From Bacteroidota bacterium (GTDB taxonomy: Bacteria; Bacteroidota; Bacteroidia; NS11-12g; UBA955): a DNA stretch of 64,000 bases. The stretch is taken from the NCBI GenBank assembly GCA_016787485.1, contig JAEUUL010000032.1, positions 1-64,000 on the forward strand, read 5' to 3'. Of the stretch, positions 1 to 64,000 are shown in pieces (the first letter of the stretch is position 1; each line of letters begins with the position of its first letter). The position numbers and the translations under genes are program-made. The notes beneath the pieces were generated by a model. That model worked only from the letters and a program-made list of their open reading frames with translations, had not been told where the DNA came from and did no database searches.

Positions 1-699
1 ATTTGTGCAAACCACCAGGGTTTGGGCATCAAACACATAGCCCTCTTCAGAACTCACACGCCAACGGCCATTGTCCATCGGCTGTGGTGGCAAAGCTGTA
101 AGTCCTCCAAATATCCGGACCCCGGCAGATATTGTGGCATCGGTAATTCTTTTATACAGCAAATGCGATTGCAGGGCTCCTTCGAGTGGGGTGTATATTC
201 CTTTCTCAAGCACCCGCATGCCCAGTTTGGCAGTAGATTTTACCATAAACGAATTTTCACCCGATACCGATTTCAAACCGGCATTGATGTGGTCCAGGTT
301 ATTTGCAATTTGTTCCAGTTCAGCTTCATCTCCCGGCCGGAATATTTCGTATCCGCCCGTCTTTTCGTAGCCTACGGCTGTATTGCCATAATCCTGCAAG
401 AGCAGTTGCAGACCTTTATAGCGTTTCTCGTACAAAGCCAGGGCAGCAGACTCATCCGTACGGTTTATATCATCCAGAATTTCACCCATGCTGCCGAAGC
501 AGGCAAATCCCGCATTGCGGGTGCTTGCTCCCAGACTTACCGGTGCACGGTCAATGACCCAAACTTCACGGCGTGGCCACTGGAGCTTAAGTTGTCGGGC
601 GCATTGCAGACCCACAATACCAGATCCGACAACCACGATATCCGCGTTTTTGAGCCATTGATGTTCCCAGAAAGACAGGTTTGGCAGGTGAACTGACAT
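1..699 (-). CDS. FAD-dependent oxidoreductase (DAO family), C-terminus cut by window edge
   Basis: The frame is open from an ATG at 699 to the window edge (233 codons, no stop), so only the N-terminal part is visible. Residues 21-30 form a beta strand followed by G-S-G-I-V-G, the dinucleotide-binding fingerprint, and the segment after it (VIDRAPVSLGASTRNAGF) is typical of D-amino-acid-oxidase/glycine-oxidase-like flavoproteins. These oxidise a C-N bond of an amine or amino acid using FAD. The substrate cannot be told from this fragment. Upstream of the ATG a CATCTTTG sequence resembles the local -7 promoter motif with one mismatch. The protein is probably cytosolic since no signal peptide is seen. 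Confidence 0.85.
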   Translation of the reverse strand, partial: MSVHLPNLSFWEHQWLKNADIVVVGSGIVGLQCARQLKLQWPRREVWVIDRAPVSLGASTRNAGFACFGSMGEILDDINRTDESAALALYEKRYKGLQLLLQDYGNTAVGYEKTGGYEIFRPGDEAELEQIANNLDHINAGLKSVSGENSFMVKSTAKLGMRVLEKGIYTPLEGALQSHLLYKRITDATISAGVRIFGGLTALPPQPMDNGRWRVSSEEGYVFDAQTLVVCTN

Positions 700-734
700 A
701 ATTGCAAAGATGCAAACGGAAATAATGTAATCCG

Positions 735-1769
735 TTAGTTTTCCTTCAATTTCAGCAGCGCCTCAATAATCCCCCAACCGGCCGGATTAAACCATGGACG
801 GGCATCGTTCAGAGGGCAGGTATACATAACCGGATCCTTTTTTGCTTCGTGCTGCCTGAACTGATAGAACCGGATTTCAGCGACTGCTGGCGTGACTGCA
901 ATGGAAAAACTGTCAAAAGACCGGGGTAGGTCATAGTAAACTGTATCTATTAATTTGTCCGGATTGTCTGCGAATTTCCAGTCAGATATCATGGTTTGAA
1001 TTCCCACCCGATGCCTCATAAAAAAGGTATCCTGTCCCACGGCCTTCCCATTTTCGAAAATTTTGAGCTGCCCAGCCCAAAAAAGATTGAACAACCTGTA
1101 CCGGAATTCGCCTGCCAGAAATTGGCCCAACTGACTGACTGCCAGCGTATCGCCAAGTGTTACTTTGTGATTATTCGCCACATCGTACCATAACACGGAC
1201 ATGCTTTCTGCTGCTTTGGTGCCGGAATAAAACACAGCAGGTTCAAAAGCCCTGAACCAGCTGAAGGATTGCACAAACTGCCATTCCGCCGGGCTCAGGA
1301 TCTTTTCCAGATCGGAAGCAGAAACCCATAGAAGGGGAATGTTCATTCCAAAGCCACCGATCCGATAATTGTAAATGGGTGCCAATGCCTTCAGTTTCAG
1401 CGACACATCCAGACCAGGCCCTACGGCATAGCTGCAGGACAGGTTGGACAACACCTTTTCAGCCGGAAACAATTCAAACCATGCTGAATCATAAATATCC
1501 GTCGGATCATCCGGATTGCGCCAACTTTGAAATTGCTTAATAATCAGCTGTGCTCCGGTTTTCAATGCCTCTTCCTTTGATATGGGGTTGAGCAGGCTGT
1601 CACTTTTATAGCAGGAGATTTTACCTTCTCTGGCCGCATTCGTGATTTTTACGGCAATGCGATGCAGTTCCTGATTGATTCTGTCTTTGAAGTTTGCAGA
1701 ATGAACCTGCGCTGACAAAGTCAGGCACGCAATAGAAAAGAGACTTGAAATAACATACCGCATAGCCAT
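735..1769 (-). CDS. Exported protein of unknown function, 344 aa
   Basis: Not recognised. The first 25 residues are a plausible Sec signal peptide (hydrophobic SSLFSIACLTLSA followed by a polar start near residue 25). The mature protein has no obvious repeats or membrane segments. Its N-terminal part (KDRINQ, then REGKI and PISKEEAL) faintly recalls the beginning of the gliding/T9SS protein GldN, but the rest does not match what I remember of that family, so no function is assigned. It lies between the flavoprotein gene and purL on the same strand, with 37 bp to the next stop-start junction on either side, so co-transcription is possible. Confidence 0.7.
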   Translation of the reverse strand: MAMRYVISSLFSIACLTLSAQVHSANFKDRINQELHRIAVKITNAAREGKISCYKSDSLLNPISKEEALKTGAQLIIKQFQSWRNPDDPTDIYDSAWFELFPAEKVLSNLSCSYAVGPGLDVSLKLKALAPIYNYRIGGFGMNIPLLWVSASDLEKILSPAEWQFVQSFSWFRAFEPAVFYSGTKAAESMSVLWYDVANNHKVTLGDTLAVSQLGQFLAGEFRYRLFNLFWAGQLKIFENGKAVGQDTFFMRHRVGIQTMISDWKFADNPDKLIDTVYYDLPRSFDSFSIAVTPAVAEIRFYQFRQHEAKKDPVMYTCPLNDARPWFNPAGWGIIEALLKLKEN

Positions 1770-1806
1770 CCATTATAACGCACCGGCAACTTCGTGCATT
1801 GTATGG

Positions 1807-4032
1807 TTATTGATTCATTCTGTTCCCGATACTTGTGTTGTAGCCGTGAGCAAACTCATCCGTATTGCCCCAGCTTTCGCCATTTACAACAACCCCTGCA
1901 GATGCCACGGTTCCTATATGGGTATAGGCTACTCCAGCCTGCTGCAGGTGGCTTTCCAGTGCCAGTTGACTGGCCGGAGAAACGGTGACCATAACCCGGC
2001 TCTGACTTTCGCCAAACAAGGCGGCATCCAACCTCAGTCCGGATTCGGTGCAAAGATCGAAACCCAGCTTACCGGCCATGGCAGATTCCAGTGCGGCAAT
2101 GAATAAACCACCCTCGCTAATGTCGTGTGCACTTTGTAACATACCATTTGTAATAGCGTTGTAAACAGCCATTTGCACATTGTATTCCTCTTCAAGGTCA
2201 AAATACGGGCATGGCGAATACTCCACTCCTTTCAACTTGGCCAGATACTGGCTGCTACCAAGGTCATTCCGCGTTTTACCAACAAGATAAATAAGGTCTC
2301 CGGCATTTTTAAAATGCAGGCTCATGCGGTGTTCCGGCTTTTCTATGATGCCCACCATACCAATGGTTGGGGTCGGATACACCGCGTTTCCACTGGTACT
2401 CTGGTTATAGAAACTCACATTGCCACCGGTAACAGGGGTATCGAACTTCCGACAGGCCTTACCCATACCATCAATGGCATGTTTAAACTGGTAATACACT
2501 TCTTTGTTATATGGGTTGCCAAAATTCAGGCAGTTGGTCACCCCGGTAGGGACACCTCCGGTCACACGGATATTTCGTGATGCTTCTGCGACAGCAATCT
2601 GACAGCCTTTATCGGGATCGGCAAATACATAACGTGCATTGCAATCCACAGTAAGAGCAAGGCTGCGGTTTGTGCCTTTTATGGCTACCACTGCTGCATC
2701 ACTGGGCACATTGGTGCTTTGGTTTACCGTACCCACCATACTGTCATACTGTTCATATATCCAGCGTTTGCTGGCAATATTGGGTTCTGCGCTTAATTTC
2801 AATGCTGCTACCCGGGCTTCTGCGGGGTTAATATCTGCGATTGCATCCAGTTGAAATTTTTCAATTTCTGCAAAATACGATGGGGTTTCCCACTCGCGTT
2901 TATAAACCGGAGCTCCACCACCCAGTACCAGGCTTTCGGCAGGAATATCGCCTTCAAGCACCCCGTTCATAAAGTAACGGACGCGACCTGTATCGGTTAC
3001 CACAGCTATTTGCTCATAGGTGAGTTCCCATTTTTGAAAAACCTGTTCTGCAACAGACTCCATGCCTTTTTGAATTACCACCAGCATGCGTTCCTGGCTT
3101 TCACTGAGCAGGAGCTCCCATGCCTTCATATCGGCCTGCCTCATTGGCACCTTATCAAGCCACACATCCATACCCACACCGGTTTTAGCACTCATTTCAC
3201 TTGTACTGCAGGTAATTCCGGCAGCACCCATGTCCTGCATGCCCACTACTGCCCCGGTTTCAATCAACTCCATGCTGGCTTCCAATATGAGTTTTTCCCA
3301 GAAGGGGTCTCCAACCTGCACACTGGGAAGATCGCTGATGCTGTCTTCACTCATGTCTTTGCTGGCAAATGCTGCCCCATGGATACCATCCTTGCCGGTA
3401 GCAGAGCCAAAAATATATACAGGATTACCCGCAGGGCCTGCACCGGCAGATATTTGTTTACCTACAGGAACTATGCCCACACTCATGGCATTCACCAGGT
3501 TGTTCTGCTCGTAGCAATCGTCGAAATATACCTCACCGCCTACAGTGGGAATTCCAAATGCATTGCCATAGTCGCCAATGCCTTTTACCACCCCTTTCAC
3601 CAGCCATTTTGTGCGGTCCGTATCTATATTGCCGAATCGAAGGCTGTTGAGCTGGGCGATTGGCCTTGCACCCATACTGAAAATATCGCGGTTGATACCA
3701 CCCACACCGGTTGCAGCACCCTGATAGGGCTCAATGGCACTGGGGTGATTGTGACTTTCGATTTTAAAACAACAGGCAAGCCCGTCGCCTATATCTACCA
3801 GCCCGGCATTTTCCTCACCGGCAGCGGCAAGCATGCGACTGCCTTCGCGTGGTAAGGTTTTAAGCCAGGTAATGGAGTTCTTGTAACTGCAGTGTTCACT
3901 CCACATTACTGAGAATACACTCAGCTCGGTGAAGTTGGGTTCACGGCCCAGAATTTCGCAGATTTTTTGGTACTCTTCTTCCAGCAGACCCAATTGGCGG
4001 GCCTGGTCAACGGTTGCAACAGCGGCTTGCAT
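1807..4032 (-). CDS. purL: Phosphoribosylformylglycinamidine synthase subunit PurL
   Basis: Catalyses the ATP-dependent conversion of FGAR to FGAM in purine biosynthesis. At 741 aa this is the small PurL type, which works as a complex with PurS and the glutaminase PurQ; neither is in this window. Visible signatures are [11 protein letters not shown] (residues 43-53, with the catalytic His47), the nucleotide/metal-binding stretch ESHNHP...GAATGVGG (92-112), and [15 protein letters not shown] (153-167). Two AIRS-like halves fill the length. The ATG at 4032 follows a TACCTTTG -7 element by only 7 nt, so the mRNA leader should be very short or absent. Length and motifs look intact. Confidence 0.97.
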
Positions 4033-4039
4033 ACAGGTG

Positions 4040-4047
4040 CAAAGGTA
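4040..4047 (-). promoter_or_regulatory. -7 promoter element of purL
   Basis: Reads TACCTTTG on the minus strand, an exact match to the Bacteroidota -7 consensus TAnnTTTG, 7 nt from the purL ATG. No clear -33 TTTG is seen at the usual distance. Confidence 0.5.
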
Positions 4048-4104
4048 CTGCAGGCCAACTCATTTCCGGCAGCAAGTATCCCACAGTTAACCCACTATCA
4101 GAAA

Positions 4105-6330
4105 CTATTGAAATCCGATATTGTATCTGAACCTTAGCAGGATTTCCCTGCCGGCACCAGGCAAGGGCGCATGTCCACCATCGTAGGCCTGCACATAGGT
4201 AAGCCCGGTATTCATAACATCGTAAACACCTATTCCTGCATCGAAACCACTGCCTGCTATGTTCTTCACATCCAGAGTGAGGTTTAAAAAATGACCCGGT
4301 TTGAAGGACTGAACTCCGGTGGTATCCTTAAAACCATATTTCACGCCCTGGTATAAATAACTGATACTGAAGAAACTGCGGGAAAGATTCATCAGTTTTT
4401 CCAGATCCCAGCGCAGAGAAAGGTTGCCTTTTAACGGACTTAGTCCATAGTTTGCTTTTTGCTCCGGAACACGGTAAAACGTGTCTTGTGTATTTGGCGA
4501 ATAATATCCAAAACCAGCAATCAACCGCAGAAAAGAAGCAGGCTGCAATCTTGCAAACAATTCAACACCCATGGTTCCGACTGGCGCAGAATTGGAATAA
4601 TACTCACCCGTAATATCTCCTACGTATATTATTGTTTGTGCGGTTTTGTTCAAAAAGGCAGATGCAGTAATATCCATCTTTGTGGATTTCGTAAGGCCAA
4701 ATTCCAGTTCGTAGGTGTTGCTGAATTCCGGCTTTAACTGAGGAACGCCATTAATGATTTGTCCATGCTGAAAATTATAAATCACTGGCACCCGAAATGC
4801 CCGGCTGGCGAGTGCTTTCATATGGAAAATTCCGTTTATCCAGGTCAGGGCAGTTCTGGGAACAAAAGCCTGATAATAGGTGTGCCTGTCCCAGCGGGCA
4901 CCGAAGTAAAGGTTCAACGCTTTACCCCTGTTAAGGGCAGAAGGACCCAATATACTCAACTCACCATTGGCAGCCAGTGCCAGGTTGTTGATTTGAATGT
5001 CGTTGCTGCCGTTAAAGAATATCGTGGTGGGTGATTCGTGGTTGTTTTTTTCATACTGAGCCAGCAGCGAAATATTCAGTGATTTACCCGCCTGAATGCG
5101 GGTATTGATGGAACTCAGCATCTTGGTCACCCTTGTTGTATCAAACAAATCGGCATACCCGATGGACTGATCCACACTATCTATCTCATCCCTGCCAGTC
5201 CATGGCATATCCTCGCGAATGAGCAGGCGCGGGGTGATAGTAACCCTTTTACCGGCGTTTAAATCTGCACTCAGATCGGCAGCCCTCACAAAATAGTTGA
5301 TTTGATAAGGTTTCTGGGTATTGGCTCCGTATGCGTCGCGGGTGTCGTTCCTGAAATTGTCATGCAACAGATTCAGCCTGAAATTCTTGTAAGTAAGTCC
5401 AAGGCTGAGCTGATCATTGGCCTGTCTGCTGTTTGCATACATATTGTAAGTGCCGGTATTTTCAAAATCAGTGTAATCCCGTTCACTCAATGCTCCTCGG
5501 CCGGAAAATGCACTCAACTGCAGACCCAGTCCTCCCTCAAATGTGCGGTTGAGAGACGCCGACATATAATTCCGCATGAGGTTTTTAGATGAATGACCCA
5601 GCGAGTTGGAGACCCGCAAACCCTCGTCTGAGGCAGTGCGCCTGGTTACAATATTGATGACACCATAACTGGCAAAACCACCATACAATGTACTTGCCGC
5701 GCCCCGCACGATTTCCAATCTTTCTATGTTATCCACACTGTATCGGCCACTCATGATATTTGATGCATACAATTCTTCCGTCATCTGCACCCCATCCAGA
5801 AGCACCAGCATTTTGCCTTCAACAGCCCATACACCCCGCATGCCAAAGCCCACCATGCCTTCCACATCACAACCATAGTCTATTCCCGGAATATTGCGCA
5901 GCAACTCTACAATGTCTCTGCTGCCCAGTTGATCTATCTCGTCTTTTGAAATAACCGTAATCAGGTTGGGCAGGAGCCTGATCTGCTTTTCAAGACTCCC
6001 GCCAAGGCGCACTTTGGTCTCAACGGGTTGCAGTATAATGGTTTTTATCTGATTGTCCTCGGTAACCAGCAAGGTGTCGGTATGCTGCAAATAGCCAAAT
6101 TTGGTTGCTGTCAATTGGTAAGTTCCTGCTTCCAGTTCCACTGTGTATGGCAAAAACTCTACAGTTTGCGAAAACACATTGTCTCCGGTTTTCAGGTTGT
6201 CTATGGAAATACCCACCAAATCCAACGGGGACTTGTTCGGGTCTGTGACATAAAAAAATACCTTAAACTGTGCTTTGGCGTGCAACGAAATAAACAGAAT
6301 AAGCAGAAATGGTAAGTACTTTTTAATCAT
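4105..6330 (-). CDS. TonB-dependent outer membrane receptor, 741 aa
   Basis: Signal peptide at residues 1-20, then a carboxypeptidase-regulatory-like (CnaB-type) domain at about 22-102, a TonB plug at about 110-235 (SRDIVELLRNIPGIDYG, then VEGKMLVLLDGV and IERLEIVRGAASTLYGG) and a beta-barrel to the C-terminus. Such receptors import siderophores, cobalamin, oligosaccharides or metal complexes with energy from TonB-ExbB-ExbD. The substrate cannot be inferred here: no SusD partner, and no riboswitch seen. The gene lies 22 bp downstream of the TPR protein gene and is probably in the same transcript. The final residue is not the usual aromatic Phe but the chain ends RFRYNIGFQ, a normal barrel end. 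Confidence 0.92.
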   Translation of the reverse strand: MIKKYLPFLLILFISLHAKAQFKVFFYVTDPNKSPLDLVGISIDNLKTGDNVFSQTVEFLPYTVELEAGTYQLTATKFGYLQHTDTLLVTEDNQIKTIILQPVETKVRLGGSLEKQIRLLPNLITVISKDEIDQLGSRDIVELLRNIPGIDYGCDVEGMVGFGMRGVWAVEGKMLVLLDGVQMTEELYASNIMSGRYSVDNIERLEIVRGAASTLYGGFASYGVINIVTRRTASDEGLRVSNSLGHSSKNLMRNYMSASLNRTFEGGLGLQLSAFSGRGALSERDYTDFENTGTYNMYANSRQANDQLSLGLTYKNFRLNLLHDNFRNDTRDAYGANTQKPYQINYFVRAADLSADLNAGKRVTITPRLLIREDMPWTGRDEIDSVDQSIGYADLFDTTRVTKMLSSINTRIQAGKSLNISLLAQYEKNNHESPTTIFFNGSNDIQINNLALAANGELSILGPSALNRGKALNLYFGARWDRHTYYQAFVPRTALTWINGIFHMKALASRAFRVPVIYNFQHGQIINGVPQLKPEFSNTYELEFGLTKSTKMDITASAFLNKTAQTIIYVGDITGEYYSNSAPVGTMGVELFARLQPASFLRLIAGFGYYSPNTQDTFYRVPEQKANYGLSPLKGNLSLRWDLEKLMNLSRSFFSISYLYQGVKYGFKDTTGVQSFKPGHFLNLTLDVKNIAGSGFDAGIGVYDVMNTGLTYVQAYDGGHAPLPGAGREILLRFRYNIGFQ

Positions 6331-6352
6331 GAATTGCCCTCTGCAATCTTAC

Positions 6353-7528
6353 TCAGGGTTTTGTTTTCATCAATACAATCTTGTGATCTTTTTCAAGATT
6401 TTTTATACCGGCCGTTTTAATCTCTGAATCGGTGCGCACAATTCGCAACCGGCTGAAGAACTGAATGCCCAGGTCGCTTTTCAATTTTGTGTTTTCAAAA
6501 ATGATGACATCCACATTGGTTAACACCTTTAAAGGTTGAAAGTCCTCCACCCTTGTGCCATTTAACGCCAGCACCGTGGTTTTCAGCAGTGTTTGAATAT
6601 CAGCATCGGCATACACATACGCAGAATTAAAGGTTTTCCCATTGATTTTCAGGTTGTTCATCACTGCGAGTATGAGCTCAACCGAAGGCTTGTCTAGCGA
6701 CAGCCACCAGTTTCTCCGCTTTTCTTCCGTATCATACCAATCCGCGGGCTTATTCACCATGGCACATTGGGCCAGATAATCATCGATTAACTTGGTTTTA
6801 AAGCCAGCATCCTTTGCAAGTTTGAACACTTTCAGTGCCTGATTGTATTCATCTGCAGCAAGCAACGCTTTACCATACAGGTACATGGCTTCTCCAAAAG
6901 ATGCATGACCGGGTTCCACTCTTTTCAGGTAATCGCAAGCCTGCGGATACTTGCCCACTTTATACAGCATAACCCCATTTTCGAAGTAATCGCTTTTTCC
7001 ACTGTTACCGGCACTTCCGGCAGATTCATACCGCAGGTTCTCTGCCTGAATTATGGCAGATACCTCATCCCACTGGGCAGGCGTAGCGGTAACCTTCAAT
7101 TCGGAAAAAGTAGCTGCAATCATATCCAACACCAGAGCATCGATGTGCTTTATACCGCCGGACAATTTTCGAATCTGGGAGAACTTGTCAATAAACCGTG
7201 TATAAACCAGTTTGAACTCCACCGACACAGAATCCCCCACAATTTTGTACTGACCTTCCATATACCGGTCCGTATTGTTAAGTGCTGCCATGGTGCGTTT
7301 CTTTTCGGAATGGCACATGTCCTGCCCTTCAGGAGATACCTGGCTTTGCAAGTCGGTTCTCTTCAATACAGTAGCCGCATTGTGCAATAACAAATGTACC
7401 CGGTTCAGCCGTTCACTCTGCAGTTGCTCATCTTTGGGACAAAGCGGATAAAAAATAACCGACTCTGCCCGGGAATGAAGCCACCCAGAACAAACAGCGA
7501 AAAAAACAATTATTCTATAAATACCCAT
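6353..7528 (-). CDS. Exported TPR-like protein of unknown function, 391 aa
   Basis: Signal peptide at residues 1-20 (ends SRAES). The central part (about 175-270) contains TPR-like helices (YFENGVMLYKVGKYPQACDYL, AMYLYGKALLAADEYNQALKVF), which usually mediate protein contacts. The N-terminal 150 residues and the C-terminal 110 residues (with a leucine-rich stretch around DIQTLLKTTVLALNG) match nothing I recognise. It is transcribed from a strong promoter 45-75 bp upstream and is followed after 22 bp by the TonB-dependent receptor, suggesting an accessory periplasmic role for the receptor; that link is an inference from position only. Confidence 0.75.
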   Translation of the reverse strand: MGIYRIIVFFAVCSGWLHSRAESVIFYPLCPKDEQLQSERLNRVHLLLHNAATVLKRTDLQSQVSPEGQDMCHSEKKRTMAALNNTDRYMEGQYKIVGDSVSVEFKLVYTRFIDKFSQIRKLSGGIKHIDALVLDMIAATFSELKVTATPAQWDEVSAIIQAENLRYESAGSAGNSGKSDYFENGVMLYKVGKYPQACDYLKRVEPGHASFGEAMYLYGKALLAADEYNQALKVFKLAKDAGFKTKLIDDYLAQCAMVNKPADWYDTEEKRRNWWLSLDKPSVELILAVMNNLKINGKTFNSAYVYADADIQTLLKTTVLALNGTRVEDFQPLKVLTNVDVIIFENTKLKSDLGIQFFSRLRIVRTDSEIKTAGIKNLEKDHKIVLMKTKP

Positions 7529-7572
7529 ACCCTCCGGATTAATGAACCAATTCTTTACATCATACCAAAAAT

Positions 7573-7603
7573 CAAAAATAGGGAAATGATTTGCAATTCC
7601 AAA
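7573..7603 (-). promoter_or_regulatory. Promoter of TPR protein/TonB receptor operon
   Basis: On the minus strand this reads TTTG, 19 nt, TATTTTTG. Both boxes match the Bacteroidota primary sigma consensus (TTTG-N19-TAnnTTTG) exactly and the spacing is ideal. The start codon follows at 7528, giving a leader of roughly 40 nt. Confidence 0.7.
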
Positions 7604-7640
7604 AGTTTTCCACAGAAAAATGTGGTGAAAAGGATTTGGG

Positions 7641-9755
7641 TCAGCGCATCAGAAGTACGGTGCCCCGGATGCTGTTTTTGCGTTTGAGGCTGCCAGCAAT
7701 GATCTGATAGGAAAATACATAGGAATACATTCCATCCGGACATGGCTTGCCGTTGTATTCCCCGTTCCAGTCATACCCTTTGCTCACGTCGCTGTCGAAC
7801 ACTTTGATACCCCAGCGATCATATATGCGAAGCATAGTGGGGGTAATGCCCCTGCCTGTGATGCTGAAATACTCGTTTCTGCCATCTACGTTCGGGGTGA
7901 ATGCAGTGGGCACAAAGACATCACAATTCTCACCCTGATAGCGAATGGTAACCTGATCGGAAACCACGCCGCATGGATTGCTCACAGTCACAGTATATGT
8001 TCCGGCACCAGTTACATAAATCATGGTATCGCTGCTGCCGTTGCTCCAGGAAACCTGACTGTTTGGCCAGAACGCACTCAGGCGCACAACTGCCCCTTTA
8101 CATACCAATGTATCTGCCGGCAGATTCACCAGAGGAGAAATGGCTTCGGTAATATTGATTGTATCACCCCAGGTACAGCCCCCATCGTCTACCGTGGCCC
8201 AATAAGTGCCTGCGGCATTGAGTATTCTGAAATTGGAGGTGTTGCCGTTTTCCCACAATACGCTACCAGGGGCTGTGATATTTACCGTTTTGGTGCCCAG
8301 ATTGCACAATACGGTGTCTTTTCCCAGACTAAAACGGGGCAAAGCCTGCACCACCGTTGCAACAGTGGTTGAATCAGGACAAAAAGAATCCTTTACCAGG
8401 TATTTCACCACATAATTCCCCGGAACACCCGGAATGTAATTGTTGCCATTGAAATTGGCACCCGTAAAAAGACCACCCGGGGTAACCGGAGTAAGAGTTA
8501 CCTGCGCGGCTTTCTCACACAATGATGCAGGTAAGCCTGAAAACGAAGCATTTGTGTTGGGCTTCACCATTACAAACATTGTATCTGTGCTGCTGCAACC
8601 TTCGGCACTTGCAGCGGTATGGATCACCATGTAATTGCCAGTTGTTGCATAGGAATGGGTTACCGATTTGTTGCTGCTTGTATTGCCATCACCCAGCTTC
8701 CAGGAGTAAGAAACCAGACCCGGGTAATTGTTGTCAAACACAAAACTGTTGACAGAAAGGCACTGTACGGGATTGTTGATAGAAACCCCGCTGGAAGGAT
8801 CCGGAATGACCCGCACATACAGCGAAGTTGTATCTGTGCAGCCGGTTTTCTGGTTGTTATACAGAATTTCACTCTGGTAGAAGATGCGGTACTTGCCCGG
8901 ATTGGCATATTTCTTATCAGGTGAGGGAAATGTGGTCTGATCGCCACCCCCAAAATCCCAGGTTCGCTGCAATGCACACTTCGGAACATTGGCAAAGGTG
9001 GTGTTGTCCTGAAAAAAGAAATGATTGCCCTGAAAACACTGAGCTGTATCATTCGTTTTCTCTACCGGATTAGAGACTGGCCTAGGCACAATCAACACAG
9101 GCTTGGGATGCGTATACGAATTGGGGCAACCCACCGGACTGTTCGCTATCAGAGTGATTGACATCACTCCACCCTTTGTATACACATGATTTACATTAAA
9201 TCCGGTATCCTGATTGCCATCTCCGAAGAGCCAGGTCCATTTGAGTCCTGTCAGGGATGTGCTGGACTTATTGGTAAAAACCACATTGTTGGTATTCTGG
9301 CAACTGTCTGTGTAGCTGAAAGACAAATCAAACTTCAGGTCCAGGGTTTTAAACGATGCCGTGGCAGGAGAAGCTGTGAGATAATCCGGAGAGCCAAAAC
9401 CATCGTGTTCAAAAATGGCAATATGATATGTGGTATTGTTCTTTAACCCACTGAGGGTGAAGGTGTTGGTGAAATTGTCGAAGCAGACATAGTTCTTTGT
9501 ACCCACCTCAGAACCTGAGCCAAAGGTAGCGAACGAGGTATACTTGGTACCATCCTTGGGCATGGTATCTACTGCGCTGGCTTCTTTCACCAGAACCAGT
9601 CTCCAAGCGCCGTTCCCTGATGTCCATGAAATGCGTGCTGAGGTACAGGAAATCTGCGACACCACTATATTGGACGCTTGTGTTGTCGGCTCTGCAGCAT
9701 GGAGTGAACCCACGGCCATCAGAAACAAGAAAAGAAAGATACCTGTTACACGCAT
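7641..9755 (-). CDS. PKD-domain protein with type B T9SS C-terminal domain, 704 aa
   Basis: Signal peptide (residues 1-21, ends LHAAEP), a fibronectin-III-like domain at about 25-130 (SCTSARISWTSG ... NNTTYHIAIFEHDG), several PKD-type immunoglobulin-like domains (WLFGDGNQDTGFNVNHVY, WKLGDGNTSSNKSVTHSY), SprB-like short beta repeats, and a gliding-motility-associated C-terminal domain from about 610 (VPTAFTPNVDGRNEYF ... IYDRWGIKVFDS ... WNGEYNGKPCPDGMYSY). That last domain targets proteins to the type IX secretion system and to the cell surface. It is likely a surface adhesin or structural protein. A TACATTCG -7-like element lies at 9770-9777. Confidence 0.92.
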   Translation of the reverse strand: MRVTGIFLFLFLMAVGSLHAAEPTTQASNIVVSQISCTSARISWTSGNGAWRLVLVKEASAVDTMPKDGTKYTSFATFGSGSEVGTKNYVCFDNFTNTFTLSGLKNNTTYHIAIFEHDGFGSPDYLTASPATASFKTLDLKFDLSFSYTDSCQNTNNVVFTNKSSTSLTGLKWTWLFGDGNQDTGFNVNHVYTKGGVMSITLIANSPVGCPNSYTHPKPVLIVPRPVSNPVEKTNDTAQCFQGNHFFFQDNTTFANVPKCALQRTWDFGGGDQTTFPSPDKKYANPGKYRIFYQSEILYNNQKTGCTDTTSLYVRVIPDPSSGVSINNPVQCLSVNSFVFDNNYPGLVSYSWKLGDGNTSSNKSVTHSYATTGNYMVIHTAASAEGCSSTDTMFVMVKPNTNASFSGLPASLCEKAAQVTLTPVTPGGLFTGANFNGNNYIPGVPGNYVVKYLVKDSFCPDSTTVATVVQALPRFSLGKDTVLCNLGTKTVNITAPGSVLWENGNTSNFRILNAAGTYWATVDDGGCTWGDTINITEAISPLVNLPADTLVCKGAVVRLSAFWPNSQVSWSNGSSDTMIYVTGAGTYTVTVSNPCGVVSDQVTIRYQGENCDVFVPTAFTPNVDGRNEYFSITGRGITPTMLRIYDRWGIKVFDSDVSKGYDWNGEYNGKPCPDGMYSYVFSYQIIAGSLKRKNSIRGTVLLMR

Positions 9756-9884
9756 CGGGAATGCTTCCGCGAATGTACAATCGGTTTAAAGCTAAAACAA
9801 TGAATCATAGTTGAAATCCATAATTATGACACACTCCACCCATAAAATGTTGCCTTCAGGAAGGAATAATGACAATCGGGGGCC

Positions 9885-10613
9885 TCAGTTCTCGGCGAGA
9901 ATCACATGCTCGTCCGGGATGAGACTTTCTCCCCTGAAACGAAGCATCAACTGTGCAAGGGTGACTACGTCTTTGCGGCAATAGGTGGCAATGCGATCCA
10001 AATCGTTTTCCTGCCAGTAAACCGGCCCTACCTGGCTCCCGTCCATGTCGTCCTTGGGAGTGGGAATGCCAAACAAATGGGCGAGTAAATTCAGACTGGT
10101 GAAGTTTTTGAAATCTCCGAATTTCCAAAGTTCCATGGTATCGAGATGGGGAACCTCCCAGGGCTTTTTCCCTGCTGTATCCAACAGAAATGGCAGTGGG
10201 ATGCCATGGACCATCATGCGCCGGGCAAGGTAAGGAAAATCGAACTCTTTGCCATTGTGAGCACACAGCATAAACTGGTTGCCGTGATAGTGTGAATTCA
10301 GCAAGCCGGCGAAGTCGGCCAAAACAGCTTTTTCATCATGGCCGGCATACGTTTTTACCCGTAATTTATACGAACTGTCAAATCCCCGCAAAACCCCAAC
10401 CCCAATAACAATGACTTTCCCAAATTCTGCATAGATGGATGCTTTTTCATACAACATGTCCGGGGTTTCATCATTTTTCATCATAAACCTTGCTTTCCTG
10501 GCCCAAAGATCCTGCCAGTCTGGTGAAAGCTCCGAAAACGATTTGTAAGCCGGTACGGTTTCTATATCCAGAAACAGCACATTGGCCATATCCATTTGCT
10601 TTAATGCATGCAT
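9885..10613 (-). CDS. Predicted 3'-5' exonuclease, PolB-like (DnaQ fold), 242 aa
   Basis: An RNase H-fold DEDD exonuclease. The metal-binding residues are visible as D16-x-E18 in FLDIET, D125 in CAHNGKEFDFPYL (117-129), and D215 in TYCRKDV (210-216), the DEDDy arrangement with Tyr211. The whole length matches the family described as predicted 3'-5' exonuclease related to PolB. Role: probably DNA processing or repair, cytosolic. The start at 10613 is chosen because an AGGAG Shine-Dalgarno-like sequence lies 6 nt upstream; later ATGs at codons 7 and 9 are alternatives. It begins 2 bp after the stop of the DUF4139 gene, so it is the last gene of a tight operon. Confidence 0.9.
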   Translation of the reverse strand: MHALKQMDMANVLFLDIETVPAYKSFSELSPDWQDLWARKARFMMKNDETPDMLYEKASIYAEFGKVIVIGVGVLRGFDSSYKLRVKTYAGHDEKAVLADFAGLLNSHYHGNQFMLCAHNGKEFDFPYLARRMMVHGIPLPFLLDTAGKKPWEVPHLDTMELWKFGDFKNFTSLNLLAHLFGIPTPKDDMDGSQVGPVYWQENDLDRIATYCRKDVVTLAQLMLRFRGESLIPDEHVILAEN

Positions 10614-10615
10614 AG

Positions 10616-12208
10616 TTACTCCTGACGCAGATAATATTCAAAAGTGAAACTGAAACTTTTCTTCTCACCGGGTTTCAGCGTGATTTCCCAAGTCACAAGA
10701 TTGTTTGCATTGGGAGTGCCCCTGTCCGGCTTTAATGTGCGCACCGTATTGGGCGCATCGCTGCTCAGGAATTTGCCGGAAATGCTTTTGGCCAATTCGA
10801 GTTTGACTTCTTTGCTTCCCTGGTTCTCCAGAGAAACGGTGGATTTCATTTGTACCAAATCGTACACCGTGCTGGTTCCATACCTCGATACCGGGGTAGA
10901 ATACGCATTGGGGGTGCGTTTCACTTCAGTATCCGTTTCCTTTACAGGGATGTCTGTACTTCTGGCCAGTGTAATTATACCCGCACCACCCACGGGCACC
11001 GTTTCCAAAACCGGCTGGCTAAGTGCAACAGTGCTGCCGGATACTTCTGTTTCCACAAACACCGGCGCTGCAGTCAGGGTCTGTTTGGCCGGATTTTTAA
11101 ATTTCAGCTTGTGGTACACGTCCAGATAACTGTTGGCATTTCCATCGTCGGTAACCGGCGCAGAATACTCATTCACCGGAGGCAAACCGCAGGTAAAATA
11201 ATGCTGCACATCCATGTTTTCCTCCAGAATCTGTACCCATGCGTGTTCATTTTTCTGAAGGCTGAAATTTTTCAAGGTATACATGTAATAATCCTCTGCT
11301 TTCGAAGCAGAAACTTCAATGCCACCGGGAGCAGGCACACCGGCAGCGGTATTTCTGAAGTACGCTTTATTCTCTTCTGCTTTGGGCGATTCCCAGTCAT
11401 CCACCGCAATGGATTCACCACCGCAAAGCCGGCTCAGGGTATATCCTTTCGAAAATTCAGGGGCTCCCACAACCAGGTTCAATTCGGTGTTTTTCATTTC
11501 TGTATTGCCACTGCTCACTTCTGCTCCCAGGGTAAGTTTCGCTTTGGTATCTCCGGTAAGCACCATCCGGTATTCCGGACTCCAGGAACCGTGCTGCTGT
11601 AAATACACCATAGAAAGATCTGCACTGCCCGGTGTGTTTTTGAAATACACACTCAGTTTGGGTTCAGGCGTTTTTTCTTTGGCCTCATAGCTTACATCAT
11701 CGGCAAATTCGGCTGCAAGCACATGTGCCAGCGTTTCGCGGTACAATACCACTTTACCGGTGGCTGTTTTCAGCACTGCCACGGCCGGGTTAGCTGTCAA
11801 ATCCGTTTCGCCTGCGGGTAGTTCAAAATATTTTTCGATGGTACCTTCCAGACGGGTGGAAACATCTCCCGTGGTAAGCACCAGACCCAGCCGCTTACCC
11901 ACATTGGCCCGGATCAACTGGTCCAGACCGGGGCGGGCTACGGCTTTCAACAATGTATCGGTTTCCCGTTTTACATAATTGATGCCGGCTGGCGACTGAA
12001 ACCACAGTGAACCCATACTTGCCGGAGGAATATCCTTGCGCTGCAGAGACCATTTGCCATCCTTCAGCGGAACTTTTCCTGCGGATACGGCGTAGGCAAA
12101 TCCGTTTTTATACATAAAGATGCTACGTGTCTGCAAACCGGACTGGGCGCAAGAACTCAATACTGAACCAAGCATGAGGGCAAACAGTGTATTGTGATAT
12201 AATTTCAT
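10616..12208 (-). CDS. DUF4139-containing lipoprotein, 530 aa
   Basis: N-terminal lipoprotein signal with the lipobox LSSC (lipidated Cys20). The middle and C-terminal parts (LSVYFKNTPGSADLSMVYLQQHGSWSPEYRM at about 190-220, then long beta-rich stretches ending with SFSFTFEYYLRQE) match the DUF4139 (mucoidy-inhibitor-like) family, which is common and functionally uncharacterised. It is placed between the small SH3-like protein gene (3 bp upstream) and the exonuclease gene (2 bp downstream), an odd mix of envelope and nucleic acid functions in one operon. Confidence 0.85.
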   Translation of the reverse strand: MKLYHNTLFALMLGSVLSSCAQSGLQTRSIFMYKNGFAYAVSAGKVPLKDGKWSLQRKDIPPASMGSLWFQSPAGINYVKRETDTLLKAVARPGLDQLIRANVGKRLGLVLTTGDVSTRLEGTIEKYFELPAGETDLTANPAVAVLKTATGKVVLYRETLAHVLAAEFADDVSYEAKEKTPEPKLSVYFKNTPGSADLSMVYLQQHGSWSPEYRMVLTGDTKAKLTLGAEVSSGNTEMKNTELNLVVGAPEFSKGYTLSRLCGGESIAVDDWESPKAEENKAYFRNTAAGVPAPGGIEVSASKAEDYYMYTLKNFSLQKNEHAWVQILEENMDVQHYFTCGLPPVNEYSAPVTDDGNANSYLDVYHKLKFKNPAKQTLTAAPVFVETEVSGSTVALSQPVLETVPVGGAGIITLARSTDIPVKETDTEVKRTPNAYSTPVSRYGTSTVYDLVQMKSTVSLENQGSKEVKLELAKSISGKFLSSDAPNTVRTLKPDRGTPNANNLVTWEITLKPGEKKSFSFTFEYYLRQE

Positions 12209-12211
12209 GGT

Positions 12212-12742
12212 TTATTTTTTAGATGACTCACCTACAAAGTGATTTTCTTTGTCCCTGAACAAAAAGTTGAATGAGGTAAGACTGCCATAGATGCGGGTAA
12301 TATATTGCTGCAGATTTACCTTGTCTTCATCATCCAGTTTCTGGTGCGCATTGATGTTCTGCTCCAATACACGCAAACGGTCACGCAGCATCACGATTTT
12401 GTGAAAAAAGGTTTCAATGGGAATAACATGTTCCTTGAGAGAGGTATCGGCAGGTTCAAATATGAGCTGACCTCTGAGCCATTTGCCATTCAATTCAACT
12501 TTGCCTCCGAGGTCCGTCATTGTTTCCAGCACATTTCTCAGTGCTTCTTCCACTGTTTCCAGGCTCAAAGGGGCCTCAGCCGGTGGACCCAGTTCCACCA
12601 ATTCAAGTCCGGCAAATGATTTACCTATTTCCAGGATGGAATCATGAGAAAAAAATACGCGGTACGAAGAGCCTGTGTCGGCCATAATCACACCTTCACC
12701 TTTTGAGGGATGCCTGACCCTGCTGCCAATGGGGTATTCCAT
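12212..12742 (-). CDS. Small protein with Tudor/SH3-like N-terminus, 176 aa
   Basis: The first 50 residues (IGSRVRHPSKGEGVIMADTGSSYRVFF) resemble the beta-barrel found at the end of UvrD/PcrA helicases and in CarD-like RNA-polymerase-binding proteins. The remainder is mostly helical (ETVEEALRNVLETM, HKIVMLRDRLRVLEQNINAHQKL) and may form a coiled coil. I know no function for it. No signal peptide, so cytosolic. It is the first gene of a three-gene minus-strand operon with DUF4139 and the exonuclease. An A+T-rich leader with a TTAATTTG sequence, near the -7 motif, lies upstream of the ATG. Confidence 0.75.
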   Translation of the reverse strand: MEYPIGSRVRHPSKGEGVIMADTGSSYRVFFSHDSILEIGKSFAGLELVELGPPAEAPLSLETVEEALRNVLETMTDLGGKVELNGKWLRGQLIFEPADTSLKEHVIPIETFFHKIVMLRDRLRVLEQNINAHQKLDDEDKVNLQQYITRIYGSLTSFNFLFRDKENHFVGESSKK

Positions 12743-12838
12743 AATTCAATAAAAAATAAGCGGCAAATTAAATAGAGAATTTGAAATGAACACTGCCTGC
12801 ATTGCTTGCGACAGGTTTATTCGACGGGGGCAGCTGAA

Positions 12839-13033
12839 TTAATCGGCCAATTTTACCTGTACCGCATTCGGGCCGCGCTTGCCATCCTGTATTTCGAAGG
12901 TAACCTTGTCGTTTTCCTTCACTTTGTCAATAAGACCGGTGGCATGCACAAATACTTCTTTTCCGTCTGCGTCGTCAATGATGAATCCAAATCCTTTGGT
13001 CACATTGAAGAATTTAACAATTCCTGTTTTCAT
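12839..13033 (-). CDS. Cold-shock protein, CspA family, 64 aa
   Basis: A single OB-fold cold-shock domain. RNP1 is KGFGFI (residues 13-18) and RNP2 is VFVHATGL (27-34). These proteins bind single-stranded RNA or DNA and melt RNA secondary structure. Length is normal for the family. The gene has its own leader of about 75 bp after the MFS gene stop and is probably monocistronic. Whether it is cold-inducible cannot be told from the sequence. Confidence 0.95.
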   Translation of the reverse strand: MKTGIVKFFNVTKGFGFIIDDADGKEVFVHATGLIDKVKENDKVTFEIQDGKRGPNAVQVKLAD

Positions 13034-13109
13034 TGTAAGTAACTATTTCTGTTGGGTTTGAAGGGCGCAATATAGAGTAAAACCGAGATATCCATGCTAT
13101 TTCTTCAAA

Positions 13110-14240
13110 TCAGCGACTATATTTTGTGGCCGGTTGCAAAAGCCATACAGCGCAGAGGACGGCCACACATGCAATGGGAACAAACGCCAAACCAGGTCCG
13201 CCCACAGCCCATAAACCTCCGGTTATTAAACCGGCCGGTATGGCCAAAACACTTTGTATGCCGGCAAAAGACCCTATGGCTGAAGCCGACTGTGCAGAAG
13301 GTACGGTATGAGAAATCCAGGCTTTGGCAATGCCTTCGGTACCTGCCATATACAATCCGTAAAGTCCCATACAGATGATGTATCCCCAGGCGGGCAAATC
13401 CATACCAAAGCCAATATATACGAAGGCAAATATGACAAAACCGGCCAACAATACCTTTTTATTCCCTATACGGTCTGATAGAATTCCGGCAGGCCATGCA
13501 GCCAGGGTATAAATAAGGTTATACCCTATATAAATCACAATGATTTCGGTGGCTGAAAATCCAGCATCACCCAGCCTCAGCAGCAGAAAAACATCGGAAC
13601 TGTTCCACAGGGCAAAAAGCCATAATGGAATACAAATGCGATAATAAGCGGAAGGAGCATTGCGCAGCCATTGTATAAATCCTTGTCTGGGTGCGTATTC
13701 AGTTTTAGCCACAGGTTGTATTTTCTCACGCGCCAGAAAGCTTGCCAATACCGCAAGGGCTCCGGGTATAAATGCCACCAAAAACAGGCCTTTAAAATCA
13801 CCGGGTCTGAAATACAGATATATCAGTGCAAGCAATGGGCCCAATGCGGCACCCAATGTGTCCATACTGCGGTGAAATCCAAATACCCTGCCACGGTATT
13901 CCGGCGTGGAATCGGCCACCAGCAATGCATCTCGTGGCGCTGTGCGGATACCTTTTCCGAGGCGGTCAGCACTGCGCAGCAGAAATATACCAGCAGGGTG
14001 CAAAACCCAGGCATACAATGGTTTTATCAGCGCAGAAAGCGAATACCCGGCCTGTACAAATGGCAATCTCCGGCCAGCGCGGTCACTCCAATGCCCGAAC
14101 CAGCCTTTGCTCAGCCCTGCAATGGCCTCGGCTATCCCCTCCAGAAGTCCGATGGCCAGGGCACTGAACCCCACTTGTTTCAGCCATACAGGCATAACCG
14201 GGTACAGCATTTCACTGGCCATATCTGTGGTAAGACTCAC
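13110..14240 (-). CDS. MFS transporter, 376 aa from GTG (true N-terminus may lie upstream)
   Basis: About 11-12 hydrophobic segments and the family signature between helices 2 and 3 (GWFGHWSDRAGRRLPFVQAGYSLSA) and after helix 4 (RLGKGIRTAPRDALLVADS) mark a major facilitator exporter. The first in-frame start is a GTG at 14240, giving an N-terminus that begins inside the first helix. The frame remains open for 26 codons upstream, and those codons encode RNIFLLSLVSLTTDMASEMLYP, which is what this family normally has at its N-terminus, but no ATG, GTG or TTG is present there. A non-standard start or a local sequence error is possible. It is divergent from the GRAS cassette 104 bp away and could export its product (inference). 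Confidence 0.85.
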   Translation of the reverse strand: MSLTTDMASEMLYPVMPVWLKQVGFSALAIGLLEGIAEAIAGLSKGWFGHWSDRAGRRLPFVQAGYSLSALIKPLYAWVLHPAGIFLLRSADRLGKGIRTAPRDALLVADSTPEYRGRVFGFHRSMDTLGAALGPLLALIYLYFRPGDFKGLFLVAFIPGALAVLASFLAREKIQPVAKTEYAPRQGFIQWLRNAPSAYYRICIPLWLFALWNSSDVFLLLRLGDAGFSATEIIVIYIGYNLIYTLAAWPAGILSDRIGNKKVLLAGFVIFAFVYIGFGMDLPAWGYIICMGLYGLYMAGTEGIAKAWISHTVPSAQSASAIGSFAGIQSVLAIPAGLITGGLWAVGGPGLAFVPIACVAVLCAVWLLQPATKYSR

Positions 14241-14343
14241 CAGTGAAAGCAGGAAGATATTTCGGGTTATGTAGGAGATCGGGCGAAGATAATCACAGGT
14301 AAACCCGGTTGGCGTAAATTATATCATAATCGTCAAGTGGCCA

Positions 14344-14523
14344 ATGATTGCGCAGGTTTCTTACAGATTCAATTCAGGTCTCTGCGGAACAATCCCGGGG
14401 CTCAGATTCATACGGACCGGTAACAACCAAAAAATCATCAAATACGCCATTGACTCAGAAAAACCGGCTTTGGCTAATTCCATAAAAACCATAGCTGAAG
14501 AGCCCTCTAGATTTGAATCATGA
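14344..14523 (+). CDS. Small ORF, 59 aa, overlapping the GRAS gene by ATGA
   Basis: An ATG at 14344 opens a 59-codon frame whose TGA (14521-14523) overlaps the ATG of the GRAS gene in an ATGA junction, the hallmark of translational coupling. The peptide begins MIAQVSYRFNSGLCGTIPG, has one cysteine, a basic middle (RTGNNQKIIKY) and an acidic-ended tail. It has no signal peptide and no similarity I recognise. It could be a real small subunit, a peptide substrate for the two enzymes downstream, or a regulatory leader. The upstream region has no strong -7 motif. A purely accidental ORF cannot be excluded. Confidence 0.4.
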   Translation: MIAQVSYRFNSGLCGTIPGLRFIRTGNNQKIIKYAIDSEKPALANSIKTIAEEPSRFES

Positions 14524-15593
14524 AAGCAACAAAGCAGACTCCCCTGCAGGGTGCCATAGGCGAACTCCTGAATAACATCCCCGACGGATTCACCGATGCC
14601 AGCCGCGGGGAATTGCAGTCCCTGTTTAACCATATAATGACTGGCACGCAAACCGCATCGCGTGAACTGATGGTTCAGCTTCTGGCAAACGCCGTAAGCA
14701 AACGGTTCAATCCGGCATCGGAAGAGCAACATATTTATCTGAAGAATGACGAAGTCCCTCAGATACAACTCTTCAATATCCTCATTGAGAAATTTCCATT
14801 TGTAAAATACAGCCAGATTATCACAAACAAGGCAATTACAGAAACCATCGGTGACTCAAAAGAAGCAGCTATCATCGATATAGGAATAGGACAAGGTGTG
14901 CAAATGCTGCATGTGATAGAACTTGCCAAAAAACTTCCCAAACTGAAAAAACTGAACATAATAGGAATAGAACCATTTTCTGATGCATTAATACAGGCAG
15001 AAAAGAACATTATGGCACAGGCTAAAAATGTGCATTTCACCATTGAATTTACAGGGGTTAATAACTTTGCAGAAAATGTGGATTTCAGTCCTTTCATCAA
15101 CATTTCAGATACATTGATTATTAACGCTTCACTGGCACTGCACCATATTCAAACAGAAGAGAAACGGAGCCAGATTATATCAAAATTCAAACAACTGAAT
15201 CCGGCCGCATTCCTGCTGATTGAACCCAACGTAAATCACTATGAAACAAATTTCTGCAACCGCTTTATCAATTGCTTCAATCATTATTATAATCTTTTCC
15301 TGGTCATTGACCGGCTGGATATAGATGAAAAAGATAAAAATGCACTGAAATTGTTTTTTGGCCGCGAAATATCTGATGTTATTGGCAAGGAAGAAAAAGA
15401 CCGGTTTGAAAAGCATGAAAAAGCAACCAAATGGATTGAAAGAATGCAGAATGCCGGCTTTTCATTAAACACATCCATGCTCAAATCACCAGTAGAATCA
15501 GAATCAGGCGTGGATATCCGGATTCACAACGAGGGATTTATGGGATTTACACATCAGATCGAAACCATACTGGCAGTAATGTACGCCAATTGA
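14520..15593 (+). CDS. Bacterial GRAS-domain protein (Rossmann methyltransferase-like), 357 aa
   Basis: The order of motifs follows the plant GRAS family. FPFVKYSQIITNKAITETI (92-110) corresponds to the end of the leucine-rich region. AAIIDIGIGQGVQ (116-128) corresponds to VHIID and to the SAM-binding loop of methyltransferases. LALHHIQ (205-211), then LLIEPNVNHYETNF (232-245) and FFGREISDVIG (279-289) correspond to PFYRE, and DRFEKHE...KW (294-305) to RVER. The acidic residue of NIIGIEP (146-152) is where SAM methyltransferases bind the ribose. Bacterial GRAS proteins have been described and proposed to be small-molecule methylases. The gene is A+T-richer than its neighbours and is followed after 10 bp by the aminotransferase. 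The substrate is unknown. Confidence 0.85.
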   Translation: MKATKQTPLQGAIGELLNNIPDGFTDASRGELQSLFNHIMTGTQTASRELMVQLLANAVSKRFNPASEEQHIYLKNDEVPQIQLFNILIEKFPFVKYSQIITNKAITETIGDSKEAAIIDIGIGQGVQMLHVIELAKKLPKLKKLNIIGIEPFSDALIQAEKNIMAQAKNVHFTIEFTGVNNFAENVDFSPFINISDTLIINASLALHHIQTEEKRSQIISKFKQLNPAAFLLIEPNVNHYETNFCNRFINCFNHYYNLFLVIDRLDIDEKDKNALKLFFGREISDVIGKEEKDRFEKHEKATKWIERMQNAGFSLNTSMLKSPVESESGVDIRIHNEGFMGFTHQIETILAVMYAN

Positions 15594-15603
15594 GCATATT
15601 CAA

Positions 15604-16737
15604 ATGAAAATAATCATGAATTCTTTCGCACCTGATTCAATTGTATCCGCAGATTTCTTTGAAATACCTGAGGTAATTTCCAGTACAATACAACTGGATA
15701 AAAATGAACAACCTGAAGATGTTAGCGATGAAATGAAAAGACGCGTGCTGAATAAATTGTTTCATACAGAATGGAACAGATATCCTGCTGCAGATTACAG
15801 TGAGATTGAATCAAAAATAGCCCATTACAGCGGACTGCAACCGGACAATATTGTGCTCGGTGCGGGATCTGCCAACATTATAAGTGCAATGCTCAATTAT
15901 TTTGCAATCAATAAGAAGCGTATTCACATTGTTCAACCCTCATATACACTGTTTGATCAACATTGCAAAAATTATGGTATAGCCTATGAACCCTGGTATC
16001 TGAATGAAGAACTGGAATTTGATTATAAAAACATGCCGGAACTTGATAAAAATTCAGTGCTTATCATTACTTCTCCGAACAATCCGGTGGGCAATTCCAT
16101 AGAAACATACAAACTGGAAGAAATTCTTATGATGCACCCTTATACTATGGTCATTCTGGACAATGTATACAATGAATTTTGTAATTCTGATTTCACATCA
16201 CTGGTAAAGAAATACAATAATCTAATTGTGCTGAGATCATTTTCCAAAGCATTTCCTGCGGCTGGTTTGCGTTTGGGATATCTTTGTGCTCCGCGACACA
16301 TAAAGCCAATATTGAAATCACTGATTCTGCCCTATTCCATCAATGAGTTTTCCCTGATTTTTGCCCGTGAAATATTGTTTGACAAAAAATTCATGGAATC
16401 TTCAAAAAGAAAAGTTGAAGAAATGATCCATAACAGGAATAAACTCATTGATTCCATCACCAGACGATTTGATAAAGATACCATTCGGGTATATCCTTCC
16501 AGCGGTAACTTCCTATTGCTTCGGGTTATCAATGAATCAGACTTTACCAAACTAATGACCGATCTGGAAAAAGGTGGAATGAAAGTACTCAATGGTTCTC
16601 ATTTTCCTTTACTGAAAAATACATTACGGGTGTCCATAGGCAATATGGAACACAATGAATTGTTTCTCAGATGTCTGGTCAATTGTATGGAAAACAACTT
16701 TATAAAAAATCAAAACATCGAAGCAACTTTTGATTGA
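15604..16737 (+). CDS. PLP-dependent aminotransferase, HisC-like (fold type I), 377 aa
   Basis: Class I/II aminotransferase of the histidinol-phosphate aminotransferase-like group. Visible are LDKNEQP (31-37), the SPNNPVG motif (157-163), DNVYNEF (186-192, with Asp186 and Tyr189 contacting PLP), the Schiff-base lysine Lys215 in SFSKAF, and GLRLGY (221-226). It transfers an amino group between an amino acid and a keto acid. It is unlikely to be the histidine-biosynthetic enzyme since no his genes are near. ATG at 15604 or 15616 could both serve. It is 10 bp downstream of the GRAS gene and shares its low G+C content, so the two probably act in one pathway. Confidence 0.88.
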   Translation: MKIIMNSFAPDSIVSADFFEIPEVISSTIQLDKNEQPEDVSDEMKRRVLNKLFHTEWNRYPAADYSEIESKIAHYSGLQPDNIVLGAGSANIISAMLNYFAINKKRIHIVQPSYTLFDQHCKNYGIAYEPWYLNEELEFDYKNMPELDKNSVLIITSPNNPVGNSIETYKLEEILMMHPYTMVILDNVYNEFCNSDFTSLVKKYNNLIVLRSFSKAFPAAGLRLGYLCAPRHIKPILKSLILPYSINEFSLIFAREILFDKKFMESSKRKVEEMIHNRNKLIDSITRRFDKDTIRVYPSSGNFLLLRVINESDFTKLMTDLEKGGMKVLNGSHFPLLKNTLRVSIGNMEHNELFLRCLVNCMENNFIKNQNIEATFD

Positions 16738-16796
16738 ATTTTACACATCGCCGAAAATCTGATATCAAACCAGGCTGCGAAACCTATGGGTAACCC

Positions 16797-16821
16797 AAAG
16801 GTTGACTTGGGGTCAGCCTTT
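16797..16821 (+). terminator. Hairpin after the aminotransferase gene
   Basis: A 10-bp stem (AAAGGTTGAC with GTCAGCCTTT, one G-U pair) around a 5-nt loop, 60 bp past the aminotransferase stop. There is no long T-tract after it, so it may be a weak terminator or an mRNA 3'-end stabiliser. Confidence 0.4.
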
Positions 16822-16953
16822 CGAAGGACCGAAACGTAAGACTATTCTGGCATTCCCTTCATCCGGGCGGACCGGAACCTGACTTTTGTTTGTTTGAACA
16901 ACATTTTTTGCAAAATTCGCAGATGTTTGCATGATACGCACAGGCAAACGGCT

Positions 16954-16961
16954 TAATTTTG
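16954..16961 (+). promoter_or_regulatory. -7 promoter element of the RND operon
   Basis: Reads TAATTTTG, matching TAnnTTTG, 8 nt before the ATG at 16970. It supports starting the adaptor at 16970 rather than at the ATG at 16931, and suggests a leaderless or nearly leaderless mRNA. Confidence 0.5.
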
Positions 16962-16969
16962 TGACTTGT

Positions 16970-18025
16970 ATGGGGTATTTCATATTCACCGGCTTCCGGC
17001 TGATTTGTTTCTTTTTCGCAATGGTTCTTTTTTGTACTTCTTGTGGAGGTGGTGGCAAACCAGCTGCTAAAACGCAGGGGCCGGTGCCCATTGATGTGTT
17101 GGTGGTTTCAATCACTGAAATTGAGGAAGTGGTAGACGCCAACGGGACTGTATTGGCCGGAGAAACAGTGGAATTACACCCTGAAAGCAGCGGAAGACTA
17201 TCTTTCTTAAATATGCCTGATGGAGGGACTGTGTCGGCTGGCGCGGTGCTGGCGCGTATAAATGATGCTGAAATTCTGGGACAAATTGCCCAGCAGCAGG
17301 CCGGTTTGGCTTTGGCCATGAAGAACGAATCCCGGCTGAAGCAGCTTCTGGCAGTAAATGCAATCCCGCAGGCGGAATACGATGCTGCCCAAACACAGGT
17401 ATTGACCATACAGGCAACCTTACAAACCCTGCAGGCTCAGGCTGAAAAACTGGTCGTAAAAGCACCCTTTGCAGGACAATTGGGATTGCGCAAGGTGAGT
17501 CCGGGTGCATATGTCAGTCCGGCAACAATTCTGGGCACCTTGCAACAAACCTATCCGTTGAAGGTGGATTTTGCCCTGCCGGATGTGTATGTATCCCTGC
17601 TGGAAAAAAACAGTACACTCTCACTGCTGTCTTCAAACGGAACCCGCACATGGCCTGCAAAAATTATTGCCACAGAATCGAGGGTGAATGCAGAAAACCG
17701 GAATCTCACCGTGCGCGCTGCCATAGAAGGAACGGGACTAAAACCAGGGGAATACGTGACTGCACGTTTCAAACAAAAACAAAAAGGAATTCTTATACCC
17801 ACCAATGCACTGATACCAGAAGCAAGCAGCAACAAAGTGATTGTGGTAAAAAATGGTACTGGTAAACCGGTGCCTGTGAAGACCGGCACACGCGGACCTG
17901 AATATGTGCAAATCACATCGGGGCTTACCGAAGGCGATAGTGTGGTGGTTACAGGGGTATTGTTCGTAAGGCCCAAATCTCCCCTTAAAGTGCGCAGTGT
18001 AAAAACCCTGGCTGAACTGAAATGA
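16970..18025 (+). CDS. RND efflux periplasmic adaptor (membrane fusion protein), lipoprotein, 351 aa
   Basis: Links the inner-membrane RND pump to the outer-membrane channel. N-terminal lipoprotein signal with Cys25 in CTSCGGGG. The barrel-sandwich (lipoyl-like) halves are seen in GRLSFLNMPDGGTVSAGAVLARINDAEI and KLVVKAPFAGQLGLRKVSPGAYV, separated by an alpha-helical hairpin (AQQQAGLALAMKNESRLKQLL...AQAEKL). A beta-barrel domain and a C-terminal domain (GLTEGDSVVVTGV) follow. The ATG at 16970 is preferred over one at 16931 because of the -7 element between them. The stop overlaps the pump gene by ATGA. Confidence 0.93.
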   Translation: MGYFIFTGFRLICFFFAMVLFCTSCGGGGKPAAKTQGPVPIDVLVVSITEIEEVVDANGTVLAGETVELHPESSGRLSFLNMPDGGTVSAGAVLARINDAEILGQIAQQQAGLALAMKNESRLKQLLAVNAIPQAEYDAAQTQVLTIQATLQTLQAQAEKLVVKAPFAGQLGLRKVSPGAYVSPATILGTLQQTYPLKVDFALPDVYVSLLEKNSTLSLLSSNGTRTWPAKIIATESRVNAENRNLTVRAAIEGTGLKPGEYVTARFKQKQKGILIPTNALIPEASSNKVIVVKNGTGKPVPVKTGTRGPEYVQITSGLTEGDSVVVTGVLFVRPKSPLKVRSVKTLAELK

Positions 18026-21000
18026 ACATTTCAGAACTATCGCTGAAAAGACCGGTTCTCACGGTGGTGATGAATCTGATGTTGCTGCTTTTTGGCGGTA
18101 TCGGATTCTATTTTCTCGCAGTGCGTGAGTACCCGGCAATTGATCCGCCTACGATTACTGTGCGCACAGCATACGAAGGTGCCAATGCGGATGTAGTGGA
18201 AAGTCAGATCACCGAACCACTTGAAAAATCAATCAACGGGATACCCGGCATCCGCACCATTACAAGCAGCAGCAGTGTAGGGGTGAGTAACATCACTGTG
18301 GAATTCAATGTAGAAGCAAACCTGGAGGCTGCGGCCAATGACGTGCGCGACAAGGTGAGCCAGGCAGTGCGGAACTTGCCCCAGGATATAGATGCGCCAC
18401 CGGTGGTCACAAAAAGCGATGCCAACAGCGATTTTATTCTGTTGCTGGCTGTGCAGAGCCCCACCAAAGGATTGCTGGAACTGAGTGATTATGCAGAAAA
18501 TGTATTGGTACCTCGCATGCAAACCATTCCTGAGGTGAGTTCAGTGAACATTTTCGGCCAGAAAAGACCATCCATGCGCATATGGCTGCAGCCCTCCCGC
18601 ATGCAGGCTGCCGGCGTGGCCATGAACGATGTGCAAACAGCACTGAACCGTGAAAATGTGGAGATGCCCAGTGGGAAAATTTATGGAAACCGCACAGAAC
18701 TAAGCATACGTGTGCTGGGTAAACTGAGTACAGAAGCCGACTTCAGGAATCTGATACTGAAGGAAGACGCCACAGGAATTACCCGGCTTGGAGATGTGGC
18801 ACGCGTGGAACTGGGTCCGGAAAACCTGGAACAAAACTGGCGTCTGAACGGATTGCACGGTGTGGGTCTTGCCATCATTCCACAGCCGGGAGCCAATTAC
18901 ATCAACATTTCCAATGAGTATGAAAAGCGGCTGACGGAAATTGAAAAAGACAACAAAACGGACATACAGTTTGCAACACTCATAGACAATACAAGCAACG
19001 TGCGCCGGTCCATTAAGGAAGTGGGCGAAACCCTGCTCATTGCCTTTCTGCTCGTGGTGCTGGTTATATATCTGTTTTTCAGGAACTGGCTCATAGCGCT
19101 GCGGCCTCTGATAGATATTCCTATCAGCCTTGTAGCGACTTTTTTCGTCATGTATCTGCTGGGATTCTCCATCAATATCCTTTCCTTGTTGGGTATAGTG
19201 CTGGCAACCGGACTTGTGGTGGACGACGGCATTGTGGTTACCGAAAACATTTTCCGCAAGCTTGAACAAGGCATGCCTGTGCGCAAAGCAGCACTGGAGG
19301 GGAGTCGTGAAATTCTTTTTGCGGTGCTCAGTACAAGCATCACTCTGGCCATAGTGTTTCTTCCGGTAATTTTCCTGCAGGGATTTGTAGGTAGTCTCTT
19401 TCGCGAGTTTGGGATAGTAGTGGCTGTGGCTGTTCTTGTTTCAGCCTTTGTTTCACTCACAATCACCCCTGTGCTGAATGTTGTTCTGAACCGCAGAGGG
19501 CAGAACCACGGATGGTTTTATAATGTTACAGAGCCCTTCTTTACCGGCATGGAAAACGGTTATCTACGCACCCTTACCGGCTTTATGCGCAAACGATGGG
19601 TTGCATGGCTCATTGTAGGATTTTGTGTGCTGGTCATATTTTTGGTGGGCAAACAATTGCCAACAGAGCTCGCACCGCTGGAGGATAAAAGCAGTATCCG
19701 GTTCAGTATCAGCGGACCGGAAGGCGCCAGCTATGAATACATGGCAAAAGCGGGTGAACAAATGGGGGATTTTCTGCTGGATTCTGTTCCTGAAAAATCA
19801 TTTGTTTTCTCAGCGGTTCCCAGTTTTTTCGGGACTGGAGTAAACAGCGGTTTTGCACGCATTGGACTGGTACCGCCCCATGAACGAAAAAAATCACAAA
19901 GCGAACTTGCCCGTGAATTGGGTGGAAAACTCAGCCGGTTCAACAATCTTCGTATTTTCCCCATTGAAGAGCAGACTATATCTGTAGGTCTGGGCTCCAG
20001 AGGCTCTTTGCCAGTTCAATATGTTTTGCAGAATCTGGATTTTGAGAAAATAAAAACGGTCATTCCAAAATTCATGGCAGCTGCGCGGGAAGACAAAACC
20101 TTTGCCAATGTGGATGTGAACCTTAAATTCAACAAACCGGAAACCGATGTCATCATTGACCGAATCAAGGCCCGTGAACTGGGACTTTCAGTAACCGATA
20201 TCGGACAGGTGATACAAAGTGCATTCGGTGGCCGGCGGGCAGCCTATTTTCTCATGAATGGCAGGCAATACCAGGTAATAAGCCAGGTAGAGCTGGATGA
20301 AAGGCAAAAACCGGATGACATAGCCCGGCTATATGTGCGCAACAATGCAGGAGAGAACATTTCACTGGCCAGTGTGGTGCAATTGGTGCCCAATGCAAAC
20401 CCTCCCACCCTTTATCATTACAACCGTTATAAATCTGCCACCATCAGCGCCAGCCTGGCAGAAGGCAAAACCATAGGAGACGGGGTAAAATCCATGCAAG
20501 CCATAGGGAAAAAACTGCTCGATGAAAGTTTTGAAACGAGTCTGAGTGGTCCCAGCCGCGATTTTCAGGAAAGCAGTGGCAACACTCTTTTTGCTTTTGT
20601 ACTCGCACTGGTGCTTATTTACCTTGTGCTGGCCGCACAATTCGAAAGTTTCCGGGATCCGTTCACCATCATGCTCACTGTACCACTGGCCATGGCCGGT
20701 GCACTGGGAGCCCTGTTCCTGTTTAGCCAAACCCTGAATATCTTTTCACAGATAGGAATGATTATGCTCATTGGCCTGGTTACCAAAAACGGAATATTGA
20801 TTGTGGAATTTGCCAATAAAAAACGGGAAACAGGTATGGACCTGAAAGCTGCTGTGCTGGAAGCAGCCAGTCAGCGGTTGCGCCCCATCCTTATGACCAG
20901 TCTGGCCACATCACTGGGCGCTTTGCCCATAGCACTCAGTCTGGGAGCCAGCGCCAGCAGCCGCATACCATTGGGTATAGTTTTGGTGGGTGGCATCCTC

Positions 21001-21102
21001 TTTTCCCTGATTCTTACATTGTATGTGATACCGGCCATTTATACTTATATATCACGACACCGTGCCCAAACTGAGGAAAAAGCTTATGAAAACCTGGGGT
21101 AA
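18022..21102 (+). CDS. RND efflux transporter, AcrB/HAE1 family, 1026 aa
   Basis: Inner-membrane proton-driven pump of a tripartite efflux system. The length and two-fold repeated plan (12 membrane helices with two large periplasmic loops) are normal. The N-terminus (ISELSLKRPVLTVVMNLMLLLFG) is typical. The proton-relay acid pair of helix 4 is Asp401-Asp402 in GLVVDDGIVVTENI. The second half contains GLVTKNGILIVEFANKKRE in helix 10 with the conserved lysine. It probably exports hydrophobic compounds. Translationally coupled to the adaptor (ATGA), and its 3' end overlaps the TolC gene. Confidence 0.96.
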   Translation: MNISELSLKRPVLTVVMNLMLLLFGGIGFYFLAVREYPAIDPPTITVRTAYEGANADVVESQITEPLEKSINGIPGIRTITSSSSVGVSNITVEFNVEANLEAAANDVRDKVSQAVRNLPQDIDAPPVVTKSDANSDFILLLAVQSPTKGLLELSDYAENVLVPRMQTIPEVSSVNIFGQKRPSMRIWLQPSRMQAAGVAMNDVQTALNRENVEMPSGKIYGNRTELSIRVLGKLSTEADFRNLILKEDATGITRLGDVARVELGPENLEQNWRLNGLHGVGLAIIPQPGANYINISNEYEKRLTEIEKDNKTDIQFATLIDNTSNVRRSIKEVGETLLIAFLLVVLVIYLFFRNWLIALRPLIDIPISLVATFFVMYLLGFSINILSLLGIVLATGLVVDDGIVVTENIFRKLEQGMPVRKAALEGSREILFAVLSTSITLAIVFLPVIFLQGFVGSLFREFGIVVAVAVLVSAFVSLTITPVLNVVLNRRGQNHGWFYNVTEPFFTGMENGYLRTLTGFMRKRWVAWLIVGFCVLVIFLVGKQLPTELAPLEDKSSIRFSISGPEGASYEYMAKAGEQMGDFLLDSVPEKSFVFSAVPSFFGTGVNSGFARIGLVPPHERKKSQSELARELGGKLSRFNNLRIFPIEEQTISVGLGSRGSLPVQYVLQNLDFEKIKTVIPKFMAAAREDKTFANVDVNLKFNKPETDVIIDRIKARELGLSVTDIGQVIQSAFGGRRAAYFLMNGRQYQVISQVELDERQKPDDIARLYVRNNAGENISLASVVQLVPNANPPTLYHYNRYKSATISASLAEGKTIGDGVKSMQAIGKKLLDESFETSLSGPSRDFQESSGNTLFAFVLALVLIYLVLAAQFESFRDPFTIMLTVPLAMAGALGALFLFSQTLNIFSQIGMIMLIGLVTKNGILIVEFANKKRETGMDLKAAVLEAASQRLRPILMTSLATSLGALPIALSLGASASSRIPLGIVLVGGILFSLILTLYVIPAIYTYISRHRAQTEEKAYENLG

Positions 21103-22378
21103 ATATCTGGCCATTTTATTTCCTGCCGGTTTATCCGGACAAACACAAATGAACCTGAACGATGTGGTAAACACCGTATTGCAGAAAAACCTGCAGATAC
21201 GGATTGCCATGGTGGAAAAGGAGAGTGCCAGACAGGCCAATACCTCTGGGAATGCCGGCGCACTGCCGTCGGTTGGGATTAACATTACCGACAATGCCTC
21301 CTACAACCGCATTTATCAAAAACTGGCCAATGGCACGGAAATAAGTCGTGCCGGAGCCGCAGCCAATAGTTTGGGTGCCAATGTTACCGCAGGATACACG
21401 CTTTTCAATGGCTACCGTATTCAAGCTGCTAAGCAGCGACTTGAATACCTTGAAACACTGGGTGAAGCCAATGCGCAGATACAAATTCAGCAAAATATAG
21501 CACTGGCTATGCGGCAGTATTACAATGTGATCCAACAGCAGCAAAACCTGCGCACTCAGGTACAACTCTATGCATTGAATACCGAAAAATACAAAATGGT
21601 ACAGGCGCGCAGGGAGGCTGGCCTTTCTGGTGAGCCAGACCTTTTGCAGGCAGAAATCGACCTGAATCAGGCCCAACTAAACAGGCAGCAGCAGGAACAG
21701 GCGCTGCACAACGCCTATACCGGGTTGTTGCTTACCATGGGCATGCCCCCGGAAACCCAACTGCTCATCGCAGATACCATGATACCCGCGCCCATGCTGC
21801 AACATGACAGCCTTTGGGCCGCGTTGCAGCAAAATCCGCAACGGCTTGCAGCAGCAAAACAAACTGCTATAGCAAAAACTCAGCAGAGAGAACTGGAAGG
21901 ATTGCGTTACCCGTCTCTGCGCTTAAATGGTGGATATGCCCTCAGTAACAACAACAGCGCCGCCGGTTTTAGCCTCATTAGCCAGAGCAGTGGTCCGTTT
22001 ATGGGTATAAATGCACAAATACCCCTTTTTACCAGCAGCACTGGCAGCCAGATAGCTGTTTCTAAAAACCAGACCGCCATTCAGGCTCTGAAAGAAGAGC
22101 AATTCCAACAAGTGCTTGAAAATACCTTTTACCGCCAATGGCAGGAATATACCCTGGCCCTGGATCAGCTGAAATTACAACAAAGCACCACAGCACTTGC
22201 CCGGCGGATGTTACAAGTAAGTGTGGAAACCTACCGGCTGGGACACAGCACACTGCTTGAACTAAAATCTGCCGAAAGCAGCTTTGCCATGAGTCTGCAT
22301 CAACAATCCCAATTATCAGCTGCGGTAAAAATGGCCGAGATCAGTCTTTTGGAATTGTCAGGACAACTTGGACGTTAA
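21086..22378 (+). CDS. TolC-family outer membrane efflux channel, 430 aa
   Basis: Signal peptide (MKTWGKYLAILFPAGLSGQ), then two OEP-type halves with long heptad-bearing helices (ALAMRQYYNVIQQQQNLRTQVQLYALNTEKYKMVQARREAGLS; LEELRYPS-like turn; RRMLQVSVETYRLGHSTLLELKSAES). It forms the trimeric outer-membrane/periplasmic tunnel for the RND pump. A GTG at 21062 is in frame, but the ATG at 21086 gives a proper signal peptide and a 17-bp overlap with the pump gene, so it is preferred. It completes the three-gene operon. Confidence 0.93.
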   Translation: MKTWGKYLAILFPAGLSGQTQMNLNDVVNTVLQKNLQIRIAMVEKESARQANTSGNAGALPSVGINITDNASYNRIYQKLANGTEISRAGAAANSLGANVTAGYTLFNGYRIQAAKQRLEYLETLGEANAQIQIQQNIALAMRQYYNVIQQQQNLRTQVQLYALNTEKYKMVQARREAGLSGEPDLLQAEIDLNQAQLNRQQQEQALHNAYTGLLLTMGMPPETQLLIADTMIPAPMLQHDSLWAALQQNPQRLAAAKQTAIAKTQQRELEGLRYPSLRLNGGYALSNNNSAAGFSLISQSSGPFMGINAQIPLFTSSTGSQIAVSKNQTAIQALKEEQFQQVLENTFYRQWQEYTLALDQLKLQQSTTALARRMLQVSVETYRLGHSTLLELKSAESSFAMSLHQQSQLSAAVKMAEISLLELSGQLGR

Positions 22379-22386
22379 CACAGACT

Positions 22387-22394
22387 TATTTTTG
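22387..22394 (+). promoter_or_regulatory. -7 promoter element of the GNAT gene
   Basis: TATTTTTG, an exact TAnnTTTG match, ends 3 nt before the ATG at 22398, after the TolC stop. A CTTG 16 nt upstream may be the -33 element. Confidence 0.45.
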
Positions 22395-22397
22395 TAT

Positions 22398-22970
22398 ATG
22401 CGCCTTGTAGCCCCGTTGGAATCTGACAATTATTTGCTGCGCGAAATTGTGCCGGAGGATGAAGAAGGTCTCTGGTTGCTGGACAGCGACCCTGAAGTGC
22501 ACAGGTACCTGGGAAACGAGCCTGTTACACACATCGAACGCATCAGGGAGGTGATTGCACTTATCCGAAAGCAATACCAGGATTATGGCATTGGACGCTG
22601 GGCCGTGGTGCATAAAGCCAGTGGCACATTTGTTGGATGGTGCGGACTTAAATTTATCGTCAATGCGGAAGAAGGTCAACCCGGAACCTACGACCTTGGA
22701 TACAGGCTGCGTCGGGAATGGTGGGGAAAGGGTATAGCAACGGAATGTGGCAAATTGTGCCTGGACTACGGGCTAAATCAACTGCAACTTGAGCAGATAT
22801 TTGCCAGGGCACATACAGACAATGCAGGTTCAAACCGGGTGCTACAAAAACTGGGTTTTACCCGCACAGGCACCGGGATTTCTCACGGCGAACCCACCCA
22901 TTTCTATCGGTATTCTGCCAAGACCAACAATAACAATCCCGATCACTTTGAACCTGAAATTAAAGTATGA
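22398..22970 (+). CDS. GNAT N-acetyltransferase, RimJ/RimL type, 190 aa
   Basis: Acetyl-CoA-dependent N-acetyltransferase. The fold-defining beta4-alpha3 segment is DLGYRLRREWWGKGIATECGKL (99-120), which holds the CoA pyrophosphate-binding loop, and the C-terminal RAHTDNAGSNRVLQKLGF is the usual closing motif. Related proteins acetylate ribosomal proteins, amino acids or antibiotics; the substrate here is not known. The ATG at 22398 is chosen over a TTG inside the TolC gene because the homologous N-terminus begins there and the -7 element would otherwise lie inside the gene. Confidence 0.9.
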   Translation: MRLVAPLESDNYLLREIVPEDEEGLWLLDSDPEVHRYLGNEPVTHIERIREVIALIRKQYQDYGIGRWAVVHKASGTFVGWCGLKFIVNAEEGQPGTYDLGYRLRREWWGKGIATECGKLCLDYGLNQLQLEQIFARAHTDNAGSNRVLQKLGFTRTGTGISHGEPTHFYRYSAKTNNNNPDHFEPEIKV

Positions 22971-23091
22971 CTGAAGCAGAATCCCTGTTCCTGACCGTTT
23001 TGTCACTCCGGGCTATGGCCCGAACTTGCGGCTGAAGCACATTAAAATTGCTCATTAATGAAAATCTGAACAAGCATTTCAGGTCTGATAT

Positions 23092-23115
23092 ACTGCTGTA
23101 AACCCCACCAGCAGT
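23092..23115. repeat. Small inverted repeat
   Basis: ACTGCTG and CAGCAGT separated by 10 nt, in the intergenic stretch before the membrane protein gene at 23261. It could form a 7-bp hairpin; no T-tract follows. Confidence 0.3.
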
Positions 23116-23127
23116 GAGAGTCCGGAA

Positions 23128-23151
23128 AATTGGCTGTATATACAACCAATT
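23128..23151. promoter_or_regulatory. 24-bp near-perfect palindrome (possible operator)
   Basis: Begins AATTGGCTGT and ends ACAACCAATT with a TATA core: 11 of 12 base pairs are symmetric, and the single mismatch is at the seventh position. It lies 57 bp upstream of the promoter for the gene at 23261 and within a 290-bp gap that otherwise holds nothing I recognise. A dimeric regulator could bind here, or the RNA could fold; not proven. Confidence 0.4.
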
Positions 23152-23207
23152 ACAATTTGACAGTGTTCAAATCCCGGCCACTCATATCTGTTTTTCTTCA
23201 CAACCCC

Positions 23208-23237
23208 TTGTTTTTGTGAAAGTTATGTCTATTTTTG
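23208..23237 (+). promoter_or_regulatory. Promoter of the membrane protein gene at 23261
   Basis: TTG, 19 nt, TATTTTTG. The -7 box is exact and the spacing ideal. The ATG follows 23 nt later. Confidence 0.6.
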
Positions 23238-23260
23238 ATTAACAAACCAAATCAAACGCT

Positions 23261-23689
23261 ATGAACAACAAACTCATTTTCGGAACCCTGGCCGGAGGTG
23301 CTGCCTTATTTCTGGTGGGCGGTCTTCTCTTTGCCGTGCTCTTTTCCAACCTCATGGAAGAATGGATGAAAGCCCTGGAATGCTGCACCTACAAGGAGCC
23401 CGTAATGTGGCCAATTGTAGTTGCCAATCTTTCACTTGCGTTTCTAATGTCGCTGGTGATGGATAAAACACGGGCAAACAGTGTTAATGCCGGTGTTATT
23501 TGTGCCCTCTGGTTTACACCTCTGGTTATGCTATGGTATGATATGTGGATGTTTGCCAGTTTTCCGGCGATGAACATCAAAATGCTGGTAATCGATGTCA
23601 TTGGCAATTCCATACCTGGCGTGGCTGCCGGCGCAGTAATCGGGTGGGTGTATAGCCGCATGCACAAGCCAGATACAGCCAGTGCCTGA
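23261..23689 (+). CDS. Small membrane protein of unknown function, 142 aa
   Basis: Four hydrophobic segments are visible (about residues 5-30, 48-67, 77-100 and 112-132), so it is an integral membrane protein with short loops. The first loop carries MEEWMKALECCTYKEPVMWP with two adjacent cysteines. I do not recognise a family with certainty. It has its own promoter. Its stop abuts the stop of the convergent membrane protein gene (23690) with no spacer, and the two proteins have similar size and general topology, but their sequences are not clearly related. Confidence 0.75.
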   Translation: MNNKLIFGTLAGGAALFLVGGLLFAVLFSNLMEEWMKALECCTYKEPVMWPIVVANLSLAFLMSLVMDKTRANSVNAGVICALWFTPLVMLWYDMWMFASFPAMNIKMLVIDVIGNSIPGVAAGAVIGWVYSRMHKPDTASA

Positions 23690-24100
23690 TTATTTGCCCG
23701 ATGTAATCTTCAGACCCAGCCAGGCCGCAGGAATATAGGCCAGACCCAGGTCCACAAAAAGGAACCATGCCGGTGCAGGCAGCATAAACGCATTGGCAAT
23801 GCCACCTGCAAGGAAAAATGCACCTACCACATAGGCTGGAATGGCTCTGCGGCCGGTTGCAAGTTTTGCAGCTATCCCGGCCCCTGTAAGTGTACCCAGC
23901 GCATGTGCCAGAAAGGGCATGAGAAAGTTGATGGGTTTGAACAGATGTATGCTGGCCTTTAATCCTTCTAGTGTGGTTACATCCGCGCCTTGCGGAGGTG
24001 GAATGATACTGCCACTCACGGATATAATGGCCATGTTCACCACAGAGCCCAACACCAGTCCGGCGATGGTTGCGAGTATGTTTCTAAGTATGGGGTTCAT
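23690..24100 (-). CDS. Small membrane protein of unknown function, 136 aa
   Basis: Four hydrophobic stretches (NILATIAGLVLGSVVNMAII; NFLMPFLAHALGTLTGAGIAAKL; AYVVGAFFLAGGIANAFML; WFLFVDLGLAYIPAAWLGL) separated by short loops. Glycine-rich, probably inner-membrane. Not assigned to a family. It is convergent with the gene at 23261, the two stop codons being directly adjacent. Confidence 0.72.
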   Translation of the reverse strand: MNPILRNILATIAGLVLGSVVNMAIISVSGSIIPPPQGADVTTLEGLKASIHLFKPINFLMPFLAHALGTLTGAGIAAKLATGRRAIPAYVVGAFFLAGGIANAFMLPAPAWFLFVDLGLAYIPAAWLGLKITSGK

Positions 24101-24317
24101 CCTGCGAAAATAGCCGGATATGTCTTAAAATCGGAAAAAATGGGAGAGCTGCGGTTCGCTGTTTTACCTGAATTCCAGTGCATATTCATCTATTCACACT
24201 GGGTACTTGCACCCTCATGGTATTAACTGATACTCTTGCAAATCAAAAACATAGACCAAATTTCATAAAGATGCACTCTTTTCAAACAAACAGTAGGAAT
24301 TGTCATTTTAATGCTGT

Positions 24318-24325
24318 TAATTTTG
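24318..24325 (+). promoter_or_regulatory. -7 promoter element of the lipoprotein gene at 24339
   Basis: TAATTTTG, exact TAnnTTTG match, 13 nt before the ATG. An ATTG 15 nt upstream is a poor -33 candidate. Confidence 0.45.
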
Positions 24326-24338
24326 TTCTACCCACGCC

Positions 24339-25514
24339 ATGAAAAATCTCATATCACTCACCCTGTTGATTCTCTTACTGGGTCAATGCGAGCTTTTCGA
24401 ACCCAAAAAGAATCAGGACGACAAGCCAAGCTATCAACTCACTCAGGACCCTACGAACTATGGAGCCGGGCTGCTTCAAATTGCGCAGTTGTACAATACC
24501 GATCCTGTAAAATATTTTGCTGAACATGGATTCCGCAGACTGGTATTGCAATTTCAAATACTTAACGCCAGCAAACAAGATGGCATGCAAGTCTTTGCTT
24601 CCCTGCTCGATTCATTTGATCAGAACGGTGCCCAGCAAGCCAAAACCCAACCCCAATGGAATGCGGCATTCATCAACAAAATGAATGAAGTATCGGCAAC
24701 ACCCATAAAAAACCAATGGATGCACGCCATGCTGTTTTTTGCAACAGACCTGAACAACAGGTTGCTGCGCAACCCCGGCGATGCAGGCATAGGCCAGTTG
24801 TATGGTTTTATCGGTGAAGGCATTCGCCGTGCCATCAAATCCGGATACCTGCAAAAAATTGCCCCTCCATCCATTCCTGGCCCGGCCAACACGGTGATTC
24901 AGTACAACGAGTTTTGTATTTGTGAAATGTTTAACCCCGTGAGTTGCGACACCAAAAGTGACACCAGCCAATCCACAGACTCCGTTAAAAAGGTAAAATG
25001 GTGGAAAATCTCTGAACCTTTTAACACCACACATCAGGGCAAGTGCGCAGCTTTATCAACCGGACTGTGTCTGCACAAACTGGGAAAAATAGACAGTATG
25101 TGTGATGGCAAAACCTGGGATGGAATTTCCAAAGGAATAAAAGCACTGAAAAAAGGCGGTGCGTTTAATGAAAACATCAATGCTTTTTTCGAATCACAGG
25201 GCTTCGCAGCGTCAAAAACCACAAGTATATCTGAAGTAAGCAATGCACTAAACCGGGGCTGTGATGCCAAACTGGTATATCACGACGGTTCTATTATCGG
25301 TGGCAAACAGCACATCGAATATATCACCCATGTAAACGTAGCTTCGGCGGCGGATAACTACGGCGTAGTGCATACCATATCCTGGGGAGACTCGGCCAAT
25401 GTGCTTTATAAAAATGGAAAATTTTCCGGAAAATCAGATGGCAGCCAGTATGAAGGCGAAGAATTTTTAGCCGGCAGCGGGAGTTCTCATTTTCTCATTT
25501 ATTGTCCGAAATAG
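24339..25514 (+). CDS. Lipoprotein with possible papain-like cysteine peptidase domain, 391 aa
   Basis: Hydrophobic signal ending LLLGQC, so Cys17 is a likely lipidation site. Residues 20-200 are helical and unlike anything I know. The C-terminal half contains HQGKCAALST (232-241), which has the Gln-x-x-Cys spacing of papain-fold peptidases (Gln233, Cys236), and EYITHVNV (327-334) with His331 and a later SWGDS (348-352) that could supply the His and Asp/Asn. This arrangement is compatible with a C39/papain-like domain but the similarity is weak. Several further cysteines (193, 195, 203, 244, 255, 308) are unusual for a Bacteroidota periplasmic protein. Function unknown. Confidence 0.7.
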   Translation: MKNLISLTLLILLLGQCELFEPKKNQDDKPSYQLTQDPTNYGAGLLQIAQLYNTDPVKYFAEHGFRRLVLQFQILNASKQDGMQVFASLLDSFDQNGAQQAKTQPQWNAAFINKMNEVSATPIKNQWMHAMLFFATDLNNRLLRNPGDAGIGQLYGFIGEGIRRAIKSGYLQKIAPPSIPGPANTVIQYNEFCICEMFNPVSCDTKSDTSQSTDSVKKVKWWKISEPFNTTHQGKCAALSTGLCLHKLGKIDSMCDGKTWDGISKGIKALKKGGAFNENINAFFESQGFAASKTTSISEVSNALNRGCDAKLVYHDGSIIGGKQHIEYITHVNVASAADNYGVVHTISWGDSANVLYKNGKFSGKSDGSQYEGEEFLAGSGSSHFLIYCPK

Positions 25515-25582
25515 CACTTTGATGCACATTTGCGGATAACTTTCAGTTGATAAGGCCGCCGGGCAATTGCAATTTCGCAGCC

Positions 25583-26470
25583 ATGGCCGAAGAGACCCTG
25601 CGCACGCGTCGCAAAAAACCCAGTGCCCTGCCCGGCATTATGAGTCTGGCATTGGTCATGTTCATGCTGGGTTTGCTCGGATTCTCCGTTTTGGGTTTTC
25701 AGGGCCTCAGCCGCAGTCTGGTAGAAGGCAGCAGCCTGGATATTTATTTTCGCGACAGTATACCGGATGCCGAAGTACAGGCATTTGAAACCCGTATAAA
25801 AAAAGAAAAATGGCTGCGTAAATCCCACCTTGTCAGTCGGGAAGAAGGGCTCAAACAAATGGGCGACCGCTACGACGATGACTTTATGCAATATGTGGAA
25901 GCCAGTGAACTGCCTTTGAGCATGGAGGTGTACTTTGTAGCTGAGTTTGCCACTCCTGATCAGATTGCCCGCACAGCCCGAAAACTGGAAACAGACCCGC
26001 TGGTGGACGATGTGGTGTATCAGAAAAACCTGGTGGAGGCAGTAGATAAAAATGTACGGCGCATTCAGTGGATTCTGGCAGGGCTTGTTGTGTTATTTAC
26101 CTTCATCGCCATTGGATTAATCAACAGCAGTACACGGCTCAGCATCTTTGCCAATCGGTTTATCATCAAAAGCATGCAACTTGTGGGTGCCACAAATGCA
26201 TTTATCCTGCGGCCCTTTTTGCTCAAGTTTGCCAGATATGCCCTGTTGGCCATTCCAATTGCTGCAGCCCTGCTTGTCGGATTGTTGTATGGTCTGCATT
26301 TTTTCTGGAAAGAATTTGCAACCATAGAAGAATTTGCAGCCTTTATTCCATGGCAAAAAGCAGCTGTTGTTTTCGGCTGTATCGGAATTTTTGGAATTTT
26401 ACTGGCTGTGGTGAGTGCATGGTTCAGTACCCGGAAGTATCTTCGCAGTAAAATAGAAAATCTGTATTGA
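25583..26470 (+). CDS. ftsX: Cell division permease-like protein FtsX, 295 aa
   Basis: Four membrane helices in the FtsX plan: one near residues 20-40, then a periplasmic domain (DIYFRDSIPDAEVQAFETRI ... PLVDDVVYQKNLVEAVDKN) and three C-terminal helices. With the ATPase FtsE (not in this window) it controls peptidoglycan hydrolases at the division site. An in-frame start exists at 25547, but the ATG at 25583 is preferred because the sequence before it is not family-like. It is 1 bp upstream of the DUF3098 gene, an arrangement usual in this phylum. Confidence 0.9.
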   Translation: MAEETLRTRRKKPSALPGIMSLALVMFMLGLLGFSVLGFQGLSRSLVEGSSLDIYFRDSIPDAEVQAFETRIKKEKWLRKSHLVSREEGLKQMGDRYDDDFMQYVEASELPLSMEVYFVAEFATPDQIARTARKLETDPLVDDVVYQKNLVEAVDKNVRRIQWILAGLVVLFTFIAIGLINSSTRLSIFANRFIIKSMQLVGATNAFILRPFLLKFARYALLAIPIAAALLVGLLYGLHFFWKEFATIEEFAAFIPWQKAAVVFGCIGIFGILLAVVSAWFSTRKYLRSKIENLY

Positions 26471-26471
26471 C

Positions 26472-26717
26472 ATGAGTGCTGATAAAAAGAAAGCAGCTCC
26501 GGCAGCTAAACCGCTTTTTCACAAGATGAATTATATCCTTATAATTGCCAGCATACTGGTGGTGGTGATTGGCTTTGCGCTGATGAGTGGCAAAGAAGGC
26601 GACATTTACGACGGACGCCGCACCGTGCTTGCACCCATTGTGGTCATTCTGGGTTTTGTACTCGGCATTGTAGCCATATTTTACCGTAAAAACGAAGCTG
26701 AAAACACCGAAGCATGA
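26472..26717 (+). CDS. DUF3098 membrane protein, 81 aa
   Basis: Two membrane helices (MNYILIIASILVVVIGFALMSG and IVVILGFVLGIVAIFY) joined by a short loop with DGRRTVLAPI, the signature of DUF3098, a small Bacteroidota family of unknown function. It sits between ftsX and uppP, overlapping the latter by ATGA, which is the common gene order for this family and suggests a role in cell-wall growth or division. Confidence 0.88.
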   Translation: MSADKKKAAPAAKPLFHKMNYILIIASILVVVIGFALMSGKEGDIYDGRRTVLAPIVVILGFVLGIVAIFYRKNEAENTEA

Positions 26718-27481
26718 CCTGGTGGCAGAACCTTATTCTGTCCATCATTGAAGGTCTTACGGAATACCTTCCGGTAAGCAGCACCGGCCATATGATGATG
26801 GCTGGAGAAGTCATGCACCTGAACCTGGCAGACATTGATACCTATATCATTTCGGTGCAGTTCGGGGCCATACTTGCGGTGGTTGCCATCTATTGGCGTA
26901 AATTTTTAAACCTCAAAGACTATGACTTTTACCTGAAATTGCTGGTGGGGTTTATTCCTGCAGCCATTCTGGGAAAATTGCTTGATGAATACCTTGAACA
27001 ACTGCTGCAAACTCCTGTCATTGTAGGAATTACACTCATAGTCATTGGTTTGTTTCTGCTGGTCATTCACCGGATACTGCCAGGAGGAACCAAAGAAACC
27101 AAAGACATAAGCTATCTGGATGCTCTTGTCATTGGCGCTGCACAGTGCGTTGCGATGATTCCCGGTGTTAGTCGCAGTGCTGCCAGTATTTCCGGCGGTT
27201 TGGGCAGGGGCCTAAGCCGTGTGGCCGCTACCGAATTTTCCTTTTTTCTGGCCGTTCCCACCCTCAGCGCTGCGGGAATCTACAAATTGTATAAGAACTG
27301 GGATGTGCTGAGTCAGGGGCAGGTGCAGGACATAGCTATCGGCAATATCATGAGCTTTTTTACCGCAATTCTGGCCATACGCTTTTTTATAGGTCTGGTG
27401 AAAAAGAAAGGATTTGCCTGGTTCGGTGTTTACCGGATTGTTGTTGGGATTCTGTTTCTTGGGTTCCTCTTCCTTCGCTAA
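26714..27481 (+). CDS. uppP: Undecaprenyl-diphosphatase UppP (BacA), 255 aa
   Basis: Inner-membrane enzyme that dephosphorylates undecaprenyl diphosphate to recycle the lipid carrier of peptidoglycan synthesis; excess confers bacitracin resistance. The catalytic motifs are EGLTEYLPVSSTGH (13-26) and PGVSRSAASISGGL (150-163, with Arg154). Seven to eight membrane helices fill the rest. Coupled to DUF3098 by a 4-bp overlap. In many relatives truB follows; here a DUF4159 gene follows instead. Confidence 0.96.
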   Translation: MTWWQNLILSIIEGLTEYLPVSSTGHMMMAGEVMHLNLADIDTYIISVQFGAILAVVAIYWRKFLNLKDYDFYLKLLVGFIPAAILGKLLDEYLEQLLQTPVIVGITLIVIGLFLLVIHRILPGGTKETKDISYLDALVIGAAQCVAMIPGVSRSAASISGGLGRGLSRVAATEFSFFLAVPTLSAAGIYKLYKNWDVLSQGQVQDIAIGNIMSFFTAILAIRFFIGLVKKKGFAWFGVYRIVVGILFLGFLFLR

Positions 27482-27496
27482 GCCAGATTATTCACC

Positions 27497-27504
27497 TAAT
27501 TTTG
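27497..27504 (+). promoter_or_regulatory. -7 promoter element of the DUF4159 gene
   Basis: TAATTTTG, exact match, with TTCG exactly 19 nt upstream as a degenerate -33 box. The ATG follows 19 nt later, so the DUF4159-lipid kinase-nnrD genes may have their own transcript. Confidence 0.45.
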
Positions 27505-27523
27505 CATAAAGGGCTCCCCTGAA

Positions 27524-28216
27524 ATGAAACCGGCTGTAAAATATCGTTGGACCATATCTGTCATTTTCCTGGGTTTGGGCCTGTTGTTGCTTCCTTCCTT
27601 CACCCATCAATCACAGGGCGGATATTCCATAAAACTGGGCAGACTCAAATACAACGGAGGTGGTGACTGGTACAGCAGCCGAACGGCTCTGCCAAATCTG
27701 AGCAGGTTTTGTAATAGCCAACTCGGAATGGGCATAGATCCCAACGAAGGATTGGCAGACATTGCCTCGCCGGATATCTACAATTATCCCTACCTGTTTA
27801 TGACAGGGCATGGAAATGTGGTTTTCAGCGAGGCCGAAGCAACCAACCTGCGCACTTACCTTGAAGCCGGAGGATTTCTGCATATCTGCGACAATTATGG
27901 CCTGGATAAGTTTGTGCGGCCCCAGATGAAAAAAGTGTTTCCCGAGCTGGAATTTGTCGAGCTGCCACACTCCCATCCAATTTACCACGCAGCTTACAAT
28001 TTTCCATCCGGTTTAGTAAAAGTGCACGAGCACAATGGTAAGGCTCCACAGGGTTTTGGTCTGATATGGAAAGGCCGGCTGGTTTGTTTTTACGATTATG
28101 AGTGCGACCTGGGCAATGGCTGGGAAGACCCGGAAGTATACAATGACCCGGAACCGGTGCGGCAAAAGGCGCTGCAAATGGGTGCCAATATTTTGCATTA
28201 CATCTTTAATAACTAA
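27524..28216 (+). CDS. DUF4159-containing exported protein, 230 aa
   Basis: N-terminal hydrophobic helix (signal peptide or anchor, about residues 11-30) followed by the DUF4159 core (KLGRLKYNGGGDWYSSRTALPNL ... YPYLFMTGHGNVVFSEAEATNLRTYLEAGGFLHICDNYG), a Rossmann-like fold related to glutamine-amidotransferase-type domains without clear catalytic residues. DUF4159 proteins often accompany MoxR/VWA genes elsewhere, but none are here. Function unknown. The next gene starts 3 bp downstream. Confidence 0.88.
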   Translation: MKPAVKYRWTISVIFLGLGLLLLPSFTHQSQGGYSIKLGRLKYNGGGDWYSSRTALPNLSRFCNSQLGMGIDPNEGLADIASPDIYNYPYLFMTGHGNVVFSEAEATNLRTYLEAGGFLHICDNYGLDKFVRPQMKKVFPELEFVELPHSHPIYHAAYNFPSGLVKVHEHNGKAPQGFGLIWKGRLVCFYDYECDLGNGWEDPEVYNDPEPVRQKALQMGANILHYIFNN

Positions 28217-28219
28217 GCA

Positions 28220-29095
28220 TTGTCTACGCCCAAAGTTGCTTTTTTAATCAACCACAAAGCCGGCAGCAGAGGTACTGGTAAGCAGCGTACCGACCTGATG
28301 AAGCATCTGAAGGGCCGCAGCGGGATGTCGGTATACGAAACCCAGACACCGGAAGAAATGCTGGAATTGTCACGGGATCTGGCACAAAAGAACTACGAAG
28401 CCATATTTGCCTGTGGAGGAGACGGAACACTGAATCTGGTAAGCAGCCAGCTGATTGGGACAGAGACCGCATTGGCCATCATTCCACTGGGCTCTGGCAA
28501 CGGCTATGCCCGCCACCACAAAATTCCACTGCAATGGAATGAGGCACTAAAAGTAATAGACCACCCTCGGCGAACCCTGCGGGACACAGGTGTCATTAAC
28601 AATCTGTACTTCCTGAACATTGCCGGAATTGGCTATGCCGCTAAGATTTCCCATGCATTTCACGGAGCCGAGAAAAGGGGAATGCTGGGCTATACCCGCA
28701 CAGTGGCCAAAAACCTGAAAATGGAAGCATTTCATGCAAGGGTTTCCAATGAGAACAGCAGTTGGGAAGGTGATACCTGGATGGTGGATTTCTGCAATGG
28801 GAGTCAATGGGGAAACAATTTTCGCATTTCGCCCGGCAGCCGCGACGACGATGGCAGCCTCAGTGCGGTGATTTTTAAAAAAATCAACCCCCTGAAATTG
28901 CCTGTGCTGGGTTTTCATATGGCCACAAAAAAGATGGACAAAAGTCCAGATGTGGTAACGATGGCGGGTGCCGGTTTTATCATGGAATTTGAAGGAAAAC
29001 GTCCCTTGCATATTGACGGTGAACCTGCAGGATTTGCGAAGAAAAAAGCAGAAGTACAAATATTGCCCAAAAGCCTGTGGGTATGGACTCCCTGA
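28220..29095 (+). CDS. Diacylglycerol/lipid kinase (YegS/DagK family), 291 aa
   Basis: Phosphorylates diacylglycerol or a related lipid with ATP. The ATP-binding motif GGDGT (66-70) and the glycine-rich GSGNGYAR (91-98) are intact, as is the C-terminal PLHIDGEPAG motif. The start codon is TTG at 28220: no ATG or GTG fits, and the conserved VAFLINHKAGS begins at residue 6. It is 3 bp after the DUF4159 stop and overlaps nnrD by 13 bp, so it sits in the middle of an operon. Confidence 0.92.
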   Translation: MSTPKVAFLINHKAGSRGTGKQRTDLMKHLKGRSGMSVYETQTPEEMLELSRDLAQKNYEAIFACGGDGTLNLVSSQLIGTETALAIIPLGSGNGYARHHKIPLQWNEALKVIDHPRRTLRDTGVINNLYFLNIAGIGYAAKISHAFHGAEKRGMLGYTRTVAKNLKMEAFHARVSNENSSWEGDTWMVDFCNGSQWGNNFRISPGSRDDDGSLSAVIFKKINPLKLPVLGFHMATKKMDKSPDVVTMAGAGFIMEFEGKRPLHIDGEPAGFAKKKAEVQILPKSLWVWTP

Positions 29096-30510
29096 TACCG
29101 GTATGCACAGCGCATGAATTGCGGCAGGCCGATGCTGCAACGATTACAGGGGAACCCATCTCCGGTTATGATTTAATGGAACGGGCTGCATGGCGTCTTA
29201 CGCAGGCCTTGCTGAATGTATGCAGCCCGGATTCACCCTTTCACATCGTTTGCGGGCCCGGAAACAATGGGGGTGATGGCCTTGCCATGGCCCGGATTCT
29301 TGCCTCCCGTGGATGCCGGGTAAGGGTGTCATTGTGTTTGTATGGCAAAACCCTGTCTCAGAGTGCGGCCATGAACCGGAACCTGCTGAATTTGTACAAC
29401 ATAGTTACCATACAGGAGATTCAAAGTACAGGAAATCTCCGGTGGAGCACTTCAGAAACGGTGATCGATTGCCTGTTTGGCAGCGGTCTCAGCCATGCTT
29501 TGGGTGAAATGTGGGCTGAAACCGCAGAGCAAATGAACCAAAGCGGATGCAATATCATTTCCATTGATTCACCATCGGGCCTGTTTGATGAGCAACCACA
29601 AGGAAACGCTGTATTCATCAGGGCCAGTAAAACCCTTTCCATTCAGTGTCCACGGCCTTCCTTTTTTTATCCCGAGAACAAAGTGGATTTTCAAGTAGTG
29701 GATATTGGTATTCACACTTCCATTCTGCCACACAATGCAGTTTACCTTAGCCCGGACCACACAGCAACGGAAAAATATCTGCAGTCCCTGTTGCCGGCAA
29801 GACAACGGCACAGCCATAAAGGCCATTACGGGCATGCCCTGCTTGTGGGCGGTAGCGCCCCCTTTCCCGGCTCCATTGCGATGTCCGCCCGGGCTTGCGT
29901 ACAAAGTGGCGCAGGCCTTACCACGGTTTGGTGTGCTCCGGAATCCCGTCCATGGCTGGTACAGAACCCCAGGGCGATGGTTTGGCCCCAGGAATTCACC
30001 TCTGCATCCGCAGAAAGTCTGGAAGAAAGCAAGTACAATTCTTTGCTGATTGGTCCCGGTTTAGGCACCAGTTCAGAATCTTTACAAATCCTGGCTCAAT
30101 TGCTTCATGTATGGCGTAAACCCGTAATTCTTGATGCTGATGCCCTGAATTTGCTTTCTAAAACACCAGCCATTTGGAAAATGCTGCCTCAGGGAAGTTT
30201 GCTCACACCACACCCCGGTGAATTCACCAGGCTGTTTGGCCACACGGCCTCTGGTTATGAAAAATTTGAAATCGCTGCTGAGAAGGCCGCTAACCTGGGA
30301 CTACATATAATGGCTAAGGACAGTAATTCAGTGTTATTCACACCAGACGGGAAGCGGTATTTCAACGGTTCCGGAGATGCCAGACTTGCCCAGGGCGGAA
30401 GCGGAGATTCCCTATCGGGGTTAGCCGCCGGATACTTTGCCCAAACTCAAAACATGGAATCAGCAGCCATTTTGGCTATGCACCACTTACCGGAATTTGC
30501 AGCCCGATAA
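29083..30510 (+). CDS. nnrD: Bifunctional NAD(P)HX epimerase/dehydratase, short C-terminus
   Basis: Repairs hydrated NAD(P)H. N-terminal YjeF-type epimerase domain (VCGPGNNGGDGLAMARIL at about 58-75; CLFGSGLSHAL) and C-terminal ribokinase-like ADP-dependent dehydratase domain (HYGHALLVGGSAPFPGS; LLIGPGLGTSSES; LDADALNLLS; LTPHPGEFTRLFG; AQGGSGDSLSGLAAG with the catalytic Asp). The protein stops soon after GSGD and MHHLPEFAAR, about 20-25 residues shorter than the usual end, so the last helix is missing. ATG 29083 is preferred over GTG 29077. Its stop is 6 bp from the convergent SprF gene. Confidence 0.92.
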   Translation: MDSLIPVCTAHELRQADAATITGEPISGYDLMERAAWRLTQALLNVCSPDSPFHIVCGPGNNGGDGLAMARILASRGCRVRVSLCLYGKTLSQSAAMNRNLLNLYNIVTIQEIQSTGNLRWSTSETVIDCLFGSGLSHALGEMWAETAEQMNQSGCNIISIDSPSGLFDEQPQGNAVFIRASKTLSIQCPRPSFFYPENKVDFQVVDIGIHTSILPHNAVYLSPDHTATEKYLQSLLPARQRHSHKGHYGHALLVGGSAPFPGSIAMSARACVQSGAGLTTVWCAPESRPWLVQNPRAMVWPQEFTSASAESLEESKYNSLLIGPGLGTSSESLQILAQLLHVWRKPVILDADALNLLSKTPAIWKMLPQGSLLTPHPGEFTRLFGHTASGYEKFEIAAEKAANLGLHIMAKDSNSVLFTPDGKRYFNGSGDARLAQGGSGDSLSGLAAGYFAQTQNMESAAILAMHHLPEFAAR

Positions 30511-30516
30511 AATGGT

Positions 30517-31836
30517 TTATTTCACCTGACGAATCCAGGCCTGTGGCAGATTAGACTCGTAGTACTGAATAAACCGATTGGCTTCCTTCTCTGTTTTAAA
30601 CTGCTTCAGATACACATAGTAGCTGTTGTTTATCACATCAAAGAATTTAAAGGCGATGATATCCTGCATATACAGGTTTTTGATCATCTGGTCTGCCTTG
30701 GCTTCTGAAGAATGCAAGCCTGTAACCAGATAGTATCCTGCATCGGTCTTTTCCCGCGGAATACCTGCCAGATGTATTCCTGCAGTATCCAGCCCTGTTC
30801 CGGCACTTTGCAGGTCGGACAATGCCTTTACATTCACATCCTGATACCGGCGTTTGCCAGTGGTGGGTTTCACTTCGGGTTCGTCCGTTACCTCATCTCC
30901 GCTTTTGTTACCTGTCTCTTCCGCCGGGGTTCCGCTTCCCAGTCCGGCCAGTGAAATCCTGGCGGTAAGTTCATGGGTAGGACCCAGCATAGACTGCACT
31001 GCACCTGAAGCAAAGGAGAATGAATATCCGCAGGTAATTGCGTCCTGTGCTTTAAAGCCCACATTCAACGCATACTGGTTCTGACTGTTTATACCCACAC
31101 CTGCCCATACCTTGTCCTGATAAGATGCTGAAACATTGCTCTGAAACCGGAAAAACTCAGTATTAAACATAAGGAACTGTACCGAAGGTTTAATACTGAA
31201 ATTGTCATTGATATTCAACCGGTAACCCAATAATAGATTGCTCAGTGTCTGCAGGTTGTATTGTGCCTTGTAGTTGTAATAGCTGTAATCGAACCGGGGA
31301 GTAACCATGCGTGAAACAGCAGCACCGCCAAAGAATCCGCCGGCCTGCAACATGGCAGAACCCCGCAAATCTGCGCGGGTAACAGCAGGGCTGACAAGCA
31401 ACGTTTTTATCACCGGATCATTCTGACTGATGTATACCGCCTGCGAAGCATCGAAATTTTGCGACAACACGCCCAGCGAAACCCCCAGGTGTAGTTTGGT
31501 GTTTTCGCTGAAGGGAATAGAATAGGCATAGGTGGCATATGCGTTGTGCAATTGCTGGAAACCTGCCTTTTCACGGGCATAGGTTATACCAAATCCGGTG
31601 CGCTTGCCGGCAACAGGAAAAACAGCATTCAACAGCACATTCTGCCCTGCTCCGGGTACTTTGCTGTACATTTTATTGTAATACAGACTTACCCCTGCAT
31701 TTTCATGCATATTGATAGCCGCCGGATTGGCTACTGACAAATCCAGATAATATTGATCGATACGGGTGCCGGTTTGAGCCTGGGATACGCCATGAAAACC
31801 CAGAACAGACAGCGTGATGATGATGTACTTTTTCAT
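30517..31836 (-). CDS. PorP/SprF-family outer membrane protein fused to a C-terminal SPOR domain, 439 aa
   Basis: Residues 1-19 are a signal peptide; residues 20-310 are a PorP/SprF beta-barrel (YYLDLSVANPAAINMHENAGVSLYYN at the start; RIDQY motif). These barrels work with T9SS to place type B cargo at the surface. After a linker (PAEETGNKSGDEVTDEPEVKPTTGKRR) the last 80 residues (GYYLVTGLHSSEAKADQMIKNLY ... SYYVYLKQFKTEKEANRFIQ) look like a SPOR domain, which binds denuded peptidoglycan at division septa. The ATG at 31836 is used, since the upstream in-frame start at 31884 would precede the signal peptide. It is 13 bp downstream of the type B cargo gene it probably serves. Confidence 0.88.
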   Translation of the reverse strand: MKKYIIITLSVLGFHGVSQAQTGTRIDQYYLDLSVANPAAINMHENAGVSLYYNKMYSKVPGAGQNVLLNAVFPVAGKRTGFGITYAREKAGFQQLHNAYATYAYSIPFSENTKLHLGVSLGVLSQNFDASQAVYISQNDPVIKTLLVSPAVTRADLRGSAMLQAGGFFGGAAVSRMVTPRFDYSYYNYKAQYNLQTLSNLLLGYRLNINDNFSIKPSVQFLMFNTEFFRFQSNVSASYQDKVWAGVGINSQNQYALNVGFKAQDAITCGYSFSFASGAVQSMLGPTHELTARISLAGLGSGTPAEETGNKSGDEVTDEPEVKPTTGKRRYQDVNVKALSDLQSAGTGLDTAGIHLAGIPREKTDAGYYLVTGLHSSEAKADQMIKNLYMQDIIAFKFFDVINNSYYVYLKQFKTEKEANRFIQYYESNLPQAWIRQVK

Positions 31837-31849
31837 GTCTGTTTTCTCC

Positions 31850-34807
31850 TTATCGGATAACCTGAATATACCCTTTGAATACATCGTTGTTCATCCTGTT
31901 TTTTAATTCATAATAATAAATGCCGTCCGGTAAATCCTTTCCGTCAAGCACTGCCTTCCAGTCATTCTGGTAATTGGAACTGGTAAATACCGGCCGGCCG
32001 GAATAATCGGTAATGCGGACATCGTATTGCTGCAGATTTTTCAGTTGAATCAGATCCCAGGCATCATTCTCGTTGTCCGCGTTCGGGGTAATGATGTTGG
32101 GGATCTTTACAAAATCTGGCTCAGTAACTCCTACTGTTACTGTATCTGTATCCGTACACCCATTTGCATCGGTCACATTTAACACAAAGGTGTTTGAAAT
32201 CAGCGGCCGGAACCGGATATTCTGCCTGGTGGTATCACCCAGTATTTTGGGCTGAGACCATGCGTAAAGGTTACCGCCCTTGCCGCGCAGAGTTACAAAT
32301 CCACCCCGTATAACAGAAGTATCCTTACCTGCGTCAGCATTGGCTGCAGGATATACCATTACGGTAATGGAATCATCGGCATAGCAACCGGGTGAAGTGT
32401 AGAATCTGGCTTTATAGTTTCCTGCACTGTAAATACTGCGGCGCCGATTGGTATCGCTGTCAAGCAGCCACTCTATGTTCTTCCCGCCTGATGCATTCAC
32501 AACAAAGGAATCCCCCGGACAGAAAGGTGTACTGCCGCTAACCACCATGATGGCAGGAACCGGCCTCACCTGGAAGGTAAAGTTGCGTTTCACTGAATCC
32601 ATGCAACCTTCAGAAGTTCCTACGATGTAGGTAACCTCATGGGGTCCGGCGGTGGTATAAAGCGCCTTGATTGAACTGAGTGCGGCGCCAGAAAGCAGTT
32701 TGCCGGATTGATAGCGCCATTGCCTTGAAACCACCGCGGAGGAGGTTGTGGTTCCCGAATCATAGAAAACAATGCTATCCGGCACACAGTAGCCCAGTTT
32801 GGCAAATCCGGGATTAATTGTGCCTTTTACTTCATAAGTGCGAATAAAACTGTCGCGGCAATTGTTGTTTGTAGTCGCGGTAAGAACCACCTGATATTTA
32901 CCCAATGCAGCATATGTTTTTACGCTGTCATTGTTGCCACCAAAGCTACCGTCGCCCCATGACCATGCGGTGGTGAATGTTTGTCCGCCACCGGCAGATA
33001 CTGCTCTGGTGAATGTGAACTCATTGTCATTCAGACACTGAACAGAATCGTTACCAGAGACAGCAGGATCCAGCCAAAACTTCACTGCAGGAGGTGCCAG
33101 AACATTGTAGGTTTGGGTCAGTGAATCCACACAGCCTGCTTTGGAAGCAGCTATCAGTTTCACGCTGTGTGCGCCTGCAGTGCTGAATTTGTATCTGAGC
33201 AATGTGTCGGTAGAAGCCACCGTATTGCCATCCACTTTCCATGCGTAAGTCATGGAACTCTCTGCAGGTACCGTATTGGCCACCCTGAGAAAAGCAGCCG
33301 TATCTCCCTGGCAGGATACAGGCAATGCAAACGCCGGCACCGGAATGGGATGCACCGTGGCTGTTGTCGTTGCAGAATCTATACAACCAGCTGTGGATGT
33401 AATAATCACTTTCACATTGAAGGTGTTGGCTCCGCCGTATGTGTGCTCCAGCGGTAAGGTAATTATGGAATTGCCATCACCGGTGTACAGCGTGAATACG
33501 TCTACTGCATCAGGCGGGGAAATATCCAGACTGCCGGCATATACAGTTGTATTGCCCAGACAAACATCAGCAGCCGAAAAGGATTTGAATTTAATCTGGT
33601 GTACATCCACCACTTTGGAGAAAGTATCGGTGTATCCTGAGTCGTTCTGTACCCAGAAATGAACCAGATAGGAACCCCAGGCTGAGTAATTGTATGTGGC
33701 AATCTGCAATCGGGAAGTATCATCAGTTAGCGGCACTACACCAAAATCCCAGCGCCAGTCTTTTACCGGTGCATTGGGCGAAATGGTTTTGTCCTCGAAA
33801 AACAGATTGGTACCGGCACACTGCCCCACCACATTGAATTTGGCAAATGGTTCTTTGCTGCCCATTGGGTTTTGTCCACCGCGAAGATTGCCCAGTACCA
33901 GATATCCGGTACGGTTTGTGGGGGTTGCAGACTCACCGGTGCCCTGCCTTGGATTGGTGCCGGCGCCCAGCAGGTTGTCCCAGCCACTGCCATTGTCTAT
34001 CAATACTTCTACAGAGGCCGGTTCGTAAACCTGGTCGTCGTATCCAAAGGTATCATACGCAAGGAAAAAGTAATAGTCTGTGCTCATGCCCGGACCTGAA
34101 CGGCCGAACAGCCAGTGGTGATAAATATTGATATTGCGTATGCCGGTGGGCATGGGATATGCCAATGGCACCTGTCCCTGATACAATTCCATAAAATGCC
34201 AGATGGTATCAGACAATACCTCGGCATATGACAAGGTGGTGGGTCGATAATCTCCACCCTTACCAATGGGAAATGAAATGAGAGAAGAGCCGGAAGCGGC
34301 TTTTCCTATCCATACACGGCCATCCACATAACTTTCTTTGGCGCCCCCGTAAATTCTGGCACCCGGCATCAGCCGGAAAAAACCAGCAGGCTGGGTAAGC
34401 AACACATAGCCCTGAGTAAGATCCAGAGAATCGGTTATATCAAATGTATCGGCATAAAGGGTAAAGTTGATGCCTGTTTGATTCATACTCAGTGTGCGTA
34501 CCGAGGCACGGCCGGCCACCATCATCGTAAGGGGAAAAGGCACTGCCACTGTTTCCGGATAATCTCCTGCACCCAAAACCACTGTGTCGCCCGGCGATGC
34601 TACCGAGAATACCGCGTTGATGGTAAGCTTCGGTCCGTCATACCCTGAGACGAATATGGGTTGAGTTCCATTCAGTGTGTCGTTTCCTGTTTTGTTCACG
34701 AACCACTGGAATGCCTGCGCATCAGATATACAGCCAAATAACAGGAACAACGGCAAAAAACGGCTTAGTCTCCTGCCAGCTTGTAATACAACCATTCTTG
34801 ATACCAT
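31850..34807 (-). CDS. Large PKD-repeat surface protein with type B T9SS domain, 985 aa
   Basis: Signal peptide, then an N-terminal domain opening FVNKTGNDTLNGTQPIFVSG, reminiscent of parallel beta-helix proteins (about 35-170), a middle with many PKD-like domains (WRWDFGVVPLTDDTSR; YTGDGNSIITLPLEHTY; WSWGDGSFGGNNDSVKTY), and a C-terminal gliding-motility-associated domain (IPNIITPNADNENDAW ... ITDYSGRPVF ... LDGKDLPDGIYYYEL). It is probably an adhesin-like surface protein exported by T9SS. Adjacent upstream of the SprF-SPOR gene on the same strand, the usual type B cargo and SprF pairing. Alternative starts exist within the first 10 codons. Confidence 0.9.
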   Translation of the reverse strand: MVSRMVVLQAGRRLSRFLPLFLLFGCISDAQAFQWFVNKTGNDTLNGTQPIFVSGYDGPKLTINAVFSVASPGDTVVLGAGDYPETVAVPFPLTMMVAGRASVRTLSMNQTGINFTLYADTFDITDSLDLTQGYVLLTQPAGFFRLMPGARIYGGAKESYVDGRVWIGKAASGSSLISFPIGKGGDYRPTTLSYAEVLSDTIWHFMELYQGQVPLAYPMPTGIRNINIYHHWLFGRSGPGMSTDYYFFLAYDTFGYDDQVYEPASVEVLIDNGSGWDNLLGAGTNPRQGTGESATPTNRTGYLVLGNLRGGQNPMGSKEPFAKFNVVGQCAGTNLFFEDKTISPNAPVKDWRWDFGVVPLTDDTSRLQIATYNYSAWGSYLVHFWVQNDSGYTDTFSKVVDVHQIKFKSFSAADVCLGNTTVYAGSLDISPPDAVDVFTLYTGDGNSIITLPLEHTYGGANTFNVKVIITSTAGCIDSATTTATVHPIPVPAFALPVSCQGDTAAFLRVANTVPAESSMTYAWKVDGNTVASTDTLLRYKFSTAGAHSVKLIAASKAGCVDSLTQTYNVLAPPAVKFWLDPAVSGNDSVQCLNDNEFTFTRAVSAGGGQTFTTAWSWGDGSFGGNNDSVKTYAALGKYQVVLTATTNNNCRDSFIRTYEVKGTINPGFAKLGYCVPDSIVFYDSGTTTSSAVVSRQWRYQSGKLLSGAALSSIKALYTTAGPHEVTYIVGTSEGCMDSVKRNFTFQVRPVPAIMVVSGSTPFCPGDSFVVNASGGKNIEWLLDSDTNRRRSIYSAGNYKARFYTSPGCYADDSITVMVYPAANADAGKDTSVIRGGFVTLRGKGGNLYAWSQPKILGDTTRQNIRFRPLISNTFVLNVTDANGCTDTDTVTVGVTEPDFVKIPNIITPNADNENDAWDLIQLKNLQQYDVRITDYSGRPVFTSSNYQNDWKAVLDGKDLPDGIYYYELKNRMNNDVFKGYIQVIR

Positions 34808-34916
34808 AGAATAATGTTCAAGTATAAACCTAAAATCTCAATTCCTCAAAGACCTTTGCGGTCTTAGGTCAATCAATCCGATTCTGTACAATTTTTCGGG
34901 CGCTTTCAGCTAGAAA

Positions 34917-35195
34917 TCAACCGAATCTGTTGGGCGCACTTTTAAAGGGCAAAAGCATAGCCTCTACCTTCTCTATGATTTCCCGGGCCTGGACAATGAG
35001 TTCTTCACCCTTTGGTGTTACGGTTACAGGCAAACTGCTACGGTCGAAAATCTCTGTTCCCAGCCTTTCTTCCAGCACGCGAATCTGCTGACTGATGGTA
35101 CTCTGCTCGGCCGCTACCAAATCCGAAGCTTTTGAAAAACTGCCGGTTTCGGCCACGGCGATTACATATTGCAATTGCCTGAGGGTTACTAACAT
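34917..35195 (-). pseudogene. LysR-type HTH domain only, 92 aa (truncated regulator or stand-alone HTH)
   Basis: The sequence LRQLQYVIAVAETGSFSKASDLVAAEQSTISQQIRVLEERLGTEIFDRS is a normal LysR/OxyR-type winged-helix DNA-binding domain with its linker helix (EELIVQAREIIEKVEAML), but the protein ends at residue 92, where a ~200-residue effector domain should follow. The DNA after the stop shows no continuation in any frame I could read. It may be a degraded regulator or a functional single-domain HTH. It is 18 bp downstream of the DUF3127 gene. Confidence 0.65.
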
Positions 35196-35213
35196 GGATG
35201 TGTTTATTTTGAA

Positions 35214-35591
35214 TTAAAATGGCAAATCGTCGGATCCTGAACCCTCTTCATTGTTGAAGAATTCATCAGCACCGGTGCTTATGGCTTCCCCGTTCATGGG
35301 CCCCTGCTCCTGAGCCGGTGAACCTGCTCCCTGCTTTACGATATCCCAGGCGCGAACCTCGGTATACCAGCGGCCATTGTACTCGCGGCTTTCCAGATCG
35401 AATTTCACCTGGATCTGATCACCGTCTTTCAGATTAAAACTGTTGATTTTGTCTCCCCAAAGGTTAAAACACAACTTTTTCGGGTAGCGTCCTTCGGTTT
35501 CAATTACATAATCCTGTTTTTCCCAGGTTCCGTTTTTCCCTTGCCCAGTCTGCTTTGGCAGTATCTGTATTACTTTGCCCGTAATGTCCAT
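35214..35591 (-). CDS. DUF3127 protein with SSB-like acidic tail, 125 aa
   Basis: The N-terminal 88 residues (ITGKVIQILPKQTGQGKNGTWEKQDYVIETEGRYPKKLCF) are the DUF3127 domain, an OB-like fold. The disordered tail ends with GSGSDDLPF, which copies the acidic C-terminal tip (DDDIPF) of single-stranded DNA binding protein SSB. In SSB that tip recruits repair and replication enzymes. Function is not known. The ATG at 35591 lies 4 nt after a TACATTTG -7 box, indicating a leaderless mRNA. The LysR HTH fragment follows 18 bp downstream. Confidence 0.85.
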   Translation of the reverse strand: MDITGKVIQILPKQTGQGKNGTWEKQDYVIETEGRYPKKLCFNLWGDKINSFNLKDGDQIQVKFDLESREYNGRWYTEVRAWDIVKQGAGSPAQEQGPMNGEAISTGADEFFNNEEGSGSDDLPF

Positions 35592-35595
35592 GCAG

Positions 35596-35603
35596 CAAAT
35601 GTA
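35596..35603 (-). promoter_or_regulatory. -7 promoter element of the DUF3127 gene
   Basis: Reads TACATTTG on the minus strand, exact TAnnTTTG match, 4 nt from the start codon. Confidence 0.5.
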
Positions 35604-35645
35604 ATCGGTGAAAATTGTAAGTAATCCACCATTTACCCCCGAAAT

Positions 35646-36917
35646 TTATTTGCTCCGGATGGCATCCACCGGATTCAATCTCGCGGCCGAAGAAGCAGGA
35701 ACAAAACCGGCCACAATACCTACAGCCAGCGACACAAGTACACCCAACGAAACATCAGAACCCATGAGGTATAATTTGACCGCACTTTCCATTTGGTGCG
35801 ACAATACCCAGTTGAGCAGCAAAAGCGACACATATACCAATGCCATTCCTATGATACCACCCAGCAAACAAAGCATGACAGATTCGGTTAAAAACTGGCT
35901 GAGGATAAAATAACGGTTTGCCCCCAGGGCTTTCTGTATCCCTATTTCCTGTGTGCGTTCCTTTACAGAAACAAACATAATATTGGCCACACCAAAACAG
36001 CCCACCAGCATGGAAAATCCTCCGATGATTAGTCCGATAATTTTTATCTGACCAAACATGCTGCTTACTGCATTGGTAATCATACTCATGCGGTTTACAG
36101 CAAACGTAACCTCAGCGGCTGGCCTTAATCTGCGTATGCGCCGCATGACCTGTGTCACTTCCCAGTTCAGATCGTCCAGCGTTACACCTTCTGCTGCTTT
36201 CAACATAATCTGGCAACCCTTCTCCCCTTCCCGGTAATTGATAAATCCCATGGCAAAACGCGCAGGTACGGTTATTTTCTCATCGGCAGAATTGTTGAGG
36301 ATACTTTGTCCTTCCTTGCGGGTAACACCAATCACCACACAACTGTAGTTACGCACCCTTATCTGTTTTCCCACGGGGTCTTTGTCGCCAAACAGTTCCT
36401 CTGCGATGGTACTGCCAATGATGGCTACAGCCCGCCCACCCTGGCATTCTTCAGGGGTAAAGTATCGGCCTTTCTCTACTTCTACTTTCTGTATGGCATT
36501 GTAACGATAAGACACACATTGCAAACTGGTATTGCTCAGCGATACATTGTTGTACTCTGCAGTTACCCGGTCGCCGAATGCCCATGCCACAGCTGTGGCC
36601 TGTTTTTCTGAAATATTCTCTTCCAGGTACACGGCTTCCTCGGGTGAGCACTGTGGACGGCTCATGTATTTCCACCAGGGGTAACTGCTGCCAAACTCAT
36701 CCCAGGGCCATTTCTGCACGAACAACACATCCGTACCGAAACTGGAAAAATTGTCGTTGAGGTTTTTTTCCAGGCTGTGCACCAATGCGTACACCATAAT
36801 GATACAGTAAATGCCTATGGTAATACCCAGCACAGAAAGGCCCGACCGCAATTTATTCCTTCGCAGTGCCCCTGAAGCCATAGCTGTACTCTCTACCAGC
36901 AGGTCGCGTACTTTCAC
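35646..36917 (-). CDS. ABC transporter permease, MacB/FtsX type, 423 aa
   Basis: One N-terminal membrane helix (about 22-42, SGLSVLGITIGIYCIIMVYAL), a large periplasmic MacB-PCD domain (about 45-265) and three C-terminal helices with the conserved VKERTQEIGIQKALGA (FtsX domain) and ending AARLNPVDAIRSK. Such permeases pair with an ATPase for mechanotransmission across the envelope (macrolide export, lipoprotein release or peptide export). No ATPase gene is adjacent. The start is a GTG at 36917, which lies 5 nt after a TACATTCG element, a spacing shared by other leaderless genes in the window. Confidence 0.92.
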   Translation of the reverse strand: MKVRDLLVESTAMASGALRRNKLRSGLSVLGITIGIYCIIMVYALVHSLEKNLNDNFSSFGTDVLFVQKWPWDEFGSSYPWWKYMSRPQCSPEEAVYLEENISEKQATAVAWAFGDRVTAEYNNVSLSNTSLQCVSYRYNAIQKVEVEKGRYFTPEECQGGRAVAIIGSTIAEELFGDKDPVGKQIRVRNYSCVVIGVTRKEGQSILNNSADEKITVPARFAMGFINYREGEKGCQIMLKAAEGVTLDDLNWEVTQVMRRIRRLRPAAEVTFAVNRMSMITNAVSSMFGQIKIIGLIIGGFSMLVGCFGVANIMFVSVKERTQEIGIQKALGANRYFILSQFLTESVMLCLLGGIIGMALVYVSLLLLNWVLSHQMESAVKLYLMGSDVSLGVLVSLAVGIVAGFVPASSAARLNPVDAIRSK

Positions 36918-36922
36918 AGTTG

Positions 36923-36930
36923 CGAATGTA
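36923..36930 (-). promoter_or_regulatory. -7-like promoter element of the permease gene
   Basis: Reads TACATTCG on the minus strand, one base from TAnnTTTG, 5 nt from the GTG start. Confidence 0.4.
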
Positions 36931-37047
36931 ATTGCAGTTTACCGCATTCTGTTTTCTATTCGACAAAAGGCAGATGTGTTGTGAGCACCTGCTGTTACCT
37001 GGCCTGCTCCCGGATCATTGATGCGTGGTTCTTGTCGAAAGGTACCC

Positions 37048-37716
37048 TTACCCTACCGTGATGGGCACCACACGCAGCCTGTTGGCTACGGAATGGCTCA
37101 ACAGGAAGTCTTTCTCCCCAGCACCCTGCACATGCACAGAGCCGTCGAATGGTTCCAGATGCTGGTAACGGAAACGGCTGCCCGGTGCCAGACTCAGGCG
37201 GTCCAGGTACTGCAGAAATTCCTGCGAAGTATCTGCGATACCGGTGAGTTCGTACCACTGTCCGGGTATAGCATCGGACAACAAGAGAATGTTTTGCTCA
37301 GGAATATTGCCATGCCTGTCCGGAATGGGGTCACCATGCGGGTCAAAACGGGGAAACTGCAGAAACTGCTCCAGACGGTTCACGATTTCTTCACTGCGCA
37401 CATGTTCGAGTTGCTCGGCCAGTTCGTGCACCTGATCCCAGCCGAACCCAAGGGTGCGCACCAGAAAAGTTTCCCATATCCGGTGATGACGAATGATGCG
37501 TACGGCAACGATCAAACCGTCTGCAGTGAGGGTAACACCCCTGGATTTCTCGTACTTTACCAGGTGTTTTTCGGCCAGTTTTTTCAGCATGTCGGTTACC
37601 GACGGGGCTTGTATGCCAAACACCTCTGCCAGAGCACCTGTTTGCGCGGGCTGACCATTTGCTTTTTGCAGTTTGTAAATGGCTTTCAGGTAATTTTCTT
37701 CTGCTGTGGTATACAC
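37048..37716 (-). CDS. Metal-dependent regulator, DtxR/MntR family, 222 aa
   Basis: Winged-helix DNA-binding domain (residues 3-70, TTAEENYLKAIYKLQ ... PSVTDMLKKLAEKHLVKYEKSRGVTLT), dimerisation and metal-binding domain (HHRIWETFLVRTLGFGWDQVHELAEQLEHV, which carries the His/Glu ligands) and a C-terminal SH3-like FeoA domain. It probably represses iron or manganese uptake genes when metal is plentiful; its targets are not in view. The start is a GTG at 37716 with a TAATTTTG -7 box 13 nt upstream. No feoAB or mntH neighbour is present. Confidence 0.93.
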   Translation of the reverse strand: MYTTAEENYLKAIYKLQKANGQPAQTGALAEVFGIQAPSVTDMLKKLAEKHLVKYEKSRGVTLTADGLIVAVRIIRHHRIWETFLVRTLGFGWDQVHELAEQLEHVRSEEIVNRLEQFLQFPRFDPHGDPIPDRHGNIPEQNILLLSDAIPGQWYELTGIADTSQEFLQYLDRLSLAPGSRFRYQHLEPFDGSVHVQGAGEKDFLLSHSVANRLRVVPITVG

Positions 37717-38008
37717 TGGAATGAGGTTTCAAAATTACTGGTAAACTTTGGATGTGAGAAAACAAAGTCTTATGCCAGCCCAGCAACCTGAAAGAGGACC
37801 CACACTGAATATGGAAACGTGCTTGGCAATAATTTCAATGAAATTGGTATTTTTGCCATACACCGGTGTCTCGGACAGCCAATGATTTCAACAGATTATT
37901 TAATGGAAAAGAAAGTTATCAAATTCACATAAATGGGAGGGATTAGTGAATTTTTGTTACTTAATTGCTTTAATTTGTGGCTATCTTAAGAACATCAACA
38001 AGCTATAA
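37717..38008. other. 292-bp A+T-rich intergenic region
   Basis: Divergent region between the DtxR-family gene and the Mrr-like gene. It holds the DtxR -7 box (TAATTTTG, minus strand, 37730-37737) and, near 37970, a TTAATTTG sequence that may drive the Mrr gene, with TTTTTG about 14 nt upstream. Nothing else recognisable. Confidence 0.4.
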
Positions 38009-38890
38009 ATGGAAATACCAAAATTTGACGAAACTTTTATTCCAATTCTCAAGGTTCTTAATGACGGTAAGGTTATAAAGTCAAGAGAACTTATTGAGGC
38101 AGTAAAAACCAGGTTTTATTCTGATCTATCTGACGAACAATTAAAGCAAGAAACAAAGTCCGGTGACTTGCTAATTGACAATAGAATAGCATGGGGTAAA
38201 TCATATCTGAAAAAAGGAGGTTTTATATCATTTCCTCAGCGTGGCTTTGTTCAAATTACAGAAAAAGGAAAAAATCATACTGCGACATTAACTGTAAGAG
38301 ACCTAGAAAATGAAAGTTCAATTTTTGACTTTTATAAACAGGAAAATCATCATATAGCTATTGACAATAAAACACGACATGAGATTTCTTCCCCGCAAGA
38401 CCTTATTGATGAAGGCTTTAATAGAATTGAAAGCGCAGTCAAAGCAGACCTGCTCCAAAAATTAAAAACCATTGACCCATTCTTTTTTGAGAAAGTAGTT
38501 TTGCGATTACTAAAGAAAATGGGTTATGGAGAATTCATTGAGACCTCAAAATCGAATGACGGTGGAATTGACGGTATTATCAATGAGGACAAACTTGGAC
38601 TTGATAAAATCTATATTCAGGCAAAACGCTTCAATGAAGGTAAAGTAAGGGAAAAAGATATTCGCAATTTCATTGGTGCAATGAGTGGAGACACAAACAA
38701 GGGGGTATTTGTAACAACATCTGAATTTGATGAAAAAGCACTTGAAAAAGCACGTTCAGCACATCACAAAATCATTTGCATTGATGGACACAAATTAGTG
38801 ACATTGATGCATGAATTTAATGTGGGTATTCAAGTTAAGACAACATATGAAATTAAACAAATTGACGAAGACTTTTTTGATGAACAATAG
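38009..38890 (+). CDS. Mrr-like restriction endonuclease, 293 aa
   Basis: N-terminal winged-helix region (KVLNDGKVIKSRELIEAVKTRF ... KKGGFISFPQRGFVQITEKG, about 12-90) and C-terminal Mrr-type PD-(D/E)xK nuclease domain: DPFFFEKVVLRLLKKMGYG (156-174), then Asp188 in GGIDGII and Gln204-x-Lys206 in IYIQAKRF. Mrr enzymes cut DNA carrying foreign methylation (type IV restriction). The gene is markedly A+T-rich compared with its neighbours, which suggests horizontal acquisition. It stands alone, with no modification enzyme of its own; the methyltransferase next door is a generic class I enzyme. Confidence 0.9.
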   Translation: MEIPKFDETFIPILKVLNDGKVIKSRELIEAVKTRFYSDLSDEQLKQETKSGDLLIDNRIAWGKSYLKKGGFISFPQRGFVQITEKGKNHTATLTVRDLENESSIFDFYKQENHHIAIDNKTRHEISSPQDLIDEGFNRIESAVKADLLQKLKTIDPFFFEKVVLRLLKKMGYGEFIETSKSNDGGIDGIINEDKLGLDKIYIQAKRFNEGKVREKDIRNFIGAMSGDTNKGVFVTTSEFDEKALEKARSAHHKIICIDGHKLVTLMHEFNVGIQVKTTYEIKQIDEDFFDEQ

Positions 38891-39039
38891 AGAAAAACAA
38901 TTGGTTGTTATAAGCTTGATAAAAAACGCAGTTCAATTCTTCAAACGAATTCCAGTGCAGAATTAAACTTTTGTGCTTCAATCGCAATACTCCGTATCTA
39001 GCAGTAAGCCGTTATATCCCATTCTAATCCACCCAAGCA

Positions 39040-39678
39040 ATGGACAGCAACAAAGAAACATTTGACACCTGGAATAACATTGCTTCCATTTATCAGGAAA
39101 AGTTTATGGACATGGATTTGTACAATGATACCTATGACCATGTGTGCAATTCCATTGACAAGCCCAATGCAAAACTGCTGGAAATTGGTTGCGGACCAGG
39201 GAATATTACGAAGTATCTTTTATCAAAAAGAGCAGACTTTGACATTTTCGGAATTGACATTGCACCCAATATGATTGAACTGGCGAAAAGGAATAACCCA
39301 TCGGCAAATTTTGCAGTAATGGACTGCCGTCAAATCAACCAACTGGATACCCGGTTTGACGGCATTATCGCCGGCTTTTGTCTGCCTTACCTTACGCAGA
39401 CCGAAACCACCGGATTCATTTCCAACGCGCATACCCTTTTGAATGAAAAAGGACTGATATACCTCAGTTTCGTAGAAGGTGAACCCGATCAATCTACATT
39501 TAAAACCGGCAGTGGTGGAAGAGTATTTTTTAACTACCATAAGCTGGAAGATATAATTACACAACTGCATCAGTTTCATTTTAACGAACCAAACCTGTTT
39601 AAAGTGAAGTACCCCGTTTCAGCCACGGAATCTGACATACACACCATACTGACAGCGAAAAAGAAACAAACCCGGTAA
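39040..39678 (+). CDS. Class I SAM-dependent methyltransferase, 212 aa
   Basis: Motif I LEIGCGPGN (47-55), an acidic motif II in FGIDIAPNM (about 71-79), and MDCRQIN (motif III, about 95-101) define a small-molecule or unspecified class I methyltransferase of the ubiE/Methyltransf_25 type. No DNA-methyltransferase NPPY/DPPY motif, so it is not a partner of the Mrr nuclease by motif. The substrate is unknown. The intergenic region before it (150 bp) shows no clear promoter. Confidence 0.88.
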   Translation: MDSNKETFDTWNNIASIYQEKFMDMDLYNDTYDHVCNSIDKPNAKLLEIGCGPGNITKYLLSKRADFDIFGIDIAPNMIELAKRNNPSANFAVMDCRQINQLDTRFDGIIAGFCLPYLTQTETTGFISNAHTLLNEKGLIYLSFVEGEPDQSTFKTGSGGRVFFNYHKLEDIITQLHQFHFNEPNLFKVKYPVSATESDIHTILTAKKKQTR

Positions 39679-39803
39679 AGGAAATTGTTCCGTCTGCTAT
39701 AGAAGAGAACATCCGGGTTGCCTGATTGATTCCATCCGGCATCTCCCACACCCATTCACCCTGATTTGATTGCAATTGCATACATTTACATGCTTTTTTT
39801 CCT

Positions 39804-41369
39804 ATGAAAACTCTCTTTTTTGCTGCAGCACTTACAGTTGCACAGGTTGTGTCTGCCCAGATACCAGCCATCGAATGGGCAAGATGCTACGGAGGCAGTG
39901 ATGGCGAAGTGGTGCGCTGCATACAGCAAACCACAGATGGTGGGTATCTCGCAGTGGGCAATGCCGGATCCAACGACGGAGATGTATACAAAAATGCAGG
40001 GTCTGAAGATGCCTGGATTGTGAAGTTGAATGGTGCGGGTGATACCCTGTGGTCCAGGGTGCTGGGTGGAACCCAACTGGACTTTGCCATGTCTGCAAAG
40101 CAAACGCTAGATGGCGGGTACATTGTGGCTGTACAATCCAACTCAAACAACGGTGATTTCACAGGTGGCAGTTCAGGCAATTACGATTGCTGGATGATAA
40201 AATATACCCCATCTGGCGGCCTGGAGTGGAAAAAACGGTTTGGCGGATCAGGCAACGACAATCCCCGGGATCTTTTGCTCACCGCAGACAGCGGCTATCT
40301 GGTTGCAGGCATTTCCAGTTCAAAAAATGGCGGGGTCTGGGGCAATCACGGGAGCTCCGACTATTGGCTTCTGAGGTTAAATAAAACCGGAGATACGGTA
40401 TGGTCCCGTTGCTATGGTGGTTCTGGCAATGACCAGGCTTTTTCTATACAGCAAACCACGGACAATGGGTATATCCTGCTGGGCCAGTCCGATTCAAAAA
40501 ACGGGGATGTAAAAGGCAACCATGGCGGCACGGATTACTGGGTGGTGAAAATCAACCGCACCGGTGACACCTTATGGACCCGTTCATTCGGCGGCAAGGA
40601 AAATGACTATGGGCAAACCGTGCTGCAAACAAGCGATGGCGGGTATTTGCTGGGAGGAGGATCACTCTCCGGAGATTGGGATGTAACGGGTCATCACGGA
40701 GATTCCACCAAAGCAGATATCTGGGTGGTAAAACTGGACAACAAAGGAGATATCGAATGGCAAATATCGCTGGGAGGGACACAGAACGAAGCCTTGTATG
40801 GCTCATTGTTGGCATTCTCCATGTTGCAAACCACTGAAGGCGGTTATCTGGTTGCCAGTTTTTCGGGATCCAGTGATGGGGATGTAACCGGCAATAACGG
40901 GAACAGTGATGCATGGCTGGTCATGCTTACCGACTCAGGAAAAACCGAATGGCAAAAAAATCTGGGGGGCACAGCCAATGACTACGCCTATTCCGTTCGT
41001 GAAACCACGGACGGTGGTTTTGTTGTTGCCGGCATGGCGGGGACAAGCAGTGGAGATATAATCGGCAACAAAGGCGGTGTGGATTTTTGGGTAATAAAAC
41101 TGGGCGGCAAAACGAGCAAGGTTGCAAAGCCAGAAAAATTCAGAGGGCACTTGTATCCCAACCCGGCCAACAATGAAATCACATTAGACAAAACACCCGC
41201 AGGAGCAAGAATCAAGATATTTGACCTGCACCATAGAATTCTGTCCAATACAATCACCACTGAGGAAAATGCCACAATTGCGGTGAAAGATTTTGTGAAT
41301 GGCGTGTATTTCATTCAGATTGAGTTCGGGAGCATGGTGCACAACAGCAAATTTTTGATCGAGAGATAG
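39804..41369 (+). CDS. Seven-repeat propeller-like protein with type A T9SS sorting domain, 521 aa
   Basis: Signal peptide (residues 1-18, ends VVSAQ). The body contains seven copies of a roughly 55-65 residue module, each with a variant of QTTDGGYLVAG followed by S-x-x-G-D-V and a tryptophan strand (DAWIVKLNGAGDTLWSRVLGG). Seven such modules would suit a beta-propeller. The last 70 residues (LYPNPANNEITLDK ... NGVYFIQIEF) are a type A T9SS C-terminal sorting domain, so the protein is surface-anchored or secreted. A TACATTTA element lies upstream. Confidence 0.9.
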   Translation: MKTLFFAAALTVAQVVSAQIPAIEWARCYGGSDGEVVRCIQQTTDGGYLAVGNAGSNDGDVYKNAGSEDAWIVKLNGAGDTLWSRVLGGTQLDFAMSAKQTLDGGYIVAVQSNSNNGDFTGGSSGNYDCWMIKYTPSGGLEWKKRFGGSGNDNPRDLLLTADSGYLVAGISSSKNGGVWGNHGSSDYWLLRLNKTGDTVWSRCYGGSGNDQAFSIQQTTDNGYILLGQSDSKNGDVKGNHGGTDYWVVKINRTGDTLWTRSFGGKENDYGQTVLQTSDGGYLLGGGSLSGDWDVTGHHGDSTKADIWVVKLDNKGDIEWQISLGGTQNEALYGSLLAFSMLQTTEGGYLVASFSGSSDGDVTGNNGNSDAWLVMLTDSGKTEWQKNLGGTANDYAYSVRETTDGGFVVAGMAGTSSGDIIGNKGGVDFWVIKLGGKTSKVAKPEKFRGHLYPNPANNEITLDKTPAGARIKIFDLHHRILSNTITTEENATIAVKDFVNGVYFIQIEFGSMVHNSKFLIER

Positions 41370-41420
41370 GTTCGAAAAGTTTAGCAGGACAGGTTAAATC
41401 ATTCTGGCTCTTTCCCAGAT

Positions 41421-41451
41421 TTTGAATTCACATTCTCATTTTGTACATTCG
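41421..41451 (+). promoter_or_regulatory. Promoter of the 70-aa peptide gene
   Basis: TTTG, 19 nt, TACATTCG. The -33 box and spacing are exact; the -7 box has C for the second T of TTTG, a variant seen before other genes in this window. The ATG is at 41472, giving a leader of about 15 nt. Confidence 0.65.
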
Positions 41452-41471
41452 CCTAATTAATATTTCAAACC

Positions 41472-41684
41472 ATGAACAACTCACCCAAAGAAAACAACCC
41501 ACAGGCAGAAATCAGTGCGGCAGAAGAAAATGTCAGCCACAACGAATCTGGTTCTAAATTGGATGGATTAAAAAATGAAGAGATTGATGGCACCACAGTG
41601 CTTGGTGGCATTGGTGTTAAACTCGGTTTTGACACATCATCATCATCAGGAAACAATAATTATAGTGGTGAAGCACTAACTTAA
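41472..41684 (+). CDS. Small acidic-to-Ser/Asn-rich peptide of unknown function, 70 aa
   Basis: Not recognised. Starts MNNSPKENNPQAEISAAEENV, rich in Glu/Asn/Ser, then LDGLKNEEIDGTTVLGG, and a C-terminal tail IGVKLGFDTSSSSGNNNYSG. No signal peptide or membrane segment. The tail after the VLGG (residues 43-46) is rich in Ser and Asn, so a leader-plus-core layout as in ribosomally made peptides is conceivable, but no modification enzyme or peptidase-transporter gene is adjacent. It has its own promoter and a strong terminator, so it is a real single-gene transcription unit. Confidence 0.65.
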   Translation: MNNSPKENNPQAEISAAEENVSHNESGSKLDGLKNEEIDGTTVLGGIGVKLGFDTSSSSGNNNYSGEALT

Positions 41685-41702
41685 TACTTAAAAAACTTTC
41701 TT

Positions 41703-41731
41703 AACAGGCCGGACCAGGTGTCCGGCTTGTT
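41703..41731 (+). terminator. Bidirectional rho-independent terminator
   Basis: A 12-bp stem with one G-U pair (AACAGGCCGGAC with GTCCGGCTTGTT) around the loop CAGGT, followed by TCATTTT; on the opposite strand it follows the tamB stop at 41732 and is followed by a T-rich stretch. It ends the peptide gene and probably also tamB. Confidence 0.8.
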
Positions 41732-44700
41732 TCATTTTGGCCCCTGAGTGGTTGCGGGCTTTTTCTTTACCGGCCTGAAGGTGTCAAATTCTTTGCGCCA
41801 GATGACACCCGCACCCAGCGTGTTGCCTGAAACCCCGTTGGTTACTGTACTGCTGTTCTGCTGTAACAGAAGATTGTTGCTGCGCGAAAATGCCTTGATA
41901 TGCCAGTTTTCGTTTCGGGTCATATATTCCAGGTTGAAGTTGAGAGGCAAAGCAACATTGCTCACCAGCATGGCTACAGTAGGGTCATAGTTTAAATCCA
42001 GACGCAGCCGGTCGCTGAGAAACCATTCACTATTCACAAATACCTTGGCATTGCTGCCGGATATACCGCGCACATCATCAATATTCACCTGAATACGGGT
42101 GGGTATGCCCAGGCGGCTAAACAGGTTGTTTACCACATTGCTGGCTATGGCCGACAAGCTGTTGCCTGCCACTCCGTAACCACTCACACCGGCGCCTCCA
42201 CTCGTGGGATTCTGTGCAAACGACGGTGTGATAAAATTGCCAAAAAGCAACAGGGCCACTGCCTGTTTCATGGTTTCATCTTTATCTGTGCGAATGCGCT
42301 GAATAACAGAGTTCACCTCGTTTGCCGTGCTGCCTCCACTGCTGGCCAAATCCGGCATTTGAATATCGAAACTGATATCCGGACTGAAGAGATTGCCCTT
42401 CAGCATGAGTTTACTCAACACCCGTGTGGCCGGATAATTTTTGGAAGACCCACTTGCGAGGGAACTCATCAGTGCGGCGGGTGAAATTTTCTTTTCAAAG
42501 CTGCCATTCATATTCAAAATGGCATTGTACGGGTCTCCACTCCAGCTTACAGTTCCGCCTTGCTCCAGACCAATGCGTTTGGTTACCACATCTATACCGG
42601 GTATGGAGAAACGGTATTCCCCTTCCTGCACGGTATATGTACCGTATAGGAAGAAATTCTCATTCTCGTCGTACAACATGCGCAGTTCTCCGCTACCCCG
42701 TCCGCGTATGATATCGCCCCGCTGCCGGTCGATTACAAACTGGGCCTCGGCATCCGGAGTGGCTGTAATGTTAATGTTGATGCGGTAAATGGAGCTTTTC
42801 TCCTTCTTTTCTTCTTTGCTGGTAACCTTGCCATAGTGGTCTCTGAATTTTACGATGGATGATCGCTTGTTCTCTTCCAAATCCGAATACAGCAAATTGA
42901 ACTGGCTGTTTTTACGGCTCCGGAGATTGATGTCCATGGAGATTTTATCAAAAGGCCCGTAAATGCGGCAACTCCCATCTGCAAATGCAGTACCATAGAA
43001 CAGGTCGTTGTCCTTCGGGGTTGTATTTATCACCTTCAGATTTCGGGCACTGTCTATGAGCAGATCCAGGTAATAATTGCTGAAATTTTTATGGGTGATG
43101 CTCACATTGCCAATAGCAAAGTTGGTTCCGGACTCATCGTACAGCCAAATGGGTCTGGAATTGAAGAAGCCGTTGGCGTTGCTTTTGAATTCCGCATCGA
43201 AACTATATTCGGTTTGGAGATAATCCACCTTTAACCTGGCGTCACGTACCCGGGCAGACCCGGTAAGCAACGGCTTATCTGTATTGCCGCCCAGGTGCAT
43301 TCTGCCTCCCAGGGTTCCGTTCTTTATGGTGACGATATCCTGCAGGAAGGGTTGTATCGCAGCCAGTTTGGTGGTTTGGGGCAGTTCGAATTCAAAATCA
43401 AGTGCCTCTTGTCCGGGCTTGGGTTCATAGGCAAACGTTCCTGCCAGGGCCAGTCCCTGCAGGGTTCCATGTGTAAACCTGCCATCCAGCCCCAGCTGAC
43501 CCGAAATGCCTTCATTTTTAAGAGATACTGCAAGGTCGCCGTAGTCGTAACCTTCAAAACGCAGTTTTTTGGCACTGATATCTCCCCAGAAGCGGGGTGT
43601 ACCCAGCAAACCAGTGATGCGCAAGTCCCCGTTGAGCACCCCATTCAGGCTGTCCAGCGCTTCGTTGGCAAAGAAGGGCCGAAGATTGTCTATGGTAAAA
43701 TTGCCAAATTCGAGGTGTGTGGTGTCGCGTTGGCTGGCAGATATATACCCATTGATTTCAATGTAATGGTCATCACCATTCAGGTATACATTACGCAGGT
43801 TGAAGCGATTGTTGTTGAAAACAGTCACCCTGCTGTCGTTCTCAAGGTCCCAGTCGTCACTGAGTATATGCAGATTGGATTTACCCAAGGTAACCGGAAT
43901 GGAATCATGCAGTATGTCGCCCTCGGCAGCCAGATTTACATCATTCTCTCCGCTTTTGTCTTTCAGACGCAATCCGAATTCTGCATGACTGTTCCTTGCC
44001 TTTCCGTCCAGTTCGAGGTTTACAAACCGTTTTTCATTATTCAGCAGCAATGCACCTGCACTTACCACAAACTCCATGGATGTGCTGTCCCGTTTCAGTG
44101 CATGTAAATCGAGCTGAGTTAGAGCCGTCCGCTGGTAGCAGATATCCATGGGCACTGATGTGACTTCAAGTGTGGAACTTCCCCCGTCCATGAAACCGGA
44201 AATGGCTATGCTGCTTGTACTCAGGTCAGCATCGATATATGAGGCAATGAGACCGGTTTGAGGTATGGCTATGCTGTATGTGAAACTATCCGTTCCCTGA
44301 TAAACAGCAGGAGGAACACGTTCCGGAAACACACGACTGATGGCGTTCTGAGCCAGTAAGTGAATTTTACCGGGATTCACCACTCCGCGCACATAGCCAT
44401 TGACCATGTCTCCGGAAAATTCAAGCCTGGTGCGTTTGCCCTTATTCCATTTTTCTATGTGCTGAGTATCAAACTGGTATATCTGTCCCAGCCTGTGCAC
44501 TGCCACATCTCTGGCGTCTATGGTTCCCTCCATGGTTGCGGGATCCAACCCGGTCATTCTTACGGTTGTTTGTCCCCAAATGAGGGTCCGCACGCTGTCC
44601 AGTCCCAGCTCGTACAAATCCAGACCGCCGGTTCCTGCTGTAAAATCGAAGTAGGGAGTAGCGCCTGAAAAATCCACCAATCCATCAAAACTGGCATTGA

Positions 44701-46204
44701 TACGTGGATCGAGAAAACTGGCAGAGCCGGTGAAATTGCGCGATGTGAGATCTCCGTTTACATGTCCCTGTGTAAAAGTTCGGCCACGCAGGGTATAGGA
44801 AGGGATATCTGCTTCAACAGTCAGATTGAAGGTTTTGCTGCTGATACCGGAACCTGAAAGCGTTATGTCGAAGGCGGTAATTCCCAGATCGGGCTCTACA
44901 CTGTAAAAGCGGCCTACATCAAAACCATCGGTAAATATATGTCCGCTGAATTCTGCCTTATCGTACCCGGGTTTAAAGTTCATATTCAGCGATGCCTGCA
45001 GGTCGCCAATATCGGTGTCCAGAATTCCATCGGTTTTGAAATCCAGAAACTGGCCGGTGAATTTGCCATTGAATTCCATTTTACCCAGTTTGTCAAGTGT
45101 AGGCAGCAATTCCATTCCGTTCAGCAACCGGCTGAGGTCGTAGGCACTGGTACAGGCATAGGGTATGTCGAATTCCACATAAGTGGTGCGCCATTGTGGC
45201 AACCCTTCCAGATAGTAATTCCCCCTGAAACGGGTAAAAGACCCCACCTGGGCATCCACATTACTGAGCCGCAATTTGTCAAAGGTGCCGCTGATACCGG
45301 CTTCAATGACCATTTCTTCCGGATGATTTGCCAGTGCTCCGTTAAAAATGGAAAGTTCCCTCAGGCATATGGCACTCCGGTTCAGGTGGCCAGACCATTC
45401 GGTATTGTGCACAAATTCGTCCAGGTACTTATATCCCGGATACTTGAAATGCAATTCACCGTCCAGCGTACTGCAGGGTGTTTGAACTATCAACCCCGTA
45501 AAATCCATGCCTTTGTAATGGATATTGCAGGTGGCGTCGAGTTTTTCTATTTCCAGCCCGCTTCGTTCCACTGCGCTGAGGTCGGGTGTGTAAAAATGAA
45601 TAGAATCGTCTATGAGCCAGAATTTTTCAAGCGTACCACTCAGGTTTGAAAACTGCAGGTGGAATTCATCCAACTCACCGGGAAGTGGTTCGGGTTCGGT
45701 GTCGTCGAAGTAGTGAAAGCGGGAATCAGCCACAACGGCGTGGTCGAAATAAATGGACCAGTATTTTGGCGGACCGGTTCTTTTCTTTCTGGGTGGATTC
45801 AGGTAATCAACCAAAAAGTCGATGTTGGTACCTTCTGAATCTTTATGGTGACCAATGTTGACAAACGCACCGGCCACTTCGGCACGTGAAAAAGCCACCA
45901 ATCGTTTCTCATTGCTAAAATCTGAAAGAGATGCCACCAAAACGCGCACATATATCATGCTATCCCCTTTCTGATCCCCCAGGTACACATGCTCTGCACG
46001 GATGTTTCCGGAAAAATCGAATTCCAGTGCCGCGATGGAAACTTTTGTGCTGAGTTCCTTACTCAGAAAGGCTGTGGCCTTTTGTGCCAGCCAGGTTTGA
46101 ACAGCTCTGCTGCGCAGCAGAACAGCACCGGACCCTGTGAGCAGTAAGATAAACAGCAGGGACCGGAGCAAAAACTTACGTAGTTTTGTGCGCCGCTTTT
46201 TCAA
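41732..46204 (-). CDS. tamB: TamB-like translocation and assembly module protein, 1490 aa
   Basis: A very long periplasm-spanning beta-groove protein of the TamB/AsmA-like type that moves phospholipid or barrel proteins toward the outer membrane. N-terminal membrane anchor (KFLLRSLLFILLLTGSGAVLL), a long repetitive beta region, and the C-terminal TamB (DUF490) domain with FSRLGIPTRIQVNID ... SEWFLSDRLRLDLNYDP near the end. The start is chosen as TTG at 46204 (LKKRRTKLRKFLL): the frame is open upstream but runs into tsaD, and a TATCTTTG -7 box ends 5 nt before this TTG. A GTG at 46237 is the alternative. Confidence 0.88.
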   Translation of the reverse strand: MKKRRTKLRKFLLRSLLFILLLTGSGAVLLRSRAVQTWLAQKATAFLSKELSTKVSIAALEFDFSGNIRAEHVYLGDQKGDSMIYVRVLVASLSDFSNEKRLVAFSRAEVAGAFVNIGHHKDSEGTNIDFLVDYLNPPRKKRTGPPKYWSIYFDHAVVADSRFHYFDDTEPEPLPGELDEFHLQFSNLSGTLEKFWLIDDSIHFYTPDLSAVERSGLEIEKLDATCNIHYKGMDFTGLIVQTPCSTLDGELHFKYPGYKYLDEFVHNTEWSGHLNRSAICLRELSIFNGALANHPEEMVIEAGISGTFDKLRLSNVDAQVGSFTRFRGNYYLEGLPQWRTTYVEFDIPYACTSAYDLSRLLNGMELLPTLDKLGKMEFNGKFTGQFLDFKTDGILDTDIGDLQASLNMNFKPGYDKAEFSGHIFTDGFDVGRFYSVEPDLGITAFDITLSGSGISSKTFNLTVEADIPSYTLRGRTFTQGHVNGDLTSRNFTGSASFLDPRINASFDGLVDFSGATPYFDFTAGTGGLDLYELGLDSVRTLIWGQTTVRMTGLDPATMEGTIDARDVAVHRLGQIYQFDTQHIEKWNKGKRTRLEFSGDMVNGYVRGVVNPGKIHLLAQNAISRVFPERVPPAVYQGTDSFTYSIAIPQTGLIASYIDADLSTSSIAISGFMDGGSSTLEVTSVPMDICYQRTALTQLDLHALKRDSTSMEFVVSAGALLLNNEKRFVNLELDGKARNSHAEFGLRLKDKSGENDVNLAAEGDILHDSIPVTLGKSNLHILSDDWDLENDSRVTVFNNNRFNLRNVYLNGDDHYIEINGYISASQRDTTHLEFGNFTIDNLRPFFANEALDSLNGVLNGDLRITGLLGTPRFWGDISAKKLRFEGYDYGDLAVSLKNEGISGQLGLDGRFTHGTLQGLALAGTFAYEPKPGQEALDFEFELPQTTKLAAIQPFLQDIVTIKNGTLGGRMHLGGNTDKPLLTGSARVRDARLKVDYLQTEYSFDAEFKSNANGFFNSRPIWLYDESGTNFAIGNVSITHKNFSNYYLDLLIDSARNLKVINTTPKDNDLFYGTAFADGSCRIYGPFDKISMDINLRSRKNSQFNLLYSDLEENKRSSIVKFRDHYGKVTSKEEKKEKSSIYRININITATPDAEAQFVIDRQRGDIIRGRGSGELRMLYDENENFFLYGTYTVQEGEYRFSIPGIDVVTKRIGLEQGGTVSWSGDPYNAILNMNGSFEKKISPAALMSSLASGSSKNYPATRVLSKLMLKGNLFSPDISFDIQMPDLASSGGSTANEVNSVIQRIRTDKDETMKQAVALLLFGNFITPSFAQNPTSGGAGVSGYGVAGNSLSAIASNVVNNLFSRLGIPTRIQVNIDDVRGISGSNAKVFVNSEWFLSDRLRLDLNYDPTVAMLVSNVALPLNFNLEYMTRNENWHIKAFSRSNNLLLQQNSSTVTNGVSGNTLGAGVIWRKEFDTFRPVKKKPATTQGPK

Positions 46205-46209
46205 ACCAT

Positions 46210-46217
46210 CAAAGATA
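46210..46217 (-). promoter_or_regulatory. -7 promoter element of tamB
   Basis: Reads TATCTTTG on the minus strand, 5 nt before the TTG start, the same spacing as at other leaderless genes here. Confidence 0.5.
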
Positions 46218-46249
46218 ACTCCACAGCAGGCAGGCACAATCCACGCAGT

Positions 46250-47254
46250 ATGCAGTACTCCACAATTCTGGGCATAGAGAGCAGTTGCGACGATACTGCT
46301 GCCGCTGTATGGCAAAATGGCAAAATTCTTGCCAACATTGGTGCCAGCCAGGAAATACATGCAAAATATGGTGGAGTGGTGCCGGAATTGGCCAGCCGTG
46401 CCCATCAGAGCCATATCATCCCTGTAGTGCATGAAGCGCTGTCTGCCGCTGGTATTACAGCCGGACAACTGGATGCAATCGCCTTTACCCAGGGACCAGG
46501 ATTAATGGGCAGTTTGCTTGTAGGAATTCATGTAGCCAAAGGCATGGCAATGGCACTGGGCAAACCGCTTATCGGTGTAAACCATCTGCAGGCCCATGTT
46601 TCTGCGCTTTATATCGGACAACCACAACCTCCCTTTCCATTGCTGGTGTTACTGGTAAGCGGAGGGCATACCCAGTTGATACGGGCAGAACACCACCTGA
46701 ATACGCAGATTGCAGGAAGTACCATCGATGACGCAGCCGGCGAGGCATTCGACAAAGCGGCAAAACTGCTCGGGCTCAATTATCCGGGCGGACCGGAAGT
46801 AGACCGCTATGCCCGCATGGGCAATCCGCATCGGTTTACATTTCCCGAATCGCGTGTTCCGGGACTGGATATGAGTTTTTCAGGGTTAAAGACCTCGCTG
46901 CTGTATTTCCTGCGGAGGCAAACCGCGGAAAACCCTGAATTCATCGCACAGAATCTGGCCGATATCTGCGCATCTTACCAGCACAGCATCGTAGAATATC
47001 TCATGCACAAACTCGAACTGGCCATAGCAGCAGAGAAACCCGCATGTCTGGGTCTGGCCGGTGGTGTTTCTGCCAACAGTTTGCTCCGGACCCGGTTTGC
47101 CGAAACGGGGGCAAAATATGGATTGCCCGTATTGATACCGGCTTTTGAATATTGTACAGACAATGCGGCGATGATTGCAGCAGCCGGGCATTATCTGCTG
47201 GAAAGCGGACAGAAAACGCCTTTGAATGCGCTGCCTTTCACCCGCAACAGATAA
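46250..47254 (+). CDS. tsaD: tRNA N6-adenosine threonylcarbamoyltransferase TsaD
   Basis: Transfers the threonylcarbamoyl group to A37 of tRNAs that read ANN codons, with TsaB and TsaE (not in the window). Start ILGIESSCDDTAAAV matches the ASKHA-fold phosphate loop; the metal-binding His pair is His112 and His116 in NHLQAHVSAL; VSGGHTQLIRA and GGVSANSLLRTR are also intact. Length 334 aa is normal. Divergent from tamB by about 45 bp. Confidence 0.97.
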   Translation: MQYSTILGIESSCDDTAAAVWQNGKILANIGASQEIHAKYGGVVPELASRAHQSHIIPVVHEALSAAGITAGQLDAIAFTQGPGLMGSLLVGIHVAKGMAMALGKPLIGVNHLQAHVSALYIGQPQPPFPLLVLLVSGGHTQLIRAEHHLNTQIAGSTIDDAAGEAFDKAAKLLGLNYPGGPEVDRYARMGNPHRFTFPESRVPGLDMSFSGLKTSLLYFLRRQTAENPEFIAQNLADICASYQHSIVEYLMHKLELAIAAEKPACLGLAGGVSANSLLRTRFAETGAKYGLPVLIPAFEYCTDNAAMIAAAGHYLLESGQKTPLNALPFTRNR

Positions 47255-47293
47255 TGTGCAAACTTTTTGCCCCAGCTGGCAAAATGCCCGTGC

Positions 47294-47301
47294 TATCTTC
47301 G
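47294..47301 (+). promoter_or_regulatory. -7-like promoter element of meaB
   Basis: TATCTTCG, one base from TAnnTTTG, 4 nt before the GTG at 47306. Confidence 0.4.
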
Positions 47302-47305
47302 CAGT

Positions 47306-48217
47306 GTGCAATGGCAGGACCTCTTTACCGCACTCAGCCGGGGTGACACAAGGGCACTGGCCCGTTCCATCAGTCTGGTAGAAAATGAAGTGGAAGGATA
47401 CCCGGAACTGCTGGAAAAGCTTCGTCACCTACCCCAAATTCCGGTGATTGGTATTACCGGTCCGCCCGGCGCTGGCAAAAGCAGCCTCGTCAATGCGCTG
47501 GTCCAACACTGGTCCGCATCGGGTGAAAGAGTGGCTATTGTTGCTGTAGATCCTGCGTCTCCTTTCAACTTTGGTTCATTGCTGGGCGATCGTTTGAGAA
47601 TGGCATCCCTTTTTCAGTTGCCCAATGTCTATATCCGCAGCCTGAGCAGCAGGGGTAGCCTGGGAGGACTTTCAGCAGCCATTATAGAGGTGGTTGAACT
47701 GATACGCAACGCTGGTTATCAACGCATAGTGGTGGAAACAGTAGGTGTGGGTCAAAGCGAGGTGGAAATTGCCGGACTGGCAGATGTAACCGTTGTGGTT
47801 ACAGTGCCCGAAAGCGGAGATGATGTGCAAACCCTGAAAAGCGGTGTAATGGAAATTGCAGACCTCTTTGCAGTAAATAAGTGTGACCGTGACGGTGCTG
47901 CCAAATTTGCGGCTCACCTGCGTGAACTCTCTCAATACCGGAGTGCGGATAAACAAGATATTGAAGTGATTCAAACCACGGCGACAACAGGTGCTGGCAT
48001 ACAGGACCTGGTGCTTGCCATTGATGCAAAATGCAAACAAAACGACAGTCCGAAATACAAAATAAAACTGCTTGCCGACAAAGTACTTAAACTGGTGTCT
48101 CACCAACGGATGGGGCAGCTGAAAGTACAGGAAATAGAAGCTGACTTGCTCACTGCCGCAAACAATCCTGATTTTAATTTGTATCTCTATGCAAGGCAAT
48201 ATTTTATTCCATTTTAA
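47306..48217 (+). CDS. meaB: MeaB/ArgK-type G3E GTPase, methylmalonyl-CoA mutase chaperone, 303 aa
   Basis: A P-loop GTPase that protects and reloads adenosylcobalamin-dependent mutases such as methylmalonyl-CoA mutase. Walker A GPPGAGKSS (52-60), the Walker B region VDPASPF and the guanine motif NKCDRD (in VNKCDRDGAAKF) are clear. No mutase gene is in this window. The GTG at 47306 (QWQDLFTALSRGD) is preferred over an in-frame start at 47267 because the family usually begins here and a -7 element lies just before it. Followed immediately by the FMN reductase gene. Confidence 0.92.
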   Translation: MQWQDLFTALSRGDTRALARSISLVENEVEGYPELLEKLRHLPQIPVIGITGPPGAGKSSLVNALVQHWSASGERVAIVAVDPASPFNFGSLLGDRLRMASLFQLPNVYIRSLSSRGSLGGLSAAIIEVVELIRNAGYQRIVVETVGVGQSEVEIAGLADVTVVVTVPESGDDVQTLKSGVMEIADLFAVNKCDRDGAAKFAAHLRELSQYRSADKQDIEVIQTTATTGAGIQDLVLAIDAKCKQNDSPKYKIKLLADKVLKLVSHQRMGQLKVQEIEADLLTAANNPDFNLYLYARQYFIPF

Positions 48218-48811
48218 ATGATTGGCATTCTCTCCGGTTCATCGCGCAAAAATTCAAACACAGCCCGGGTTGCAAAGGCGATACAACGCATTGCTGCAAG
48301 CAAAGGACTACCGGTTTCTGAATGTATAATTCCGGATTTTACCCAGTATGACATCCCGTTTGCAAACGGAGGCCATTTGCATAAAGAACAATTGAGTGCA
48401 TTTCAGCAATCGGTCTATGATTGCATGAAAAACAGTCATCTTATTTTTGTTCTATCGCCTGAATACAATTGGTTTCCCAGTGCTGAAATCATCAATCTGA
48501 TTCACCAGATGGGCAACCGCGATTTTAAAGAATGCTGGGATGGAAAAATATTTGCCACTTGCGGAATCAGCACCGGACGCGGCGGACGGATACCTGCAGT
48601 TCAGCTCAGTTATGTATTGAACAAACTGATCAATGTGCTGGACCTGCACTCAGTGGTATCCGGAAAAATCTTCGAAAGCCAGTTTACAAACCGTATGCTG
48701 GACGAAAACGGAAATAGCGCCGGACATGAAGAATATGACCATGGCTTGGAGCAATATGTAAAATACAATCTGGAGTTGAGCCAAAAAATCCTGCCGGCTC
48801 TTAACGGTTGA
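48218..48811 (+). CDS. NADPH-dependent FMN reductase, 197 aa
   Basis: Flavodoxin-fold oxidoreductase. The FMN phosphate loop GSSRKNSNTARVA (6-18) and SPEYNWFPSAEIINL (about 82-96, the PEYN motif of the NADPH-dependent FMN reductase/NQO family) are intact. It transfers hydride from NAD(P)H to FMN, quinones or azo compounds. Starts directly after the meaB stop and overlaps the convergent T9SS gene by 11 bp at its 3' end. Confidence 0.93.
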   Translation: MIGILSGSSRKNSNTARVAKAIQRIAASKGLPVSECIIPDFTQYDIPFANGGHLHKEQLSAFQQSVYDCMKNSHLIFVLSPEYNWFPSAEIINLIHQMGNRDFKECWDGKIFATCGISTGRGGRIPAVQLSYVLNKLINVLDLHSVVSGKIFESQFTNRMLDENGNSAGHEEYDHGLEQYVKYNLELSQKILPALNG

Positions 48812-51266
48812 TCTGCAGGATGGCAGAGCCCGAAGGACAGTGCACTATCACCGCACCAACCGGAAAATTCCGAACATCTATCGTTGCCGTATTGCCAGAC
48901 ACATTGGCAAAATAAAGCTGTTTTCCCTGCAATGAGTATATCTGCAACACTCCCTGTTGTGGTTTGTCGAAATCAATATTCAAAGTACCTGAGGCAGGGT
49001 TGGGATAAAGTTTGCCAAATGAAGCATGCAATTTACTGATTCCGGCAAACGGATCGTAGGTGCGCACCACTACCCTTTCGGAAGAAGCCTTCCATTTGCT
49101 GTCGAAGTCAGCTGTGGCCCGGTTATAGATCACATCGTTCTTACCCAAAGGCTTGAAAAGATTGGCTGCATACTTTACAAAACCAGATGCATTCTGAGGG
49201 CTGCTTTCCAGTGTAGACAGATTGGCAGACGGAAACTCAATCACCAATACACTTTGATTCACAATGCTCAACTTTGCCTGAGACGGGTAATAAGCCAGAA
49301 CGGGCAAATCCTGTATTGGCAGATTGGAATCAATGGTATCCAGCATCACCACACGCTTTACAAATTCAGATCCTGTATTGGTAAAATCCACGTGGTATGG
49401 CAAATCAGGAGTGCGGTAATCCACTTCGCCACCTTTCAGCGAATATTTTTCGACGGCACCCTGGGTACCACCCGATTTCAGGGAAAGTGCCGTGGTGTCA
49501 AAATTATCAGCTTTGAAGGCATCGCCACCGGTAAACCCACTGCCACATTTCAAATCGCAAAAAAACTTTTCTGCCGAGGTGGCATTCAGTGGAACCGTCA
49601 ACAACAATTCCAATGTGCGGGTTTCACGCATACCGAGATTGACGACACTATAAGTGGCTTCGTTACCGGTATAGTTGTCCGGTACAGGATTGCTTACAAA
49701 ATCAGTGAGTCTGGAATCGTGTTTCAGATGCAGGGTCGCGCCATTCACAGCATTGCTTCCCAGATTCTTTATTGTGATTACAATCTTCACAACCTGACCA
49801 GGCTCTACTTTTCCCGGCAAAACAGATGCGAGTTGCACCTGCAGGTCGTTGATACCCGGGGCAATGTACTGGCCCAGACTGACGAAGCTGTACATGCCTT
49901 TGCGCACTTTAACCGCATAGTTGCTTGCACACGGATTGATCCAGTGTCTGCCTGTGAATGCGGTAATGGAATAGTTGCCTTCAGGCAGTGCGATGGCAAA
50001 CCGGCCCAATGAGTCCGTAATGGCAAAATGTACTTTCCCCTGTTCATCGGAAAACCGAAGGGCTGCCATTATCAATCCCGGCTCATCCGAAGCCTTGGAG
50101 CAATTCTGGTCCTTGTCGAAAAACAAGGTGCCTGCAACTTCACCGCTTTGTGGTTCTATGCGGCTGATGTAGCGGATTCCCGTATTGGTTTCTGTAAAAC
50201 TCCCCCAGATAAAGGCACCATCGCCGCGTTGTCCCAGCCGGAACTTACCAGAAATGCGGTTACCAGTCCATCTCAGTGCTGAATTGTCGTATTTCAGCAG
50301 GGATGTGGCATTTCCGTTTTTGAGAAAATCGCCGCCCAACAATAGGTAATTGTCGGCTCCTGCAAGGCTGTGCACATTTGCAGTGGTAAATGTGTCAAAC
50401 CCGATGGGGGCTGACCAGTTTACATCCCTGTAGCGAATCTCAGTCTCATCCAGTGTATTCTTCCCCAGCGCTGCGAGGTATCCGTTGAAAGACGCAAGGG
50501 AAAGCACTTCTCCGGCAAAAGGGCTTCCGGTTCCGCCCCAGCCGCCATTGGCAGCTGTGTAGTATGCAATGTTTCCGGTAAACTCCCCGGCAAAATTCTT
50601 AAAGTCACCTGCGATGTAAAGGCGGTTGCCCATAACAAGCAAACTATTGATCACCCCATCGGTTCCCTGAGAATCGTTTTGATTGCCCAGATAGTTCCAG
50701 GTGCGGGTTTTACCATCGTAGCTCGCAATGTTTTGTACAATATTGCCGTTCACCGTATTTCTGAAACGACCCGCTACAATCAGTTTGTCGTCGAAAACCG
50801 TCATGGCAACTATACCGCTGTTCCGGGAAGTAATCACCCCATTCTCCACCACCCATTGCTTGCCGTTCCATTTGTGCAAATGGCTGACGTCTACGGTGGC
50901 ATCATTGCTGGTATTGGAAATATAAGCACCTACATAAATAGTATCCTGATACAATACCACGGAATGGAAATTGTAGGTACCGCCCAGGGGAATGGTAGGG
51001 GGTTTTGTAAGCCCGGGATAGTAACTCCAGTAAGCGCCATTCCAGCGGCCAAGGGTATAATCGGTGGTATCGGGTGAACTGGTTTCATCAAAAAGTGCCA
51101 GATACTCGTTGCCCGAGGCATAGGATGCCACAACCTTGCCGGGTAAACCATTCCCCAAAGGTTGCAGCACCTGAGCCCCTAACGTGGAGCACAGCATGCT
51201 GAAGCATGTAACCAGCATGACCCGCATACTGTGCAATCTATACCATATGAAACACTTTTTGGTCAT
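48801..51266 (-). CDS. Type A T9SS cargo with propeller-like N-terminus, 821 aa
   Basis: Signal peptide ends near residue 31 (STLGAQ). Residues 35-370 contain repeated short modules (AMTVFDDKLIVAGRF, SLLVMGNRLYIAGDF, SLAGADNYLLLGGDF) like a delta-60/kelch-like propeller. A CnaB/SdrD-like domain follows (GTLFFDKDQNCSKASDEPGL ... FAIALPEGNYSI), then DUF11-like beta domains, and a type A sorting domain at the end (LYPNPASGTLNIDF). It is the third gene of the sigma-factor operon, 3 bp after the anti-sigma-like gene, so it is plausibly a target or sensed product of that pathway. Confidence 0.88.
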   Translation of the reverse strand: MTKKCFIWYRLHSMRVMLVTCFSMLCSTLGAQVLQPLGNGLPGKVVASYASGNEYLALFDETSSPDTTDYTLGRWNGAYWSYYPGLTKPPTIPLGGTYNFHSVVLYQDTIYVGAYISNTSNDATVDVSHLHKWNGKQWVVENGVITSRNSGIVAMTVFDDKLIVAGRFRNTVNGNIVQNIASYDGKTRTWNYLGNQNDSQGTDGVINSLLVMGNRLYIAGDFKNFAGEFTGNIAYYTAANGGWGGTGSPFAGEVLSLASFNGYLAALGKNTLDETEIRYRDVNWSAPIGFDTFTTANVHSLAGADNYLLLGGDFLKNGNATSLLKYDNSALRWTGNRISGKFRLGQRGDGAFIWGSFTETNTGIRYISRIEPQSGEVAGTLFFDKDQNCSKASDEPGLIMAALRFSDEQGKVHFAITDSLGRFAIALPEGNYSITAFTGRHWINPCASNYAVKVRKGMYSFVSLGQYIAPGINDLQVQLASVLPGKVEPGQVVKIVITIKNLGSNAVNGATLHLKHDSRLTDFVSNPVPDNYTGNEATYSVVNLGMRETRTLELLLTVPLNATSAEKFFCDLKCGSGFTGGDAFKADNFDTTALSLKSGGTQGAVEKYSLKGGEVDYRTPDLPYHVDFTNTGSEFVKRVVMLDTIDSNLPIQDLPVLAYYPSQAKLSIVNQSVLVIEFPSANLSTLESSPQNASGFVKYAANLFKPLGKNDVIYNRATADFDSKWKASSERVVVRTYDPFAGISKLHASFGKLYPNPASGTLNIDFDKPQQGVLQIYSLQGKQLYFANVSGNTATIDVRNFPVGAVIVHCPSGSAILQINR

Positions 51267-51269
51267 TGT

Positions 51270-52565
51270 TTAGTCAATCCTCCATATCAGTTGGGTTGAC
51301 AAGCCGGCAGCCCAGGTGCGCGGACGCACTGTACTGCCTGTATTGTATACCGGAGTGGCTGTGCCATTTACGCCTGCACTTACCCCCCAGCGTAAGCCAT
51401 AGCCCAGGTGGCGGTATGCTCCGACAGAGCCTGAAACGCCCATCAGGGTTTTGCGGAACCACTCAGGATCCCTGTTTTCCACTTTCAGAATCTGGTAATC
51501 CAGGGTTTGTCCGGTTACCTGGGTTAGGAAGCCAACGTTCGCGGCAAGCATGGGAATAACAGACCATTTTTTACCCAGGCTGTATTCCGTCATAATCCCC
51601 ACCGGTACATTTATCACGGTGGTTTTGCTGGTGCCGTTGTATTCTACCGGTGCACCATTGAACAAGTATCCAATGATGGGCCCTTTGCCACGGTTGTCCA
51701 GCTTCTGCGTCATATCCACAGCCGGAGCCTGATCGGTAAAGGAGAATTTCTGGCGGGTAAGCGTTTGCTGCAGGTTTACACCGGCAAACACACTCAGGTT
51801 CCTGTACACCCTGTATCCTGCCATTCCACTGAATTGCAGCGCACCCAGGTTAGATTCCCCGTCACGCATGCGGCTCAGGAAATTTTTGTGTACATAAGCC
51901 AGATATTTGGGATTGATATCATATCCCAGACCGGTTTGGTTCTGTGATACGGCAAATCCGGCAAACCAATGTCCGCCAAAGCGATGCAAAGGCTGAAGAC
52001 TCAGGGGCAGTTTCTGTGTATTCCCGCCAGGATTGCTCAGTTCCACTGCGCTGCTGGCAATGCCCGCCCCCGTTGCATCCACTGTCAGGTGTTTTGCAGT
52101 TTCAAGGGTTTCTGCCAACTCCGGTGCAGGGGTGTTCGATGTTCCGACTTCAGGCAATGGTTTCACCCCTGCCTGATTGGGTTTGATGGATATGTTACCG
52201 GAATTGGCAGGCACGGCATTATGGCCTGAAACTGCTGTGGAACCGGTATGTCCATTGTCTTGGTGATGATTACTTTGGTTGTTGCTCTTTTCAGATTGAG
52301 CAGAGGATTGTGTTTCTTTTTGTACAGATACCGGGGTGCTGGCCTGACTGTCTTTTGTACCGGCGCCACGGGTCATCCAAAGGGCTGAAACAATAAGCAA
52401 TGCAACAAGGGCAGCGGCTGAAAACCAAAGCCACATTCCTTTGCGGCGTTTTTGATTGTCGAGAGTGTTGCTGATAGAATCCCATGCACCTGGAGGCAGT
52501 GTGGGTGCAAAACCTTCGAAGGAGGTTTCCAGCAGTGTGTCGATATTGATGTTTGCCTGATTCAG
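51270..52565 (-). CDS. Trans-envelope anti-sigma-like protein with C-terminal beta-barrel, 431 aa (CTG start proposed)
   Basis: The in-frame ATG at 52436 sits directly before the single membrane helix, but the frame is open upstream and the codons encode NQANINIDTLLETSFEGFAPTLPPGAWDSIS, typical of cytosolic N-termini of Bacteroidota anti-sigma-like proteins. The only suitable point is a CTG at 52565 that overlaps the sigma stop as CTGA, hence the proposed start. Order: cytosolic segment (1-43), membrane helix (about 45-65), Ser/Gln/Pro-rich linker (about 70-160), and a C-terminal outer-membrane-barrel-like domain (FGGHWFAGFAVSQNQTGLGYD to LIWRID). Between the ECF sigma gene and the T9SS gene. 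Confidence 0.7.
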   Translation of the reverse strand: MNQANINIDTLLETSFEGFAPTLPPGAWDSISNTLDNQKRRKGMWLWFSAAALVALLIVSALWMTRGAGTKDSQASTPVSVQKETQSSAQSEKSNNQSNHHQDNGHTGSTAVSGHNAVPANSGNISIKPNQAGVKPLPEVGTSNTPAPELAETLETAKHLTVDATGAGIASSAVELSNPGGNTQKLPLSLQPLHRFGGHWFAGFAVSQNQTGLGYDINPKYLAYVHKNFLSRMRDGESNLGALQFSGMAGYRVYRNLSVFAGVNLQQTLTRQKFSFTDQAPAVDMTQKLDNRGKGPIIGYLFNGAPVEYNGTSKTTVINVPVGIMTEYSLGKKWSVIPMLAANVGFLTQVTGQTLDYQILKVENRDPEWFRKTLMGVSGSVGAYRHLGYGLRWGVSAGVNGTATPVYNTGSTVRPRTWAAGLSTQLIWRID

Positions 52566-53095
52566 CGTTTGTTTCCTTCCAATTGATCTTTCAGCATTTG
52601 TCTTGCCCGGCTCAGGGTACTTTTCGAAGTCCCTTCGCTGATTTCCAGTTGTTCTGCAATCTCTTTATGACTCATCTTTTCGATGGCATACAGGTTCAGA
52701 ACGATTCTGTACTTTTCGGGCAAACCCTCGAGGGCGGAAAGCACCCTGCCCAGATCGTAAGATGCTACCTGAATTTCTTCGGCATCATCAGCAATATGCA
52801 GGTCATCCATCTCTACAAAACGGGGACCGCTGTTGCGTTTCCTGAACCTGGAAATAGCCATATTGATGATTAACCGGGTCATCCAGGCTTCCAGGGTGCT
52901 TTCTCCCTTAAAGGAACCAATACTATCAAAGATCTTTACAAAACCATCCTGCAGCAGGTCGTTGGCATCTTCCTGGTTGGCGGCGTATCTCAGGCAATAG
53001 CCATAGAGTTTGCGTCCGTAGCGCAGGAAGAGTTCCTGCTGCCATTTGCGGTCACCCCGCTTACAACCTTGTATGATGTCATCATCCCCTGGCAA
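52562..53095 (-). CDS. ECF RNA polymerase sigma factor, sigma-70 family, 177 aa
   Basis: Region 2 (WQQELFLRYGRKLYGYCLRYAANQEDANDLLQDGFVKIFDSI) and region 4 (LPEKYRIVLNLYAIEKMSHKEIAEQLEISEGTSKSTLSRARQML) with no region 1 or 3: an ECF-type sigma factor. The start is TTG at 53095, where an AAAGGTGAAG Shine-Dalgarno-like sequence lies upstream; no ATG fits. Probably held inactive by the membrane protein whose gene overlaps its 3' end. The cargo gene downstream is one likely target. Confidence 0.93.
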   Translation of the reverse strand: MPGDDDIIQGCKRGDRKWQQELFLRYGRKLYGYCLRYAANQEDANDLLQDGFVKIFDSIGSFKGESTLEAWMTRLIINMAISRFRKRNSGPRFVEMDDLHIADDAEEIQVASYDLGRVLSALEGLPEKYRIVLNLYAIEKMSHKEIAEQLEISEGTSKSTLSRARQMLKDQLEGNKR

Positions 53096-53179
53096 GTAGC
53101 TTCACCTTTAAAGACGCACCCATGAAAAAAGGTTGCAAAAAAATATGGAAAATTTTAAAAATCAGCTGATTTGCCCTAA

Positions 53180-54838
53180 TCAGGCATCACCCACGCGGAT
53201 TTTACGGCCTTTGTACATTTTGCCGTCCAGTGCCTTCACCATCATGCGTGCAGCACCTTTTTCTATCTCGATTTTGGCATTCAGCTCACGCAGATCCACA
53301 CGGCCCAGCACTTCTTTGCGCAAGCGGCTCATGTCCAGAATAAACTGCAGGAAACTGGCTTTGTAAAACCCGTCTTTGGTTCCCAGATTCACAAAAAGGC
53401 GTATCATACCTTCACCACCGCTGAATTCGCGGCCACGGGTATCACGGTTGCTTCTGCGGTCGTCGCCGCGGTCGCCGCCACGTTCTCTGCCGCGGTCTCT
53501 GCTGCGGGATTGCTCCTGCATGTTCAGGTCCGTTGCGTTTTCGTAGTATTTTACAAACCTGTCAAATTCCAGTGCGGCCATCCTCTGTAACAAATCCGTT
53601 TTGCTCATGGAAGCAAATTTTTCTTCCAGCAAAGGCAGGTAGGTTTGATATTCGCCGCTGCTGATATCCGCAGTAACAATCCGGTCAATAAACTTGAAGA
53701 ACTGTTTGCGCATTACATCCTTGCCGGAGGGAATCTCCAGCTTGTGCATAGGTGCTTTTACAATTTTTTCAATCTGACGAACACGGCTCATTTCACGCGG
53801 AGTCACAATGGACATGCATATACCGGTTTTGCCGGCGCGGCCTGTACGGCCACTGCGGTGGGTATACACCTCTGTTTCATCCGGCAGTTCGTAATTGATT
53901 ACATGTGTAATATCCTTTACATCTATCCCCCTGGCAGCCACATCGGTTGCCACCAGCAGTTGCAATGATTTGTGGCGGAATGCATTCATCACCTTGTCGC
54001 GCTGACCCTGACTAAGGTCGCCGTGCAGGGAATCGGCATCATATCCATCGCGGGTAAGGTTCTCGGCAATCTGCTGACAGTCTACCTTGGTGCGGGCAAA
54101 GACAACACCATATATACCCGGATTGAAATCTATCAGTCGTTTCAGTACATCATACCTTGCCTGGTGGGCACAGGTGTAGTACTGATGGTCTATGAGCAGG
54201 TTTGCAGTGTTTTGTTTGCCCACCGAAACTTCGGCCGGGTTCTGCATGTAGGCCTTGCTCACCTGCCTCACTTCGGGGGGCATGGTTGCGCTGAAAAGCC
54301 ATGTGCTCTGCCGGTTAACTGTGTGTTTCAGTACAAATTCTATGTCTTCCCTGAAGCCCATGTTCAGCATTTCATCAGCTTCATCCAGCACTACATATTC
54401 TATGTCCTGCAGCGATATGGCTTTTCGTTCAATCAGGTCTATAAGACGGCCCGGTGTAGCCACTACAATCTGGGTACCTTTGCGCAGGTCGCGTATCTGC
54501 TGACTGATGGCAGCCCCCCCGTACACAGCCGTAATATATGTACCGGGCAAATGCTTTTTGAACAGGGTAAGCTCCTTCACAATCTGCATGCACAATTCCC
54601 GGGTGGGACAAATAATGAGTGCAGTGGGGTGGGGATTTTGCTGCTTAACGTGATTCAGCAACGGAAGTCCAAAGGCAGCGGTTTTACCGGTACCGGTTTG
54701 GGCAAGACCAATAAAATCGGTGGTGCCGGAGAGCAGGACAGGTATGGATTGGGCCTGTATTGGAGTGGGCTCGGTAAATCCAAGCTCCTGAATGGCCTGA
54801 AGCAGTTCGGGTTTCAGACCCAGGTTCGAAAATGACAT
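53180..54838 (-). CDS. DEAD-box RNA helicase with DbpA-type RNA-binding domain, 552 aa
   Basis: ATP-dependent RNA helicase. Motif Q (FTEPTPIQAQSIPVLLSG), motif I AQTGTGKT (46-53), DEAD box (VLDEADEML), SAT (FSATMPP) and motif VI (HRSGRTGRAGKTG) are all present. A low-complexity Arg/Asp/Gly-rich linker (SRDRGRERGGDRGDDRRSNRDTRG region) precedes a C-terminal DbpA-like domain (RLFVNLGTKDGFYKASFLQFI ... ALDGKMYKGRKIRVGDA). It probably acts in ribosome assembly or RNA turnover, and such genes are often cold-induced. Confidence 0.96.
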   Translation of the reverse strand: MSFSNLGLKPELLQAIQELGFTEPTPIQAQSIPVLLSGTTDFIGLAQTGTGKTAAFGLPLLNHVKQQNPHPTALIICPTRELCMQIVKELTLFKKHLPGTYITAVYGGAAISQQIRDLRKGTQIVVATPGRLIDLIERKAISLQDIEYVVLDEADEMLNMGFREDIEFVLKHTVNRQSTWLFSATMPPEVRQVSKAYMQNPAEVSVGKQNTANLLIDHQYYTCAHQARYDVLKRLIDFNPGIYGVVFARTKVDCQQIAENLTRDGYDADSLHGDLSQGQRDKVMNAFRHKSLQLLVATDVAARGIDVKDITHVINYELPDETEVYTHRSGRTGRAGKTGICMSIVTPREMSRVRQIEKIVKAPMHKLEIPSGKDVMRKQFFKFIDRIVTADISSGEYQTYLPLLEEKFASMSKTDLLQRMAALEFDRFVKYYENATDLNMQEQSRSRDRGRERGGDRGDDRRSNRDTRGREFSGGEGMIRLFVNLGTKDGFYKASFLQFILDMSRLRKEVLGRVDLRELNAKIEIEKGAARMMVKALDGKMYKGRKIRVGDA

Positions 54839-54874
54839 GTTTTTTTAGGTTTAATAATATGGTCAGGGCCGTAA

Positions 54875-55942
54875 TTATGCAGCCCCTACCCTTTTCAGAT
54901 GCAGGACATGTGCCCTTACTGCTGAAAAGAAGGTCGGAAATTCGTGATACGCCACACCATACTCTGCGCATACCTGTTTTACAATGCGGGATATGGCCGG
55001 GTAATGGATATGACTGATGCGTGGAAACAAGTGGTGCTCCACCTGAAAGTTGAGGCCACCGGTAAACCAGCCCAAAAATTTACTACGGGTGCTGAAATTG
55101 GCCGTGGTAGCCAGTTGGTGCAGATAATACTCCTGTTCAATTTTGCCGGTATCTTCTGCAGGTACCGGAAATTCCACTTTGTCCACAACATGGGCAAGCT
55201 GGAAAACGATGGCAATCGTAAGACCCACCGCAGCAGACAATACGCCATAGCCTATGGCAAAATTCACCCAACCCAGTTGCCATACCGGAATCACAATAAA
55301 CAAACAGGTATAGATGACTTTGCCCAGCCAGAACAGGAAATGCTGGTTAAGGGTCATCGGGGGTACCTCGGTTTCAGCGATTTTGCGTGAAAAGTATTTG
55401 TTGAAGTCGCGGATGGCTATCCACATGAAGTAGGTGAAACAATACAATACAGGCCAGTAAATATGCTGATACTTGTGAAACCAGTATTTCTTCTGGTTTG
55501 TGCTCATCCGCATCAGTGGCTTGTTGTCTATATCGTCGTCGTGTCCTTCAATATTGGTGTATGAATGGTGCGCCACATTGTGTTTCACCTTCCATAAATA
55601 ACTGCATCCACCCAGAATGTCCAGAGAATAACCCATCAAATCATTCACCCAGGGCTTGGTGCTGTAACTGCCATGGCAGCCATCGTGCATTACATTGAAT
55701 CCAATGGCGGCAATGTTCATTCCCATCACAATGCAAAGCGGAATGGCAGCCCATGCCGGCAGGTGTAAAAACACCAGTGTTGTGTACAACAGAATAAGAC
55801 TCAAAAAAAGAACGATTGTTTTGGTGTATAATTTCCAGTTTCCTGTGTTTTTTACTGATGAGGTGCTGAAATATTCCTCCACCCTTTTGCGCAGTGTACC
55901 TGAGAAATTGTGCTGTGCGCGGGCAAAACTGATTTTAGCCAT
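54875..55942 (-). CDS. Membrane fatty acid desaturase, acyl-CoA/acyl-lipid type, 355 aa
   Basis: Inserts a double bond into fatty acyl chains using a di-iron centre. The three histidine boxes are HDGCH (86-90), HNVAHH (121-126) and QVEHH (300-304), the last of the QxxHH kind seen in front-end (delta-5/6-like) desaturases. About four membrane helices (42-60, 68-85, 160-178 and 205-250). Transcribed from a TATCTTTG box 10 nt upstream of the ATG. Divergent from the small ORF and BamA-like gene. Confidence 0.94.
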   Translation of the reverse strand: MAKISFARAQHNFSGTLRKRVEEYFSTSSVKNTGNWKLYTKTIVLFLSLILLYTTLVFLHLPAWAAIPLCIVMGMNIAAIGFNVMHDGCHGSYSTKPWVNDLMGYSLDILGGCSYLWKVKHNVAHHSYTNIEGHDDDIDNKPLMRMSTNQKKYWFHKYQHIYWPVLYCFTYFMWIAIRDFNKYFSRKIAETEVPPMTLNQHFLFWLGKVIYTCLFIVIPVWQLGWVNFAIGYGVLSAAVGLTIAIVFQLAHVVDKVEFPVPAEDTGKIEQEYYLHQLATTANFSTRSKFLGWFTGGLNFQVEHHLFPRISHIHYPAISRIVKQVCAEYGVAYHEFPTFFSAVRAHVLHLKRVGAA

Positions 55943-55952
55943 GAAATTGCCG

Positions 55953-55960
55953 CAAAGATA
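55953..55960 (-). promoter_or_regulatory. -7 promoter element of the desaturase gene
   Basis: Reads TATCTTTG on the minus strand, exact match, 10 nt before the ATG. Confidence 0.5.
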
Positions 55961-56035
55961 CGCTTTTTTCAGGAAAACAGGTACGGTTTGGTGCCGATTT
56001 CAGGCAGACAGTGTGCGAAAATGCCCTGCCCTGCT

Positions 56036-56043
56036 TAGCTTTG
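56036..56043 (+). promoter_or_regulatory. -7 promoter element before the 26-aa ORF
   Basis: TAGCTTTG, exact TAnnTTTG match, 6 nt before a GTG at 56050, the same spacing as for other leaderless genes in the window. Confidence 0.45.
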
Positions 56044-56049
56044 CCGGTT

Positions 56050-56130
56050 GTGAAAAAGTGGATGAAGTTGCTGCTGGTTTGCCTCATTTGCATATCCATT
56101 GCAACCGTGATTGCGTTACTCGTGCAATGA
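56050..56130 (+). CDS. Small hydrophobic ORF, 26 aa, upstream of the BamA-like gene
   Basis: From a GTG at 56050 the frame encodes a lysine-rich start and a single hydrophobic stretch, KKWMKLLLVCLICISIATVI, and ends at TGA 56128-56130, overlapping the ATG of the barrel gene as ATGA. It could be a one-helix membrane peptide or a coupling leader. No family recognised. The -7 box 6 nt upstream supports translation from this GTG, but ORFs this short occur by chance. Confidence 0.4.
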   Translation: MKKWMKLLLVCLICISIATVIALLVQ

Positions 56131-57179
56131 GATTTTTTGGTCTTTTGTTTATATCGCTTGCCTTGCATCTTTCGCTTTCTGCGCAGGACAAACCTGTACC
56201 CAGGGAAAAAACAATACATTGGCTGCCAGTGCCAACTCTGGGTTATGCTCCCGAAACAAGGGCATACATCGGAGCTGTGGTTATGGCTACTTTTCATACC
56301 CACCCAAAAGATACCCGTGCCAGCAATGCCAAAACCGAATTCACCTATACCCAGCGGCATCAGGTCATCTGCAATCTGGGCTACACCCTGTTCACCCCTG
56401 CGGAAAAATACCGCTTGTCCGGACAACTGAATCTTTCCCGCTTTCCCGACAATTTCTGGGGATTTGGCAATGAGACTCCAGACTCGGTGAAGTTTATCTA
56501 CAACAGTACCCGGCGCGAAGCAGAAATGGTATTTCAGAAAAACCTAGGGCACAACTGGTTTCTGGGTCCACTGCTGCGCTACAGCCGCTTTAGCCGTTTC
56601 GACTCCCTGTCGGGCAAATCTTCAGTTTTTTTCAAACAGGGGGCATTGCAAACCATGGGTGCCGGTTTCAGCCTGCTGCACGATTCGCGCGACAACCTGC
56701 TGAATCCGGGCAAAGGCTATTTTGTGGAATGGCAGAGCAGGTATATGAAGCACAGACATACCTATCTGTATTCATCGCTGGATTTGCGGGCCTACCGCAG
56801 TTTTTTTGATCAGCGGCTGGTATGTGCGGCAAAGATGGTGGGCATTCATTCCAATCCTCGGGGGGCTCCATTTTACGACGCGGCACTTCTGGGAGGAGAC
56901 CGCAACCAGAGAGGTTACTACTATGGCCGTTACCGCGACCGGGGTGCTGTTATGGCACAGTTTGAAACCCGCTATACCGTTTACCGTCGCTGGGGTGTGG
57001 CAGCTTTTGTCACTGCCGGGCGCACCTTCGGCGATTTGTGGGTATCTAAAAAGGTGCACACTTCACAAGGCATAGGCGTACGATTTATGGCCGACCGGAA
57101 AGAACGCACCAATATGCGCATTGATTACGCCTTCGGAAAGGCATCGGGATTCTATTTCTCGTTTGGAGAAGCGTTTTAA
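56127..57179 (+). CDS. BamA/TamA-like outer membrane beta-barrel protein, 350 aa
   Basis: Signal peptide (MRFFGLLFISLALHLSLSAQD), a short N-terminal segment, and a barrel with the surface-antigen (D15) features GAGFSLLHDSRDNLLNPGKGYFVEWQSRYM and the closing GIGVRFMADRKERTNMRIDYAFG. POTRA domains are absent, so it is a minimal barrel rather than BamA itself. The start at 56127 is chosen over an in-frame start at 55695 that would run back through the desaturase gene. Ends 11 bp before the convergent glycine-rich gene. Confidence 0.88.
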   Translation: MRFFGLLFISLALHLSLSAQDKPVPREKTIHWLPVPTLGYAPETRAYIGAVVMATFHTHPKDTRASNAKTEFTYTQRHQVICNLGYTLFTPAEKYRLSGQLNLSRFPDNFWGFGNETPDSVKFIYNSTRREAEMVFQKNLGHNWFLGPLLRYSRFSRFDSLSGKSSVFFKQGALQTMGAGFSLLHDSRDNLLNPGKGYFVEWQSRYMKHRHTYLYSSLDLRAYRSFFDQRLVCAAKMVGIHSNPRGAPFYDAALLGGDRNQRGYYYGRYRDRGAVMAQFETRYTVYRRWGVAAFVTAGRTFGDLWVSKKVHTSQGIGVRFMADRKERTNMRIDYAFGKASGFYFSFGEAF

Positions 57180-57190
57180 GTCAATCCTGG

Positions 57191-57880
57191 TTATCGGGAA
57201 AATCCACTTCCTCCGCCTCCGCCAATGCACAGGGTTATGTACGCCATTTGCGGACGCCAGGCTGCGAGATTATTGGCTTGTTTGCTGCCATTTTTCCAGA
57301 ATTGTGTCCCAATACCACTGCAGTATCCCGCCTGAATTCCTACCATAAATCCGCCGGCCGGCGAAGGCAGAAAACGGAATGCGCCCACACCTGCGTCAAA
57401 ACCCATTCCACCGGTGCCTACACTTCCCTTCTCTCCGTTTTTTATCTGAAAACCGCCAAACTCCCAGGTGCTGCCACTCTGGTTTGTAAGTTCTGCAGAA
57501 GCACCTCCACCGCCAAATCCCCCATAGAAATAGCCCCACCAGCGGGAAGGAATGGGCTTGAGGTAACCCACATTGAAAAAACCCCATCCGTGGCCGGTTT
57601 GCAGGGTGCCATTTGGCCCGGTTGATTTTCCAAAGGCACCGGCAAAGCCTTTTCCACCGAGCAGCAGATGTTTGCCTACCAATCCGAAACCGCCTCCGCC
57701 AATGCTGGTGCCGCTGCCTTTTACAGATGCTGAGCCCATCAGTGAGGGTACAGACAGGTCTCTTGCCAGATTGCCAAAGGTGGATTGGGCTACACCTATG
57801 CTGAAATGGCCAAACCCGCCCTGGGCATGCAGTGCTGCAAATACCGGCAGCCCCCACAGCAGTAGAAATATTCTTTTCAT
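57191..57880 (-). CDS. Glycine-rich exported protein of unknown function, 229 aa
   Basis: Signal peptide (residues 1-20, ends LHAQ), then a body with about a quarter glycine and many aromatic residues (GTSIGGGGFGLVGKHLLLGGKGFAGAFG; GYFYGGFGGGGASAEL), ending GGGGGSGFSR. Alternating aromatic/glycine beta-strands suggest an outer-membrane or surface barrel. No family recognised. A TAGCATTG sequence (one mismatch from the -7 motif) lies just upstream. Confidence 0.75.
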   Translation of the reverse strand: MKRIFLLLWGLPVFAALHAQGGFGHFSIGVAQSTFGNLARDLSVPSLMGSASVKGSGTSIGGGGFGLVGKHLLLGGKGFAGAFGKSTGPNGTLQTGHGWGFFNVGYLKPIPSRWWGYFYGGFGGGGASAELTNQSGSTWEFGGFQIKNGEKGSVGTGGMGFDAGVGAFRFLPSPAGGFMVGIQAGYCSGIGTQFWKNGSKQANNLAAWRPQMAYITLCIGGGGGSGFSR

Positions 57881-57972
57881 TGTACAATGCTAGCACCTTC
57901 CTGCGAATGTTCATTGCAACATTTATCACACCCCGGTGGACAACCCAAAACCTATACACGCACCCGCTGAAG

Positions 57973-57980
57973 TACCTTTG
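57973..57980 (+). promoter_or_regulatory. -7 promoter element of the E1 dehydrogenase gene
   Basis: TACCTTTG, exact match, 6 nt before the ATG at 57987. Confidence 0.5.
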
Positions 57981-57986
57981 CAACCC

Positions 57987-59960
57987 ATGGAATTCAATCC
58001 TGAAAGTCTCACCAAAGACGAACTCCTTTTTTTATACCGCCAATTGGTGTACCCCCGGGTCATCGAGGAAAAAATGCTCATCCTGCTGCGGCAGGGCAAG
58101 GTGGGCAAATGGTTCAGCGGCATTGGCCAGGAAGCCATTTCTGTGGGTGTTACCCAGGCCCTGCACTCCGATGAATACATCCTGCCCCTGCACCGCAATT
58201 TGGGTGTATTTACCGGCCGGGGCATTCCCTTTCGCAAACTGTTTGCGCAGTGGCAGGGCAAAAAAAGCGGTTTTACCAAGGGCCGCGACCGCAGCTTTCA
58301 CTTCGGCACCAACGAATACCATATTGTGGGAATGATCAGCCACCTGGGTGCCATGCTGGGCGTGGCCAACGGAATTGCCCTGTCGCATAAACTGGCCGGT
58401 GAAAAGAAACTGGCCGTGGTGTTCAGCGGAGACGGAGGCACCAGCGAGGGCGATTTTCACGAAGCCCTGAACGTGGCTGCAGTGTGGCAACTGCCGGTTA
58501 TCTTTCTCATTGAAAACAACGGGTACGGGCTCAGCACGCCCAGCAATGAACAGTTCCGCTGCAAACAGTTTATCGACAAAGGCATCGGCTATGGCATGGA
58601 AGCCGTGCAAATCGACGGCAACAACATCCTGGAGGTGTACAATACGGTGAGCCGCTTGGCAGAAGACATACGCAACAACCCCAGGCCCATGATACTGGAG
58701 TGCATGACCTTCCGCATGCGGGGCCATGAGGAAGCCAGTGGCACCAAATATGTGCCACCCCACCTTTTTGAGGAATGGAAAAAGAAAGACCCCATTGAGA
58801 ACTATGAAACCTGGCTGATTGAACTGGGGTATTTAACAAAAGAAGACGCTGCCAAAATCCGGAATGAATGGCTGCAAAGCCTGGAAACCGGGCTGGAGGA
58901 AGTGTTTGCCGAAGCTGAAATAGTACCCGATTCTGCGGAAGAACTGGCCGACATGTACGCCCCATTTACGGGCCATGAAGCTGCGCCGTCCGGCGGGGAA
59001 TCGGAAAAACGCCTGGTGGATGCCATCAGCGACGGGTTGCGGCAGAGTATGGAACGCCATTCACAGCTCGTGATCATGGGGCAGGATGTGGCAGAGTACG
59101 GAGGTGTTTTTAAAATCACCGAAGGCTTTGTGGAACAGTTTGGCAAAGACCGGGTGCGCAACACCCCCATTACCGAAAGCAGCATCCTGGGGGCCGGTTA
59201 CGGACTGGCCATCAAAGGGCGCAAGGCAGTAGTGGAAATGCAGTTTGCCGATTTTGTGAGCTGTGGTTTTAACCAGATTGTGAACAACCTGGCCAAAAGC
59301 CATTACCGCTGGGCCCAGCCGGCCGATGTGGTGGTGCGCATGCCCACAGGCGCTGGGGTGCAGGCCGGTCCCTTTCACAGCCAGAGCAACGAGGCCTGGT
59401 TTTACCACGTACCCGGACTGAAGATCTACTACCCCAGCACCCCCTCCGATGCCAAAGGTCTGCTGGCCCGGGCCATAGAAGACCCCAATCCCGTGCTGTT
59501 TTTCGAGCACAAGCACCTGTACCGCAGCATCAGTGGTATGGTACCTGATGCCTGGTACACCCTGCCCGAAGGCAAGGCCACCGTGCACCACCACGGCGAT
59601 GAGGTTTGTATCATTACCTACGGCTGGGGCGTGCATCAGGCGCTGAAAACGGTTACTGAACAGAACATCCCCGCACGGGTGGTGGATTTGCGCACCCTGC
59701 TGCCCTGGGACAAAGACACAGTGGCAGAACAGGTAAAAGCCACCGGCAAAGTGTTGGTGCTCACGGAAGACACCCTCACCGGCAGCATCGCCTCAGACAT
59801 TGCTGCCTGGATTTCCGAAAATTGTTTTCAGTGGCTGGATGCCCCGGTGAAACGTCTGGGCAGCCTGGACACTCCCGTACCGCTGGCCGGAACGCTGGAA
59901 AAAAACTTTCTGCCCTGGGACCGGTTGGGGGTTGCAATTCAGGAACTGCGTGCATTTTAA
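57987..59960 (+). CDS. Fused E1 alpha-beta subunit of a 2-oxoacid dehydrogenase, 657 aa
   Basis: Thiamine-diphosphate-dependent decarboxylase component of a branched-chain or pyruvate-type dehydrogenase complex; it decarboxylates the oxoacid and passes the acyl group to the lipoyl E2. The alpha part has KWFSGIGQEA and the TPP/Mg motif GDGG (148-151) through ENNGYGLSTP (176-185). The beta part starts at about 345 (RLVDAISDGLRQSMERHSQLVIMGQDVAEYGG). Fused alpha-beta E1 is common in Bacteroidota. The ATG at 57987 follows a -7 box; an upstream in-frame start at 57936 is rejected. The gene is clearly G+C-richer than its neighbours. No E2 or E3 gene is adjacent. Confidence 0.94.
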   Translation: MEFNPESLTKDELLFLYRQLVYPRVIEEKMLILLRQGKVGKWFSGIGQEAISVGVTQALHSDEYILPLHRNLGVFTGRGIPFRKLFAQWQGKKSGFTKGRDRSFHFGTNEYHIVGMISHLGAMLGVANGIALSHKLAGEKKLAVVFSGDGGTSEGDFHEALNVAAVWQLPVIFLIENNGYGLSTPSNEQFRCKQFIDKGIGYGMEAVQIDGNNILEVYNTVSRLAEDIRNNPRPMILECMTFRMRGHEEASGTKYVPPHLFEEWKKKDPIENYETWLIELGYLTKEDAAKIRNEWLQSLETGLEEVFAEAEIVPDSAEELADMYAPFTGHEAAPSGGESEKRLVDAISDGLRQSMERHSQLVIMGQDVAEYGGVFKITEGFVEQFGKDRVRNTPITESSILGAGYGLAIKGRKAVVEMQFADFVSCGFNQIVNNLAKSHYRWAQPADVVVRMPTGAGVQAGPFHSQSNEAWFYHVPGLKIYYPSTPSDAKGLLARAIEDPNPVLFFEHKHLYRSISGMVPDAWYTLPEGKATVHHHGDEVCIITYGWGVHQALKTVTEQNIPARVVDLRTLLPWDKDTVAEQVKATGKVLVLTEDTLTGSIASDIAAWISENCFQWLDAPVKRLGSLDTPVPLAGTLEKNFLPWDRLGVAIQELRAF

Positions 59961-59995
59961 TTCAGCCAGGACAGTGCAAAGGTGATGTATGTCAT

Positions 59996-60025
59996 ATTGC
60001 GGGGACGGACAGGGTTATACATTTG
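59996..60025 (+). promoter_or_regulatory. Promoter of the lipoprotein gene at 60032
   Basis: ATTG, 18 nt, TACATTTG. The -7 box is exact; the ATG begins 6 nt later, so the mRNA is probably leaderless. Confidence 0.55.
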
Positions 60026-60031
60026 TAACCC

Positions 60032-61024
60032 ATGATGGCAAACCCGGCTTTCCGTTTCCTGTGGCTCAGTATCTTTTCTGTGGTAATTATTGGATTCAGT
60101 TCTTTGGGTTCATGTAAGAAAAAAGATAAATACGGAAAATTCAATCATTCCGTCATTTACACTACCTCAAAAAATGCATTTCGTGTTTCCGGCGGTCCGG
60201 ATGATTCTTTGTATTCAGAATTTGGCACATACATCACGAGTATTACTCCAAAAAAATTCACTGCAAAATTAAATATCATGAATTTAATGGATCACTGGGA
60301 TCTGAATGATCAGAAAACACACATGATCGGGTACCTGAATACGAATACGAAAGATGGCGAAATCAGTCAGTTTGCCGATTTCTCCGGAAATCGCGTGGTG
60401 AATTTCAAACCCATTCTGGGAGGAACAGATATCATTTATACTGATGCAGAACAGACAAATGCGATATTCAGACAATCCTCCCTTACGTTTAAATATTTCA
60501 CCATGGTTTATTATTATTTTTACCAGGAAATGGATTTACCCACCCAGTATAAAGATTTAAAACTGGATCAGTTCAATCAGTATTACAATGAGTGGATAAA
60601 ACCAAATTATGGAGGCACCAATTACAATGATGATACCATGAAAACAGGCACATTTCTGAAAAGCAGAAGTGCTCCTTTTACTGCAAATACGGAGTATACC
60701 AGCAATGTGATTATTTTCGGAAATACAGATTCCACATTTATTTTCAACAAAAATAAGAATGAAATTTCGGCCTCAGAAAATTACACACTCGGAGGTACTG
60801 CAAACTGGCCGGTAATCCGCAGTCACAAATTTGCTCCTGTTACTGTAACCCGGCCCAATGAGGGTCAGGTATTTGAATTGAAATCAACCGTGGTTTTCGA
60901 TACGGAAAGATTGATACAGATTTATGCCGGAAAAGACAATATACCCTATACAAAGGATGATGTTTTCATCTATGCACCGAAATTCTGGGAACGCATGAAA
61001 GTGCGGCTGGAAGTGATACAATAA
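60032..61024 (+). CDS. Lipoprotein of unknown function, 330 aa
   Basis: Signal with a clean lipobox LGSC (Cys28). The mature part is Asn/Thr/Lys-rich with beta-strand-like stretches and no family I know. The DNA is A+T-richer than the preceding E1 gene. It has its own promoter and no operon partners; a 314-bp repeat-containing gap follows. Two in-frame ATGs (60032 and 60035) are equally good. Confidence 0.75.
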   Translation: MMANPAFRFLWLSIFSVVIIGFSSLGSCKKKDKYGKFNHSVIYTTSKNAFRVSGGPDDSLYSEFGTYITSITPKKFTAKLNIMNLMDHWDLNDQKTHMIGYLNTNTKDGEISQFADFSGNRVVNFKPILGGTDIIYTDAEQTNAIFRQSSLTFKYFTMVYYYFYQEMDLPTQYKDLKLDQFNQYYNEWIKPNYGGTNYNDDTMKTGTFLKSRSAPFTANTEYTSNVIIFGNTDSTFIFNKNKNEISASENYTLGGTANWPVIRSHKFAPVTVTRPNEGQVFELKSTVVFDTERLIQIYAGKDNIPYTKDDVFIYAPKFWERMKVRLEVIQ

Positions 61025-61037
61025 CGGCGAATTCAAT

Positions 61038-61093
61038 ATGCGGTGGCAGGTCGACATTTACTCCGTAGCACTAAGACCAAACCGCTGGTAGTG
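61038..61093. repeat. Intergenic direct repeat, copy 1
   Basis: 56 bp beginning ATGCGGT and ending GGTAGTG, containing CTAAGACCAAACCGC. Matches copy 2 at about 42 of 53 aligned positions with a 3-nt gap. GCGGT...GGTC near its start can pair with GACCAAACCGC near its end. Confidence 0.6.
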
Positions 61094-61222
61094 CAGGATT
61101 CCCCGCAAAATTCCCACCCCATTCCCCTGGTTGGTCTTTGTGAATTCAAACTCCCAAACTCAATCATTATAACTTCTAAGCCTTTTTAAATTCATGAGAC
61201 CAACGAGCACACCTCACATTGC

Positions 61223-61275
61223 ATGCGGTTGGTCGCACACCACTCCGTTCCGCTAAGACCAAACCGCAGGTAGTG
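61223..61275. repeat. Intergenic direct repeat, copy 2
   Basis: 53 bp beginning ATGCGGT and ending GGTAGTG, containing CTAAGACCAAACCGC. It starts 185 bp after copy 1. GCGGTTGGTC and GACCAAACCGC form an inverted pair around a 22-nt loop. The 314-bp gap (61025-61338) holds these two copies and nothing else recognisable. Confidence 0.6.
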
Positions 61276-61338
61276 TTCTGGAAACCGGAGATTACAATCC
61301 AATTAAAATATTTCTATTACCTTTCCCGTTTTCAAAAC

Positions 61339-62829
61339 ATGGGGGTTCGTGGTTTTGGTTTGCTGTTTCTTGCCATCAAAGGCTGTCTCCCATTGCGGGC
61401 TCAGCATTTTGCGCAGATCGCAAACGGCCATTACTCCGGAGTGCATGCCGCAAAAATCAACCCGGCATTTACTGCATACTCCCATTGGAACTGGCATGTA
61501 AACCTTATTGGTGCATGGGGTAATGTAAACAACAACTACCTGACCCTGCGCCTGCCGTACTCTGCTTATAAGTTCATCAACAACGGCATGCCTGCCAGGT
61601 ACAAAAGCGAACAGGGCTACCCTACCTGGGATAGCAGTTACCTGCGGGAAAAGCTCAATGGCAGACCCAAACATGTGGCGGCCTCTGCCATGTTATATGC
61701 TCCATCTTTTGTCATCCGTGTGAAGAAAAATTGGCAAATCGGGCTTGTTAATGACATACAGGTACAAGGCAGGATTGCCGGTGTGAGTGAGAATCTTGCG
61801 CATGCCTTATACAAAGAAATGGATACGGCCAAAGGCGCCTTCAATCTCTTCATCCGGGATGCAGGCAATACAAACAAACTGCACAAAATGACTGTCTCTG
61901 CAAACGCCTGGGCTACCATTGGACTGAATATCAGCAGAGACCTGGCACTGGATCACAAACGTCACCTGCTCACCGGTATCACATTGAAAAGAGCTGTTGG
62001 ACTTGGTGGTGCATACTTTCAAAGCGACCCGGTCACCGTGCATATTATAAACAGTGACTCTGTTTCACTGGATAAAACCGGTGTAAGGTACGCCTCATAT
62101 GGTGGGCGCAGCGCACGGGGTACAGGTGCAGACCTGGGAATAGGCTATGTATACCACAAAAAGGAATGGCAACAGGCAGGAGGATACAAAGACAGACACA
62201 CGCTGTACAAATATAAATTCGGGCTGGCATTGCTGGACGTGGGAAGCATTTTGTACCGAAATGCAGATATCACAGATATCAGTAATCCCAGTACCATCGG
62301 CTGGCGGATATCAGCGGAACAAAGCCGCTACCAGAATGCAGAGCCCGGCTATGGGTTGCTTGATTCGGTACTGAATCGCCTGCCAAATTACAAGCGGTAC
62401 ACAGAGAACCGGCGCATCGGTCTGCCCACTCGCCTTGCACTGAGTGCCGATTACCAGATAAAGCCCCATTGGTTTGTCAATGCTCAGGTGGTGCAGAGTC
62501 TGCGCAGCCGTTACAGCATTCATGCCAGGCATGCATCCTACCTCATGCTGGCACCCCGTTTTGAATCGGAGTGGCTGGAGGTATCGCTGCCTTTGCTGCT
62601 GGAATACGATTACCGTGCTTTCAGGGCAGGGGCTTCTGTACGGATAGGCTGGCTGTATCTGGGCACCAACAGCTTGTACAGCTTTATCAATACCCGCCGG
62701 CTCCGTGATGCTGATTTTTTCATCGGTATTTCCTTTGGCAACCTCCCCGGAAAATGGCTGGAAAGGGTTTTGAAGGAAAAATACAGGAATAAAAAACCCA
62801 ATTCACGGCAGGACTGCGAAAAGTTGTAA
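61339..62829 (+). CDS. DUF5723 outer membrane protein, 496 aa
   Basis: Signal peptide (MGVRGFGLLFLAIKGCLPLRA), then the DUF5723 family start (HYSGVHAAKINPAFTAYSHWNWHVNLIGAWGNVNNNYLTLRLPYS) and a barrel-like remainder with TYY-type strands. The family is common in Bacteroidota and predicted to lie in the outer membrane; function unknown. The start at 61339 is preferred over an in-frame start at 61219 that would begin inside repeat copy 2 and lack a signal peptide. Confidence 0.85.
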   Translation: MGVRGFGLLFLAIKGCLPLRAQHFAQIANGHYSGVHAAKINPAFTAYSHWNWHVNLIGAWGNVNNNYLTLRLPYSAYKFINNGMPARYKSEQGYPTWDSSYLREKLNGRPKHVAASAMLYAPSFVIRVKKNWQIGLVNDIQVQGRIAGVSENLAHALYKEMDTAKGAFNLFIRDAGNTNKLHKMTVSANAWATIGLNISRDLALDHKRHLLTGITLKRAVGLGGAYFQSDPVTVHIINSDSVSLDKTGVRYASYGGRSARGTGADLGIGYVYHKKEWQQAGGYKDRHTLYKYKFGLALLDVGSILYRNADITDISNPSTIGWRISAEQSRYQNAEPGYGLLDSVLNRLPNYKRYTENRRIGLPTRLALSADYQIKPHWFVNAQVVQSLRSRYSIHARHASYLMLAPRFESEWLEVSLPLLLEYDYRAFRAGASVRIGWLYLGTNSLYSFINTRRLRDADFFIGISFGNLPGKWLERVLKEKYRNKKPNSRQDCEKL

Positions 62830-62905
62830 CCTCATTTGGTCTGAAATTACATACAGATTGCCAAAGAATTGACTGAAATTCACATTACAGGTCGATTTTT
62901 GCAGC

Positions 62906-64000
62906 ATGAAGATATGGATACTAACGGGTGTGGCAGCAACCGCACTCTTCTCCTTTGTGCACAGAGGCAACGATGGCGGATATCAGGCACTGAATCTGTC
63001 CTATATGGACCGCAGTGTGAATCCCGCCGATGATTTCTACAACTATGTCAACGGCAGTTGGATGAAAAATGCGGTAATTCCCTCCGACCGTGGCCGTTGG
63101 GGCGCATTTGAGCAACTGGGTAAGCTGGCCGATTCTCAGTCGCTGGCCGTACTTGAAGAAGCCTTGCACTCCGGCAAATACGGACCTGAAACCGACCAGG
63201 GAAAAGCAGTGGCACTGTACGCAAGTGTAATGGATACCTTAACACGGAATAAACTGGGTACCAAACCACTTTTGGAAGATTTAAAGGCAGTGAAAAAGGT
63301 GAAAAACATGAAATCCTTGTCTGCATTGTTGCAGAAACAAATGGCCACCGGAGACTGTGCCTTCTTCAATATTGGGGTATCTGCCGATGCCAAAAACAGT
63401 GATAAAAATGCCGTGTATCTTGGAACCGCAGGACTGGGTCTGCCAGACCGGGATTATTACCTGAAAACCGATGAGAAGTCCGCAGAGAAGCAGGAGAAAT
63501 ACCGCGCATTTGTTGCCAATATGTTGCGGGAATTCGGCTTCTCCGCTTCCGATGCAAAAAATGCAGCCACACGCATATACGAGTTGGAAAAGGCACTGGC
63601 AACACCTATGCTGACCAAAGAGCAACGCCGCAATCCTGAAATCCAGTACAATCCTTATTCCACGGGTGCTGCTGCAGGGTTGCTCAGCCAGGTCAGTATT
63701 CCCGGCTGTATGGCGGCCATAGCTCTCAGCCCGGATACAGTGATTGTATCAGAGCCGGAATACTTTAAAACACTCAATACCCTCATCCAGAAGGACCGCC
63801 TTTCCGACCTGAAATTGCTGATGCAATGGAGTCTGATACGGAATGCAGCCGGCACACTTTCTATGCCCATAGAAAGATTGTCTTTTGACTTTTACGGCCG
63901 TTATCTGCGGGGCACACCTGCCCAGCGTCCGCTGAAGGAGAGAGCCCTTGCCACAGTGAACCGCACCCTGGGAGAAGCCCTTGGAAAATTGTATGTAGAC
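62906..64000 (+). CDS. M13-family metallopeptidase (neprilysin-like), N-terminal part, cut by window edge
   Basis: Open from an ATG at 62906 to the window edge (365 codons, no stop). Signal peptide, then the M13 N-terminal domain (NLSYMDRSVNPADDFYNYVNGSWMKNAVIPSDRGRWGAFEQL at about 30-70; LGTAGLGLPDRDYYL). The zinc motif HExxH lies beyond the edge. Such enzymes cut peptides outside the cytoplasm. A GATTTTTG sequence, one base from the -7 motif, lies just upstream. Confidence 0.9.
   Translation, partial: MKIWILTGVAATALFSFVHRGNDGGYQALNLSYMDRSVNPADDFYNYVNGSWMKNAVIPSDRGRWGAFEQLGKLADSQSLAVLEEALHSGKYGPETDQGKAVALYASVMDTLTRNKLGTKPLLEDLKAVKKVKNMKSLSALLQKQMATGDCAFFNIGVSADAKNSDKNAVYLGTAGLGLPDRDYYLKTDEKSAEKQEKYRAFVANMLREFGFSASDAKNAATRIYELEKALATPMLTKEQRRNPEIQYNPYSTGAAAGLLSQVSIPGCMAAIALSPDTVIVSEPEYFKTLNTLIQKDRLSDLKLLMQWSLIRNAAGTLSMPIERLSFDFYGRYLRGTPAQRPLKERALATVNRTLGEALGKLYVD

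Follow-up and report, generated by a model that had tools for sequence, protein, structure and literature searches.

Bacterial GRAS proteins were reportedly predicted by Zhang, Iyer and Aravind in 2012 to be small-molecule methylases, and a partnership between a keto-acid C-methyltransferase and an aminotransferase is an established piece of biochemical logic. MppJ, SgvM and MrsA transfer methyl groups to carbon atoms of ketoacids, and SgvM holds zinc on H244 and H296 (PMC10502145); for the plant GRAS regulators, including DELLA, SCARECROW and SHORT-ROOT, the proposed origin is a gene transferred from soil bacteria (PMC9942845, PMC10699852). In the literature that we searched, which lies outside most subscription papers, we found no report that the function of a bacterial GRAS protein had been assayed, nor any of an aminotransferase partner or a regulon for one. 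The locus described here shares its family, predicted fold and SAM motif with the GRAS proteins of the 2012 prediction, and extends beyond that prediction in having a conserved aminotransferase partner and, among relatives, a LytTR regulon. It is like the MppJ, SgvM and MrsA type in that a predicted SAM methyltransferase has an aminotransferase as its partner, but here that enzyme is a GRAS protein and no nonribosomal peptide context was seen.

In the window (the whole stretch of 64,000 nucleotides that was analysed) a GRAS-domain protein of 357 aa, predicted to be a SAM-dependent small-molecule methyltransferase, is encoded at positions 14520-15593 of the forward strand, and a HisC-like fold-type I PLP aminotransferase of 377 aa follows on the same strand at 15604-16737 after a gap of 10 bp. 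The GRAS start overlaps by 4 bp a forward-strand open reading frame of 59 codons (14344-14523). The first-pass annotation had given these coordinates, the overlap, the gap and the head-to-tail order correctly. The two genes form a conserved operon, and we put at about even the chance that they encode a GRAS methyltransferase and an aminotransferase working on one shared pair of amino acid and alpha-keto acid. The aminotransferase would turn the amino acid into the alpha-keto acid, the GRAS protein would methylate it, and the aminotransferase would then convert the methylated keto acid back to yield a methylated amino acid as the product.

The assignment to the GRAS family, proposed in the first-pass annotation from motifs, is borne out by the profile search, in which PF03514 scores 139 bits (E 2.3e-40) against a curated cut-off of 27, and the protein also matches plant GRAS structures by sequence. 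An AlphaFold2 model (pLDDT 87.8), made from an alignment of 31 rows from which a plasmid-derived row was left out, superimposes on the plant GRAS domains of SCL3, SCL7, RGA and SHR with Z of 32-35; the match to SCL3 has Z 34.8 over 337 residues at an rmsd of 3.5 and takes in a helical cap and a Rossmann-like core. Next after the plant domains come SAM methyltransferases, with Z of 15-21. A much stronger profile match than that of the window protein is found in a distant genome of the same phylum (L009/L003, G231), whose GRAS protein scores 237.7 bits over positions 3-370, nearly full length, and is a candidate for the closest relative of plant GRAS.

The methyltransferase features anticipated in the first-pass annotation are present. 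SAM-binding motif I (D-I-G-I-G-Q-G, residues 120-126; 14877-14897, forward strand) and a putative active-site motif IV (N-A-S-L-A-L-H-H, residues 202-209; 15123-15146, forward strand) were located in an alignment of 31 bacterial homologues, all of which keep D120, G122, G124, N202, L207, H208, H209 and E235, with G126 and the acidic motif-II residue E151 nearly invariant. In a profile alignment the bacterial D-I-G-I-G-x-G stands against D-F-G-L-K-Q-G in DELLA proteins and D-L-D-A-S-E-P in SCL3, so that the position of G124 is occupied by K and S, respectively; the acidic residue of motif II is likewise lost in both. Because the bacterial proteins retain SAM motif residues that DELLA and SCL3 lack, they look catalytic, and motif and model together predict that they are SAM-dependent small-molecule methyltransferases. 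The same residues make it decidedly unlikely that the GRAS protein regulates by binding a ligand without catalysis, in the manner of plants, even though its closest solved structures are plant GRAS domains; it shares that domain with the DELLA, SCR, SHR and SCL regulators, but unlike them it has the SAM motif and carries no DELLA-type N-terminal extension.

Which atom the GRAS enzyme would methylate is a matter on which the structural comparisons diverge. By Foldseek the first non-GRAS fold is MppJ (4m6x, 4kib; E ∼7e-10), with SgvM and MrsA further down, although the likeness to MppJ is weak (TM-score ∼0.46) and CysG, CmoA and EgtD are about equal or better by Z. VIA-align places MM_2633, CysG (whose substrate is of the guanidine type) and YecO/CmoA at the head of its non-GRAS matches, and EgtD, which N-methylates histidine, reaches Z 16.6, on a par with SgvM at 16.3; MppJ and MrsA are not among the best 50 matches listed, which is not evidence against them. 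The best NCBIfam match, 2-ketoarginine methyltransferase (TIGR04543), is very weak (E 0.001, 18 bits against a cut-off of 425). By analogy with MppJ, SgvM and MrsA we tentatively favour C-methylation beside the carbonyl, at rather less than even confidence. The VIA-align matches, EgtD included, point instead to methylation at oxygen or nitrogen in the aminotransferase product (on an amine, carboxylate, hydroxyl or guanidine), which would give another kind of modified amino-acid derivative; this we consider a lesser but real chance, given the first place of MppJ in Foldseek and the known association of keto-acid C-methyltransferases with aminotransferases. The invariant H208-H209 falls in the putative motif IV, and the LHH motif is a candidate counterpart of the zinc-binding histidines of SgvM.

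The partner gene product is a PLP aminotransferase with a HisC-like fold, as first proposed: it matches Aminotran_1_2 with 142 bits (E 4.8e-41), its model is closest to HisC (Z 35-36), the PLP-binding lysine K215 (in SFSKAF; 16246-16248, forward strand) is invariant in the family alignment, and the second substrate arginine of HisC is kept as R342, at the position of E. coli R335. That it is HisC itself is disfavoured, a point missed by the first-pass annotation. It scores 229 bits against the hisC equivalog, below the cut-off of 276.55, and a gapless HMMER alignment to 1fg3 places Leu329 (16588-16590, forward strand) at the site of E. coli HisC Arg322, a substitution nearly invariant across the GRAS-linked aminotransferase family. 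The M. tuberculosis aromatic aminotransferase ArAT uses an arginine numbered 322 as its arginine switch, which makes contact with the carboxylates of substrates (PMC4703992); this residue would occupy the same alignment position as Arg322 of E. coli HisC. The possibility that this enzyme is nevertheless the genome's histidinol-phosphate aminotransferase, with the GRAS gene an incidental neighbour, draws on the fact that no other protein encoded there matches hisC better. Yet no PF00815 match, and thus no detectable histidinol dehydrogenase (HisD), is found in this genome, which is 96% complete, whereas 13 of 14 control genomes have one; a role in histidine synthesis is therefore unlikely, and with the sub-threshold score, the lost arginine and the conserved pairing with GRAS we regard this explanation as very improbable.

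A single scan of 84,980 species genomes returned 34 GRAS relatives, nearly all of them in the Bacteroidota. Pairing was assessed in a set composed of the window and 25 loci at 39-65% GRAS identity, of which 25 were testable, and the aminotransferase is the next gene after GRAS in 23 of these 25 Bacteroidota loci; the count takes in L014, where it is found ∼1.7 kb further downstream, and L034, whose aminotransferase gene is cut off by the end of the contig. The aminotransferase is also present at L071, which came to light afterwards. Recurrence on this scale implies that the GRAS protein and the aminotransferase constitute one functional unit, and this part of the first-pass proposal, a unit that methylates and transaminates, is upheld to the extent that a protein with methyltransferase features and an aminotransferase recur together. 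The distances of the two proteins are correlated (r 0.72-0.84 over 20-21 loci), although in a mirror-tree comparison of this kind the correlation partly reflects shared ancestry. Strict congruence of the pairing with the GRAS tree was rejected, as the tree is poorly resolved and seven changes of pairing label are needed. The two loci in which GRAS stands without the aminotransferase, L019 and L035, have no close copy of it elsewhere in their genomes, and the GRAS genes of Runella and Skermanella are also unpaired, from which it follows that GRAS can act without this partner. Among the isolates carrying GRAS in this survey, most (Runella, Geofilum, Flavobacterium) have no close aminotransferase partner.

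Several loci show departures of other kinds. In Runella (L036, L037, L040, L041, L044), where the aminotransferase is missing, GRAS is situated between genes that by eye resemble those of 3-hydroxyacyl-CoA dehydrogenase and phosphotriesterase. Related proteins of ∼130-150 aa flank GRAS on one or both sides in L021, L022, L034, L035 and L039, and the L021 copy has no Pfam match. The aminotransferase gene of Breznakibacter (L034, G509:C31:43556-44224) is split over contig ends with a TAG in its distal part, broken either by insertion or by assembly. In Flavobacterium sp. SUN052 (L038) a diverged GRAS (34%) precedes an aminotransferase of another kind (29% identity), which may have been recruited independently.

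The first-pass annotation had gone further, treating the 59-codon reading frame as a third member of a cassette flanked by exporters. The flanking positions are as described: an MFS transporter gene (PF07690; 13110-14240, reverse strand) lies across the divergent intergenic region (14241-14519), and RND efflux genes for an adaptor, a pump and an outer-membrane factor (16931-22378, forward strand) begin 193 bp downstream of the aminotransferase. Neither exporter was found beside the pair in relatives, however: we found no MFS transporter near it and no RND cluster recurring among its conserved neighbours, so that both lie outside the conserved unit and the proposed export link is not supported. 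The small reading frame fares no better. It has no match in Pfam or NCBIfam and no homologue upstream of GRAS in the 34 related loci (tblastn at word size 2, low stringency) or elsewhere in its own genome; its codon signal is 0.03 bits per codon, against 0.16-0.38 in 12 neighbouring genes, and its GC1 is lower than its GC2, the opposite of every neighbouring gene. An open frame of 59 codons has a chance of ∼2.6% per frame at the local composition. With the relatives, the genome and the codon statistics all negative, a peptide gene was rejected here, and no conserved precursor of the kind expected in a RiPP cassette was found; the frame is probably no gene and lies within the GRAS promoter or leader region. 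Its position and 4-bp overlap are what could be cited in favour of its encoding a peptide or cofactor destined for modification and for export through the flanking pumps, and given the results for the frame and the exporters in relatives the probability of such a system is close to negligible.

A feature that does recur in relatives, and that the first-pass annotation had not included, is a LytTR two-component system with a common promoter element. A LytTR response regulator and a propeller-type sensor with Reg_prop, Y_Y_Y and His_kinase domains lie within ∼10 kb of GRAS, in several gene orders, at L011, L013, L014, L016, L018, L019, L023, L032 and L038, where the regulators are mostly 50-59% identical to that of L006 (the L019 genome), and also at L071; L024, L026, L029 and L033 have another LytTR regulator near GRAS. 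An orthologue at ≥55% identity is present in 13 of 14 examined genomes with the GRAS-aminotransferase pair, the L012 genome being without it, and elsewhere among genomes of the phylum only more distant LytTR regulators (47-52%) occur, in 3 of 395. Upstream of GRAS in these relatives is a direct repeat of approximately ACGCTTCATT-N11-ACGGTTCAAT, formed of 10-bp repeats with a period of 21 bp in 11 of 12 hand-aligned sites. Canonical LytTR sites are paired direct repeats of ∼9 bp set 10-13 bp apart (PMC11347149), a spacing with which the repeat agrees.

In 13 loci with the L016-type regulator the repeat ranks between 1 and 4 of 11,000-42,000 positions by leave-one-out PWM, with L017 an exception in which the regulator is present and the site is weak (rank 12). 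When only GRAS promoters were used to train the matrix, it also picked out this repeat ahead of the kinase genes of L013, L014, L016, L018, L023, L028 and L032, as well as ahead of the aminotransferase gene of L014, the locus in which that gene stands apart from GRAS. The shared element before GRAS, the kinase and the separated aminotransferase indicates that they form one regulon, often with a globin: a single-domain globin, verified with Pfam in the L023 copy, is located beside the kinase-regulator or GRAS-aminotransferase genes in five GRAS loci (L014, L016, L023, L025, L038). The operon of these relatives would thus be controlled by the nearby propeller-type histidine kinase and LytTR regulator.

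The window copy appears to be under other control. Its genome has no orthologue of the regulator (best match 33% identity), the LytTR-type repeat with its 21-bp period is missing from the divergent intergenic region, and the best PWM match upstream of GRAS ranks 456th in the window; the window and L012 genomes, the two found to be without the regulator, are those in which the repeat is missing. Other repeats upstream of the window GRAS are short, two-copy and unremarkable, and a scan for sigma-70 promoters and terminators gave results at chance level. GRAS itself is scarce, present in 2 of 97 near relatives (the window genome counted), 4 of 395 genomes of the phylum and 7 of 299 of one order, and found in none of 58 other genomes of the same family. 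The third-position GC of the two genes (0.43 and 0.35) is below the 0.46-0.55 of all neighbours tested. This lower GC and the absence from 58 same-family genomes suggest that the pair was acquired horizontally, and it may be a differently controlled copy; the sister of the window GRAS is in a Chitinophagaceae MAG and is 61% identical. Only two plasmid GRAS genes were found, distant and both from Skermanella, and no viral relatives were found in IMG/VR.

With a conserved partner enzyme, a regulon that can be defined and active-site motifs that are intact, the search for a substrate can be confined to amino acids or alpha-keto acids, and the ancestral biochemistry of the GRAS family becomes directly testable. 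The conserved pairing with an aminotransferase suggests that the bacterial ancestors of the plant GRAS regulators were enzymes methylating an amino-acid-like small molecule.

It is also conceivable that the pair makes a signal sensed by the linked kinase, the LytTR regulator driving both the GRAS-aminotransferase genes and its own kinase gene in an autoinduction circuit. The linkage recurs in several gene orders and the same repeat precedes GRAS and kinase genes. Among the 299 genomes of one order, moreover, five have both regulator and GRAS, seven the regulator only, two GRAS only and 285 neither, so that five are shared between 12 regulator and seven GRAS genomes (Fisher p 8e-7, uncorrected for phylogeny). 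On the other hand, the regulator is missing from the window genome, and in seven of the 12 regulator genomes it occurs without GRAS, which rules it out as an exclusive partner of GRAS; four of these that were examined keep the kinase and globin alongside. At L074, L075, L076 and L077 the kinase-regulator-globin set and the repeat occur with no GRAS detected, and because the set exists without GRAS, the pair is better described as a recurrent, optional member of the regulon. We therefore consider autoinduction unlikely, and slightly more so its fuller form, in which the pair would synthesize, for the linked propeller kinase and LytTR regulator, a methylated signal derived from an amino acid in a Bacteroidota autoinduction system, and the plant GRAS hormone-response regulators would descend from a bacterial signal-making enzyme.

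At L074-L077, nearby genes that bear the repeat encode apparent lipoproteins, outer-membrane proteins or secreted proteins.
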